Positions 1 to 64,000 of a DNA stretch of 64,000 bases are shown here, piece after piece. Origin of the DNA: Obelidium mucronatum (taxonomy: Eukaryota > Chytridiomycota > Chytridiomycetes > Chytridiales > Chytriomycetaceae); NCBI GenBank assembly GCA_025765595.1, contig JAIVFH010000066.1, positions 62,001-126,000 on the forward strand, written 5' to 3'. A model generated the notes under the pieces. That model was given only the letters and a program-made list of their open reading frames with translations, did not search any database and was not told the DNA's origin. The position numbers and the translations under genes are program-made. How positions within the stretch are numbered: the first letter of the stretch is position 1; each line of letters starts with the position of its first letter.

Positions 1-1102
1 TTTTTTTTTTTACCGAATAAAAGACACGGACATGCGACACGATACACCAGCTACCTTCCGCGAGGACAAGGTTCGAGTAGATTACCGTAGAGTTTGAGAC
101 TTGCGCGGCTTCTTGTGTGACGATTGCACCTGATGCGGATTGGGTACCGTTTTTAACTGTGACTGAGCAGAAGCCTGGTTTATAGTTGTTTTTTTTTTTT
201 TTTGAATGTAGTTGTATTTTTTTTTTGTGTTAGTAGTGTTTTTTGAGTTTTATAAATAATAAATCAGAGTGACACAAAAAAAAACAAAAATTGAGACAAT
301 GAGTGGTTGATCTTATCAAGAAAAAAAAAATTTTTGGTGGTGGGGATGTGATGATTGGAGTTAAAGGGCCTTTTTAAAAAAAAAGACCCGTTTCTTTTTT
401 GTATTTTGCTTTTCATGTTGATAGCCCATAGTATCGTGTAACCGCCTTGGGCAGAAGAAGGGCGCAACTAAAGACAAAGAAGAAAAAAGTACCCATTTCA
501 GTTGGACAAGCATGTAGATTGGCGTCTATGGAAGGAAGGGTATTGGTTTTTTAAAAAAAAAAAAAAAAAACGATTCAAAGATGATGTGTAGTTTTTTTGT
601 TGTGACATACGTGCAATCAAAACATTTCCGACGATTGCCACACCACCCAAAGAAAGGGCATAACTCGTCTGAATGGTGGCGCCGGAATAAATCAGATCAG
701 GAGGCGCGATCACCCATTGAACGTCAAAGTTTTGAGGACATGGATCAGTGAGGGTGGAATTGATCCAGCAGTGGTTCTTTGAAAATTAATAATAGTTTGA
801 GTTTTTTTTTTTTTCTTCGAGTAAGTTGTTGTTTGATCTGGCTTAACTGTATCGTCTCCGAGATGGTATCTCTTTTCGGCAGAATGTGCAGGTAGTTGGA
901 CTGACGTAAATGTTTCAGTGGGGTCTTGAATCCAGGTGTGAAAGTGCTTGACGCGTTTTAGATCATCCCATTGCTGGGCAGTCAGGGAAGCTGTTGGCGC
1001 GTCGGTTACGATCAAAGGGACAGGATCAATGTCTGGGTGTTCTGGATGTGCAAACACGGCGCTGGGAAGAGCGGCGAGGGCCAGCGTATACCACGGTAGC
1101 AT
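1..1102 (-). CDS. secreted small protein, 3' end beyond window
   Basis: The ATG at 1102 opens a signal peptide (MLPWYTLALAALPSAVFA, then HPEHPDIDP). The frame runs to about 835. After a short intron it resumes near 776 with NHCWINSTLTDPCPQN and a hydrophobic stretch ending at NVLIAR, where a GTATGT donor at about 610 begins the next intron. Two further coding pieces follow: one holding HACPTEM and QGGYTILWAINM around 420-520, and a last one below about 185 with YKPGFCSVTVKNGTQ. The last piece reads to the left edge without a clear stop, so the gene is partial. Several Cys and N-glycosylation-type sites fit an extracellular or cell-surface protein. I do not recognise the family, and the middle splice sites are uncertain because of long poly-A/T runs. 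Confidence 0.6.
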
Positions 1103-1482
1103 GGCTTTGGTGGTGATTTTCAGCTTTCTGGTTTTATTTTATTTTTTTTCTTATTATTATTATTTTTTTTTCTTCTAATAAGCTGACAATTCTCCCCTTC
1201 CCCGATTCCCACCAAGTAGAGAATGAAGTCAGTGGCCGCGACCCGGCAGCCAAGGCCGAAAGAGCAGAACAAAACACGGTAGTTAACCGAAGATGGTGAC
1301 TCAGTATGAGCACCACGGCACCCTTCGATCCGCCGCTTACTGCTCAAACTGGTTTTTTTTCCAATGCACAATCAACCAATCATTGGCATTGTTTTTTGAG
1401 GGTTTTTTTGTGGGATTGCATTGTTCCTCCAGCAAAGTCCCAATTCAAGCAAGCACCAAGTTGTTGTTCCAGCGATACTTAA

Positions 1483-1992
1483 ATGATCACCGAGGAAGGC
1501 GTGCGTGCGTGGATCCGCGCTAATCCGGACGAGGCGGCGCGACTCGCCGCTGAGCTCGGGCTTGGAAGCGGCGCAGCAGTTGCAGCCAGCAGCGACACGC
1601 CCGTGACGCTGTCGGCCTCGCCGGCGCCGCGCTCGCCGCGACTCGCGCGGTCGCACTCGACGCGCGCGCCGGCGTCGCCCCGCGCGGCGGCGGCGAGCAA
1701 CAAAACGGGCGGCGTGGCTGCGGCCGACGTGCAAACACTGAAGACAGCAAAGCCAAAAGCGCTCAGCGCCCTCAAGTCAGGCTCGTTCCTCGACATCAAC
1801 CGCGCACTCAACCGCGCGTCGAGCGCCGCCTCGCTGCTGTCGCTGTCGCTCGAGTCGAGCAAGTTTGTGCGTCCGTCTGACGTGCACTACGAGATCTCGC
1901 GTGTGCTGTACTCGTCGCTCAACCTGAACACAATCATTAAACGCGTGCTGTCGTTTGCCGTGACTATTGGTACTATTCTATTCTTTCTTTTA

Positions 1993-2035
<43 letters not shown>

Positions 2036-2993
2036 ACTCAACTCAACTCAAATTAGTCAATGCCGAAAAATGCTCCTTCTGGCTTATCGACGAGAAAACA
2101 AACGAACTCTATTCAACTGCCTGGGACGTGCTTCCGGACTTTGAAAAGGTTGAAAAAACTTTTGAAAATATGCAGAAACGCGCTTCCTATGACGCTTCTG
2201 GTATTACAATCACTTCTGGAAAGACTACTTTTGCTTCTGCTTGTAGCGGTGATGATTCTGACTCGGATAATAATAATAATCCTAGTGGTAGTGGTGGTAC
2301 TGGTACTGGTGCTGCTGATAGTGGTAGTAGTAGTAGTAGTGGTGGTGGTAGTACTCCAAATTTTCGTATCAAAATTGGTTGTGGTATCGCTGGATTTGTC
2401 GCTTCTACTGGGAAAGGTTTGAATATTCCTGATGCCTATCAGGATGTTCGGTTTGATCAGTCTATGGATAAAAAGGTGTGGATATTAGCATCCATCGCCG
2501 AAGGCGGTGTGGGTGTGTATGTTTTTTTTTCTTAATTCACCGCCGTAGGCGGTATATTCTTCTTTTTTTTTTTATGATCCACCGCCGCAGGCGGTATATT
2601 CTTCTTTGTTTTATCCACCGCCGTAGGCGGTATTTTCTTTTTTTTTTTTTTGTTTTTTTTTGATCCACCGCCGTAGGCGGTATGTTCTTTTTTTTCTTTT
2701 TTTGATCCACCGCCGTAGGCGGTATTTTCTTTTTTTTATATGATCCACCGCCAGAGGCGGTATGTTCTTTCTCCACCGCCGTAGGCGGTATATTCTTCTT
2801 TTTTTGATCCACTGCAGTAGGCGGTATATTCTTCTTTGTTTTAGGATCCACCGCCGTAGGCGGTATGTTCCTTTTTTTTTTTAGTTTTTTTTCGATCCAC
2901 CGCCGTAGGCGGTATGTTCTTTTTTTTGCATTCTACACCGCCCAATGCGGTATAATCATCTCCCATCTTTGTTTCACAACATAATCCCAATCT

Positions 2994-3031
<38 letters not shown>

Positions 3032-5369
3032 GACTGGTTTCCGAACGCAATCGATTCTATGCCTCCCCATCTTTGGCGGACCCACTACAAAAACTCATCC
3101 AAATGGAAAAGTCCTGGGTGTCGCGTCTTTGGTCAATAAGGCTGCTTTTGATGAAAATGATGAGGATATTCAAGATGATAATATTAATAATAATAATGTC
3201 GTGGGACATCCAACGTTTACGGAAACGGATGTCTCTGTTTTTCGTGATTTCTTGCAGACTGTTGGCATTGGTATTCTTTTTTTTTTTTTTTTTTTTTTGG
3301 ATTATTATTTTTTTTATTTTTAATTTATTTTTTTGCTTATGAACTCTTTTATACTCACACAAAAATTCCTTAGCCATTCATAACTCAATGCTCTATGAAA
3401 GCGTCAAACAAAAAGAAACCCTTGCTGTTGCAGAATCAAAAAAGTCAGCCGCCTTGCTCGAAGTGGCAAACTCCATCTACGGGCAAGGAACAGCCGAAGA
3501 ACTCTTCAAGAAAATAATCACCCACGCGAGAGACCTAACAAACGCAGACCGCGCCTCCTTGTTTCTAATGAATACCGAGAAGCGGAAACTGGAGCTGGTT
3601 TTTGATTCGGCGGATGCCGCGAAAGCTGGTAGTTGTTGTGTAGGGGGTGTGGCGTCTCATGTGGCGAGTACGGGTCAGGTTTTGAATTTGGAGGATGTGT
3701 TTAAGGATCCGCGGTTTGCTTCAGCTGAGGTTTTTTTTTTTCCTTGCTTGGAAGTACTTCCTTGTTGTTAATACTCCATTGACCAACAACAACAACAAAA
3801 ATTTTACAGATTGATGAACGAGTTACCTACGTCACAAAATCCGTTCTAGCAACACCAATATTCGATCCAGAAAGAAACATTGTCGGAGTAACGAAACTAT
3901 ACAACAAACTCAAACCCGAAAATCGAGGCGTTATTGCGTTTGGCCAAAGCGATATTCAAATCATGCAAGCGTTTTCGACATTCTGCGGTCTAGCGCTTCA
4001 CCGAACGATAATGTACGAAGCACTCGAAAAAGAACGCGAAAGACTCGCCATCACGATGGAAATCATGTCTTACCACGCAACAGCACGCGTCGATGAAGCC
4101 GGATTCTTTGAAACCCTATTGAAAGAGAACCCTGTAGACATTTCAGTGATATCGCAGCCAGATTTCGACCCACACATATTCGCGTACGCAGACGACAGAC
4201 TCCCCGTGATCATGTACAACATGTTTGAAGACCTTGGGTTCCGTCAAAAGTACAAGATTTCAGAGGACAAGATGGCCAAGTATATTTTGACAGTGCGCAA
4301 GAATTACCGAGGGAACCAGTATCATAATTTCACGCATGCAACGTGTGTGGCGCATGCCTTGTATTTACTTGCCAAGCAGGATATTTTGACGGAGTTTGGG
4401 TTTTCGGATTTGGAGATTTATGCAATGTTTATTGCGGCTTTTAACCATGATATTGATCATCGTGGGACGAATAATACGTTTCAGAAGGCGGCGCATACGA
4501 GTTTGGCTTCGTTTTATTCTTCATCGACGATGGAGCGGCACCATTTTAATCAGTTGAGTTCTTGAATGAAACTTGAGAGAAACAAGAAGATCGAAAGAGG
4601 ATGAAAAATCTGAACTAATCTATGCTCTCTTTTTTTTTTTCTCGGGTTTTTTTCAATAGTGCAATGACAATTTTGAATGCACCTGGACATAACATTCTAG
4701 AAACCATGAGATCAGAAGAATACAAGCTATGCCTCGAAATAATTGAAAAAGCGATTCTAGCAACGGACATGGCACTTTTTTTCAAAAACAAGAGCGCAGC
4801 TCAAGAGTTAGCGAATTCGAAAAGCTATAACCCCAGGAACCCTCAACACAAGGATCTGTTGTTGTCGATTTCGTTGACGTGTTCTGATTTATCGGCAATG
4901 AGTAAAAAGTGGGAGAATTCTCAAAAGACGGCGGATTCTGTGTAATTATGTTTTTCTTTCTTCTTTTTATACTGCTTTCTTGTCTGAAACGTTTTCAACA
5001 AAACAAAAAACATACACACACACACACACCTAGATATGCGGAATTCTTTGCTCAAGGAGACGAAGAGAAAAAACTGGGTCTTCCAATCAGTGCGGATATC
5101 ATGAATCGCGAAAATGAGCACCAAATTCCAAAGATGCAGGTTTTTATTACTTGGCCTTTTTGTTTCTCTCTGTTAAAAAAACCAAAAAAAAAAAAAAAAA
5201 ACAACCATAGGTTGATTTCTACAAGTTTATTGTATTTCCAGCGTTTCAAATATTCAATGGAATCATTGGCGAGAAATCGAATCACTTGATGGAAGAAGTG
5301 AAAAATAACGCAAAGCATTGGGCAGAGCTTGCAGAGAATGGAGTCAAGTATCAAGTTCGCGAGCATTGA
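1483..5369 (+). CDS. GAF-domain 3',5'-cyclic nucleotide phosphodiesterase
   Basis: The product hydrolyses cAMP and/or cGMP and probably senses cyclic nucleotides through tandem GAF domains, like animal PDE2/5/6/10/11. Exons by splice signals and frame: 1483-1969, 2057-2475, 3033-3270, 3374-3729, 3810-4552, 4660-4941, 5034-5139, 5211-5369. The ATG at 1483 opens a GC-rich, Ala/Arg-rich N-terminus. GAF-A follows (NAEKCSFWLID, later TGFRTQSILCLPI), then GAF-B (NADRASLFLMN, LATPIFDPERNIVGV). The PDEase catalytic domain has the first metal-binding His in YHNFTHA, the signature FNHDIDHRGTNN, then TMERHHF and SLTCSDLSAM. It ends in a PDE-type helix with NRENEHQIPKMQ. All metal-ligand His/Asp positions I can check are present, so the enzyme should be active. 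Intron 2476-3032 holds a hairpin minisatellite. GAF-PDEs are typical of animals and zoosporic lineages, not of Dikarya. Confidence 0.93.
1993..2035 (+). repeat. (TTTC)n microsatellite in PDE intron 1
   Basis: About ten TTTC units make up most of the 87-bp intron 1970-2056 of the GAF-PDE gene. The intron length is a multiple of three and has no in-frame stop, so retention would only insert a Phe/Ser/Leu-rich segment. Confidence 0.9.
2488..2957 (+). repeat. hairpin minisatellite, about 12 units, in PDE intron 2
   Basis: About twelve copies of a unit built on GATCCACCGCCGTAGGCGG followed by TAT(A/G/T)TTC and a poly-T tract of variable length (spacing about 30-50 bp). Each core is a palindrome: CCGCC, a 3-nt loop, GGCGG. 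The loop varies (GTA mostly, also GCA, AGA, GAA) while the stem stays mostly intact. Edge copies are degenerate (around 2490 and 2935) and the copy near 2806 has a damaged stem. The array fills most of intron 2476-3032. Confidence 0.95.
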
Positions 5370-5450
5370 ATCAATCTAATTTACCATTTCCTTCTTTTCC
5401 ATAATAACAATATAATAAAAATAAAACGCGTACAAAAAACGGTTTATTAT

Positions 5451-6203
5451 TTATTCTTTTTGCTTCCACACAATGTAGTAGCGTGGCTTGGACAGCCTGT
5501 CAATCAGGGCGTCGACGTCCTGCGGCTTCTTGCCGATACACGGAAGCACTGGCCGGTCCTCGTAGCGCACCTTCTTGGGCACGGCGAGGCGCTCAAACAG
5601 CGCGGGGTCCGCGGGCTTGGCGGGCTTGGCGGGCTTGGCGTGCGGCTTGCGGGGCAGTGCGTGGCCGCAGTCGTCGTGGCGGCAGTGGGCGTGCAGCTGC
5701 TCGGCAAACAGCCGCTCGAAGAAGCCGCTGGCGACGGCGCGCGGCTTAGTCAGCGCCACGAGCGCGTCGGCGGGCAGCGGCGGCGTCGTCGGCCGCTTCG
5801 GGTGCGCGAGGCGCGCAAAGAGGCCCGCGTCGGGCTTGGTGCCGGTGGCGCCGGCGCCGTGCGCGAACGCGTGGTTGATCGCGTGGTTGATCGCGTGGTT
5901 GAACGCCGGGTCTTCGCTGTACACGGCATTCGTCGTCTGCGTGTCGACGCGGATGCGCAGCGGCGGCAGCAGACTCTCTTCCTGCTTCTTGCTGTTGAGG
6001 AAGATGGAGTGGTGGATGTCTGTGCATTGGTTTAATAAACTGCGAGTAATTTCTTGTGTTCTGTATAGCAAGAAACCTTTAAACTCGGCCGCTTTCCACA
6101 GCGTTTTTTGCTTATCCCAAGGAAGTTTGGCCTTGGGAAGCTTGCGCAACGATCGGAAATACGCATCCAGCTGCGCCTGGTACTCGTCTTCGCAAATATC
6201 CAT
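5451..6203 (-). CDS. THEG-repeat (SPMAP2-like) protein
   Basis: Single-exon 250-aa frame with ATG at 6203. It carries several copies of a short repeat of the type [LF]-x-x-RLA-x-PK: LFARLAHPKRP, LFERLAVPKK, ALIDRLSKPRY and a decayed FFERLFAEQ. These match the testicular haploid expressed repeat (THEG), which in animals occurs in sperm microtubule-associated proteins. The N-terminus is mixed-charge (MDICEDEYQAQLDAYFRSLR) and the middle holds a 12-bp tandem repeat encoding NHAI units. In a chytrid this would fit an axonemal or microtubule protein of the zoospore flagellum (inference). The 3' part is very GC-rich compared with the 5' part. The gene is convergent with the PDE, with about 80 bp between them. 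Confidence 0.72.
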   Translation of the reverse strand: MDICEDEYQAQLDAYFRSLRKLPKAKLPWDKQKTLWKAAEFKGFLLYRTQEITRSLLNQCTDIHHSIFLNSKKQEESLLPPLRIRVDTQTTNAVYSEDPAFNHAINHAINHAFAHGAGATGTKPDAGLFARLAHPKRPTTPPLPADALVALTKPRAVASGFFERLFAEQLHAHCRHDDCGHALPRKPHAKPAKPAKPADPALFERLAVPKKVRYEDRPVLPCIGKKPQDVDALIDRLSKPRYYIVWKQKE

Positions 6204-6564
6204 GTTCCTGCTTTTTTTTTTCTTCTTCTTCTGTTGAACACGGAGATAAGCTCAAATCAAGAAACAATGGGAAATTCCCTACCCCTCGCACAAAAAAATA
6301 TAATGAAAACAAACAAACAACAATACAATGATGATTGTTTTCGGAGATAATGACAGATCCATCTCACCACCAATCACAATCTTTTTTTTTTTTTTTTTTT
6401 TTTTGTTTGGGATATTTTTTATTCAATGATTTGAATTGAAGAAAAAAACAAAGAAGGGAAGAAAGTAGAGAAATAAGAAGGAGAAATAAGAAGGAGATTA
6501 ATAGGCTGAAAAAAAATTTGGGGGAATAGAAGGAAAGAAATCCAGTTCCATCATCATCAGCCCA
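6204..6564. other. AT-rich intergenic stretch, no gene seen
   Basis: Contains the 5' flank of the THEG-repeat gene, a 22-nt poly-T run near 6381-6402 and a purine-rich GAAGGGAAGAAAG-type stretch at 6440-6540. I see no coding frame. Confidence 0.7.
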
Positions 6565-6703
6565 TTACACAAAAACGCCAGCAATTCCGACCAACAAAGG
6601 AGCAACAAATGCATTAAATGCTTCTGACGCTTTTACATCTGATCCACTTCCATTTCCACTTCCAGTACCAGTGCCTGTTGCTTCTCCACCAGTATTCACA
6701 GAG

Positions 6704-6742
<39 letters not shown>

Positions 6743-6778
6743 GAAGCTGTATTGGCTAATTCAGCTGAAGTGGTACTC
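6565..6778 (-). CDS. C-terminal exon of a Ser-rich, GPI-type cell-wall protein
   Basis: Read on the minus strand, this frame gives STTSAELANTAS, a run of about 13 Ser encoded by (AGT)n, then Gly/Thr/Ser-rich spacer, and ends in SEAFNAFVAPLLVGIAGVFV before TAA. A Ser/Thr-rich stalk plus a hydrophobic tail with no positive residues after it is the typical end of a GPI-anchored fungal wall protein. The exon opens after a possible acceptor at about 6778. No convincing upstream exon is visible: the next 2 kb holds a different set of open frames. The gene therefore seems to have lost its 5' part, possibly through insertion of the 6.8-8.7 kb island. This could also be a very distant last exon. Confidence 0.5.
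6703..6741. repeat. (CTA)n microsatellite encoding poly-Ser
   Basis: About 13 CTA/AGT triplets inside the Ser-rich tail exon on the minus strand. Confidence 0.9.
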
Positions 6779-6814
6779 TTTTTTTATTCAAGTAAAAGAC
6801 GGCTACCTCACTGA

Positions 6815-6935
6815 AGACCCATGTTCCGATAGCGTCCCGCCTGACTAGCATATTTTGTAACTGCCTTGTCAGCCACACTTGGAGTTCCTTTATACTTTAC
6901 AAATAACTGAGTCCAGCGAGCTCACCTCTTAAGCA
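6815..6935 (-). pseudogene. orphan coding-like fragment
   Basis: After a possible acceptor (minus strand ACTCAG) the frame reads LFVKYKGTPSVADK, then AVTKYASQAGRYRNMGLQ and a stop. Composition and length without a stop look like the C-terminal exon of a protein. I do not recognise it and no 5' part is visible. Confidence 0.25.
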
Positions 6936-6999
6936 TACACAAAAAGAGGCTGTGCGTTTTTGATTTGTTGTCAAATATTAATTGAGGAATCTTTTTGGA

Positions 7000-8177
7000 A
7001 TGGCAACCACCACCGAAAAACTTTGCATTTTGATGTTTCAAGTTTTCTTCACTGAAAAAGAAACAATGCTACCCAGAGAACTTATTTGCATGTTAACTCC
7101 TTTTGCTAGAGACTGGGGTCTTTCCACCAAGCAAGTAGAAGATGCAGCGGAACTTGCTGCTACGGATGGCGTTGAATCACCATCTGAGCTAGAACTCTTT
7201 CTGTACGCAAAAGGAATCTTGGCCCAAGAGTGCGACGATGATCCTGGAAAAAGAAAACGAAAGTACAAGTCTCTTTTGACTGGAGTTTCGGTGGAATCTG
7301 TTGCTGGTTTGAATCGTTTGAAAACCATTGTTGACATTGGAGAAACCACCCCTACTCGAACCGGTCTTGAATCGAATCAATCCTTCTTTGACCATTTTGT
7401 CAATGCTCACCGCGAATGGGCTGTTGGTTTGGATGTCTTTGTGTGTCATCGTGACCATCCTGACCTCAGTGGCAAACCCCTCGCTCTCGTTGAGCGTTTT
7501 CAAAAAAGCGGCCTATGCTACATGCATGGACCCGTCGTTCTTCAGCACTATCTCGTTGCCATGAACAACGATTCATCAACCCCAATGCTGAATATTGCTG
7601 AGTTCCTGAAAACCAGAATGGATGCAAAGAGCCTTTATCTTCACATTTGGAAAAATGAGGGAGGTGACTCATTGGTAAAATAATCTTGATTTCGCATTAT
7701 TTGAGTTTAAACGCTTCCAAACAGGAATTCCTGAAGAGCATTTTGGCAACAAAGATGCATCCTTCCAAAATAATCCACGAAAGCAATTTCGATGACGTTG
7801 ATCTCACCTTACTTTTGAAAGACCACGGGCCAGGCTTGGTATCTGGATTTCGTGTGACCGACGACTTCAGCAGTTGTAAGTGGCAACATCTTGGCATAGC
7901 TACTGGTGAAAATTTCATTGGACGGCATGCCATGCTTTTGATTGGATCGCGCAAAGTTGAATCCAGAACCCATTATTTACTTCAGAATTGGTGGAAGACT
8001 AAACCGTATGTTGAGGTTGACGCAGAGTACTTGTTGTCTTCTGGGGCGACTGTTCATTTTATTAAGGAAAAGCAGTTGAAGATTGGTGATTTTCCCACCA
8101 GTTTTGCTGCTTTGGTTGAGTGTGACGATGGCTTGGATGTGGGTGAAAACTTTTTTCCTGAAACACAAATTGCTTGA
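7000..8177 (+). CDS. unknown protein with a papain-like (C1-type) peptidase core
   Basis: Two exons, 7000-7674 and 7725-8177, joined across a 50-bp GT-AG intron that keeps frame (GGDSL then EFLKSILATK). The first in-frame ATG is at 7000 (MATTTEKLC). The C-terminal half has the order of catalytic residues of a papain-fold peptidase: Cys in SGLCYMHGPVVLQ, His in GRHAMLLIGS, and Asn in HYLLQNWWKTKPY. The N-terminal half (about 150 aa) is unrecognised, with a basic KRKRKYKS patch. There is no signal peptide, so the product is probably intracellular. The gene lies between a truncated wall-protein gene and the kinesin and is flanked by orphan frames, so it may belong to an inserted or multicopy segment. 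Family assignment is inference from motif order only. Confidence 0.6.
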
Positions 8178-8301
8178 GGGTTCTGCATTTGCTTGGCCAC
8201 TGTTTTTGCGTTTGGATAAAGATATTGCTTTTAAAAGATATTTTAAGTTGCATGTAAGTTGCAAAATGTATTAAAACGCGCAAGGAAATTGCTTAATATC
8301 G

Positions 8302-8330
8302 CTTTTATTTTATTTTATTTTATTTTATTT
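8302..8330 (+). repeat. (TTTTA)n microsatellite
   Basis: About five TTTTA units downstream of the papain-like ORF. Confidence 0.85.
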
Positions 8331-8343
8331 TTTGAATTTTAAC

Positions 8344-8583
8344 TGAATCTGACGACTCTGGTATTTGTTTTGATTTTCACGTAGAGGATTCGAGACCTCA
8401 TGATCATATTCATCAAACTTCTATTTTTTGTCTTGGGGGATCACTTCCTTATTTCAACTTAGGGGAAGCAGCTACTCCCGAAGTGGAGCAATTGCTTGGT
8501 CTTTACCACACTTTTCAAGGCGGTTGCTCAGGATCCAATAATGGTCGGTTACTGAAAATTTGTTTGTTTCAGTCACACTAAGA
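8344..8583 (+). pseudogene. orphan open frame downstream of the papain-like ORF
   Basis: A roughly 78-codon frame without an ATG at its start reads ESDDSGICFDFHVEDSRPHD, then HIHQTSIFCLGGSLPYF, then EVEQLLGLYHTFQGGCSGSN, and stops near 8583. The residue mix looks coding. It may be a further exon of the upstream ORF (whose own stop is at 8175-8177) or the remains of a second gene. Family not recognised. Confidence 0.35.
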
Positions 8584-8729
8584 ATATAAAGCCTGGGGAA
8601 TGCAAGGTCCAGTGAGTTCACTGGTAACCCCTATCCTCTTATTAAGCGGAATTAAATAGCAATCTCGGCCGACTCAGCTACGTCCTTTCAAACATCGCAA
8701 TAATCTGAAATGCAGAGATATATTTGTAT

Positions 8730-11700
8730 TTAAATCAAAGTTTCCCGCAACCGCGATAGCATCACACCCGCCCCCAAAGGATCAAGCGCTGATATCCACG
8801 CGTTCATATCACCAGCTGACGAAGCTTGCAAAAGCAAGCTGCAATCTTTTGAATGTATCGCGAAAACATGCGATTTCCCCTTTAAAAACAAAAGTACCAT
8901 ATTAACACACACGAGCATTTTCGAAATACAAAAAAAAAAAAAAAACCCTCGCGCGTATGAGAGAGTCTCGTACCTGGAATGCCGCTCCCATTGTCGGTCC
9001 TTCAAACTGAATATTGGTATTTACAAGGCTAAAAATCGCCAACTCATCCAAGTCGGATGGATCAGCATACATATGCAAATAAGGTCGTCTTATGACAAAA
9101 TATCTCTTGACCCAAATGTCACTTGAGTTTGGTGTGGATAGCTGTCCGCGGAATGACACAGGTGCCCTTTTTTTTGCATCACGTTAAAACACTAGAAAAC
9201 AAATTGAAAACCACTCACATTTCCAAGATCTGTCTACACCTCGTCGAAACAAACTTAACCTCCTCTCCATCATCTTCCCTCACCGGCACTTCGCGATCAA
9301 ACAACAGAATATCCTAAAAATTAACAAAACATAAACGATGGACCCAACAAAAATTAATCCACACTCATGCTTACCAAAGCCGGATCCGCTCCATAACAGG
9401 TATTCCTCCACAGCTCCATAGATTTCGCAAGCAAGACTCTACTCTCTTGCTCCGATATATTCTCACGAACCGGATACAGATCCCGCGAAAACATTTCATA
9501 CTCTTCTATCCGTGACCGGATGGACGAAAGCTGATGAAGCCGAGATTCCTTCTCTCGCCGCTTCCAAAACCGTATCACCAGCTCCTGACCTTCGGGTTTC
9601 CAATCCGCCAGAGACTCTTCCCCACGAACGTACCCATTTCGTGTATCAATCTCAGCCATCCGCGCCCTAGAACTTGGCTTCGTTTTCGGCACCAGCGTTG
9701 CAGAAACGGGGAACGTTTCCACCATAAACAACGCATTTGACCGTATCGCATACCGCGTCGTAGCATTCCCACTACCCAACCCAATCGAAGACAACAGGTC
9801 AAAAGCTTTCGCTGACGCTTGGACTTTAAAGTCTCGTTCATGTACAATAATCCCAATTTGTTTCTCAAACTGAACTGCATTGGCGAAAACGTTCCACTGC
9901 GAAACATCAAGACTAGATCCCCCATCATTCAACGGATCCACTTCAACGCCCCAACATATCGTCAGTTCGAGCTTGAATCCTTTGGTGGGTCGATTCAGGT
10001 AAACGCAGTTATGCACACTCGTGTCCCATGGGATTTCAATCTCCAACGACGACTGTCCGTTATTTGAAAAAAATGGATGGTTCTGCGCTGTCGCCAAAAG
10101 GTCTTCACTCGACATTCTTTCTTGGTCCACAAGTCCTGGAACCTGCAAGCCAATCATTTCAGGAGAATCTGGTTCATCTTCCAAGGGGCGATTGGATTTC
10201 ATATCGATCCGTCGTATCTGTCCAATCTTGACATATGAAATCCTCCGCCACGGAAGATCATACTTTCCTGATGAATGAGATAGCCGCAGTTTAATCCGGC
10301 GTTGGATGCCCTGCCGAATCATAAACACGTCAGCAGGAGATCTGAACTCGGCCTTCAGCATCTCCGATTGCTTGACGCTCGTTTGGACTGGCACCGGTTT
10401 GAATTCCCCAGAGAAAGCTGACAATTCAGCAATTTCAATCTGAGCAAGAATTACATGTTCCTTGACTTCGTTGAATGGAGACAACGACGGATGCGTGGAT
10501 ATCACAGGCGTGATAACAGGAACGGCAGCTGATGAAGGGGAACCGCGTTTGTGAAACTTTTCGTCAATCACATCACTGATGGGTCGAATATGGCGGGCAA
10601 ACACCTCAAACTTGACAATCCCCCGCTCCAGCACATATTTAGCCGCCTCCGTCACTTGCATTGAAATAGTCTGAGAAAAATTCCATCGTATCGGTGAGTC
10701 GCCAAACCCATCAGCAGGATCCGTCGCAAACACTCGATCCCCACCGCCACCACCACCACCACTACCAATCCTTCCAGTCGCAGAAAACCCATCTCCCTGC
10801 CCAGTAAAATCAGAAAGCCGAAACTGACAGTGAATCTGAGTATAAACCGATTCAGAAATCCCAGTCATCTCCAAGATTGACACTTCAAACACCAACTGAT
10901 GCCCAACCTTCAAGTCCCCATGCTGCTGCTGCTGTTGCTGCTGATGCCGTTCCTGTTGCTGCTGCTTCAATCCCAAACCCACTCCCTCATCATCACCACC
11001 AACCTCATCCTCCTCATCGCCCCCACTTCCAAACCCCTCCGAATCAGAAACATACCCATCCCCCACACCTCCACCCCCACTCCCCCCAGCAGCAACCGCC
11101 GAAATGGGCGCAATCACAACAAGAAGCCACCCCAGAATATCCCCCTTCTCACCACAAACAACCGGCGCCCGCACCTCCTTCAAAATACCCATACTCAAAC
11201 ACCGCACATCCACCCCAACAGTCCCAATACACTGATAATAAGCATGCCCCTCCGTCTTCCCATTGTAAAACGATAGCTCCGATGTAATAGCCCGCTGGTG
11301 CGCGTAGAATTTGGACGGCGCATTGTCCGGGTCGATATAGTCGTACAAGGTTCTCATGCTCTCGAGTCGCGTTTTGAAATCGGGGAGTAGCCATTTGTAG
11401 GCAGAGTTGTGGTGCCCATCAAAAACTTGGACGACAAGAAACGGCTTTGATTTGTGTGCTCCTGCTCCTCCTGCTCCTCCCGCTCCTCCTCCTCCTCGCG
11501 ACGATAGCGACGTGAAACTATTCACAGATTGTGAAGAGACCTGTCGAGACCGTGGATGAGGCGACAACAACGCTGTTTCATAAACATGTCGTTCCCAAAA
11601 AGAACGCGCAGAAAACTCACGGAACGACTCTACAATTCGAAATTCGTAGAAAACGTTTTTGGATAGTTCTTTGGCTATTATATTCGCTTCCTTGAGGAAA

Positions 11701-14700
11701 ACTGCTGATTTGAGGATCTACATCATAACAACAAACGAAAAAAAAAAAACATAAGATTTTTTTTTGGGGGGGGGGGGGAAGGGATTTACCTCTTGTGCCA
11801 ACGCAACATAATTCCTGCTCCGCCATTTATCCAAAACTCGCCGCGCCAAAACCGCATCGGCTTCAGAAAACGCCTGCTTAGAACCCCGCGCTGCCTGAAA
11901 ACTAACACTTCTGGAATGCTTCCCGCCGCTGCCACCAACTCCCCTCGAAGAACTGACAGCAGACCCCGAACGAGACTTCATCGACTGCTGTAAATACCCG
12001 CCAGTCTCAAGTCCCAAGTGCTGCATCTGCTTTTGCCGTTGTCCCGACGGACCAACAGCGAACCGCATACCAACAGAAGAAGACGAGGAAGAATCTGGAC
12101 TCTTGGCATATCCAGGTCCCCCTCCTCCTCCTCCTCCTCCCCCTCCTACTCCTCTGAAATCATTCAAAGACTCTGAAGAAGGTGACGTTCCTGATAAAGT
12201 CGTCGTGGATCGGACCAACGAGGATCCAGACCGTGACGGCGAGGAAGACCGTGGACTGCATTCCATTGAATACCTGGACTCATCCGAATGATGCACAAAA
12301 TAGCCGTTCGATGACGAATGAGTAGACAACGATGGGTGCGGCGATGATGGCGGAGGTGGGACGTGAATTGACAACTCTGTTGGATTCGCGAATTTAAATA
12401 AGGCAGTCTCTCCAAAGAGGATGCGGTCCCCAGGGTTAAGTTTAACAGGGTGTTTCATTTGGAAGCTATTTACAAAAGTGATTCCGTCTGGGTTTGGACG
12501 TAGGATGACGATAAGGGTTGTGGATGTTTTTGAGGAAGCAGTAGAAACAGCTATTGATGGATCGCTGGATATAGTGCACTCAAGAAAGGCGTGTTCTGGC
12601 AGAATAGAGGGACTCGCAAGAAAAATGGACGCTTTCGGAGTACTTCCAACACCATGTATTCCGATCGGTAGGCGATACAGAAGACACTCTGATACCATTG
12701 GATCTTCCGACAAGTTGAGCAAATGGGGTACAGTTTTCGGTGCATGGACACCGACGGAGCTAGACGACCTCGTTTCAATTGAAATTCCAAGCTCTTGCAA
12801 GACCTGGCTGCGCTGGGTTTCAATTTGAATAGACTTTTGCTGTAGTTGAAGCAGTCAATGGAAAAAAAAAACGCATTTAATAAAACAATTAAAAAAAATA
12901 GATTTCAACATACAAGTCTAGCTTCATAGCTTTCCGTCATTTCCGCAATCAGCTTCTCACTCGCGAGAAGCTGATCCCTCAACGCATCTGGATCCCTTGA
13001 ATCCGACAACAGTGAACTCATTGAATTCATACTCAACACAGACAAGCGACGACCGAGTCCTTTACCACCACCGCCACCACCATCTTCCATCACAGAGGCT
13101 CTTCGACTTCCCATGGGAGAAATATTCCTGGATAGCGTCTCATCTAAGCCACCTTCTTCATACGTTGCAAGACGCCGCTTCAACTTATCCACTTCTTCCT
13201 GCAACAGCCGCACAGTCTTTCCAGTTTCATCTTCATTCACAACGGCCCGATTCACAATTTTCTTTGCCCGTTCGGCATATCGAAGTGTCGACAATGTTTC
13301 ATCTATGAAAGCTTCAGATGGGGATATAGTTGCCATCATGATTGTTTTTGAATTTCCACCAATACAGTCTTTCAAGAGCCACGTTAATGTCTACAGAAGA
13401 AGAAAAAAAAAGGGGGGGTTGGAAAATGAAAGCCAAAAAATTACATCCGCTTACAGCGGTTACTTGTACAAACCGAGTCTCTGTATGGAATATGAACTGA
13501 AGGTTTAAGTGGCGATGGAGGTGGTGGAGTCGGCGGCGGTCCTGATGTTCCTCCAGCTGCGTCATAGGAAACTTTCAGGCTTTGTACACTACTCCTCCGA
13601 GACGCGGATGCTGTTGCCGCAGAATCACTTGCTTCTGCAAGAGCAGAGATAACTTTGCCTAGAGTCGTTAGACTCTTGTTAATGTTGGCGCCTTCCTTCA
13701 AACGAGCGCCAGATGCTCCTGTGGAGTCGGCGCGTTCTGAACCTGCCAAATCAACGAGACATATCCGAGAAGATCTCTCTATTTTTGATATTATTGAAGG
13801 AGAAGAAGGAGAGATTCCGGCTGAAGAAGATGGCGATGATGAAGACGCAGATGTTGCTCGATTTATAGTTGATGTGGCAGAGAGTGGAGAAATTGATTTT
13901 GATGATTCGGTTGTTGTTGTTGATGTTGTTGATATGATTTGTTGAATATGAATCGTGAATACGGCCTGAACAGATGATATTAATGAGATTGAGCTTCAAG
14001 CCATCAATGATGTGAATGGATAGAATTCCGCTCGTTCCTCGGTCCATATAATCCAGTTGAGTCCAGTTGATTGGACTGAATAGACCGAATTGGACCCCCT
14101 CATATTCCGCACATATTCCGCTCGTTCTTCGCTCCATTCCTCGCACCATGACCCGTTCCTCGCTTCATGCGTAAATTCAAAGAATGTCAAGTACTCACAT
14201 GCGACCGCGAAGACACATCGTTCATGTTTGTGGCAGCAGTAGTCCGCGCACTGTTCCCCAGATCCATCAGCCGCTCAATCTGGTCAAACGACGTGACAAC
14301 CAGCTTCGACAGGTCCTCGCAGTACGGACCCAGCGTCGGATGCTCCCTGACGCGCAGCGCGGGCTTCGCGGGGTTCGCGCACAGCAGGTCGCGCACCTTC
14401 TCGTTGTAGATCTCGACGAACGACACGGCGACGGCGACGGCGACGCCCGGCGCGAGCGCGGCGATGCGGCGGAAGAGCAGGGCGCAGGCGCGCGGCGCGA
14501 CGCCCGGGTCCGCCTTGGCGCCCGTCATCGAGTGCGTCTTGCCGGAGCCCGTCTGGCCGTACGCGAACAGACACGTGTTGAAGCCGAGCAGCGCGTGGTC
14601 GACCACGTCGGCGGACAGCGCGCCGAACACCGCCGTCTGGCTGGCCGCCGGATCGAACACGCCGTCAAACGCAAACTCGCGGTGCTGCGTCGGGCTGCTT

Positions 14701-14948
14701 GGACCACTCGGACCACTCGCGCCACTCGGACTAAACACTGTCACGGTCGCCCGCTCGCTGTCCACAGCCACGGCCGCCACGGGCGCCGGCGCCGCCTTGT
14801 CCCGCCGCGGTGGCGCCAGCGGCCGCACCCGGACAAACACCTGCGCGCGAGCGTTGCAAGAAAAAGAGCGTCAGCGGCCGAGGGCAGGCGGGGGCAGACG
14901 GCAGGGGAGAAGGGGGAGATTTCAAACCTTCACATTTGAATTCGACAT
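8730..14948 (-). CDS. kinesin-3 motor (Unc104/KIF1 type) with FHA and C-terminal PH domain
   Basis: Plus-end-directed microtubule motor that in other fungi carries endosomes and vesicles. A 21-nt first exon (14948-14928, MSNSNVK) joins the motor exon starting VFVRVRPL. Motor motifs: P-loop [13 protein letters not shown], switch [11 protein letters not shown], switch [14 protein letters not shown] (next exon from 13965), then [17 protein letters not shown] and [15 protein letters not shown] neck with [12 protein letters not shown] and coiled coil follows, then an FHA domain at about 12.8-12.3 kb, low-complexity linkers, a KIF1B/DUF3694-type stalk (about 11.6-9.4 kb), and a PH domain ([19 protein letters not shown]; end at [12 protein letters not shown]). 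The stop is at 8730-8732. The linker between loop motifs in the motor is unusually long (Ser-rich insert before switch II). The motor exon is far more GC-rich than the rest. Domain order is diagnostic. Confidence 0.92.
13966..14198 (-). other. kinesin intron with short GAGCG(G)AA-type repeats
   Basis: The 233-bp intron between the switch I and switch II exons contains several imperfect copies of a CCGCTCGTTC(C/T)TCG motif on the plus strand and clustered CCAGTTGA/GTCCAGTTGA copies. No coding sense seen. Confidence 0.5.
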
Positions 14949-15367
14949 TTATTGGCAAGCGTGTTTCCCTTCATTACACTGCGAAACACCCAGCTGCGAA
15001 GCCCGGGTCCACTGGCAGTGTTGCTGCGTCTCTCTGCTGCTGGATCTGGATTTGGATCAGTCTGTAGCTGTTGTTGCTGCTGCTGCTGCTGTTGGTGCTG
15101 TCGCGTCATTGCTCGCTCCAACATTTCTACAATATCGGCCTGTCTCGGCGCCCGTGCCACTACTACTGCTGCTTCTGTCCTTTCAATACCACCACGACTG
15201 GATGATCCGATCTCCCCAACTTGTTGCAGATGCTGACATTGTTTTTGCGGCAAGGTTGATGATGATTCTGCAGATACTGTTCCAAGAGACCTGCTCGTAT
15301 TATTGACAGTTTGATCAACGTTCTTGACTTGAAAGTATCTAAACAGTGTTGCTTGTTGATGTTTCAT
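14930..15367 (-). CDS. possible small protein with N-terminal PIP box
   Basis: ATG at 15367 opens MKHQQATLFRYFQVK. QATLFRYF fits the PCNA-interacting consensus Q-x-x-[ILM]-x-x-[FY]-[FY] at the extreme N-terminus, where such boxes often sit (DNA ligase I, UNG2). The rest (about 145 aa) is Ser/Gln-rich with one helical block PRQADIVEMLERAM and a Gln run. The stop falls inside the first coding exon of the kinesin gene on the same strand, so the real C-terminus may be spliced differently, or the ORF may be part of the kinesin 5' leader. Function is unknown; the PIP box is the only recognisable feature. Confidence 0.4.
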   Translation of the reverse strand: MKHQQATLFRYFQVKNVDQTVNNTSRSLGTVSAESSSTLPQKQCQHLQQVGEIGSSSRGGIERTEAAVVVARAPRQADIVEMLERAMTRQHQQQQQQQQQLQTDPNPDPAAERRSNTASGPGLRSWVFRSVMKGNTLANKCRIQM

Positions 15368-15419
15368 TATTAATGTATATATTTTTTTTTCACATGTCAA
15401 TCACTTTTTTTAATTTATT

Positions 15420-16484
15420 TTAATAATTGGAATACAAATAAACACCAACCCCAACAAAATGAAGACACCCCACAACCCTCAAAACCGCGTAAAACAAACA
15501 CCACAACAACCGCAATCGATCCAACCTCCCTCCTTCATAACACAACACCCAATCAACAGATCCACTCTCTGCATCCAACTGCAACAACCCACACACAACC
15601 GAATCCACTGGAACAACAACATTCCCAGAAACAACAACCAAATCAACCTTCTCTCCTCCTCCTCCTCCTCCTCCTTCCTCGTCTCTTGACATGGAATCCA
15701 TAGACGCCCTCACATCACCCCGCGTCAACGCACAAAGCCGCTTGACGCCTCCTGGAACAGGTGCAAGCAGCAACACCAACGGAATAACAATAAACACGAT
15801 CGGTTGCTTGGATAAAACCTCGAGGACAACGACTTGGGTCGCCACAAAGAACTCGAGCAGGCCGTACCAGAATCCAGGGTTGAACAAGAGCACAAGTTGT
15901 GCGGGGAATGGGACTTTTCTTTTTATCAGGGGGGATTGATTGGCGGTTTTGGGATCTGTTGAAGTTTGTTGTTGGGATAGTGGTACCTGTGGTGGCGGTG
16001 GTGGTGGTAATGTGAAGGAATACTCGCCCTCGCCTTCAGATTTGAGGAATGCAGTGTCAGAGTTGGATTGAGTGTACGTGGGGAGTTGGTGAGCTTCTTG
16101 GTTCATGGATCGAATGTGTATCGTTGGTTGGAACGATGATGATGATGATGATGTTGATGCTGATGATTGTGTCTCACTATTGTCTTGTTGTTCAAGGCGC
16201 TGACATTGCGCAATGTAGATTTCAAGGGAGATCAGACACTCTTGATCAACTGCAATTGGAATCTCGGTTGACTGATCGGTATGATAAATAAAAAGATGTG
16301 TTATTATGTTTGTGGCAATCAAAGAGAAAAAACTTACTGTTGGCGACGTTGGAAAGATGAATTCAAAGGATTCTCTGTCCAACAGCACTGGTGTGATCTG
16401 GCCACGGAACTGTGATAGACTCGTTTGTTGTCGCCAGTCTTGAATGCATCCGACTTCTGCACCATCTTTAACGAGTTTCAGCAT
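15420..16484 (-). CDS. hypothetical two-pass membrane protein
   Basis: ATG at 16484 (MLKLVKDGAEVGCIQDW). The open frame crosses a likely intron at about 16336-16272 (GTAAGT donor, ACCGATCAG acceptor), joining FIFPTSPT to STEIPIAVDQ. The N-terminal domain (about 75 aa) is soluble and followed by a Ser/Pro-rich linker. Membrane segments are FIVIPLVLLLAP with its preceding LLEFFVATQVVVLEVL hairpin, and a C-terminal LLWCLFYAVLRVVGCLHFVG. A (Gly)n stretch and an acidic loop lie between them. Family not recognised; possibly an organelle membrane protein with a cytosolic N-terminal domain. Confidence 0.55.
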   Translation of the reverse strand: MLKLVKDGAEVGCIQDWRQQTSLSQFRGQITPVLLDRESFEFIFPTSPTVSFFSLIATNIITHLFIYHTDQSTEIPIAVDQECLISLEIYIAQCQRLEQQDNSETQSSASTSSSSSSFQPTIHIRSMNQEAHQLPTYTQSNSDTAFLKSEGEGEYSFTLPPPPPPQVPLSQQQTSTDPKTANQSPLIKRKVPFPAQLVLLFNPGFWYGLLEFFVATQVVVLEVLSKQPIVFIVIPLVLLLAPVPGGVKRLCALTRGDVRASMDSMSRDEEGGGGGGGEKVDLVVVSGNVVVPVDSVVCGLLQLDAESGSVDWVLCYEGGRLDRLRLLWCLFYAVLRVVGCLHFVGVGVYLYSNY

Positions 16485-16743
16485 CAGTTGTTTCTTGGAC
16501 CTTTTTTTTGTGGTTGTTGTTTAGGCTAGCCACACATGGTGATTGATAAAAAAAAAAAGCGGGGAAAGGGAAGATTCAGACACAGCAAAAAAAAAAAAAA
16601 GATTGACTAAATTCATTTTCAAAAAACCCCTCAGGATATATAAGTATTCAGTGATAATAATAATGTATAATAGGTAATGTGCAAATCTCTTTGTACTGAA
16701 ATATAAAGCCAAAAAATAAGCTCAACAAAAAAAAAAAATACAA

Positions 16744-17699
16744 ATGCCCTTCTTGTCACGTATCTCGACCTTCACGTTCAACAAGGACACGTTCTTTTCG
16801 TCGGGCGGGTTTACTCTCGTCAAGAACTTGCTTCTGTTCATCAACTTTCTGTCTTTGGTTTGTTTGTTTTTTGGTTGTTTGTAAACATTCTCCTTGATCA
16901 TGATTCTCACTGTTATCACTGCACAAATCAAAAACACATGCCTGAACAAACAAACGACAACAAATTGATAACAAAAACAAAAAAGCTCGCAGGAGTTATT
17001 TTGATTGGAGGCGGCGCGTACATCCAAGTAAACGCGGGCACCAATGACTTGATTGATCTTTCTGGGAGCACGGCGGCAGCGGCCATTGGCATTGGCGTTT
17101 TGATTACGGCGATATCCTTTTTCGGTAAGGCGCGTGTGGAGCGTGAGGGGATAGTGTGACTAACCAACGGCACCAACCAAGGCATCTTCGGCGCGGCCAA
17201 CGAGAAGGGCATGCTGCTCAAGACGTACTTCGGGCTGCTGCTGCTGCTCGTCGTGTTTGAGCTCGGGCTCGGCATCGCGGCGTACGCCAAGAGCGACGCG
17301 GTCGAGGAGCTGCTGCAGACGTCGTGGATCAACAGCGTCGCGAGCGGCAACGCGCAGGCGCTCAACAACATCCAGCACGTCGAGCGCGTGTTCCAGTGCT
17401 GCGGCTTCCGCAACACGACGCAGTACGCCGTGCCGCCGAACTGCGCGACGCCCGCGAGCTTCGACTTCCACGTGCCGTGCATGGAGAGCGTCAAGAAGGC
17501 GCTGCAGGGCTCGCTGGCGACTATCGGCGGCACGGGGCTCGCCCTGGGCCTGGTCGAGCTGATTGGCCTCGTGTTCAGCGTGCTGCTGTTTGTCAAGATT
17601 GCCCAGAAGGACCGCGCGAGCGAGAGTCTGATGAACGAGGCCTGGCGGATCAACAGAAGCAAGATCCAGTACGGGTACGCAAACTACCAATACGTCTGA
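16744..17699 (+). CDS. tetraspanin
   Basis: Exons 16744-16857, 16986-17124 and 17182-17699 join in frame (NFLSL to LAGVILIGGG; ISFFG to IFGAANEKG). The product has four transmembrane segments: TM1 spans the first splice site, TM2 is AAAIGIGVLITAISFFG, TM3 is YFGLLLLLVVFELGLGIAAY, and TM4 is GLALGLVELIGLVFSVLLFV. The large extracellular loop between TM3 and TM4 carries the hallmark CCG (VFQCCGFRNTTQY) and further Cys (PPNCATP, VPCMES). Tetraspanins organise membrane microdomains and in fungi act in polarised penetration and septin/actin organisation. The third exon is extremely GC-rich compared with the first two. The cytosolic tail ends YGYANYQYV. Confidence 0.88.
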
Positions 17700-18003
17700 G
17701 TTCTTTTCTTTTTCTATTCTTTTTTTGTTTCTTTTTTTATCGTTTTCTGCTGTGCTCCTTCGCCTCTTTCAATACCTCCACACACACAAACACGCGAATT
17801 TATTTAGAATAAAAGTTTAAAATTTTTTAAAATCATTGAATCTGATGGCTCTTTTTATTTTTTGTACTATTATTTTACTGGTGTATTTAAAAGATGGTTA
17901 CTGTGTTTTTTGTTTTCTGAAAAAAAAATAGAGTTTCACCATACAAGGAATACAAGTACTTTTTGACTTAAATCATCCCAACTGACGCCAATTGAGATCT
18001 ACA
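17700..18003. other. intergenic, nothing seen
   Basis: Shared 3' region between the tetraspanin (+) and the first G-alpha gene (-). AT-rich, with an AATAAA at about 17808-17813 that fits polyadenylation of the tetraspanin. Confidence 0.6.
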
Positions 18004-19887
18004 TTACAATACATGTGTTTTTAAAATCTCCAAGCTTAAAACAACAGCAAACATATACATATACTCAACTGTAGCAAGATAACATTGACTGTATGAAACA
18101 CTGTCCGTATCTGCATCGTGTCCGTCGCCCAAGTATAATAAATATAAACAGTTTTGTGATCCGGATATTTGTTTGATTCCGTCACGCGATGAGCAAAGTA
18201 CTCGGACGTTGCTTCGTAATTGTTGGGGCCTGAAAATGCGGGGAAGTAGGTTGCAACTTTGATTCCACTTTTGAGTTTCTCTTTGAATAAATCAATCTTG
18301 TTCATGAATACAAGCATTGACGTTGACTTGAACATTGGGTGGTTACAGATTGATGCAAACAAGTTTAATGATTCAACCACTTTGTTTTGTGTGTGTGTTT
18401 ATGTTGATGCTATTAAACCAAACCAAAAAAAAATAATAAGATAATAATAATAGCTCCCACTTACTTCTATTCGTCTCGTTATCTTCTGAACAGAGTTGAT
18501 CGAAAGCACTGATTGCAATCATGAAAATGATTGCATTCACTCCTTGGAAATGAGCCGCCCACTTCCGCCGCTCACTGCGTTGTCCTCCAACATCAAATAT
18601 TTTGTACGATTGCTCCTTATTTACAAAGAATTGGTTCTCTGTGACTCCTGTCGTTGTAATACGCGCTTGCAAAATATCTTGCTGTGTTGGTAGATATTTC
18701 TTATCAACCAATCGATCCAAGTCATTAAGGAAACTGTTTTGTTTGTAATTTTTTTTTTGTTTAGTTTTTTTTTAGAGGATGCTTGCAAACAACAAGAAAA
18801 CCAGAAAAAAAAAGATGATATGAAACTCAACTATGAACAACAATCCAACAACTGAAACTCATTCGACCTCCGAAAACAATACTGAATCCCTGTATCCCGC
18901 CACAATGTTTTCACTGCTCGGATCTCTGCCTCATTCAGCCGATCCGCTTTATATATCACCGCGTCTTTGATGATGGATGCTTCCATTGGACATGCGTGAT
19001 TCACATCGTATAACCGTTCAGCGAGATTCGATATTGGGTCTTGCGGTCTCGGGACAAGGCCTTCGCGGTCAATGGAGTTGTTGTTGTTGTTGTTGTTGTC
19101 ATTCCCTAGCTGTAAACCACTTTCCTGCCTCGACACACCACCACCACCACCACCACTCCCGCCGCCGCCACCATTTCGAGACACTCCAAGAAAAGACGAT
19201 GTTGCAATCGAAGAAGCAACGCGTGATGAATCAACAGATGGATGGCCCTGTGACGATTCCTCTTGACTTTGTCCAACAACAACAACGGCGGCGGCGGCGG
19301 CAGATGAAAGATCAATTGCTGCTGCCGCCGTCGACTGCTGTTGCACCTGACTTTCTCCATTAGAAACATCGCTCCCAGCCAGTTGCAGTGGCGGCGGCGG
19401 CTGCTGAGGAGGCGACAATGGGTTAAACCCATACGGGATTTTAAGCGTGTCCATGGCTTCCACCAGGGACTTTGCGCAAATCAAGACGTTCCCGAGGATG
19501 GCGGCTCGGTATCCTTTTACATCTTCTTCGGAGAAGCCGGTTCCATAAATCAGTTTGAATTGTTTGAGGATTGTTGATTTGCCGCTTTCGCCGGAGCCTT
19601 TTTTAGTTTGGCGGAGTTTGTTTTTTGTTTTTGAGAGAAGAAGAAGAAGAAAGAGGAGGAAGGAGGAGGAGGGTTGGGGTGGGGGCGGGGCACGTGATTG
19701 TTTAAGTATTCCAGTTGTAGAGTATACCAATAAAAAAAAAAAAAAAAAGGAAACCTAGAAGCAGTATTTTGATTGTTGATTTGTTCTCCTTCATCCGTTC
19801 TGCTTCTTCTATTTTAAGCATCTTGTCGATCTGTCGGCTTTCTGCTGCTTTGGCGGCTTCTTCTGGGGTACCTGTGGCTCCACACAT
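18004..19887 (-). CDS. heterotrimeric G protein alpha subunit 1, with long low-complexity insert
   Basis: GTPase alpha subunit coupling receptors to effectors. ATG at 19887 (MCGATGTPEE); unlike its neighbours it lacks a Gly-2 myristoylation motif. Motifs by exon: P-loop GSGESGKST across a splice site, helical domain, FQLLDCCSY, switch I ARITTTGVTE, switch II DVGGQRSERRKW, NKIDLF, and YTWATDT in place of the usual TCATDT. The last exon is inferred from a GTTGAG donor and TTTTAAG acceptor, giving ILLHLEILKTHVL and a stop at 18004. The helical domain holds an insert of roughly 120 residues: PPQQPPPP, Ala and Val runs, Gly-rich and poly-Asn tracts. Catalytic Arg and Gln are present. One of three tandem paralogues. 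Confidence 0.9.
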
Positions 19888-20105
19888 TTTTTTTTTGAGA
19901 TCTTTACAAAATATATCGGGAGAGAGAGAGAGAGAAAAAAAATTAAGGATTCATAAAAGCAATACAGCGCCCAAAATAAATTATTTTGTAATAATATAAC
20001 AGAGGCGACTCCCCGCCTGGCCTTTTACTCTTATAGATTAACTTTGGAGGGGGGGGAAAGAAAAACCTTGGAAAAGAGAGATAGGAAAGTTTGCTGAATT
20101 TTTTT

Positions 20106-21803
20106 TTACATTAAACCAAAGCTTGCCATAGTAGAGCTGGGAAAAGAAATATTGATGAGAAAAGGAAAGGAAAAAAAAAAAAAAAAAAAAAAAAGAAAGA
20201 TGCAAAAAGTTAAAGCGATAAAAAACGAACCTCAATATAATCTCATTCACCATTGCCAAAACATCTTTGATTTGGTTTGTGTCAGTGGCCCAAGTATAAT
20301 GCACATAGATTGAGCGATCCTTGTTCTTGTTTGCCGCTAGAAACTTTTTGGAAAAGAATCGGGATCCGTTTTCGTAATTGTTTGAATCTTTTGTTTTTGG
20401 GAGTTTGCATCAGGAACATACAGGAAAAGGAGGCCCCCCCCCCCCCCCCCTTACCTTTATATTCAGGGAAATAGTTCGCGATGGGGACACTCTCGAGTTT
20501 TGCTTTAAATAGGTCTATTTTGTTCATGAATAGAATGATTGATGTGGTTTTGAATGAATCCTTGTTGCAGATTGAGTTGAAAACAGTGAGAGACTCGATA
20601 ACTGCGTAAATGAAAGGAATAGATTAATATCTTCGTCATGCAAGTATTTCTTTTAAATCCATTTCCATTTCAACTTACTTCGATTTGTGGCGTCGTCCTC
20701 CGAGCATTTTTGGTCATATGCGCTTATCGCAACCAAAAAAATGATTGCTCGAACATCATCAAAATAGGCCGTCCAGGCTTTCCGGTACATTCTTTGACCA
20801 CCCACATCAAACACCCGGAATACAAGCTTATCAATCGTAAATCGCGTCTCTGTCACTGTTGACGTCAGAATTCGCATGTTTAGAATATCCTGATCGTTTG
20901 GAATGTATGAAGATTTCGATATTCTGTCGATTTCGTTTAAAAAACTAAGGAGGATAGGATTGAGAGAAGGGAGAAAGGGGTTTCATATCATCAGTATTTT
21001 TTTGTTTCGTATGTTCCTATAGGTGGGCATTTTTTTTTTTCCATTTCAAGTATGCTAGTACTCAACTATGAACAGGAATCAAGAAGGTGGTATTCACTTC
21101 CTCGTGAAAAGCAATACTGAATCCCGGAGTCATTCCATATTGATTTGATGGATGCAACAAGTGTTGAAGGCAGTGTATTGTCTGATTCCGATAGATTCAA
21201 GTGCCAGTCCGAGTTGTTGAACTCCTCAACGAAATTCGGAGTTGTTCCAGTTTCAAGGGTAGCCCTGTATTCAATAATTGCCGCTTTTGATATCGGATCG
21301 CTAATATCTATTTTCGACTTTGGTTGTATGACGGATGTTGTGGGGTCGTCAGGTAGCAGTTGGTCAGTTTGTGGCACTTGTAAAGTTTTGGCTTTTTCAA
21401 TGTCGACATTGGCAGGAATAAATCCATATGGAATTTGAAGGGTGTTCATGGCGGTCATGAGGATTTTCGTGTAGTTTATGATTTGAAGGAGGATTGTACA
21501 TCTGAACGCTCGAAGCTCTTCTTGGGAAAATCCATTGCCGTAGATTAGCTTAAACTGTTTCAGAATCGTTGATTTTCCAGTTTCTCCAGCTCCTAATGTA
21601 GCAGGAGGAACGATATGAAAGAAACGCGTCAGATTTACTTGAAACCTGTGAGGGGTTGTTCAGATGTTGACAAAGAACAAACCAAGGAGTAGTAGCTTTG
21701 CTTCCTTCTTTTGCTTTTCTTTCTCGATTTCTCGATCAATTTCTTTGCTTGTTTTTGATGCTTCTACTTCCTCAGGTACGGCAGCGCTTGCGGCGCAACC
21801 CAT
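20106..21803 (-). CDS. heterotrimeric G protein alpha subunit 2
   Basis: ATG at 21803 (MGCAASAAVPEEVEAS): Gly-2 and Ser-6 fit N-myristoylation and Cys-3 palmitoylation, so membrane attachment is likely. P-loop GAGETGKST across a splice site, FKLIYGNGFS, YHLLDSCS, switch I MRILTSTVTE, switch II DVGGQRMYRKAW, NKIDLF, HYTWATDT (Trp for the usual Cys). The C-terminal exon, found after a TTTCCCAG acceptor, gives EIILSSTMASFGLM and a stop at 20106. That short C-terminal peptide is the receptor-contact end of G-alpha. An intron at about 20437-20450 contains a pure C run of about 14 on the plus strand. Same strand and organisation as the flanking G-alpha genes. Confidence 0.92.
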
Positions 21804-21985
21804 TTGTTATTTTCTGTATTTATAGGTTTTTTTGTAGGTTCAACTGTAAACACCATTTTTCATTCAAAAAAGGACAAGAAAAGTGTGTCAGGAAGAAAGA
21901 AAGAATTTTTTGTGATACTGTCATTTATTTTACTTTGGTTTTGTTTTTCGAGAAGGCGAAAAGTCCCCACTTCTTCTCCTTTTCT

Positions 21986-23752
21986 TTATAATCCGGATTG
22001 ATCCAAGTTTGAACTGTAAAAAAAAAAAATAAGAAGAGAAAAGCAGATTAGAAGTCAAAGAGAAAAAAAAAAACAGAAACAAATAATTTTACCTTAGAAT
22101 GATATGATTAACAGTTGCCAGAACTTTTGTTATTTGTTTTGTATCAGTTGCCCATGTAAAATGAATGTACATTTTCTTTTCTGGGTACTTGTTCAAGTTG
22201 ACAAACTGCCGTGAAAAGAACTCGGAGGCATTTTCAAATGTATTTGCACCTGAATGAACGTATATGCGGAATAGAAAAAACTTGTTAACTTGTGGTTTTT
22301 GAAAGGGATCACCACGAAAAAGTGATAAACCTGTAAAATTTGGGAAGAACTCCTGGATGGGACTTGTTTCCAGCTTGCTTTTGAATAAATCGATTTTGTT
22401 CATAAACACAAGCATTGACGTTTTCCTGAAAGCGGCGTGATTGCAAATTGAAGAGAATAGCGTCATTGATTCCACCACTAATTATGGATTGAGTTATACA
22501 AATTCGAAAAAAAATACGCGAAGTTAAAAAAAAATACTTCTGTTGGTGGAGCCATCTTCAAAACAAACTTGGTCATATGAGCTTATTGCCACCAAGAAGA
22601 TGATGGCTTGGACATTGTCAAAGTATGGAACCCATTTTTTCCGCTCGCTTCGTTGACCACCCAAATCATATACTACAAACTGAACATCCTGAACTAGGAA
22701 CTTAATTTCCGCGACTTTCGTCGTTAGTATACGTGCTGCCAAAATATCTTGATCTGTTGGCTCAAATTCCGCGGCACATATCCGTTGCAAATCTCCCATA
22801 AAACTAGAAGCAGTGAATGACACAGCAGTAATGATTTCATATCATCAGAAAAGGAAAGGAGACAATAATACGAAGAATAAAAGGTACTCACTATCCACAA
22901 GAATCCAACAACTGAAACTCATTGGATCGACTATAACAGTATTGTATTCCCGAGTCCTTCCACGTCTTTGTCACAGCATCCAACACCTCTAAGGGCATGC
23001 CATTCTCTGTCCCCCCAAAACAGAAAGATATATCACATGATTCCACAAAATGTGCATAGTGGGGGATTTTTGATTCCGGACCCAGCTTCCCAAACTGCGC
23101 GGCAGCAGCATGAGCTATATAATCGAGTTTGATATGAGAATCCCCTCCGCCATGTGACCGGACTCCACCATCCATGCTCAAACACTGATCGCCATCCATA
23201 TGTATCATCGAAGTAGATTGGTTCTCCAGTTTCTCAGGCTTCGGAATAGACGACGGAACGAATCCAAAAGGGATTTTGAGGGTGGTCATTGCTTTGACCA
23301 GAGTCTTTGCACAGGTAATCACATTGAGTATAATCGCGGATCTAAAAGTCCGCCGTTCGTCTTCTGAGAATCCGATACCGTGGATGAGTTTGAGTTGTTT
23401 TAGGATTGTTGATTTGCCGGTTTCTCCAGTCCCTGAAAGTGTGTATTTTAGTATTTTTGTTAGTTGTTCCTGACGGGGTTGGAACACAGTGAGATATATC
23501 TCTCCAAACAAGTAGAAAAACACGCGTTTTTCACATAGAAATATATATAACGCCATAGACGGTGCGAGACCGGGGCGACAGGAGTGGTTGGTGGGGTTTT
23601 CTAAAGGAGGAGAGGTAGGATCTCCTACCTAGCAGTAAAAGTTTCACTGCGGTGCTTGATATTTCCTGCTCCGCTTTTAGCCTTTTATCTATTTCTTTGC
23701 TGACGGCTATGGCTGCCCGATCTTCGCTTGGAGCTGAGGAACAGTTTCCCAT
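21986..23752 (-). CDS. heterotrimeric G protein alpha subunit 3
   Basis: ATG at 23752 (MGNCSSAPSED) with myristoylation and palmitoylation signals. P-loop GTGETGKST across a splice site, LKLIHGIGFSEDERR, FQLLDSCGY, switch I ARILTTKVAE, switch II DLGGQRSERKKW (Leu for the usual Val), NKIDLF, HFTWATDT. The C-terminal exon after a TTTTACAG acceptor gives HIILSSNLDQSGL and a stop at 21986. The switch I block (TTKVAE) departs from the canonical TTG-x-x-E, so GTP hydrolysis or effector contacts may differ (inference). Tandem with G-alpha 1 and 2 on the same strand; shared intron positions suggest local duplication. Confidence 0.9.
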
Positions 23753-23956
23753 GGTAGGAATACAGAGACGAAAGATTTACAACAATAATATTAAATAAAG
23801 AACAGGAAGATGCCAGCAGCCTGCCAGGAAAGATAATAACTACAAAAAAAGGAAAGGATTGAAGTTACTGGGTTGTAAATTCAATTCTGCAACACAGTGC
23901 CTCTTATCGAACACCAACATTCATTTCCAAATGCTCGCCCTTTGCTTTATTTAAAT

Positions 23957-25930
23957 TCACGGCTTGTAAAGTGAAACCAGGCGGTTTTCGCCTGCTACAG
24001 CAATAATATTCGAGAACGGATGGTGTGTAACACTAATGATTTCACTGTCACATGCCTTGATACAAATTGATGTAAATTATCAGTTTCCTTCATTTTAGCA
24101 ATTAAAATAATGGCAGAAACCTTGATTGAGCTTTGTGGATAAATGCTATCGCCCTCGACATTAAACCACTGCATCATACTGTCTTCCGTCACAGTATAGA
24201 TGAATTCTCCCTTTGAACTAACACATGCTCCAACAATCTCTTGTACTGGAGCATCTCCCAGACCTTTTCCAATCCGAAAGTACTTCACAACTGCGCCTTT
24301 CAAGTTAAGGATATAAACGAACGCGCTCTTATTACAGACTAGGAAGTTTTCGCCATTGTTTGGCATTTGGACAAGCTTTGTAACCGTAGCGCTATGAACC
24401 CCTGAAGTGACTGCTTGACCTTCATGTAGCGTGATTGTGGACAGACAGTCTGCTGTTTTGGCATCCCAAATCTATATATATTACATTGTTGTTGTTGAGG
24501 AAAAAAAAGAATACAAGATATAAAAACCTTGACGGTTCCATCACTGCTTGCAGTGACAACTCGGAATCCATCCATTGAAAACAGAGCATCGTTGACAAAC
24601 GAAACATGGCCTCGAAACTCTTTAAGCATCTTTCCCGATTTAATACCGTGTAATCTGAAAAGCGATAACCAAAAAATCAATTAATCCCGGGTCAAGGAAA
24701 GAAAAAATCAATACCGAGCAGTTTGGTCAAAGCTGGAGCTCAGAACTTGAGAACCGTCTCGATTGAACACAACAGATGTGACTCCTTGGTTATGCGCAGT
24801 CGGGAACCTCCGCACACATTGCCCCGACGAAACTTTCCATACTTTAATAAACCCATCCTGAGCCCCTGAAGCAAGGAATTCGCTGTCCTTGCTGAAGGCA
24901 AGACAAAGTACAGCAGAATCCATCATCATAAAATTCTCTTCCACTTGGTATTTCAAGTCTTTTCGTAACTTTCCTGTCAAATAACTCCACACTTCAATGA
25001 TACCGTCAACGGCACCAGTCACCATCCATTGCCCGTCTCCACTGAACGCGACACATTCAGCATGTGCCTTTTTCGGGAATTTGATAGTTTGGTATAACTG
25101 AGTTGCCGGCATGTCTTCTTCCACTTTTGCCTGGGGAATAACGCCACGAAAGAGGTCAAATGCAGGGATATCATCTTCTGGAATCAGACCGTGAGCTTTT
25201 TGGTATTTGATCGATTGGCCGAGAAGAGTGAGCAGTCGGGATGGAGGGGCTACAGAAACCTATTGAAGCATGAATAAATAGCATTCAAATAAGCTCTAGA
25301 GTTTTGTAAAATGAAGGATATTCAAACCTCGCTTGCAAGTGATTGTGCAATGACAGCACGTCTCTTTTCCTTTGAGGATTTGTTGGGGTAAGCGTCTTTT
25401 GGGTCAAACGAATGGCGGGACAGAAGCTGCTCCAGCTTCAAATATCTCTCTGGAAACAAGTCGCGTAGAAGCTGTAGATTTGAAATCGATTTGCGTGTAT
25501 CAGACTTAAAGCAACAAAAGAAAGTGTGGGATCAAACCTGGAGCACTTCAGTCTGTCTCAAAAGGCTCCGAGCTGCTTGCAATTCCTTCATTTCAATCAA
25601 TTCAATGACTATATGTTCGTATAGATCCAATAACTTTTTCTGAGGAACTGTAAGATTGCTTATTGTTTTGAGCACCGAGTCCCAATGGCCCTGAGTGATA
25701 TCAAGGGCGAAGCCATCAAGAGAATCGACCGCATTAAGAGCAATCGAGGACTCTTCCTTGGTAGTTGTTGTAGTTGCGGTTGTAGTTGTTGTTGTTTCAA
25801 AACGAGTAGTTTCTAGTCAACTCTGCTGTGTCACCCAGCATACCTGAAGCACAGCCAACGTCCGAAGTAGATTGTTTTCTTTCAGAAACTGTTCAATTAA
25901 CCGAATCACGTCCCCGCTTTCCACTTCCAT
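23957..25930 (-). CDS. SMU1: WD40-repeat spliceosomal protein SMU1
   Basis: SMU1 acts with RED/IK in activation of the spliceosomal B complex. ATG at 25930 starts [20 protein letters not shown], a LisH/CTLH N-terminus nearly as in animal SMU1. The CTLH part continues through [24 protein letters not shown] across several introns. The WD40 propeller starts near 25.1 kb: [80 protein letters not shown], then [11 protein letters not shown]. It ends [15 protein letters not shown] before TGA at 23957. Colinear similarity to the known family over its whole length makes the call strong. An intron near 25.8 kb is (TTG)n-rich. The gene diverges from the proteasome gene 315 bp away. Confidence 0.94.
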
Positions 25931-26245
25931 TTCTTGTTGATTTTGTTAACAGAGAAATATGATAAATAGTGATAAATAGTGATAAATAGAAAAACAGATG
26001 CGGCCTTATGCATGTCGAATACAATCGAAAACATGGGCAATGTGAAGTTTTGGCAGGTTTGCAAACGCTCATCGTTTAAAAACAGTCGACGTTAGGTCCC
26101 GCTCTGTTTACGGGCATCGGATTCATAGAATGAACAAAAGTCTATTCTTTCTTCCATTTACATTTACATTACATTAGCACTTTTACTATTACTTTTAGGT
26201 ATAAGTGTTATTATTTATTATTTATATCAAATATTAATATTAAAA
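25931..26245. promoter_or_regulatory. divergent promoter region of SMU1 and PSMA3
   Basis: A 315-bp head-to-head intergenic region. It holds three tandem GTGATAAATA units at about 25965-25988 and a very AT-rich ATTATTTATTATTT segment before the proteasome ATG. No other coding frame. Confidence 0.5.
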
Positions 26246-27679
26246 ATGTCTTCAATCGGAACGGGTGTATGTCCCAGCTTAGCATCAACGCCTGGCCTCA
26301 GACTAACAATGCATCTAGTACGATCTATCAGCATCCACTTACTCACCGGACGGTCGCATCTTCCAGGTTGAATACGCTCTCAAGGCCGTCGACAACTCTG
26401 GGTATTTTAGACTATTTTCCGTTCTATTCCGTCTGTTCTTTCCTCTCCAATTTGTATTTGTCTCAATCCAACGGGTATTTGTGCGTGTGGAGTGTCTGCG
26501 GCCGGCGCAGTGCGTTGCAGTCGTGGTGGTGAAGTTGGATTGCATGGGACGCGTTCACTCTCGAAAAAAAACCACCACCATCCACCGCAGCAGCAACAAA
26601 TGCCACCACTTGCAAGCGGCATTCATGGACGTTACTGTTATTTGAAAATGACAATCTGTCGAGAAAGCCTCTTGTGTTGTCTTAATCAATGTGTCCCCTA
26701 ACGAAAAACCCACCCTGATTCAAAACTAAACACAAAAAAATTACAGAACAGCAATTGGTATTCGTGCTAAGGATGGTGTCGTTCTTGCTGTTGAGAAACT
26801 CGTTTCCTCCAAACTCCTGGTTCCTGGCTCTAACAAGCGTATTGGAACTGCCGATACTCACATTGGAGTTGTACGTAGAAACATGCTGAGTCTCATGGCC
26901 AAATTTTAACTCATTGTATGGATTTGCAAAAAAAAGGCCACTGCTGGACTCCTCGCAGATACTCGCCACATCGTGAACAGAACCCGCGAAGAGGCGCAAC
27001 AGTACCGTGATTTCTACAAGAGTGCCGTCCCAGGAAAAGTGATTGCAGAGCGAGTTGCCGGATACGTTCAGGCATACACTCTGTATTCTTCTGTTCGTCC
27101 CTTTGGTGTGAGCACCATTCTTGCCACAATGGATAAGACTGGGCCTGGATTATATGTCGTGGAGCCATCTGGAGTTCATCATGTATGTAAATTCATCTTT
27201 ATCGTTGTTCCATGTCACACTGCCCGAATTTTTCCGTTTGATTGCATCTTTATTCACCAGTCCTTTTTGATTTGACCTTTAGGGTTACTTTGGAGCAGCC
27301 GTTGGAAAAGGTCGCTCTGTTGCCAAGACTGAGTTGGAAAAGCTTAAATTGACACAGCTCAGTGCACGCGACGCTGTTAAGGAAGCCGCAAGAATGTAAA
27401 GTGACTTAGTACATGTATATATACAAGTATCAATATCCCAATATTTTAAATCAGCATCTACGCTCTCCACGACGAGGTCAAAGACAAGGACTTTGAGCTT
27501 GAGTTGAGTTGGGTGTGCGAAGAAAGCGGTGGAAAGCATGAATTTGTTCCGAAGGATCTGTTTGACGAGGCAGAGGCCGCCGCCAAGGTGAGTCTTTTGC
27601 GGCGTTAGCTGTTAGGTTCTCACATTTATTTTCAATTGTTAACCAGGCTGCCTTGAATGCTGAAATGGACGAGGACTAA
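26246..27679 (+). CDS. PSMA3: 20S proteasome subunit alpha type-3
   Basis: Alpha-ring subunit of the 20S proteasome (PSMA3/yeast Pre10 class). The first exon is tiny (26246-26266, MSSIGTG); the second, 26319-26401, gives [20 protein letters not shown], the proteasome alpha signature. Exon 3 starts at 26747 ([17 protein letters not shown]). Later blocks: [65 protein letters not shown] and an acidic tail NAEMDED at 27679. The C-terminal acidic extension is characteristic of this subunit. Introns interrupt at about 26402-26746, 26871-26938, 27184-27282, 27399-27454 and 27590-27647. No anomalies. Confidence 0.95.
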
Positions 27680-27836
27680 ACACGAACTCCCTGGGATGCG
27701 TGGTGGTTAAAACCAGTATGATCCCCAAGTACATGTCTAAATAAAAAAGAACTGTTAATTTTGATTTGGTTGTTTTTGTCTTTATTATTATTGACACAGG
27801 ATTTCGCTTTTTCTCAAAATCAAAGTTTAACGCAAA

Positions 27837-28226
27837 ATGGCCCAACGCTTCCAACTCCCCGTCGAAGCCCTCTCTTCGATGGTCGTCATTGGAGTCCTCG
27901 GTGTTGCGACCACCTTCGGTCTTTCACAGTGGCAGAGCTTCCAGAACTGGGGCAAGGTATCGTTGATAGTCGATGGACACTGACACAGTCGCTGACTGCC
28001 TTCTGCCTGCAGCCCAAGCGATTCAGCGTCGATAAGTGGGACAGATACATGATGGAAAGAGACTCGAGACTGTCTGGAAACGTAAACCGTCAACGAGTGA
28101 GTGCTATTTTCATACTTGATGCGATGTGATCGGTTGATATCTCATTATTTATAGGATGATGCCGTAGCACCAGAATCTTTCAAGACGAACAGCGCATGGG
28201 TATTTGAAAGACCAACCCTGCCCTAA
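27837..28226 (+). CDS. NADH:ubiquinone oxidoreductase subunit NDUFA1 (MWFE type)
   Basis: Small accessory subunit of mitochondrial complex I. Exons 27837-27956, 28013-28096 and 28155-28226 join in frame. The product, about 91 aa, has one N-terminal membrane span (MVVIGVLGVATTFGL) and the family block DKWDRYMMERDSRLSGN, matching fungal NDUFA1 (WDRxMMERDRRLTG) and human (LMERDRRISG). The tail VAPESFKTNSAWVFE resembles the fungal APPGFE-type end. It follows the proteasome gene on the same strand after 158 bp. Confidence 0.85.
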
Positions 28227-28500
28227 AATGATTGTTGTTAAGTCCAATGTGGAATAAAACAAAAATACTTGGCTTTTTCAATATCGTGCCCCAGTGTCAA
28301 GAGTACAACTGTGCTACCTTTGTTGACTGAGCTGTTATATTAAATAGTAATTAACTTGCAAGAGTTTTTTATTTCGCGTTGTGAACAACAGTGTTGTGGC
28401 TTAGGCTGGATGAGAGCGCATAAAGTGACAAAAACTAGCAACAGTCGCATAAGAGGCGTCAGGAGGGCTGGAATAGCTGTCTGTTTGAGGCTTTGAATGG
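28227..28500. other. intergenic, nothing seen
   Basis: Short AT-rich 3' flank of NDUFA1 leading into the accessory zone. No gene recognised. Confidence 0.6.
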
Positions 28501-28907
28501 GAGGTTTTAGCACTGCTAGAGGCAGTGGGCGCCAGGAATGACTCCAGTTACAGGAGACACTACTTCAGGGAACCAGGTGAGTTCCTATTTCCAATAACGT
28601 TTGGTCATTGGATGTTCCTCTTAATTCCAATAATGTTTGGTTATTGGATGTTCCTCTTAACTCCAATAATGTTTGGTTATTGGAATTTTTCCAATAATTA
28701 TTGGTTATTGGAATTTTTTGGTTGTTGCATTTTACTTTTGCTATAATTTAAAGTTTTTGTTCTAATTTTCAATGCAGCTGGATTCTACGTCTCTGTCTTC
28801 TATCAAGAGAAACCACTGCCTGCGGCATTTCTGTGGAGTCCTGAATGAAACTGATGGGATCTTTTGCAAGCAAACACCTGCTGCTGGTTTTCTTGTGGCA
28901 AGCATTT
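28501..28907 (+). pseudogene. decayed fragment related to the gene at 60724-61778
   Basis: Exon up to 28576 (SSYRRHYFREP), intron 28577-28777, then FYVSVFYQEKPLPAAFLW. After a one-base frameshift it continues VLNETDGIFCKQTPAAGFLV and AS. The gene at 61778-60724 reads SSYGRQYFTDP, intron at the same place, then VPAAFLFPCEVLNQTDGIF and NFLVASV. Order, intron position and sequence correspond. The fragment ends where the chromovirus LTR begins. Both introns carry CCAATAAT hairpins. Confidence 0.65.
28577..28777 (+). repeat. intron with four tandem CCAATAA hairpin units
   Basis: Between the GTGAGT donor and TGCAG acceptor lie units such as CCAATAATGTTTGGTTATTGG (7-bp stem, 7-nt loop), three of them separated or followed by GGATGTTCCTCTTAA spacers, plus a perfect palindrome CCAATAATTATTGG at 28691-28704. 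Confidence 0.85.
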
Positions 28908-28909
28908 AA

Positions 28910-29342
28910 TTTTTGTATTTGTCATCTTTGATTTGTCATTTTATCAACTTTTTCAGTTTCATGTTTGTGATAATATTCTTGATTTCACATATTATTGTGC
29001 TATCACTCTTGTTATCACAGTTTCAGTTTGATTTTCAGTTTTCTTTCTGTTTTGAACTTTTATCATTTGTAATTCTAGAACTTGCATAAATAGCAAGGTT
29101 TCTGCCCTGAGTTTTAGTTCAGTTTCAACACATTCTGTGTTAGTTTTACAGTTTGTAACTCTTCAGTTCCGTCTCTCGTGATCTCAAGCCATTATTGGTC
29201 CCTTAGGAATGCCCTTAGGACTTCCATTAGGACTGTCCCTTAAGACTTCCCTTAGGACCCCTTAGGAGTTTCCCTAGGACTTCTCTTAGGACGCTTAGGA
29301 GTTTCCTTAAAAGAATCCTTAAGTCTTTTATTGACTATCTGG
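28910..29342 (+). repeat. 5' LTR (truncated) of the chromovirus
   Basis: Homologous to 34253-34651 from TTTGTCATC to CTTTTATTGACTATCTGG, including CTTGCATAAATAGCAAGG, a plausible TATA region. It contains an expanded degenerate array of CCCTTAGGACTT-like units at 29200-29310, absent from the 3' LTR. Confidence 0.88.
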
Positions 29343-29363
29343 TATTGAAACTGAAATACAATA

Positions 29364-32300
29364 ATGGCTGATACTCCTCCTGCTACCGCTTCTCGGAAAT
29401 CTGTTGGTTCTCAGCCGCTGGTCCTTCAGACCCCGCAGCTGACCAATCTTTGCTTTCTTGTCGCTCGAAAGCTCCAAATGTTATTTCTCTCAATAACAAT
29501 TTTGATGAAGATGATAAATCTAAACCAACAATGTCCTGGATGGGATTGATGAGGCCAGTCGCTACATGGAAGCCAACACTGATAATGAATTTGATGTTGC
29601 CACATCCATGGATGCCTTCCCTACAGATCTCTTGGCTCTGTCTCGTCTTGTCCGCATTCAATCTAGTCGTCTTGATAAAGTCATTGAAGCCTTTGCTGCA
29701 TCATAAGGCCAAGCGCAAATTTCAACGTCAACGTTCAGTTAGCCCAGCTGGTAGTGCTTTGGACTGTGATTATCAGTCTGACTTGGGTTCCTGGCTCGAA
29801 TCCCCCAAGTCTGATAAAATTTCTCTTTGTGTTGCCAAACCTCCTGTTTTCAAGGGTCTTGCAACTGACGACTTTGACAACTTTATGCTCAAAGTTTACC
29901 TCAATTTTGACAACTCTGGACCCAAGGGTATTCTCTCTACCAAGTCCAAGATTGCTTTTGTGGTTTCCTACCTTGGCGGTAATGCTGCCAAGTGGTACAT
30001 CAACCACGTCGCCAAGCCTGAGCTCCAGTTCAAGAGCTTTCAGGAATTTGCTGATGTCTTTGCCGCCTTCTTCGGCGAAGATCCACGTGTCGCTGAAGCA
30101 ATTGCTAATGACAAGGCCAAGACCTTGACGCAAACTACTTCTTGTCAAGCCTACGCCCGCGATTTTCTCCGTTGGATTGCTGGTACTCAACACAACGATT
30201 ACACCAAGATGTTGATGTTCAAGCAAGGTCTCAAGCTTCACGTGATGAACTATATTGATGGTCTGGAACCTCAACCAACCAACCTCTCCATGCTCATGCG
30301 CAAGGCCATTGTCTTCGATGAGTGCGTGTTTGCTAACAACAAATGTTCTGGATCCTCCAAGGGTAACCAAGGTTCTGGTTCCAGCTCCCGTTCCAATAAC
30401 CCAGGTGCTGCTTCCAAGCCCTCTGGGTCTGTTGACGTTGCCGCTGCTGATGTCAAGTCTGGCAAGCCTACCCACGAGGAACGTCAACGCTGCAAGGATA
30501 AAGGTCTTTGCGCTTACTGTGGTCAAGACGGTTGCAAGGGTGCTTCTGACACCAAGGATTGCCCCCCTCTTGGTTGCAAAAAATGCTCGGAGCGCCCAGG
30601 GAAGGGGTGCTCAGGCGTAAATTCCCTGCCCAGTTTGGCGATGCAAACTGTCAACCTCTCCGTTCCCTCATCATCGGATTCCAAGATCGTGCTTCCATGT
30701 ACACTTGTTGTCGGGGAAAAATTTTCTTCTTCTTCATCTCCAAGCCTTACCAAGCCCTTTTCTTTGGGTGCCTTCGTGGATAGTGGGTGTTTGGCTTTCG
30801 GCCTTATTTCCTTAGATTTTGCATTAAGAAATAAAATACCTGTTATTCCTTCCTCCACCTTGTACAATGTTAATTTAGCAGATGGTTCGCGTTCTCGCTC
30901 CATTACTAAACAAACAGTACCTTTAATTTGTCGAATTGGTTCTCATACCGAAACGATGTCTCTTCTTGTTGCGGATATTTCATACCCGCTTATTTTAGGT
31001 CTTCCATGGCTTTGCCTTCACAACCCTCGCATTAATTGGCGTCACATGTTGGTCACATTCTCCAATGGGGCTTGCCTGTCAGCAGACCACGTGCCCCCTG
31101 AGGCTTTCACCGCCTTGCCTTATTCTCCTCCAGACGATCCAGCTGTCAAGGATCTGGAGGTTTCTACCGCTTCTGTTTCAATCCCGACGGAAAATCCGCC
31201 AGCGAGTTCTACACCGGACGTTGAGTTGCTTAATACCACTGCGTTTTTTGGCATTGCCAAGAAACACGGGCTTACTATCTTTGCCGCTCGAATGGATGTC
31301 ACTTCTTCTAAAGATGATGACACTCCCACCGTGTCAATTTCAGCTGTGATTAATACAAAGGACTATCAGGAGTCTGCTATCGATTCTGACGATAGAGGAG
31401 TGCCTTTACGCTACAAGCAGTACTCGGACGTGTTTGAACCCAAGTCTGAGACTCCTCGGCCGCTTCCACGTCATCGCCCTTACGACTTGCCTATCGAGAT
31501 TGTTAAGAATGAAGATGGAACTTCGGTAAAATTACCGCCGGCTGGGAAAATTTATCCACTGAGCCCAGCTGAAGAAAAAGTTCTCCAGGAATATCTTACT
31601 AATGCCTTGGCTAGAGGCTGGATATCTCCCTCTACCTCTCCAGTCACTGCCCCTTGCTTCTTTGTCAAGAAACCAAATGGTGGTTTCCACCTCTGTATTG
31701 ACTATCGTGCCGTAAACAACATTGTAGTCAAGAACAAGTTTCCACTACTGCTGTTCACAGATCTTGCGGGAAAATTATCCAAGGCTAAAATTTTCACTCA
31801 CTTGGATCTCCCGGACGCGTACCACTTACTAAGAATACGCTCTGGTGACGAATGGAAAACTGCATTTCGCTGCAAGTTTGGCCATTTCCAGTATAATGTG
31901 GTTAGTTTCAGTCTAACCAATGCTCCAGCTGCCTTCCAGTACTTCATGAATGACATTTTTTTGGACTTACTGGGCACGTTTGTCATCGTTTATTTGGATG
32001 ACAATCTAATCTTTTCCGAAGATGAAGAATTACACGAACGTCACGTCAAGGAAGTCTTGGAGCACTTGCAGAAACACAACTTGGTAGTTAATCCTGCCAA
32101 ATGCCCTTTCCATACCAGTTCTACGGAATTCCTGGGCCACATCTTCTCTGCCGATGGTGTCAAGATGGATCCTGCCAAGGTTGCTACCGTTTAGTTGGCC
32201 GGTACCTCAGTCTGTCAAGGACGTGCAAATTTTTCTTGGATTTGCAAATTTTTACCACCAATTTATTACCGGCTACTCTGACATTGTGCTACCGCTTACC

Positions 32301-34246
32301 AGCTTAACTCGTAAGGAAGCCAAAATAGGACCATTTCCGTGGTCCAAAGCCGCAGCATCGGCTTTTGAAAACCATAAACATGCCTTCTCCACCGCTCTGG
32401 TTCTGATTCACTTTGATCCCATTTGTACCGTGTATGTGGAAACTGATTGCTCAGATTTTGCACTGGGCGCAATTTTATCCCAGTTGGGTTCAGATGGAAG
32501 GTTACATCTTGTTGCCTTTCATTCCCACAAGTTAATTCCAGCGGAAATCAACTACAATACTCACGACAAGGAACTGCTTGCCATTGTAGACGCGTTTGCG
32601 GCTTGGAGACATTATCTGATCACCGTTGAACCCTCAGATCCAATCATTGTTTTCTCTGATCATGATCGCCTTCAAAACTTTACTGCCGTTCAACAACTTA
32701 CCCGTCGCCAATATAGGTGGATGACTAAGTTGTCAGAATTTAGTTTTAAAATTTTTCATCGCCCTGGCCGACTTTCCGGAAAACCAGACGCGCTGTCCCG
32801 CCGCCCTGACTACGTCGCTCAGCAAGGTGATGAGCTGCATAAACAAAACTTTATTCAGCTTTTCCAATGTGTGGATATTGATAAAATTACTATTGTCAAT
32901 TTGGACAAAAGCTGGATTGATTGCGTCACCCTCGCTACTTCCAAGTCCGCTCTGTACGCCTTGCACAAGAAGCGCAAGTTACACATTGTCTTCACTGAAT
33001 CCAACGGTCTCATCTTTTGTGATGATCTTATTTACCTTCCAACTGAGGAGCTTCAACTTGAAGTTTTCCGTCAATGTCACTGTGCTCCTGCTGCAGGCCA
33101 CTTTGGCGTTGCTAAAACAGTTGAGTTAATCTCTCCTGATTACTGGTTTCCACGCATGCAGCGCGTAGTTCAGCGTTTCATCGCAAACTGTGACGCGTGT
33201 CAGCGTTCTCACCCGTCTCGCCATGCTCCATTTGGCCTTCTCCAACCCTTACCTGTTCCTTCCAAACCATGGATGGATATCTCTATGGATTGGATTACTG
33301 ACTTGCCTATTAGTCAAGGTTTTGATGCCTTACTTGTGGCAAAAGATAGGCTTCCCAAACAAGCCCATTTTGTTCCAACGGTAAAAACTTCTACCGGTGC
33401 TGACACTGCAGACAGCTACATTCGGGAAGTTTTTAGACTTCACGGGGCTTCCAGATCCATTATATCCAATTGCGACCCACGTTTTACTGGTGGTTTCTGG
33501 CAACGTTTTATGGAGCTCCTAAATGTTAAACTTAACGCTGCTTTTCACCCTCAACCTGATGGATCTACTGAGGTCCTCAACCAAGTCATTCAGCAATACC
33601 TACGCGTTTTCTGTAACTACCTGCAAGACGATTGGGTATCCAAGTTACCTCTTTGCAAATTTGCCTACAACAATTCTTTGGTAACCACTACTGGTCATAC
33701 ACCGTTCTTTGCAAACTCTGGTCACAATCCAATTTTTGACCCCTCTGTTATTCGTGAATCCTCTGTTCCTGACGCTGAAGATCGCCTCGCGTCTATGAAA
33801 ACTATTCTTGAAGACCTTCGTGCGAACTTAAAGTTTGCCCAGGAAGGTTACACCACACAAGCCAACAAAAAAAAAATCTCGGTTACCGGTTCCTGAAATT
33901 AAACCCTGAGACTTGGTTTTCTTGGATTGTCGCAATATCAAGACTAATTGTCCTTCTCAAAAGATTAATGATAAGAAACTTGGTCCTTTTAAAGTCAAGC
34001 GCGTCATCAACCCAGTTGCCTTTGAGCTTGCCTTACCACCATGCGTATTCATCCAGTATTCCACGCGTCTTTGCTGCATCCTAAGACTAAGAATATTGTC
34101 ACTGCTTTAACTCTGACCGCTCCTGGGAGCCTGCTGCAAATGTTTCTGGTTCCGCTGAGTTGGTTTCTGAATTCCTCGCCAAATATCCCGATAAGCCTGG
34201 TCCTGGTGCAATTGCTGCAAGTGTTTGCAATCACAAGAAAAAAAGG
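29364..34246 (+). pseudogene. chromovirus gag-pol, multiply frameshifted
   Basis: The gag 5' part needs at least three frame changes between 29364 and 29706 (MADTPPATASRKS; FDEDDKSKP; DGIDEASRYMEANTDNEFD; then AKRKFQRQRSVSP). Capsid-like block FKGLATDDFDNFMLKVY; zinc-knuckle-like CAYCGQDGCKG; protease LGAFVDSGC. RT includes GGFHLCIDYRAVN and the catalytic YLDD. A frameshift at about 32190 separates RT from RNase H (YVETDCSDFALGAILSQ, then DALSRRPD). Integrase has the zinc-binding HCAPAAGHFG and CDACQ, and MDWITDLP. The second acidic position reads SNCDPRF where SDRDPRF-type is usual, so a catalytic Asp appears to be Asn. Frames shift again near 33890 and 34040; WEPAANVSGSAELV matches the end of a chromodomain. 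Confidence 0.9.
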
Positions 34247-34252
34247 GGATGA
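34235..34252 (+). promoter_or_regulatory. polypurine tract
   Basis: AAGAAAAAAAGGGGATGA lies immediately before the TG of the 3' LTR, the expected plus-strand priming site. Confidence 0.85.
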
Positions 34253-34651
34253 TGTTAGGAATCACCCGCCTTATAGGGATATATTTTTTGAATTTGTCAT
34301 CTTGATTTGTCATTTTATCAACTTTTTCAGTTTCATCTTTGTGATATGATTCTTGATTTCACATATTATTGTGCTATCACTGTTGTTATCACAGTTTCAG
34401 TTTGATTTTCAGTTTTCTTTCTGTTTTGAGCTCTTATCATTTGTAATTCCAGAACTTGCATAAATAGCAAGGTTTCTGCCCTGAGTTTTAGTTCAGTTTC
34501 AATACATTCTGTGTTAGTTTTACAGTTTTGTAACTCTTCAGTTCCGTCTCTCGTGATCTCAAGCCGCCCTTATTGGTCAAGCCCTCATGCCCCCTAAGCC
34601 CTCTTGCCTTCAAGAATCCTTAAGTCTTTTATTGACTATCTGGTTCTAACA
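34253..34651 (+). repeat. 3' LTR of the chromovirus
   Basis: Begins TGTTAGGAATCACCCGCC and ends TGGTTCTAACA, with 6-bp inverted ends TGTTAG/CTAACA. Confidence 0.9.
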
Positions 34652-35040
34652 TTTTGACTGTGAGCCTTGTAAATTTTAGCAACAAGATTGATACTGCCTT
34701 TGAATGTTTCAGTAATTATAAGAGACGGCAAGTCAAAAACATTACCTTGAACTTGACAGGGGTGTGCCACTCTTGCAGAACCTTTGGCCAATGATTTTGG
34801 ATCAATGGATATGTTTTGGGTCTTTTCCTCAAATTCACACTCCTGTAAGTCCAATTTACAAACACTTAAGTCATAAGAGTGACATGGCACCCATACAACA
34901 TCTCCACGAGCCCTTTTTGAGGTGGAGTAAAGGGTTCTGAGGCTTTCTTGCTTGCTGACATTGAAAACAAACCCCATTTTGCCATCAGCTCTGTGTTTTG
35001 ACGCCTTGAACGTATCAGCTAATTCTTGGGAATTTTGATA
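34652..35040 (-). pseudogene. gene remnant cut by the chromovirus
   Basis: Read on the minus strand the frame gives SQELADTFKASKHRADGK, then MGFVFNVSKQESLRTLYS, VVWVPCHSYDLSVCKLDLQE and SLIITETFKGSINLVAKIYK. It then runs straight into the retrotransposon LTR at 34651. Residue composition looks like a genuine exon. The other half was not found on the far side of the element. Family unknown. Confidence 0.45.
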
Positions 35041-35129
35041 AGTGGTTTTTTTTTTTTTTTTTGGTTTCGATGTAAATGTATTTTGTAATTAACACTTTGT
35101 CGAACAACTGTTCCTACCCAATTTCTCAG

Positions 35130-35435
35130 AACAGTATAGTTAGGCCTGGCTCACATTCTGGACAGCAAGTGACTTTGCACTCCAACCCTCCTTGTAGACC
35201 TCCCCTCTACTTCCTCTTTTCTTGGGCACCTTCCACTCTCCTCTGTAGCTCAAAAGTGCAGTTCTCATTTGAGGGCACCTCAACTTCATTTTCTGTTCCA
35301 CCAAGATGTGAGCCGGGAACCTGCAGCACATTGGCCTCAGGTCTTAACCACCTGAACCATTGATCCCCAGCCTTTTTTGATATGTGGACAAATTTTGAAT
35401 GGAACCATTGAATGCTGTCAGAAAACAAGCTTCCT
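35130..35435 (-). pseudogene. coding-like remnant, frameshifted
   Basis: Minus-strand frame FSDSIQWFHSKFVHISKKAG, then GDQWFRWLRPEANVLQVPG, ENEVEVPSNENCTFELQ, stop, and a second frame with LECKVTCCPECEPG. Probably part of the same remnant gene cluster on the minus strand. Not recognised. Confidence 0.3.
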
Positions 35436-35514
35436 GCTTTGGAACACCATACTTTGCTAAATCAGCTCAATTTATTGCTTCTGATTTGAAGTGATTAAAA
35501 GCTGTTTGCTTTAC

Positions 35515-35990
35515 TTAATTGACGGTGGTATCAGAATCAAAGAGGATAAGCTGTAGTTTGTCATCATATCATTGTTGAAAGTCAGAAGTAATAAAAAACC
35601 TTACATGATCCATGATTCCAGATGAGCCGGGTTTCTTATCATGAATCTTGAATATGAAAGTTATCTTGGTTTTTGATTTAGGGTTTTCGGCCCTAGCAGA
35701 GCTGGATGTTCTCACTGCTGCATTTGCATACTGCTGGATCATTTCCGCTCTGCTGCTTGCTGGCTTGAGTCTGTGTTTGTTTTGGAAGTCCATCAATAGA
35801 GTCATCTCTGTTGTGGTGTAATAATGTCATGAACACTTACAGTGTCAGTGTTTCCTTTGGTTGTACTGCTGCTTGAGCTCCCAAAAGCCTGTGCCAGAAT
35901 GGCAGCTTTCTGTTCCTTAAAATCGGATTCGTCAATAATATTCTTTTCTCTTAGAGCCTTGAGCTCAAGAAGACAACTCTCCACTGACAT
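35515..35990 (-). CDS. small hypothetical protein with SHOCT-like N-terminus
   Basis: ATG at 35990 opens MSVESCLLELKALREKNIID, continuing ESDFKEQKAAILAQ. This has the L-x-x-LKxLRxxGxITExEFxxxK pattern of the SHOCT-type short helical-hairpin motif. The frame then joins through a 30-40 bp intron near 35804-35837 (GTAAGT donor) to MTLLMDFQNKHRLKPASSRA and ITFIFKIHDKKPGSSG. A further short exon after a CTACAG acceptor ends FDSDTTVN at 35515. It may be only the first part of a larger minus-strand gene now broken by the retrotransposon. Function unknown. Confidence 0.42.
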
Positions 35991-35999
35991 TCAATGGCC

Positions 36000-36174
36000 T
36001 TTTTTTGGGTGGACAAAAAAATTAATTTGGATATTTCATTTGCGACCTGAGCCACCTCGTCATGATGGAAGGGTATTGACGTATTGTGCCCCAGGCAATA
36101 CTTAGGCATTCTGATGCAACACAATAAAATAAACTCTTTTATATCCATTCGGCTTGTATTCTAATTCCATCTTA
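36000..36174. other. upstream flank, nothing assignable
   Basis: AT-rich with short overlapping open frames only. Confidence 0.4.
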
Positions 36175-36375
36175 CAAAAAAGTTAACAAAAAAGGCAAAA
36201 CTTTTTTGATTGTATGTGTCTTTCGTCACTTTGGCCAACACTGACATGTGCTGAGAAAACAACACTCCAAAAAACAGACTGTTATGAAAACCCCCGACAC
36301 AAAAACAACTTTACTTACATCTTTCTTTCAACTCCCGAATATGGTCTGGAATCCTGACGGTTTCCTATTTATCAT
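36175..36375 (-). pseudogene. duplicated fragment of the augmin-like gene (exon and introns)
   Basis: About 200 bp nearly identical to 40114-40300, including the exon encoding ETVRIPDHIRELKER and both flanking intron parts. Differences are a few substitutions and small indels. Identity in intronic as well as exonic parts shows a DNA-level segmental duplication. Confidence 0.88.
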
Positions 36376-37425
36376 TTAATGGTTTGAAGTTAGTTTCTGA
36401 ATGAAACACAGGGAAGTTCGGAACTTTGAGCATCTAATACGTTGGAGGCTGTATAGCCCAGTAACAGAACTCGTTTTTTTGAGCAAGTGTTGGTGTTGAG
36501 TCAACATCAGTGGGCAGGAAGGTTGTTGATGACTCCAATGGTATGTCTGATACGAAGTCCTGAGGAAGCAGGTGAGGTGAGCAAGTACCTCTGACTATCG
36601 AACGAATGTTTGTGTCATTATCAGCGGCTTCCAGCACTGCCTCAACGGCACGTTCGAATCAAATGGTTTCTTTTTTGAACCGCTGTCTGAGGGTATCACT
36701 GCGCTGACGGTAGCTGTGTGATAAACACCACCAAGACGGTTGGAATTCCCATTGTTGGAACATTCAATTACAGTTCAGCTCAGGCGAATATGCTGTTGCT
36801 GTTGATTGTTAAGGAGATAAAGAGCGGAGTAATATGGTTAGAGACTGTGTTTTATTCTGAAGCATCAACACCCTTTTTGTTTCAAACCAAATGAAGAATG
36901 AATTAATATGCATCAGACTGCTCTCAGTGGCTTAAACAGATAGAGCAGCAACAGTTGACAGAAGAGTCAATCTGTCTCAACAGCAACGGTGCCACCGCTT
37001 CATGCTCCACTCCCTAATTCCCCATCATTCCATTGTATAACTACTTTACCTCGGGATTAAATTGATGCTGGGCAAGGGCCGAGATTGGATCCGGAGGGTC
37101 TTGGGGAAGAGGGTTTGGATGTCTGATACGGCTTGATTTAATCATAGCATTCAGACCGGAACGGATAGATACTTGCAAAATTCGAACCCAGCCGACGGAA
37201 CGGTACTGGTGTCAACAGTTGTTTGAACAAGAGCTGTACAGAGATTGTGACGCTGTCATGAGAAAACGAAAGCAATGCAAAGACTCGAGTGTAGGAAAAC
37301 TGTTTTTCAACAAACTGTTTTTCGATCCCGGATGTACGTTTTTTTTTTGGATCGAAAACCGATATAAAAGTTCAAGAGAAGTTCCTGCATGTTCACATTT
37401 TTTCACTTTTTTCCAGTGGTGCCAA
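36376..37425. other. fragment-rich intergenic region and promoter of the kinase gene
   Basis: A 67-codon minus-strand frame at 36434-36637 (SIVRGTCSPHLLPQDFVSDI, PTLAQKNEFCYWAIQPP) looks coding but has no recognisable partner. No other gene seen. GATATAAAAG at about 37362-37371 is a good TATA box for the ATG at 37426. Confidence 0.4.
37362..37371 (+). promoter_or_regulatory. TATA box of the kinase gene
   Basis: GATATAAAAG about 55 bp before the start codon. Confidence 0.5.
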
Positions 37426-39369
37426 ATGTTAGGAACGCCAGCGCAAAAGCTAACGGTGGCGTCGCCCGCACTCGCGGGAAAGACGATCGCGATGCTGAAG
37501 CTGCCGCCGCCGTTCGACTCCGTGACGTCGCTGGTCGGCGCCATCCTGACGCTGTGCGGCGACATGCAGCAGAACCGCGCCGACACGCGCCGCCTCGCGG
37601 ACACCGTCAGCACGCTGGGCTGCACGCTGGACCGGCTGACTAGCACCGAGCAGCACGTCAAGGCGCACGCCGCAAGGCTGCTGGCTACCCTGGGAGAAAT
37701 CCACACCTTCCTGGGCAGCAAGAACGAGGAGGCCAAGAAGACCCTCTTCAAGCGGCTGTTCGCAAAGATGACCGAGGCGGCGTTCACATCCGTTGTCAAA
37801 GCCCAAATAGCCGAATACGATAAGTGCGTTGGTGGCTCGAGTTTTTGTGGACTGCCCAGTGCGCTAATTTACAGGCTGCAGGGATTTGAACGAAGGCATT
37901 GCCAAATTAAACTTGAGTCTCACTGTCGATCAAAGAAATGTGGGTTTTAATGAAGCACAACAACGTCAGTTGGCAAGTTTGGCCAGTCCTCAAGTGGTTG
38001 CGATAGATGATATCTTCAAATACGTAGTTGCCAAGATGAAGCAAGCAGGACTCGACTCCAAAGACAAGTCTCAATTGGTTGCTCTTTCGGAATTTCTAAT
38101 TGGCCAGGACAATTTAAGAAACATTGACGCTTCACTTAAATCATATTTGCCCATTGTCAAAAACTGGTATGCCACAGAACGCCCGAATTTTGACCCTTGG
38201 AAGTCCGTCTCAGATTCAGCAGAGTATCTTGAATACAATAGAATGTCAGTTCCAGTCCAAGTTGGATTATACTGTTGGTTCCTATTTTGATTGACATAGT
38301 TGCGACTGCATTTTTTAACAAAATTTTCACCAGACTTCACTTACAAAGGAAAGTACTTGGGTCAGACTGTGTCTGTAAAAGACTTCCATGACATCGATCC
38401 TCATGTTCCACTGGGTGCAATTGAAAAGGCCATCAAAAATGATTTGAAGTTTTGGAAGGAGGCAAGTTCCTTGATGAGTGTTTTACGAGTTTGTCTGACC
38501 TTGACATTGGCTGCAGCTTTCCCATCTGCCTTACGTTCATACCTTGATTGGATCAAGCACCAGAGAGGAATCGGCCACCAGAACCCGTAAGCAACAACTC
38601 CTTTTTTTTTTCTTGGCTGCTCTTGGTTTTGGTTCAAACATTCGAGTAGGTTCACTGAAGCTTATTGCGGAATTCTGCCCAATGCAAATCGACGAGTACG
38701 TCATGAAGCACCCTGAACAGCTCTTTCGTGTTCTCTACGAATTGCTTTCGGGACTGGAAGATATCCACAACGCCGGGGTGGTTCATAGAGATTTATGCCC
38801 ACGAAATGTCTTGATCACGCAAGAAGGAACCGTTGCAATTTCCGATTTTGGAATGTGTCGCCGCAACGCACAACAAGGTATTTTTTTTCTATCTATATCT
38901 TTCTTGGTGGTTGTAGTTTTTTTTTTTTTGATGCTGTGTTACTCATTATGACATTTAACGTTGTTGCCCAGTGTCAACTTCTCTGCACAATCCCAAATTG
39001 CCAAGTCCTTCAATCAACTTTCAATCCCCCGAATCTGGCGAAAGAAGACCATCGAATGCAACTGACATCTGGTCGTTTGGAATGATTGCGTTTTTCCTCA
39101 TCACTAAAATCGAACCATATGTTGGATTGTCGAATGATGAAACTCGACTTGCTATCGAGCAAGGACAGTTACCCAATTGTCCAGATTTAAAGGCTCGTTC
39201 CAGAGAATTTTCTGAACGCGGTTACGGGGGTAACTTTCTGCCAATTTGGGGCCTGATTTGTGGGTGTTGGGCTCATAATCCACAACGCCGTTTTACTGCT
39301 CAATACATTAAAAAGGGGCTTGAGATCTCTTTTGAAAGGGAAATTAACGTGAAGCCAGCAAAAGCGTGA
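37426..39369 (+). CDS. TKL-like protein kinase with N-terminal helical adaptor domain
   Basis: ATG at 37426, about 55 bp after a TATA box. Exon 1 (to 37823) and exon 2 (from 37882) encode a helical bundle: SVTSLVGAILTLCGDMQQNR, LGCTLDRLTSTEQHV, LNEGIAKLNLSLTVDQRNV. This pattern resembles the four-helix adaptor domain of MLKL-like and plant/fungal adaptor proteins. The kinase domain follows: KGKYLGQTVSVKDF (beta-3 Lys), a long alphaC region, VVHRDLCPRNVLIT (HRD and Asn), AISDFGMC (DFG), FQSPESG, ATDIWSFGMIAFF. All catalytic residues are present, so it should be an active kinase and not a pseudokinase. The exon 2/3 junction uses a non-standard GTTGGT donor or an unseen alternative. Exon 1 is much more GC-rich than the rest. 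Role unknown; domain pairing suggests signalling or cell-death-type regulation (inference). Confidence 0.75.
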
Positions 39370-39774
39370 AACGCAAATATGTGATGTGAAGTTTTCTAGT
39401 TGTTTGATTTTTTCAAGAGAATGATTGTTATGATGGGTTTTGTAGCATTCAAAACCCAATAAAAAAAGATTTTGTTTTCAAGCCCAATTTCGCATCACCA
39501 CCAACAAAGAATTTGCTGTCGCCAATGACCCAGGTTCCTAAACTATCTGAGCCTCTCATCTATCGGGAATGTCGCCGAGTTTATTCTGCTTTGGGTTCGC
39601 TCCAAAATAAAATACGTCTTAAGTGAAAGTTACTGTATTCATTAGTGAGTGATTTTAATTTCTGGGCTCATTCAGCAACGGCGGTGGGGGGCGAATTGAT
39701 GTTGAGTGAGTGCAGAATGCTTTTATTTGATTCTTAACACTTATGAAATTGTATATACACCCATTGTGATCCCT
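39370..39774. other. convergent intergenic region, nothing seen
   Basis: 3' flanks of the kinase (+) and the coiled-coil gene (-). AATAAA at about 39460 fits polyadenylation of the kinase gene. Confidence 0.6.
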
Positions 39775-42700
39775 TCACCGAAGTCGAGCCTCCAGCCTAT
39801 CCTTCAAAAGAGAAATATCTGCTGATACTAAGCGAGCATTTTCGGCGTCTTTGGTAGTCAAGGTCCGGATTTGATTCATGAGACAAGACATATTTTCAGT
39901 GTATTGAGTGGATGAAGCTGTCCAAAAATAAAAACATGGTTGGCCACAGTCCATTCAGAATATAAGAACAAAGAAAGAGTCACCTGTGACTGAGGCAACG
40001 AATGTGGGCAATAGTTCAGCTCCGGTTTGTTTCGACACATCACAGTCACTTCTGGCTGAGACAATTTCGGTGACTGCAGAAGGAAATTAAAACTATTTCT
40101 AAAAGCAAATCGCGATAAAAAAGGCGTAACTGTTTTGATTGTATGTGTCATTCGTCACGTTGGCCAACACTGACATGCGCTGAGAAAACAACACTACAAA
40201 AAACAGACTGTTATGAAAACCCCCGACACAAAAACACCTTTACTTACATCTTTCTTTCAACTCCCGAATATGGTCTGGAATCCTGACGGTTTCCTAAATA
40301 ATATCATTTTAATGTTAAAAAAAAAATGAAAATAAAAATAAAATGTAAATACCAGATACGATGGCATCTCCAAGGCATCCTTTAATTCCTGAATGACTTC
40401 CTTCGGGCAAGAAACCGAATCTAGGAAAGCACCACCATTCCGTATTGAAGTCATGGCTTCGTCCGTCAGACTGACGGTGCCCAAAGCTTGTGCTTCACGA
40501 GCCAAGAAGCCGTTCAAACCCTTTGCGATATCGTTGATGGGCGCTGATAGGGAACAGATTCTGGTCTTTGCCACATTCCCATTCTAAACATCGTTGAGCT
40601 AGAACCACGGGTCAAAAAAAAAGGAACAAAACTCAACTCTTTCGTTCAAGTTCGCAATATTATTCCGCGATAAAATATTGGCTTCCAGAATGGATGCGAT
40701 TAATCCGTGTTTTCGCGTCTGCAAGACAAACCCAGTTAACATTTCAAATGAAAAAAAAAAAAAAACCAGTACGAGCGAAATATTGATTTTACCAATTCTT
40801 TCCCCAATCTGGCAATTTCTTCCTGAGATTCTTTCAGTTCGTAGGCAGCAGCTTTCCCATCCCGAACAGCGTCCTCCAAATTTTGAATATACATTTCCAA
40901 GGCCTTTGCAACAGATACATAGGCTTCGTGATCCGCCATTGCTTGCATATGAGAACTGATTTTCGAGAAGAGGAATTAGAAAAAAAATTTTTAGGAGAAA
41001 AAAAAAAAAGCAACATTGATTTACATGATAACTTTTGCATCGTCTGGAGAAGAGACTTGATTTTCAACGACATGAATATAGTGTTCCATTTCAGTCAAAA
41101 TCTTTTCTGTTTCTTCCTTCAAGGCTTTCGTTTCCCCGTATCGAAGGATATGATTGCGAGTGGCGTTCTGAGTTGGAAGATTAAAAAAAAAAGATGTCAA
41201 ATTTGTACACATTATTTTCTTGTCTTTTTAAATTACGTGCAGTTGCCTTTGGATTGAGTTTGTATTGAGTTGAGGGTTTTTGACGCTGGATTTTTTTTTT
41301 TTTTTGGGGTGGGGTTGGAAAATAAATCTAGTTGAGTTGAAATACTTATTACCTCTGATTTGCTGCCGGATGCGAAAGGTGATTCAGCTTTTGCTGCTCA
41401 AACAACAGCTCTGATGCGGATCGGGTGAGTTGCAGCAAAATATTCAATAGTTGGGGACATTCAGTGCCAACAACAAGTGACTAAATTATTCGGCGCATGT
41501 TCAAATTTAGATGTTTAGTTGGCAGAAATATAGTTTTTGAAGTGTTTTTACTCGTATCTACCTGAATCTTTAGGATAATGTCTGTGTCTGTATCGAATTT
41601 TTCACTAGAACAAAAGTAAAAAAAAAAACAAAAACAAAAACATGAGTTTTCACTTTATAAAAATGAGAGCGGAAGAGTACCCAGTCGGCGTAGCATGGAA
41701 ATAATGCCGTTCAATACGATCGCACAGCTTTGTAATGTTCTCCTAAAAAAAAGCAATGAATGATCCTTGCAAAAACCCAAGCCCCTTTTAATAGAAACAC
41801 GTACCTCATCTACTATCGCCCCTCCAACCAATGAAACATCCTTTTTTCTGTTTTTAAGTCCATGGAATTTGAAATTTTGAATGTGTGGAATTAAGCAACC
41901 AAAACACATTTATATTAGGATAAACGAAAAAGATACCTCGTCTTGAGTTCCAACAGACTGGTCAACAAGCTTGAATACTCTTTCAGAACTTGTATGAAAT
42001 CCAACGCATCTCGTTCATAAGCCTCCTGCAGCTGCAGCTTTCTCTTTTTTTCTTCAATAACTTGACGAAATGCGTTCAATTGTATTTCTGCACGGTTAGG
42101 GTTAGAGGAAAGAATCACAAATAAAAAATTTGAGGGGGAGGAAGGAATAATAAAACAAAAAAAGCTCCAGATGAAAAAACGCCCACAGAACAAAAAAAAT
42201 ACACAATCGCCAACAACAGCTTCACCGCAACCCAAAGTTGTAACCAATATCGACAACAACTAAGATTAAAGAAGGATTTGTTTTTTTTTACCAGCATCAT
42301 CGACCGACTTTACACACTCTCCACAACTAGATTCGCGAATCTGAATCAATTTCTTTGTCTGCTGAATCTTTTGCTTCAACTCATTTCGCATTTGGATTCG
42401 AGATTGTCTGGCTGTGAGAGCAGTGTGTCGGGTTTGTTTGTATTCTGAAAGAAGCTGTAATGAACGCGATGTAGGGAGGCTTGCGGCACTTAAAAACACC
42501 CCCATTTAGAGACGGGATTTTTTTCTTTTAAAAAAAAATAAAGGAAATAATATTGATGTGAATTAACTGGTCAAGCGCGAGTCGGATTGCTTTCGCATCA
42601 CTATTGTTTTTTTTTTTGGTGTCAATCGCAAACGGAATAATTGATGGCTAGAGAAAAAAAAAAAAAACGAGCCAAGAGCACTTAACGCTTTAGACTTGAC

Positions 42701-42812
42701 ACGATGGGTAAGAAAGTCCCAGACGGGTGCGAGTTGGGGTTTGCAGATGCTAGCGGGGGGGGCGTATGTATTCTTTCTTAGGGCAAAACTGGACAAGTGC
42801 GGTGCCAGCCAT
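39775..42812 (-). CDS. coiled-coil protein, candidate augmin HAUS5/AUG5-like subunit
   Basis: Multi-exon gene ending at TGA 39775 (ISLLKDRLEARLR). The N-terminus is reconstructed from ATG 42812: a GC-rich start, then ICKPQLAPVWDFLTHRVKSK, then after an intron AKAIRLALDHAASLPTSRS. The block x-QLAPVWDFLTHRVKSK resembles the calponin-like N-terminus of HAUS5/AUG5 (GQxxxVWEFxLRHVRSERxVRKIR). What follows is almost entirely coiled coil (RIQMRNELKQKIQQTKKL, FRQVIEEKKRKLQLQEAYER, KALEMYIQNLEDAVRDGKAA, ETVRIPDHIRELKERF). Augmin amplifies microtubules within spindles. The reading frame from the ATG holds only if the C-run at 42752-42759 is one base shorter, so either a sequencing error or a different 5' exon is likely. 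The augmin identity is inference; coiled-coil content alone is not specific. Confidence 0.5.
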
Positions 42813-43165
42813 ACCGGTCCACGGATTCAGGAGTCAATTCTCTGTATTCGAGAGCAGCCGTGAGTGGGGCGTTGGATAGCGACGCAGCAGTGAATTGCGT
42901 TGACGACCAAGCAGATAATTCTTTTGCTGTCATTTGGATTAAATTTAAATAATTTGTATAATTCTATAAAAAAAAGTAGGAAAAAGTACATGAGAATAAT
43001 AGTAAGGCAATTAAGATTTTAAAAGAACTATCGGTAATATAATCTATTTTTTTAATTGTAATTTTTACCCAATTTCATAGAAGCACAAACTAAAACACTA
43101 CACACACCCACACCCAAACCCCCCCACCACTCCTAAAAAAAATCAATCCCAAAAAAATCCAAATT
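42813..43165. other. intergenic; short minus-strand open frame
   Basis: A frame starting at ATG 42931 (MTAKELSAWSSTQFTAASL, then ALEYRELTPESVDRYGW) ends after about 50 codons, overlapping the proposed start of the coiled-coil gene in another frame. It could be an alternative first exon of that gene. The rest is AT-rich. Confidence 0.35.
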
Positions 43166-45326
43166 TCAAAAAACAATCCGAACAATCAACCAGAAATCAA
43201 CCACAACCACCATCAACACAACAGCACCAAACCCAACCAACATGACATCAACAAGTCGATCGAAATTAACCAGAAACCGGGTTCCATACACACTAAACGT
43301 TGCAAGTCCGTCTCGATTGCTGTGCAGCTGCTGCTGTTGGTCATACTGGCTGCCATTGAAGTAGCTTTCGGCAAAGAATTCACTCCTTGACGCAGTACGT
43401 GGTGGAGGCGTTAATTCGTCCAAGAGTGTTTGGGGAATAGCACTGTGTGAGAAGGAGCCGCTGGCATTCTGGGCGCGACTCAAGCGTCTGGATTGTAATG
43501 CAGATGCGGCGGCGGCTCCTGCTGCTGTTGTGGTTGACGCTGCTGAAGAGGATGACGAGGTGGATGTCAATGCAGGTAAAACCGACATGGACTTTTCTTT
43601 TCTGGGTAATTGAATGGGTAAAGTGGATGAAAGAGACGATAATGACGATGTGGAAGAATATGAGGCCGTCGATGATGGTATACTTGAAGCTGATAAGGAA
43701 GGGGTTGGTGTCGATGATGATGAAGAATCACTGGTCTTTTTGAGTTTGCTGATAGGCAGGGGAGGGACAGGTGGTGGTGGTCCTGTTGTTGATGTTGGTG
43801 AAGAGACTACTGCCTTTGGAGGTTGTGTTTGCATTTGCTGAGATTGTTTGAGGGGACTCTGCGGGACACTTCTGGTGCCAGATTGAGGTGTGTCGGTCGA
43901 TACTCCTTTATCATCCGGCTCAGGGGTTCCGTTTTGAGGAGTTCCTGGTTTCGACTTTGGAAGTGGAGCCACACTGTTTTTCTTGCCGACAACTGCAACC
44001 GAAGCATCAGTAGATTCCAAGATTGCTCTTGATTTACTTTTTGAAACCACTTTTTCGTCTGAAGCAACAGTAGTAGTGGTAGTAGAAATCGACGACGCGG
44101 TAACAGCAGGAGAGCTTTTGGCAACTTGCATCTTGATTGAATGTGGACCAGCCAGCTTTACAACATCCTCAAGTTCCAACTCTTTTCCAGCAATAATCGC
44201 ATCTGACGTGATATGAATGTAATCGTCTGCACCCTTCCCGGTTAAAGCAGTGTATAGGTTACTGGTTCCAACACTTGGCCGCCGACTCATTGTCTTTTTC
44301 TTGCCATGCTTCAAAACGGACTTTGCATGAATCTCGCGGTACGTATCGACGGTGACAACAATCAGTTTCTCAATCGCATGTATTTTAGCGCCGCCGGTAA
44401 ATCCGTGGAAGACGTGTTTCGAAGTGTGTGAAAAGACATTGTCGCTCGTGTTTCTGCACTCGACCTGAATCGCATTCGGCTGCATGAGCATTGGCATTGT
44501 GCGGGTCTTTTGCACGGAAGTGATTGAGGCGTTTGAGATGTGGAAGGGCAGCGTGGCGGGAGCGAGTGCGGCGGCGGCGGCCGACGGCTTGATGAACATT
44601 GAGCGGCGGCGGGAGTCGAGGGATGTCTGAGCGGGGTTGTAGTCGAGCGACGAGCGCGCGGGCTGGGCGGCGCTGCGCGGCAGCGAGTTTGAACTCGTCG
44701 ACTCGGCGTCGTCGCCCGACAGCGACAGCTCGGCGGCTGCGATCGCCGGCGTTGGGATTGCAGTCGCAGTCTTTGCAGTCGCACTCGCACTCGCACTCCC
44801 CGCCTGCGTCTGCGCAAGCGACATTTTCTTTGCGACAAACTTCTGCTTCAGCGACTGCGTGCGCGCGAGCGACACGGACGACTTTGGCGCCGGCGCTGCG
44901 ACCACGGCGCCGCCGTGCGTGTCTTCGAGCGGCACAAAAAACAGCTGCGACGGCGTCACAAACAGCGTGCCTTCGTCCTTGGCGTACACACACTTGAATG
45001 CTGGTGCATCGGTGCAACATCGTTACAACATCGTTAAGTGCAAATTAAAACACAAGCTCACCGTCCACCCGCCCCGCCTGTCGCTCCACGGCTTCCCCAA
45101 ACACCGCCTCCACTTCTTCCCACAGCGTCGAGTAGTCCTGCCCATCGCCCTCCTGGTCGCGCCCATCGCTGGCCACTGAATTCGCTCGGGTTGACGACTG
45201 CGACGAACTGCTGCTTCCCTTGAGTCGCTGCTGCTCCTCGGGCTCTTCGACAAGTCCCAGTCCAGACTCTGGTGTCCCCCGCGGCGACCCGTCGTCAATG
45301 TCATTGAGCAGTGCTACTCGTTCCAT
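43166..45326 (-). CDS. GRAM-domain protein with C-terminal membrane anchor
   Basis: ATG at 45326 (MERVALLNDIDDGSPRGTPE). Exon 1 joins at about 45061 (GTGAGC donor) to AFKCVYAKDEGTLFVTPSQL. The GRAM-type lipid-binding fold is split by a Ser/Ala-rich insert: FVTPSQLFFVPL is followed about 130 residues later by FHISNASITSVQKTRTMP, NAIQVECRNTSDNVF and HVFHGF. After a long Ser/Pro/Thr-rich linker (poly-Pro TTGPPPPVPPLP, many SSSS runs) the protein ends in LVDVMLVGFGAVVLMVVVV, a single tail anchor with DFWLIVRIVF. This layout recalls ER/plasma-membrane contact-site proteins (Lam/GRAMD), but I see no VASt/StART-like domain. Exon 1 and the GRAM half are GC-rich. Confidence 0.68.
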
Positions 45327-45677
45327 TGCTGCTTTCTTGATTTTTTTTTTTTTGATTGAAAAACGTTGTCCAAGAGATGGAAGTTGTGATGAAATTTTGA
45401 CAAGTGGGTGGCACATTTTATATCAGAAAGAAATGGATGGGCCCATCAGTTTAATACCGCCTCACAAAAAGTACGGACACCTAAGTTGCTAGTGCCATCT
45501 TCTGTTCGTTTTCTTTTTTTTTTTTTTTCTTTATTTTTTTTTTTTTTTTTTTTTTATTTTCTCTACATAATAAAAAACAGGTTCTCTCAATCTCTTATTT
45601 TATTTGTCATCCAAGCGCATTGCGTCTGTTACGGGGTTTCTTTTAAAAAATAAAGGAACAACACCCGTCAAAGACAA

Positions 45678-46740
45678 TCAAATTCTCTTTCCCCCGCGTC
45701 TGCCCTTCTTGGCACCAACACCACCACTTCCAGCCGCAGCTCCTGGCTTTTCACCCAAACGACCCAGAATAGTAGGTCCATTAGTCTTTGGACCCAGCCG
45801 CTTCAACAAATCTTCCTTCTTTGGTCCAAGTCGTGCAAGAACCTAAAACCCACCACCAAAAAAAAAAGAGAGAAATATGAACACGACGAACCAAAAAATA
45901 AAAACAGGTATAAAAGAACAACAAACAACTAAACTGTAGGTGGTCCCAAACGAGACAGGAGCTTGCTCTTTTTTGCGATTCCACCACCTCCATTCGCACC
46001 AGCCAAACCACCTCCTCTCACACTGCCCTTCACACCCCTCAAGTTGTTTTGGGCCGGCAAGACATTCGCAGCACCATTCGCAGCTGGCGCCGCGTGGTTT
46101 CTCAAACGGGCGGCTGAAGACTGGTTGTTGTTGTTGTTGTTGTTGATTGCCACGCCCATGCTCAAGATCGACACGCTGATGGTTAAGTTGTCCAGCACTT
46201 CGTTGTTGAGCAAATGCGCAACTCGGACTGCATCGCTGTGGCTCGGGATGTACCACACGGCTCCGCCCGTGGACCTGTCAGAGTTGTCGTATTCGAGTTT
46301 GGGCTGCGGGAGGGACTGTAGAGACGGGGTTTTGCCGCCGTCGAGATGGAGAACTGCATCCAAAAGATCTTGTGCGGCTGCCTGTTGTTGTTTTTTTTGT
46401 TGTGGGTTTAAATAACGCACACTGTTTGGTTCTTGGACAAGACAATTTGCGTTGTTTTTTTTAAATAAAAAGGACAGGACGTTACGTTGTAGTGCAGGTT
46501 CTTGATGGAGAGGATCGTGACAGTGTTTGAGGCGGGAACAGATGATGCAGGATGATGTGGTTGTTGTTCTTGGTGTTGTTGTTGGACTAGTGGTTGCTGC
46601 TGCTGCTGCTGCTGCTGATGCTGCACCGGTCTGTCGTAGTCGAGGTCCATCGCATTTCCTCTTCTCTGATTATAATTGTTGTTGTTGTTGGAGTTGTTGT
46701 GACTGCGGACAAACGGTCTGCGTGCTCCTCCTCCTCTCAT
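45678..46740 (-). CDS. Aly/REF-like RNA-binding protein with RLGP repeats
   Basis: ATG at 46740 opens a basic Gly/Arg N-terminus (MRGGGARRPFVRSHNN), an Asn run and a poly-Gln stretch. An RRM-like domain follows: VTILSIKNLHYN, then after an intron AAAQDLLDAVLHLDGG, KLEYDNSDRSTGGAVWYIPS, DAVRVAHLLNNEVLDNLTIS. The DRSTGGA-V...DA..A..LN pattern fits ALYREF/Yra1-type RRMs. Downstream are repeated SRLGPP, ARLGPKKEDLLKRLGPK and GRLGEKPG units, then a basic KKGRRGGKRI end at 45678. Aly/REF proteins bridge spliced mRNA to the export receptor; the RLGP repeats could be partner-binding motifs (inference). The RRM is divergent. Confidence 0.65.
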
Positions 46741-47367
46741 GTTTGTTTTTCACGGTTAAGTTATTTATTTATTATTTATTTTTATCGTTTATCCTTTTAA
46801 CAAACATCATCTAATTCTATCCACTTGAGTTACATTCATGTCCAGTAAATAAGACGCATGTTCATATACTTCCGGTAGCGTGTGAGTAAACTAAGAACGA
46901 CTCCTGGGCGATTCCTGTTTCTCGCTGAAGATTCAGCCCTTAAATAGCAAAGCGTCAAGAGTCCTGTCCATTCGCTGCAGATGTTCCCTCACAGCCAAGT
47001 GTGCTAAAACGTGTTTGACATGCCTTTCTCTCCGTTTCGGTCCCTGTTTTTCAGAGAAGCAGACAGACCCAATTCGAAACTGAAGTTTCGCAATCCTTCT
47101 TTCGCATCGGTTCAATAGAAAATGTTTCGACCAGTGAACCTTTACGAGAAACGGAGCGAGTGATCGTTTCTTCTTGTTCGCAACGCACAAACGTCTCAAC
47201 TTGATACAGCAGGCTGAATCGCCAAAGCAAAAATGCATCAGAATGGCATTTCCTACTACTACTACAAAATCCGAAAGCCCACAATTGTATCACAAAAAAA
47301 AAGTTCCTATTTTCGATCATGGACTGCCCGAATTTTTTTTCTTTCATTCGTTTTCCTCCCAGAAAGA
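46741..47367. other. region without an assigned gene; possible minus-strand exon
   Basis: A minus-strand frame at 46933-47238 ends RHVKHVLAHLAVREHLQRMD, RTLDALLFKG, which looks helical and coding. The upstream part is ambiguous between two frames (47051-47347 reads VETFVRCEQEETITRSVSRK in the other). No convincing start or splice set, so no gene is called. Confidence 0.3.
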
Positions 47368-47610
47368 ATGACGATCCTTGATCTCAAAGTTGGACTGCTG
47401 TTGCTCTGTAGTCTAGCCACAATCATTTTAGCTGGAACTGTTAATCTTTGGGGAGTCGATTTTGACATTGACTCAACAACTAAGATGTGAGATGGAACTT
47501 GAAAAATTGCACCTGATTAACCTTCTGTATGTTAAATCAGTGTAAAAAACTTGGAAGGTGTGAGACCGATTCCAAGTGAAATTGGGCAGCTGATCAATCT
47601 GACTTTTTTT
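47368..47610 (+). pseudogene. truncated membrane/LRR-type gene
   Basis: ATG 47368 gives MTILDLKVGLLLLCSLATII (signal anchor), then WGVDFDIDSTTKI. A GT-AG intron (47487-47540) joins to VKNLEGVRPIPSEIGQLINL, TFF, a typical leucine-rich repeat (IPSEIGQLINL), followed by a GTGAGC donor. No later exon is found before the mobile element at 48.4 kb, so the gene is cut short. It resembles the LRR end of the gene at 59.1-60.5 kb. Confidence 0.5.
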
Positions 47611-48396
47611 GTGAGCTACAGTATTGAACACAAAAGAAGAACCATAAAAAATCGTTGAAACGAAACAAAAATTTCCCGCTTTTTTTTGGTTTATGAAAAT
47701 ACAACCATCTACGGAAGGTGAGCGTCCAAACTGCTCAATGGTTGCGTTTCCCATTGGCCAGTCAGTTGTGAGGGTTCGTACCCCCCAGTAACTCCCCACT
47801 GGTGTTCGATAACCAAATAAGAATATTTCCTCTCAATTTACCTTTTATCGATAAGACTTACTAACCGCGTGTTTCTTTATTTGTTTGATTGATGCCCCGA
47901 AACAATATTGTGGCTGTCAATAATAAATCTCATGTGGCGGCCACATGAGATTACAAACCGCCAACAACAAACAACATCAACACAAACAACGCATCTTCGG
48001 GAATTACATCAGCATCAGACGCAGCGTACCAGAATGTTGGTTACAGTGGTGCCAAGCGCGAGCACGACTAACGAAAATCGAGGAGGCAAGTAACACGCAA
48101 CATGTGTCGCCTATTTCGTTCCCGCAATACTACCTATCCTTTGTTACTCACCTTTTTGTATCATTCTATTGCAGATGGAGTTGTCAAGCAAATGGCACCA
48201 AAGAAATCCGTGTCTTGAAAAAAAACAAAGCGTTCAACAACCCAGCTGCCAATCCCAAACATCTACTGATGTCTTTATCCCGTACTGGTTGCGCTTCGAG
48301 CAGCAGTGATGCCTGTCGTAATGTTGGTGGGGTCATAGCTGCTGCCGCCCGCCCAGTCTGCCAAAAGTACTGATCCAAAATTAGGCTCAGTGTCAG
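47611..48396. other. decayed accessory DNA with a 27-nt palindrome
   Basis: Contains a perfect palindrome at 47926-47952 and short coding-like frames (around 47970-48090 SGITSASDAAYQNVGYSGAK; after a TTGCAG acceptor at about 48175, an exon-like piece). Also ARPVCQKY-type frame up to 48373. No gene can be assembled. Confidence 0.4.
47926..47952. repeat. perfect 27-nt palindrome (13-1-13)
   Basis: Left arm AATCTCATGTGGC, centre G, right arm GCCACATGAGATT. Confidence 0.95.
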
Positions 48397-48415
48397 CCTA
48401 GGCTCAGTGTCAGCC
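48382..48415 (+). repeat. 17-bp direct duplication at left end of the TIR element
   Basis: TAGGCTCAGTGTCAGCC occurs twice in tandem (48382-48398, 48399-48415). The right end has a single copy. Confidence 0.95.
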
Positions 48416-48752
48416 CTTTCTCCAATTGCGAATAAAGACAATTTCGTCAAATTTTTTTTTCTTCTTCTTGTAGAAGGGCTGATTGCAAACTCGCACAATT
48501 TTTCTGAACTGCCAAACAGGGGTCGACGGGGCACCCACATCTTACGCTGTAGGATGCTCAAATTTTAAACATACCATCCCTGTGTATATTCACAAGGTTT
48601 CCATGCAGGGTTTTTCGAAATTCGTCAAATTGAAAATACGCATCCAAGTAGCTTCCAGGGCTTCAAACTACCGTTCCAATCACTCCAGAACTATCGAAAG
48701 TGTGAAAATCTATCGGCGATTCAGCTGAGTGGACGAACCTCAAATACAATGC
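48397..48752 (+). repeat. left terminal inverted repeat, also 5' leader of the DUF6589-like gene
   Basis: Inverted copy of 53346-53699. The inner end (ACCTCAAATACAATGC) lies two bases before the ATG at 48754. Confidence 0.95.
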
Positions 48753-48753
48753 T

Positions 48754-51447
48754 ATGAATTGGAAACAGTTCGGACAAAACCACTATAAAAAATTGATGCC
48801 ATTCGAGAAGAGGGTCCCCGGAACGAGAAAAGCTGCCAAGATCATGGCAGAGGATGTAGATCTTGAAAATCCTTCCATACCTGCAAGTTCATCCACCTTG
48901 TTAGTCAGAAAGAACCCCCTGCAGCCAAAGACCCCATCCCGCCAATCACCTCTTCGAAATGTAGCAAGTGTGTTTGCAACGTCTCAACTGGCCACTGCTA
49001 TGGCACCAACATCTCTGCAACAAGCTCTGAACAACTCACGTCTTGCCAACAGCGGTTATGACAATCTCTCAAGGCAGTTTAATGCCCCCTCATCAAACAA
49101 TCCAAGTTATCGAAACCAAGCTATTAAGGCGGTAGCGTCGGCTGCAGATCGCAGGACTGCTGCTATCAATCTGAAAATCTGCGAGATTGTTACGCTCTTC
49201 TCGTCTCTTGATTCGGAAAACAAGACATCCACGTTGACTAAACTTTTGGATCTATTACCCAAGCGTGATGCCCTCCAAGCAATCGTGGAAGCTGGATCCA
49301 TGAGGATCTGGCTTGAACTCTTGCCAAAGGAATCAATGCTCATGTTGGTAAAAGACATTGCCTTGGAGACATGTATCAGGGAAATCTCGGTAATTTTCTA
49401 TATTTTGACTGCTTTAAACGCGTGATAAGAATTAACCCGGAGTTTTCAGAAATGTGTGTCAATTCCCCAGCCAAATCTCACAGTGTTTCGTCGACTTGAC
49501 ATCGAAAACCTATTTGATGTCTGGAAAAGAAATGCCCCCTTTCTGTTTTCGATGATTGAATCGCTCACAGAGTCAAAACCAAAAACAGCTGTTGTAATGT
49601 CAATCTTTGAAGGGGTGAACAACAGCCATCACAACTTGTTCCAAAAAGAAAACGGGTTGATTCTGTTGAAGAATGGGTGCAGCGCTGCATTAATACAGCT
49701 TCTTCATTCATATGGCTTGTGTGTCTCATACGCTACGTCGAATCGCAGTGCCAAGGAATACGCATCTCACATACGCAAACTTGTCCCTCAAATCTACAAC
49801 CCTTTTCGTCAAGTTTGGGCACTTGATAATGTGGAACTCTATCGGTCAACATTCCAGAAGTCATCTTCAAACCAAAACAGCCTTGAATCGAAAACTCTTC
49901 GCGCGTTTGTCCCAGTGACAATTGATAATCACCTGCTCTCATCAACTACCCCACGAATAGCCTTGAAAGACATCAAATTGTCTGACATCGTTGCAAGCAG
50001 TTCTGACAATCAGTGGTTCCGGAATTTTTCTTCATCTTTAATTCGTGACTACATTATCAAAAACATTCCTGGCTTTGAAAAATTCTCTTTGAGCAAGCCA
50101 CATCCTAACCGTCCACATTCCCGCTTGGATCTTATTCCGTTATCAGTGATGGATGAAAGAGAAATGGAAACCGGGGGCATGATTAAAATCTTGGATCAAT
50201 TCTGTCTTGACTTCTACGTTGGGGATGTTGATGGTCTCGAGCAGCTTGTAATTGGAGATGGTGGGACAGTCAAAAGCATGAACTCAGCTGTTCGCGAACG
50301 AAAACATGACCATTTGGGGTCAGCAGCTGAGCGCCTGGAGCATATACGAACTGGACATGGTCCATTCCATTTTCATATGGCCCTCCAACGGTCCATACGT
50401 CTCCGTTTCGGGTGGGATACCAATACCCTTGGCACTCTGGGTTATTTTGGACACAAGAAAAACGTCAACATCAATGGAAACAAGTTCAAGTACTACGAAA
50501 TGCATGATATAATGCAGGACTACTTCAATGGTCTTCTTTCCGAAGCTTGTATGCTTGCAATGAATGAGATTCGATTTGGCTCTGCTGCTGCAGCAACTGA
50601 AGACCACATCAATGACATTGTATCGATAATTCTCCAAAATCTGGATAACGCAATCTATGTTATCAAGCGGTCTACTAACTCTTCCTTGAAAACTCAAGGC
50701 AGAGAACGAGAGCTCACTCCTCAAATTGAGAACATTTTTGAAAACTACAAAGCCCAGTTTATGAAGGACTTTTTCTTGTACCAGAGCCACAAGTCATGTG
50801 TGCGGCATGGGGATGGGGATGGTCTTCAGCGAGTCCACCGATTGGCACTGCCGTTGCTGAAGCAATACTCAACCACATACTGTTCTTTGGTTACAAGAGA
50901 ACTGATTGAGTTGGAAACAAAACATTCCGCCCGTTGTGCCTATATATCCATCCAAAATCGTTTCTGTAATACAAATGGGAAGCACAACTCATTCACTGCG
51001 ATGGATTGGGCTTTTGAACGATATGTTATGAAATACAAGGCTTTTCAAAAGGGCACCGGATCCAACATTAATGATGGATACTGTGAGGTGGTGTCCCTTG
51101 TTGCGCCTGTAATGGATGAAGTTCAAGAAAACATGGTAAACGGCTTGGGGCTTTCGAACTCCGGCTCCCACTATCACAAGAAGTTGGATACTTCACACGA
51201 TATGAAAGCCCTCTTAAATGACTTGAACACGCTAGCTCAGCAGATAAATTTTACGCAAGAACAGTGCAAGGCATTTGCTGTCCCATCTGTGGTAGAAGCA
51301 GGATATCATGCCTTGATATCTAAAGGATATCTTGACGCCCAGATTCAAAAAGCGAGGGGGGCAATTTCTGTTGATGATGGGGGAGATTCAGGTTTGTTTG
51401 AATATGACGAGGAGGGAGAAAGAGTCATCAATTTAACAGGAGAATAA
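48754..51447 (+). CDS. large element-encoded protein, possible DUF6589-type
   Basis: Two exons: 48754-49389 and 49450-51447 (TCG then AAATGTGTG across a 60-bp intron), about 877 aa. The N-terminus is basic (MNWKQFGQNHYKKLMPFEKR) with a Ser/Pro-rich linker. The core has YVGDVDGLEQLVIGDGGTVK, SAAERLEHIRTGHGPFHFHM, LRFGWDTNTLGTLGYFGHKK, YYEMHDIMQDYFNGLLSEAC. The arrangement GD-x-x-T, E-R-L-E, G-x-FH-x-x-M and the later H-x-x-x-DF resembles fungal DUF6589 proteins, which are abundant in repeat-rich fungal genomes. Conserved Asp/Glu/His could form an RNase H-like (DDE) centre, making this the transposase (inference). The reading frame is intact. It overlaps the helicase gene tail-to-tail by 20 bp. 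Confidence 0.75.
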
Positions 51448-53347
51448 ACAAATAGCTATCAACATCCATTTTATTACCATCTCTCAACTGTTTGACATAA
51501 TTGTAAAGGCTCTCTTTGTACCCTTCTCGAACAACCAACTGCCTCAACTGTACCTTCCCCATCTTTGCCAATTCCGCTTTAGAAAGACCCAGTAAATTAT
51601 CGAAGGTACCAACAAACAACCGCAACTCAGCGACAATTGGCACTGTCTCCCTTTCCGTATAAATTGATTGGCATTCCTTATCCACTGGGGCTTTTCCAAG
51701 AGCTTTGACGAACTTACTGACACATTCTTCCAATTGGCATGCCCACTCATGTCGAAAGTTTGACGGCCACTGAAATTTCCCCCCAATAACTCCCTTGGCA
51801 TCATCAACAATATCATCGACAATTTGAGGAGCAAAGAGAATCACGCGCTGCGGGACTGCTATGCCATCCAACAACAATTCACGAGTGTTTTCCAGCTTTT
51901 CGCAAAGGAGAAGCTGCTCCTGCTGTGTCATATTGCAAGCATGCCGCCGGTGTTTTGGCTTTACATTAGATGATGGAATGGGAACGTATTTCTCAATTTC
52001 TGCAACATCCAAAAGAGGATGGCACACGTCGCAGCAAGATTCATTTTGAGGTACAGGCTCCCCTTCAAAATATTTGTCAAAGACTTGCCTCCTACAAACA
52101 GCCACTGGGGTGAATCCAATTCTCTCGGCCACTAAACGTACCCCAAGATACTTTTCCCAAATATGAACGTCCCTCATCTTGGACTCCTTAACAACTTTGG
52201 AGTCCCTTCCTTTGATTTCGAAATCAGCAGGACTGAAATAGACCGTGACTTGGCAAGGCCTACCATTTCGCCCTGCACGCCCCGTTTCTTGAAAGTAATC
52301 ACAGAATGATACAGGAGGCAAGTAGTGGATAATATGTGCTACGTCGCGAGGGTTCATTCCATTTCCCAATACGCCCGTACATAGAGTCACCTTGACAGGC
52401 GAGGGCTCAGTTTGGAGAAGATTGATGAGTTTATTCTTATGAGTCGGAGCTGACATTCTAGTGCACTTAGCAACAGAAGCGGGGCAACTGCGGCCGTCCA
52501 GAATGAATTCCATGATGTTACTCAACTCATTTCGATTATTAGCATATATCCAAAGGGGATAGCGAGAGAAAGGGAAATTGTTTGCAGAGATGTCTTCACG
52601 GACTTGTGCAAAATCGATTTGAATCCGTGTTCTTTCGACAACCTTGTAGTAAACATTTGGTCGATCCATACATCCAATCAATTTAACAACTTCAGGCTTG
52701 ATTCGTAACCGCGAAAGCATACATGCCATTAGATGCCTTGGGGCAGACGCTGTCATCAAGGCAATTGGGACATGAGGTATCATTGGCCGTAGACTTTCTA
52801 AGCAAAGGTAATCCGGCCGCCACAAGTCGCCAGTGTTGATCAAATTATGTACTTCGTCGATAATGATGGCGCAGGCTGTTGTCCTCATCAGTTCAAGGAA
52901 CGACTTTGACGAGTGATTGTCTTTTGATGTCTTTGCTACCACTTCAGGAGTTAACCAAACTACATCCACCGTTCCCTTCTCGATGAATCGGCGCGTGCTT
53001 TCATTTCCATCACGCTTTCCCTTGTCGAGAGATCCTAGAGCCGCTCCTGTGAGACCAACACCCAAAGCCTCCAAGGCATTCATTTGGTCTTGGATAACGG
53101 CAAGCAGAGGGGAGACTATGTATAGAACATGCGCATTGGACTTTGTTGTAATTTCGCTGATGGAACGGTAATGCTTGAGGACTAGGAGCAGCAGTGCTGC
53201 GATCCACGTTTTACCTGAGCCAGTAGCTTGGAGAATGAGGCAATCGTTGCCACCCAGAAGAGCTTCAACGGCTTCTGCCTGAAATGGTCGAACCGGCTTT
53301 TCCAAGTAGTCTGAAGTCACCAGTGCGCAGGCTTCTTTGATTTGCAT
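51428..53347 (-). CDS. RecQ-family DNA helicase
   Basis: Intronless 639-aa frame from ATG 53347, whose ATG lies in the right TIR inner edge. Helicase motifs: Q-motif region VRPFQAEAVEALL, Walker A LQATGSGKTWIA, DEVH box IIDEVHNLI, motif III MTASAPRH, motif V GVLGNGMNPRDVAHIIHYLP, motif VI QETGRAGRNGRP. A RecQ-type zinc-binding Cys cluster follows (VCRRQVFDKYF, NESCCDVCHPLLD), then a C-terminal extension of about 170 aa with no HRDC that I recognise. The family unwinds DNA 3'-5'; inside the TIR element it probably serves element transposition or repair (inference). Intact, with only 20 bp of 3' overlap with the partner gene. Confidence 0.93.
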   Translation of the reverse strand: MQIKEACALVTSDYLEKPVRPFQAEAVEALLGGNDCLILQATGSGKTWIAALLLLVLKHYRSISEITTKSNAHVLYIVSPLLAVIQDQMNALEALGVGLTGAALGSLDKGKRDGNESTRRFIEKGTVDVVWLTPEVVAKTSKDNHSSKSFLELMRTTACAIIIDEVHNLINTGDLWRPDYLCLESLRPMIPHVPIALMTASAPRHLMACMLSRLRIKPEVVKLIGCMDRPNVYYKVVERTRIQIDFAQVREDISANNFPFSRYPLWIYANNRNELSNIMEFILDGRSCPASVAKCTRMSAPTHKNKLINLLQTEPSPVKVTLCTGVLGNGMNPRDVAHIIHYLPPVSFCDYFQETGRAGRNGRPCQVTVYFSPADFEIKGRDSKVVKESKMRDVHIWEKYLGVRLVAERIGFTPVAVCRRQVFDKYFEGEPVPQNESCCDVCHPLLDVAEIEKYVPIPSSNVKPKHRRHACNMTQQEQLLLCEKLENTRELLLDGIAVPQRVILFAPQIVDDIVDDAKGVIGGKFQWPSNFRHEWACQLEECVSKFVKALGKAPVDKECQSIYTERETVPIVAELRLFVGTFDNLLGLSKAELAKMGKVQLRQLVVREGYKESLYNYVKQLRDGNKMDVDSYLFILLLN

Positions 53348-53699
53348 TGTATTTGAGGTTCGTCCACTCAGCTGAATCGCCGATAGATTTTCACACTTTC
53401 GATAGTTCTGGAGTGATTGGAACGGTAGTTTGAAGCCCTGGAAGCTACTTGGATGCGTATTTTCAATTTGACGAATTTCGAAAAACCCTGCATGGAAACC
53501 TTGTGAATATACACAGGGATGGTATGTTTAAAATTTGAGCATCCTACAGCGTAAGATGCGGGTGCCCCGTCGACCCCTGTTTGGCAGTTCAGAAAAATTG
53601 TGCGAGTTTGCAATCAGCCCTTCTACAAGAAGAAGAAAAAAAAATTTGACGAAATTGTCTTTATTCGCAATTGGAGAAAGGGCTGACACTGAGCCTAGG
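53346..53699 (-). repeat. right terminal inverted repeat, also 5' leader of the helicase gene
   Basis: Inverted copy of 48397-48752. The helicase start codon is formed by the last TIR bases (ACAATGC). Confidence 0.95.
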
Positions 53700-53740
53700 T
53701 GATCCCGCTCTAGTTTTACAAAAAGTGCAAAATTTCGTCT

Positions 53741-53764
53741 TTGGGGGGTACTTCCACGTACCCC
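53741..53764. repeat. GC-rich perfect hairpin
   Basis: GGGGGGTAC, loop TTCCAC, GTACCCCCC: nine uninterrupted pairs. Confidence 0.95.
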
Positions 53765-53787
53765 CCCTCACCTAAACTTTCAGCTCT

Positions 53788-54018
53788 ATCAGGGCCTGCT
53801 ACAGACGCACCACCACCTTCAGCGATAGCGCAATCGATGCAGAAAATCGATGCGCAGAGATCTCCGTTACCGAAATTTCCGATATAGATTCATATATAAT
53901 TTAAATAAATAAAGAAACTTTTATTTCAAAGTCTATCAGGGCCCGCTACAGGCATGCCAACGGTCTCAATAATAGCGCAATCGATGCGGAAAAGTGATGC
54001 GCAGACATCTCCGTTACC
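53788..54018 (+). repeat. pair of ~85-bp direct repeats
   Basis: Both begin TCTATCAGGGCC(T/C)GCTACAG and end GATGCGCAGA(G/C)ATCTCCGTTACC, with shared AGCGCAATCGATGC in the middle. Spacing is about 144 bp. Confidence 0.9.
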
Positions 54019-54234
54019 AATTTGGTCGATTTGGTCCTACGTACAAAGATAACCACAGTTTACTTATCACCGGAAAAAAAATAGAATTTCCACAACCAGA
54101 ACCAATAACTGCCGGAAGCAAGTCATTTCATCTTAATATTGATTTATCAGGTGTTTTTCGGGGAGTTTTCCAGTTTGAATCACTTCAGTGATTTTCAAAA
54201 GGTCTTCGGACGAAAAAAAAGATCCCAAAAATCA

Positions 54235-57200
54235 ATGGCACCAAACAGCGCAAAAAAAAAAACAACGAGAAGAGGCAGCAAATGCATCTTTGGCTGTGCG
54301 GCGGGGCATATGTGAGGTCAATTTTTTAATATACCTTGTTTATGTGATTAACTTTTGCTTCACAGGGGTGGACACTGTGACAGCCGAAACCAGCCAGGAT
54401 AAACACAATGAAGTTGTCGAAAATATACCAAAGAAGCGCCGAGTCCAATCGCCACAGCCAATTGAGTCGGATGATGGACAAGGTGAGAGCGCTGTATTAC
54501 TAAAGTTGGTTGTTGGTGTAGTTTGACAGTTTAAACAAATGCAGGCAAGACCAAAATGGACGCTGCCCCCCCCCAGATTCCAGTGGTAATCTTCTCGTTA
54601 TGCTTCTAATACAATCGTTGCTCACTTTCTACAATACAGCTATTCTCTTCAAGAACAAGCCAGTACTTGTACCTGTCAATGTATTCCCTCCAAGAAACGA
54701 GCCGTTTTTCAAGCTCAAGCCAATTGCCAATCTTATTGGTTTGAGATCCACACGTTTGCAATTCGAAAATCCGGGAATTGTCTTCACTGGAACCACTGCA
54801 AGCACTTCTGGATACTACGCTGCAAGTGTTGAGGGAATTCGCAACTATCTGGTTTCACATCCAAAAACTCTGCTGCAATCACTTCTGTTTCCAGAAAATC
54901 GAGCCAATGGTGTGGAAATACAGCTTGCGATTCTTGGCCTTGTAACCCAACTTGTGAAATCCAAAAGATTTGTGCCACAAGATGCGACGGTAGTGCTGCC
55001 AATTTCTTCTACACCTATTAGCGCTCAGCAATTGGATTCCGCGATTACTCCAGAAGTCCCTATGTCTGAGGGGGCGGCCACTGGTAGTTTAACAGAGGAA
55101 AAACGCGAATCTGCCCGGAAGATTCTTCTGAAAGCTGCGAACTCCAGTCTAGAAACATCAAATCGTCGAATCAGAAATCTGACAAGTACAATTTCAAAAC
55201 TCCGTTCAGAACTTTGATATATTAAGTTTATTCTTGGTTCCACTCAACGTCGGCATCTTCATTTAATCCAAGAGCTGGACAAAAGCGACCCGAATCCGTT
55301 GACTAGAACAGCAATAGTTGATGCCTTGCTCTTTGCTCTATCCATTGGTCGTCTGAATCCAAGCTTGTTGGCATTTGATTTGATCTTCTCTCAGGTATTT
55401 TTGCGGGTGGTGTTTGGTTTCTAAATTCTTGATACTAATACTTGAAATAAGCTCAAGGCTTACTGTGCCAATAATCTATCTGGAATGGCAGCTCGCCTTT
55501 GTTATTCTGATCAACTTTACGATTTTTGGTACCAATTCTGGCGGCAGTGTAAAATTGGTGGGACCAAGGCCTATGAGCATCTCCGTGGCAACGGCGTATC
55601 TGCTGACACCAACCCTGGAGTTAGTCATTTGAATGTTGCTGGGGATCGATCTGGTGCTCTCCAAATGCCTGATATTCGAACTTTCCAACGGCTTCATGAG
55701 AAAAAACGAGCGGACGCCAATGCTTTTGGTCATTCTGACAAGAGATACGACAACTTGTCGGCACTTTTCAAGCAAAAGCAGGAGTATGCTGCAAAGAATG
55801 GCCGAGGACTTTTGATTGGTGGTCACACTGATGATACTGATTTGGGAAGGAAAGAAGTGGTTTGCCGACTTGTGAACGGGAAGCGTGTCATTGAAGGCGC
55901 CCAAGACTATGGGGGCGCTGAAAAACGATTTGGTCGCTGGGTTATCAAGGATATTGTTCAATCCAAGAAAGAGGTTTGTCCTACTTTAACTGATCAATTT
56001 AATGGATGCAATACTAATAATTTCACAAGTAGCTCACAGAAATTCTGAATGACAGTCTTCATGAAACAAAAGGACTCCTTAAAGATCTTGAGGATCCAAA
56101 AGACATTCTATTCTTTGAGAATGAAAAGTTCCCACGAAGAATTTACCTTCGTTTGACAACAAGCCTGGATTTGATGTCCCGTTTGAGCTTGCACCTCTCA
56201 CAATTGTTGACCAATCAGCAGCGAAAACTGGACAAAAAGGTTTCTCAACAAAAGGAAGGCGTTGATAATGATGGTACGTAGAGATGTTTTGATTGTTCAC
56301 TTAATCAAAAAATAAACTAGCACCAAAGCCCATTCACGGAAATGCAGCTTTGTCTATTGACATCCTTGAATCACAGCAGAAAAAAATCATTTTGTTGCAG
56401 TCTACGTTTGAATCAATTGGTCAAAGAATCAGAAGCGTGCTGTCAACTCTACGGGGCGATGATGATGATTTATTTCCTGCTACGCTGGACGAAATGAAAG
56501 AATCGGAAATAATGTGTTTGGATGAATCTGTCGAACTTTCAAGCATTCTGAAAGAAACTGATGAACATTTGCTTGCAATGTGTCTTGCTGCTGCAGTTCG
56601 GGGAACCCATCTTGCACTCTACACATGCCCAGACTCCCTACCGCTGCAGATATCTGATATTGTTCAAGAGCATATTGTTGATTCTACTGATGAGTCTACT
56701 AGTCGTGAAATTTGGATGGCTATTATGGAACAATTTGATAAATGTGGGATTCATCTTAGCTGGATTACTCAAGATGGTGCTGGAATTGGTTCACTCATCA
56801 ATCGTGGATGGAACCGGGCAACAACTGTGACTCAGCTCTACAATAACGCTGCACTATCTGCTGCGGAATGTGCGGGGGATTTATCAGGTGCAGCCAAAAA
56901 GGCTGCTTTGTTGGATCAGCTGGACAAAGCCCTACCACGGTTTATCTCAGAAGTATCTCGCATTCATCAAGAGCACTCAAATCACTACCTATCTTGCCAA
57001 ACCCCTGTTGCTTCTGTTCGCAAGCTGAGTTTACTGCCAAACTCCTCATCGGAAAAGCAGAAATGGTTGAGCAGGGCTGTTAATCTTGCCAAGCGTGTTG
57101 TCTCCCAAGAATCTGCTTGGGCTATTGAGGATGCATTGCACATGCATGATCTCACTGGTGAAAATCTTCATTTGGTTGACATTGATGGGAATGTCCTGTG

Positions 57201-58903
57201 GGCTCAACAAGTCTTTGGGATTATTCTGGCTCTTGCTGCTCCATCTCTCACAATACCTGAGTTCAATCAATGGAGCGCATATGTGTTTTTTATCCATTTG
57301 TTGATTGAGTCTTTTGAAAATGGAATTGATTTCATCAACAACTTGTCTCAGCCAGAGGCAAACCCCTTCAACCCAAGTAAAAAACTGGTATTCCTGTATG
57401 ATTGGACACACTGCTATAAACGGTTGGTAGAAGCTATCTGGCAAGGAGGATTTGGTGATGAGCTTTGCGGCAAGGCATGGGTGACGCTTGCAGAACGTGG
57501 GACTAATCCTATTTTCACACTTGGTTGGGCGGATCGGGATCCACAAAATGTTGAAATGGCAAAGGAGTTCACAACTGCAGCTGTTGAGTTGGGTTTGAGA
57601 GAACTTGGATTTGAAAAGGAGGCAGACTTTGCCAGGGACCTTCGAAGAATTGACGAAGCTATGCACAACAACGGCCTTACCGATTTGGAAAGAGCGGCTC
57701 GTTGTGCTACTTTTTTAGCTCGTATCAAGAAAATGGTAAGGTGATTTGGTAATAACAATTCAAAACCTAATTTTTGCTGCAGGCCATGCCGTACTTCTAT
57801 TCAAATATGCCATCTCAGCATGTCCCCAATCTTCCATTTTCTGATCGTTTCCTTAAAGGAACAGACAAGATTGATCTGGGGCACTCAAGACTGCCATTTC
57901 AGCAAATTGTGAATCTGATTGCATCATTGGAAGGCTTGCTGATCTTGACTGACCAAGTTAAAGCTAAACCTGGGAATCAAGAAAACTCTGCGTGGCCTAT
58001 CATTGTCCATACAGCATTGCAACAAGATGATCTTGAATCTAAATTTTCTGTAAATCGGGTGCTTTGTGGGCCAGCAGCAATGGGGCGTGTCAACCATACT
58101 GGAGCTACAACTGGAATCAATGCTGCCGAATCGTTGATGACTGACAGTGATTCACGCGTCACTTTAGCTTTGGCTGGTACATCGCAGGGCTATCTAAAAA
58201 AGCGGAACAAGAAAACGACATCCTATGCATCAATGGCGGAGGACCCGACTCATCAGTATAGTGACCCTTTGAAATGGAACACTCCAGTGACTGAAGCACC
58301 AGACACGGCAAAACCAACTTCAAAGGCAAATTCAAGTGCAGCAAGACAAGCTGCACGCAGTGACAAGTCTTCTCCTGCAGCATTGTCTGTTCGTTCACAT
58401 CACAACCGCCATCACAAGATTTTCTTAAATTCTTCTGCTATTCAGCTTTCAAAACAAACCGCCGCTGGTTCAACACTTAATGCCCCTGCAATTCAGCCTT
58501 CAAACCAGACCACCAAGCTGCCAATTCCATACCAGGAAGACGCGTCTGAAACAGAAGATGAAAACGAGGAAAACAGGAATCAGTGCCCTGCTGCAAATTT
58601 GGTACCTCAAGCTGAAAAGGAGATATCTGAACAAGCTGCAATCCAACTTCCCCCACTTTTTGAAACAATGCGCGCAGCTGCACTGGATGTTGAAAAGTTT
58701 CAACAAATACGGAAGTCGGCATTGGTGGAATTCTTGCAGCAAGTGGGGGTGAAAGGTATCTCTAATGTTGTCAAGGTGAGATCTTTATCAATCATCTTGA
58801 GATTCTAATACATGACCAACAGGCAAAGCTTGAATTGCTAGTACGTTCCCACTTTGCAGCATTAAATGTGGAGAATCAGGAGAATATTGATATGGCTGCA
58901 TAG
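54235..58903 (+). pseudogene. large multi-exon transposase-like gene with in-frame stop
   Basis: From ATG 54235 (MAPNSAKKK) through about nine exons to TAG 58901-58903. Basic N-terminus, nuclear-type IPKKRRVQSP, then LVPVNVFPPRNEPFFKLKPI, a helical block, LNPSLLAFDLIFSQ joined to LKAYCANNLSGMAARLCYSD, GRGLLIGGHTDDTDLGRKEV, WITQDGAGIGSLINRGWN, LVFLYDWTHCYKRLVEAIW, and a C-terminal DLESKFSVNRVLCGPAAMGR block. Acidic residues in otherwise conserved-looking hydrophobic contexts and the D-x-E-x-x-F C-terminal block recall large eukaryotic transposases (P-element/THAP9 type), but I cannot assign the family. TGA at 55215-55217 interrupts SKLRSEL and YIKFILGSTQRRHL in the same frame. An A-run (54251-54262) and a C-run (54566-54574) each need one base change for exons to join. 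Probably inactive, or affected by sequence errors. Confidence 0.6.
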
Positions 58904-59092
58904 TTTGTTTAATAAAGTCTTTTCTGGTTTTTAAAAATAATTGAAAAAGTGTTGTGGGATCGAACACCGGTCTTCAAAATGCTGAGGACGAATAATACCA
59001 TCCACCCAATACATTTTAAAATCATTTCGATTTTTAATAAAATATAATCCTGTATTGACCGTTTCAATATTTCTTCACCAGCGTGCAAGGAC

Positions 59093-60493
59093 ATGTTTCA
59101 ATCATCATTTTTGATATTTACGATAGTTTATTTATTGGTTTTAGAGCGTGCAGCCCCGGTGACGGCCACTTTGGGTGTGTTGCCAACTTTTTGTGTGGAT
59201 CACCACCCCCCTGACAATAACCCAGGATTTGTCTGCCCCCCAGTCATTACGACATTCACACCATGCAGAGATATATGTATTCCCAGTCAAATCCAAGCTT
59301 ATCCATGTAGTTTAAAAGATGTAACTTCTGTGCCTATTGGTTTCTATTGTCCTCCTGATGCAGATGCCAAGAGACCTTGCACATTCCCAACCAAATCAGT
59401 GTTCTTGAAAGCCTATTTCAACACTCTTGATTGCTCTGATACGCCAACAACTATTATCAGTGAAGCTGTTACATCATTTAATACTAGTGATGAATGCCTG
59501 TCTTACAGTGAGGATGCAAAGTGTAAATCAACTGATGGAAGTGTTGGGGTTGCGGCATGTCAGATGTGTGCTGTTGCAAGTGTTACAAATTCTACTATCA
59601 AATTAGACTATGCTACACTTGGTCAATCCATTTACAAAGATCCAGTCCCATATGTAGTAAAGGAAGGTTCTGGTGAAAGTGTAACTGTTGTTAGTCTCTC
59701 AAAATGTCAGAAAACAACCCCTCAAGGTGCAAAGTCTGAAGTTTTCCTGTATAATCCAACTGAGAAATCCCAAGATCAGTATTTTTTTTCTGAGGATAAT
59801 TGCATTGGTCAGCCTAAATTCATTGCAAGTGTTAAATTTGGAACCCTGCCATCTTCTCCCCTGTGAGCCAAATGCTTCAGGAGATTGTATTCATACTTGT
59901 GAAGTAAACAAGACTACAATTTCTTCTTGTCTGTTGTCTGACGCAAGTTTGGTTGGGATTGGATATAATTGCTCTGTTGACTCTTCATTCACAAAGCCAT
60001 GCCTTAAACACACTGATGTTGAAATTCTGGAAAGGGTTTATGCAAATGATAATCAAGTTTTTGATTGCTCTCTTCAAAATCCAAACTTTGCTTGTACTGG
60101 TGAACATGTAACACTACTGTAAGCAATAATTCCTAATCAAGCTTCTATTAAAATTCTTGTGCAGTAAACTCATTACAAATAATTTTGATCCAGAGCTTGG
60201 AGCTCTTTCCAACTTAATTGTCCTGTAAGTGCAATAAGTAACAAACGTCCTTCACTCAATTTTAATAAAGGGAGTTATCAAAAGTAAATGGAACAATTAT
60301 TTTTAAGGAACTTGAAAACTCTGTAGTATTCCAGTTCGCGAATGTAGTGGTTTCAAATATTGATGTGCTTGGATCGATGGGAGAATACATGGTTATTGCA
60401 TTGATGAATTGTAGAATGGTTATCTTCGAATGCTTGAATTGGTTTGTCGAGTGGTATGTTGAGAGTATCGTATATCTGAATAAAAGACTGTAG
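59093..60493 (+). pseudogene. secreted Cys-rich protein with LRR tail, frameshifted
   Basis: ATG 59093 gives a signal peptide (MFQSSFLIFTIVYLLVLERA). A Cys-rich ectodomain follows (TFCVDHHPPDNNPGFVCPP, IGFYCPPDADAKRPC, MCAVASVTNSTIKL). At about 59855, in a CCCC run, the frame must shift by one to continue PCEPNASGDCIHTCEVNKTT and VGIGYNCSVDSSFTKPC. Introns at about 60119-60164 and 60226-60268 then join LKLITNNFDPELGALSNLIV (an LRR) to LELSKVNGTIIFKEL, ending at TAG 60493. Repeated GF/IGYxC-x(n)-C units suggest tandem Cys modules. Probably a cell-surface protein gene family with LRRs; the single frameshift could be biological or a homopolymer error. Confidence 0.5.
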
Positions 60494-60723
60494 TTCGCGT
60501 CCTAATTCGCTGATAGACATATATTCGGCTTCTGTTGAAGAGAGTGAGGTGACTGGAGTCCTTTTTAGCTATTGCTATAAAGCTAGTACCTGTTTTTCTC
60601 TGTACGGCCCTTGGTGGCACAGCACATGGCACAACAAACCAAACAGAGATACGAATAACAAAAAATTTCCAATAAAATGTTTTTATTGGATGAGTGAGCA
60701 CTTCCCCAAAAACAAAAAAAAAT
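60494..60723. other. intergenic, nothing seen
   Basis: 3' flanks of the LRR-type gene (+) and the unknown gene (-). Only shadow frames. Confidence 0.5.
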
Positions 60724-61778
60724 TCACCAATCATCGTCCTTTGCTGCAAGTTCCTTCTTGTTACCGAACTGAAGAAGGTCCTCCCCAACCCTACCACAAG
60801 CAAACAAAACAATAAACATAGGATTGAAGGATACCTCCCCCATTCTATCCAATTTGCATGTGGCGGAGACCAGAACTTTGTCACCTGGCATCAAAACATC
60901 GCGAAGACGATCGTTATTGTCCAAATTTCTCAAGTTGAACTCATTAACACGGCAGTCGTAGATTGGAAGGAAGGGAGTGCCATTATGTAAGGAGTACGGT
61001 CTGTTTGGCAGGGGTGGTTTCTGCTGTTGCTGTTGCGAGGGTGTCCCAACAGATGCTCTACTGGGAGTGCCCTTGTGCCACAAGGACACTCCAATACTCC
61101 TCCAATACTCCACAGTGTGGAGTATTGGTGTTTGGCTGCTGAGCGGATGGAGGCCCTGGTGCCAAATGCAGATAGTGAACAGAAGAATATTAATCGGATA
61201 TATTAATCAGATATATAAATGAGTGATGGAACTTACAAAATGTTCTTGTGAAGCGAATCCAGTTTTTCCCATTGGTTGTTCCAAAATCATACTGCTTAGG
61301 AGTAACTCCTTTGCACTTCTTAAGGAAGTCAGTCAACCCTTTTGCCAGAACAGGGGAAAGGAGGGAGCAGCAATAAACACTTGCAACAAGGAAGTTAGTC
61401 AAAGGGGTAGCTGGGTAGAAAATTCCATCCGTTTGATTCAACACCTCACAAGGAAACAGAAACGCAGCTGGTACAAGAGAATCTTGTTGTTTTGATTTTA
61501 CTGAAACAAAGTAGCCAGCTTATCCAATAATGCCAGATTATTGGAAAGTCCAAAAAAAGAAGAATTTAGAACATTCCGATAATTAAAAGATGTTGGAAGA
61601 AAAACTCACCAGGATCAGTAAAGTATTGGCGACCATAGCTGGACTCTGAACAAAGAATATCAGCAATGCCCAGCCCGTTTTTTACCACACCACACTTTTT
61701 GTCGAGTTGCTTGAGAACATCGGCCAAATTCTCAGGAAGATTGTCTGCTGACGAAGTTGAGGACGCGATGTAGTCCAT
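60724..61778 (-). CDS. unknown accessory protein, multicopy family
   Basis: First in-frame ATG at 61778 (MDYIASSTSSADNLPEN). Exon 1 continues LADVLKQLDKKCGVV and SSYGRQYFTDP. A hairpin-bearing intron (about 61612-61502) leads to VPAAFLFPCEVLNQTDGIF, NFLVASVYCCSLLSPVLAKG, GVTPKQYDFGTTNGKNWIRF. After a second intron region with a 27-nt palindrome, the last exon reads FLPIYDCRVNEFNLRNLDNN, LRDVLMPGDKVLVSATCKLD, FNPMFIVLFACGR, ending DDDW at 60724. The last domain has beta-strand alternation with PGDKVLV, loosely like an OB fold, but this is only a guess. A decayed relative lies at 28.5 kb. Divergent partner at 61978. Confidence 0.55.
61102..61128. repeat. perfect 27-nt palindrome (13-1-13) in a hairpin cluster
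   Basis: Left arm CCAATACTCCACA, centre G, right arm TGTGGAGTATTGG. Just before it, GAGTGCCCTTGTG and CACAAGGACACTC form a second, imperfect hairpin. Confidence 0.95.
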
Positions 61779-61977
61779 CCAACAAGGGGACCGGGGCAAC
61801 GGCAGTGGTGTCTTGATCCCAATCGTTGCCAAGCATTACAGGAAAGGAGGTAAGGTGAGGAGAGAAGAGTAGGGAGAGTAAGAGGGATGGACAGCAGCTA
61901 TATATACTCATCCCGCCAGAGAACCAAGCACTTGCTATTGCACAATTTTCATTAAATTTTTTCCTTATCCGCAGTCA
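61779..61977. promoter_or_regulatory. divergent promoter of the accessory gene pair
   Basis: A 199-bp head-to-head spacer with GCTATATATACTC at about 61898-61910, about 70 bp before the plus-strand ATG. Confidence 0.5.
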
Positions 61978-63653
61978 ATGCTTGGCACAATGTCTGGATT
62001 GGCAAATGAGGGCACAACCATGAGAGCAGCAACTGACGACGCCTCTGCTGCTCTGGAAGAATGTTGCAGCAATGCTGCAGCAAGTACGTCTTCTAGTATA
62101 AGAGTACAGGGTCCAGCGTCAAGGTACGCAGCCAGATACCCCTTAATTGTGTCTCTTCTCCACTAAACAACAAGCAACAACATAGGAAGCGGGGAGATCC
62201 CCCAATGATGAATTGAATGACTTGGATGACAAAGACTGCCCATCTAAGGCGTTTGCAGTTCCCACTGGCCAAACTCTTGATGATATCACACCGGAACTGC
62301 TCGCAATGCCTCCTATGGACCATCAAATCTCGCTTGCAATGCGCAAATGCAACAAGATGGTTGTTGATCGACAGGAATTGATCCTGAACCCCAATGAGGC
62401 TGCATCAACATTAATGGATGCCATGATGCAGCATCGCCTACCAGTCAAGATTGACGAAAGGAAAGGGATGGCAGCCGCATTCAAGTCACTGCTGCTCAAC
62501 GTCTACTCGGATGCAGGTGCTTTTGGTGACGCTCTGTCACACATTGCCGTTGCACAAGGCCAGACGTGTTTCTACATTTCTCAAGCGTTCAACAGGTAAG
62601 TTACATTCCAATAATTTCATTCTATTGGAAATGTTGGCAGTGAGTTTTTACTTTGTTTACATTTCCAATAATACTGCTTTATTGGATGTGTAACGCTAAC
62701 CCACCATAACATTTCAGGCTGTGTGTGGAAACAGGAGAAATCTGTCGAAGACTGGAACCAATACCTCATTGAACAGCACAAAGAGGCCTTTCCCTCGCCT
62801 CCTGTTTTGGAAGCACCAAAGAAGAAGCTCGTATCATCTTCAAGAAAGAAGTCAACAGGCACCACTGGAAAGCAAATTCTCAAAAATTTTGCACAATTAT
62901 TTAACAAGATAGAGACGATTCTGGATCTTGAAGTTTTCAAACCTTTGCAGAATCCAATTGCAGAGGTTAAATCATCTGATTCGCTTGGGCTTAAGTACAA
63001 CCTCATTTTGACAAATTGTACAAGGTAATGGGACCCTTTGTTTCCACATAAGATGCTAACCTGAAACGTAAAGGCAATTCAATGATATCTGTTGCAACTT
63101 GTATACCCTCCGCTGTGATGGTCAGCATGGTTGATCTGCTAAAGTGGGCTCCTACGGAATTTCTCTGCTGCTGGAAACTGTCAAGTGGCTGAACTTCTAC
63201 GCTTCTGATGTTTCGTCATTAAAGGCATCTAAGAAGAAAACCAACATTGGAAATCTTGACCAGATAACAAAGTACCTGTTGGCCTTTCGCAAACGAGGAG
63301 GAACTGCTGCGCCACTTCTGACTGCACAAGAGACACTGAAAGCAAGTCAATTGTCACTGTCACAACAAACCGTCAGTGAAGATGACAGTGAAAGTGCTGC
63401 TTTCGAAGACAACAGTGCCGGAAACAGCCCTTCTGAAAGTGAGACTGCTGATGGTGGAAAAAGGAAGAAGAAGGGCAAGCCAAAGCGTGGCAAATCCAAA
63501 GGCAGAAAGCGGGTATTTAAAACCCAGGATGGCGAATTTGCTGTTTGGCTTCCTGATTCATTTGCGCATGCCCTACTGACGCGCCTGAATGTGCCTGAAG
63601 GTGATGAGAGCAATGTTATCGATTTGACAGTGGAGAAGGCTGGAGTAGTCTAG
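61978..63653 (+). CDS. unknown accessory protein, partner of the divergent gene
   Basis: ATG 61978 (MLGTMSGLANEGTTMRAATD). A short intron joins GPAS to RSPNDELNDLDDKDCPSK (acceptor within GGGGAG). The second exon gives FAVPTGQTLDDITPELLAMP, AFKSLLLNVYSDAGAFGD, GQTCFYISQAFN. After an intron with two CCAATAAT hairpins the frame KQEKSVEDWNQYLIEQHKEA and ILKNFAQLFNKIETILDLEV follows. After another intron, SYGISLLLETVKWLNFYASD, then a basic KRKKKGKPKRGKSKGRKR tract and WLPDSFAHALLTRLNVPEG, ending at TAG 63653. At two junctions the visible splice sites do not keep frame, so there may be frameshifts or alternative sites. The basic tract fits nuclear or DNA-binding location. Family not recognised. 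Confidence 0.45.
62598..62718 (+). repeat. intron with two CCAATAAT hairpins
   Basis: ATTCCAATAATTTCATTCTA through TTGGAAATGT, and TTTCCAATAATACTGCTTTA through TTGGATGTGT, each form a stem around CCAATA/TATTGG-type arms between the GTAAGT donor and TTTCAG acceptor. Confidence 0.8.
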
Positions 63654-64000
63654 TGTCCTTGCTTGGGTCAGTCACATGTTAAGTCTCGTGAGCTTTGTGC
63701 AGTCACATGTGCTTGGTTCACTGTTATCTGTTTTTACTGTTATCTTTTTACATGCTTGGTTCTTGCAAAGCTATATAAACAGCCCCTCTTCCCCCTTCTT
63801 TTTCAATTATCCATCACTGTATCATCTCTGTACCCTTGCTGTTCCCTGGATTTTTCCAATACTGTAAGATTATTGTAAGCCACTTTCTTCTAAATGCTAA
63901 CCCTTTTATGAAAGGTGCATGTCAGGGGTAAATGCAACAAGGTTACCAGTTTTGGGTCGGCAACCATCAAAGCAAGTTCTACTGCCATTTGAAAATGTTG
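63654..64000. promoter_or_regulatory. 3' flank and probable promoter of a gene beyond the window
   Basis: GCTATATAAACAGCCCC at 63769-63785 is a strong TATA element followed by a pyrimidine-rich stretch. Two ATGTGCTTGG/ACATGCTTGG and CAGTCACATG repeats lie upstream. A CCAATACTGTAAGATTATTG near-hairpin is at about 63857. No clear ORF starts before the edge. Confidence 0.45.

Follow-up and report, generated by a model that had tools for sequence, protein, structure and literature searches.

The described system closest to the locus reported here is AcademH, reportedly set apart by Kojima in 2020 as the helicase-encoding lineage of Academ. Excerpts of the literature on this group give AcademH target-site duplications (TSDs) of 9 or 10 bp and AcademX TSDs of 3 or 4 bp, and link these lengths to their helicase and nuclease (PMC10045372, 2023). 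A RecQ helicase in Academ is named (PMC3627910, in part), and AcademH is characterized as low-copy and as occurring in Basidiomycota, Ascomycota and Mucoromycota (PMC10799480, in part). The initial annotation of the locus held that a helicase and a putative transposase inside long terminal inverted repeats (TIRs) form no standard class. This judgement does not stand: in the excerpts, helicase-encoding Academ elements with TSDs of 9-10 bp are already described as AcademH (PMC10045372, PMC3627910), and fungal KolobokH elements with a RecQ helicase are described as well (PMC9587614).

The locus lies in a window of 64,000 nucleotides from the chytrid Obelidium mucronatum (contig JAIVFH010000066.1, here C66:62001-126000; other contigs are abbreviated likewise, and positions without a contig refer to the window). 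The genome searched comprises 48.3 Mb in 694 contigs. The locus is a self-contained mobile DNA element that encodes a probable transposase as well as a helicase. Our main reading, to which we assign a probability of about 0.75, is that it represents an autonomous, TIR-bounded group of DNA transposons, most probably of the AcademH lineage, with a DUF6589 transposase and an assisting helicase.

Structure and genes of the window element

Repeat comparison within the window detected inverted repeats at 48397-48752 and 53344-53699, with one mismatch in 356 positions, at 48537. Because other elements in the genome share the ends TAGGCTC..GAGCCTA, we place the termini at 48399 and 53697. The self-contained element with long TIRs and two genes that had been annotated initially is therefore confirmed, and its repeats of about 355 bp with one difference become 354 bp with one mismatch; the earlier ends at 48397 and 53699 enclosed real repeats but each overshot the terminus by 2 bp. 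The features are as follows.

48399..53697, no strand: whole element, TAGGCTC..GAGCCTA, 5,299 bp; ends from homology to elements with 9-bp TSDs
48399..48752, + strand: left TIR, 354 bp, one mismatch at 48537
53344..53697, - strand: right TIR, 354 bp, partner of 48399..48752
48754..51447, + strand: DUF6589 gene, putative DDE transposase; PF20231, E=5.8e-37; relatives in 5 further divergent families
49390..49449, + strand: predicted intron, 60 nt, GT..AG, proposed from the sequence; contains the sole in-frame stops (two, adjacent)
49825..49827, + strand: candidate catalytic D1 (in DN), invariant in six families
50257..50259, + strand: candidate catalytic D2 (in GD), invariant in six families
50812..50814, + strand: further D, alternative member of the acidic triad, invariant in six families
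51016..51018, + strand: candidate catalytic E (in D-x3-E), invariant in six families
51428..53347, - strand: RecQ-type SF2 helicase, 639 aa; start codon within the right inverted repeat

The two genes converge, and their 3' ends overlap by 20 nt. Both are intact, as had been proposed, the DUF6589 frame on the understanding that the predicted intron is removed; the frame is otherwise open from 48754 to 51447, and its spliced product has the 877 aa given for a DUF6589-like protein in the initial annotation.

The helicase carries DEAD and Helicase_C domains (Pfam) and the motifs ATGSGKT (Walker A), DEVH and QETGRAGR on which its earlier recognition as RecQ was based. It matches the RecQ family model TIGR00614 with E=9.7e-46 and 156.5 bits, under the curated cut-off of 219.8. 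Its closest outside relative among the matches listed is a protein of another chytrid, Podochytrium sp. JEL0797, at 42% identity; the remaining matches, among the best 120 of 212, reach 23-30% identity across 46-74% of the query.

The DUF6589 protein is probably the transposase of these elements. The contexts of D (49825), D (50257) and E (51016) plausibly fit a DDE core, and the choice of this triad follows conservation alone and is provisional, because the D at 50812 is equally invariant. Searches beyond the genome returned little. Pfam scans of the window protein and four DUF6589 relatives (E<=1) listed no transposase model besides DUF6589, the rest being at chance level, and a PDB sequence search with a DUF6589 profile gave no match better than E=1.3. 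Protein-database searches with the single sequence and with a five-family alignment each recovered only the window's own protein among the 8,000 candidates scored. AlphaFold with single-sequence input gave a mean pLDDT of 34.2, too low for a fold search, so that the RNase H-like core suggested in the initial annotation stays a conjecture, and in our literature search DUF6589 was named in no paper found.

Related families, target sites and mobility

Pfam-family and protein searches of the contigs identified 22 PF20231 matches genome-wide, comprising 19 near-full-length DUF6589 genes and 3 fragments. Each of the 19 genes has a helicase of this same type as its convergent neighbour. Two of them (C180 and C5:188 kb) are broken across two frames, and therefore not every copy need be intact; genome searches with both proteins found more decayed pieces on C182, C128, C33, C179, C194 and C71.

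Six families can be told apart among the 19 genes. The 5.0-kb family has 13 members and a 5.24-kb family has two; the window copy and the elements on C93, C180 and C5:188 kb each stand alone. When families are compared, DUF6589 proteins are 19-35% identical and helicases 24-36%, with both values rising in step (Pearson r=0.88 across 15 family pairs, which are non-independent). In the 5.0-kb family, 12 of 13 copies differ at 0-2 of 5,007 bases, and the two 5.24-kb copies, which lie on one contig, show 1 difference in 5,241 bases. C15 is a 5,005-bp member of the 5.0-kb family with about 19 scattered substitutions, counted by eye; between C12 and C15, codon differences are 4 synonymous and 5 non-synonymous in DUF6589 and 6 and 4 in the helicase, too few to show selection.

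The TIRs of the window, 5.0-kb and 5.24-kb families measure 354, 401-402 and 456 bp, respectively, with 0-1 mismatch, and those of C180 (377 bp, 99%) and C93 (324 bp, 96%) are gapped. Families with resolved ends have the termini TAGGCTC..GAGCCTA, except C180, which has TTGTCTG..CAGACAA. The terminal 15-mer TAGGCTCAGTGTCAG occurs 49 times genome-wide, against 0 occurrences of its reversed control, which is more than expected by chance. Relatives with the same ends exist; the TIR DNA of the window element itself matches at full length only its own two repeats, and its 4 other genomic matches are partial and 66-94% identical.

In the 5.0-kb copies both open frames begin inside the 402-bp inverted repeats, and as a result the transposase and helicase frames share N-terminal residues. 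With reading frames that start within the repeats or at their margin, the repeats probably carry the promoters of both genes. The most divergent DUF6589 relative ends with a PHD finger (C5:190476-190649; PF00628, scoring 24.2 bits where the cut-off is 24). Tiny elements with the same 15-bp termini also occur, of 79 bp in C219 and C558 and of 144 bp in C376. Their flanks are identical at 7/9 and 4/9 positions, with no clean TSD, and they are probably non-autonomous derivatives.

Exact 9-bp TSDs flank 15 of the 18 elements with set ends, and in a control none of 306 left-right 9-mer cross-pairs matched. Among these 18, no TSD was found at C25, C283 and the window copy. The most distant pair, at C5:188 kb, was left out of the count, as its ends are unresolved; its provisional ends have no TSD. 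The TSD sequences vary, with a mild excess of a purine at base 1 (14/15) and a pyrimidine at base 9 (11/15; p=3e-4 for a pattern chosen post hoc).

We searched the same genome for empty sites with the joined flanks of 17 insertions, scoring the best 40 of 125 candidates, and the resulting counts are lower bounds. Empty sites, 91-99% identical, were found at no fewer than 12 places for at least 10 of the 17 insertions: C97 (two places), C277, C368, C5:459 kb, C22, C12, C606 (two places), C158, C15 and C56. For the remaining 7 there was no empty site among those best 40 of 125 candidates. The aligned empty sites hold a single exact copy of the target 9-mer for seven insertions (C97, C277, C5, C22, C12, C606 and C158); the 9-mer differs at 1 base in the sites of C368 and C56, and the C15 site has diverged with small gaps. 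The empty sites directly demonstrate insertion with a 9-bp stagger. We saw no footprint of excision at any of the 12 places.

In appearance the empty sites are alleles that lack the insertion, or else near-identical duplicates. Since sequence free of the insertion recurs at 91-99% identity for at least 10 insertion sites and for the left flank of the window element, haplotypes seem to have stayed uncollapsed in the assembly, or near-identical duplicates to be present.

The empty sites, together with the 0-2 base differences among 12 of the 13 copies, indicate that the 5.0-kb family transposed very recently and may still be doing so. The TSDs, the empty sites (found in the same assembly) and the paired genes bear out the initial view that the element is mobile and encodes a helicase and a putative transposase of its own. 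The initial suggestion of recent activity is upheld in part: such activity is evident in the 5.0-kb sister family and is suggested in the 5.24-kb family, but the window copy is single, without a TSD and rearranged at its left junction.

The window copy and its flanks

The window copy has intact genes and near-perfect repeats but no TSD. Two short features adjoin its ends.

48382..48398, + strand: extra tandem copy of the left terminus, 17 bp (TAGGCTCAGTGTCAGCC), directly outside the element; hits at C66:110382 and 110399
53698..53706, no strand: right-hand 9 bp, GGTGATCCC, a possible surviving TSD half within another repeat; left half missing

On the left, the flank at 47701-48380 has a 99% identical second copy at C194:35780-36453, which continues into sequence absent from C66. 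A short palindrome in this flank (47922-47952) turns up again, in either orientation, on C263, C194, C76, C73 and C36 and is possibly a miniature element.

On the right, positions 53698-59213 form a separate dispersed repeat with copies on C148, C56, C113, C58 and others, whose open reading frames match no Pfam family. A matching 17-bp sequence stands at its two ends (in the form CAGGGGGGTGGTGATCC elsewhere, and as the inverse at 59197-59213), and it contains 87-bp direct repeats (53785-53871 and 53932-54018) that are 80% alike. This repeat is probably another DNA transposon, truncated here at its 5' end. Ends were retrieved for 5 copies. In 4 of them more of the repeat precedes GGTGATCCC (3 copies) or GGTGATTCC (1 copy), and the copy on C201 is without this stretch.

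The simplest reading of these flanks is that the element inserted into the right-flank repeat and that its left side and one TSD half were later lost or rearranged. Alternatively, the left joint of the window copy is possibly a misassembly.

Lineage and comparison with known systems

Most probably the elements are new families within a lineage already described. We file them provisionally under AcademH because helicase, TSD length and host fit. The traits expected of AcademH recur here as a helicase in 19/19, a 9-bp TSD in 15/18 (none at the window copy) and terminal inverted repeats.

For such an AcademH element, the DUF6589 protein would act as a DDE-type transposase that binds the inverted repeats of about 350-450 bp and excises the element, by a cut-and-paste route that we favour over a replicative one. 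The TAGGCTC ends would be joined to the target with a 9-bp stagger, and gap repair would yield the 9-bp duplication. The convergent RecQ-type helicase, which starts in or near the other repeat, may unwind or remodel DNA, either at the element's ends or while gaps are repaired.

Other origins should be considered. A separate, unnamed superfamily with DUF6589 transposases could share its helicase and 9-bp TSD with AcademH by convergence only. The absence of the name DUF6589 from the literature searched would agree with this, as would the lack of any other transposase model in Pfam at E<=1 and the best PDB value of E=1.3. Counter to this, helicase type, 9-bp TSD and fungal host all match the AcademH descriptions, in the excerpts of them that we draw on. 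We consider such a superfamily rather unlikely. We give similarly little credence to a fuller version, in which DUF6589 forms its own superfamily apart from Academ, was paired with RecQ before the six families split and includes one family that is now transposing.

Mutator-like elements (MULEs) typically have long TIRs and a 9-bp TSD, and the locus could in principle be a MULE with a captured helicase. Fungal MuDR-like elements with 9-bp TSDs are indeed described (PMC3627910, in part), and the long TIRs and 9-bp TSD, being shared with further groups, are not decisive. The likeness to MuDR/MULE ends there: the Pfam scans of the window protein and its four relatives at E<=1 contain no MULE or other transposase domain beyond DUF6589, and a helicase gene is present here. 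We therefore reject this very improbable candidate.

KolobokH, a fungal Kolobok lineage with a RecQ helicase, resembles the locus as a fungal DDD/E transposon with such a helicase, and in the rhodophyte element Kolobok-1_CCri the helicase lies on the complementary strand, as it does here. The same source gives Kolobok 4-bp TTAA TSDs and 5'-RR..YY-3' ends, and places the fungal helicase downstream of the transposase domain (PMC9587614), whereas the present elements have varied 9-bp TSDs, TAGGCTC or TTGTCTG ends and a separate convergent helicase gene. With both the TTAA TSD and the RR..YY termini absent, KolobokH is rejected and has scarcely any likelihood.

That the locus arose as an ordinary inverted segmental duplication flanking a pair of host genes, as a window TIR with no other full-length match and a window copy with no TSD might suggest, has next to no chance of being correct: when the mobile family was put to this test it was upheld, since six divergent families share the two-gene plan, the termini, the 9-bp TSDs and the empty sites.

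Because mobility is directly evidenced here, DUF6589, which Pfam lists with unknown function, gains a probable function as a transposase. The existence of intact, nearly identical and insertion-polymorphic copies makes the part played by the helicase in transposition testable. If the filing is true, Chytridiomycota joins the phyla listed for AcademH in the part of PMC10799480 that we cite.

Considered beside known systems, the elements resemble fungal subtelomeric RecQ genes of the TLH type, which are multi-copy and consist mainly of the helicase core (PMC7473861, in part). They differ from these in that the helicase sits inside TIR units with TSDs, is paired with DUF6589 and, in several copies, lies tens to hundreds of kb from contig ends. 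The likeness to AcademH, which we could compare by description only, extends to the combination of transposase and helicase, the TSD of 9 or 10 bp and the occurrence in fungi (excerpts of PMC10045372, PMC10799480 and PMC3627910). The difference is one of abundance and host: AcademH is described as low-copy, with three phyla listed (PMC10799480, in part), whereas here a 13-copy family of nearly identical copies resides in a chytrid.
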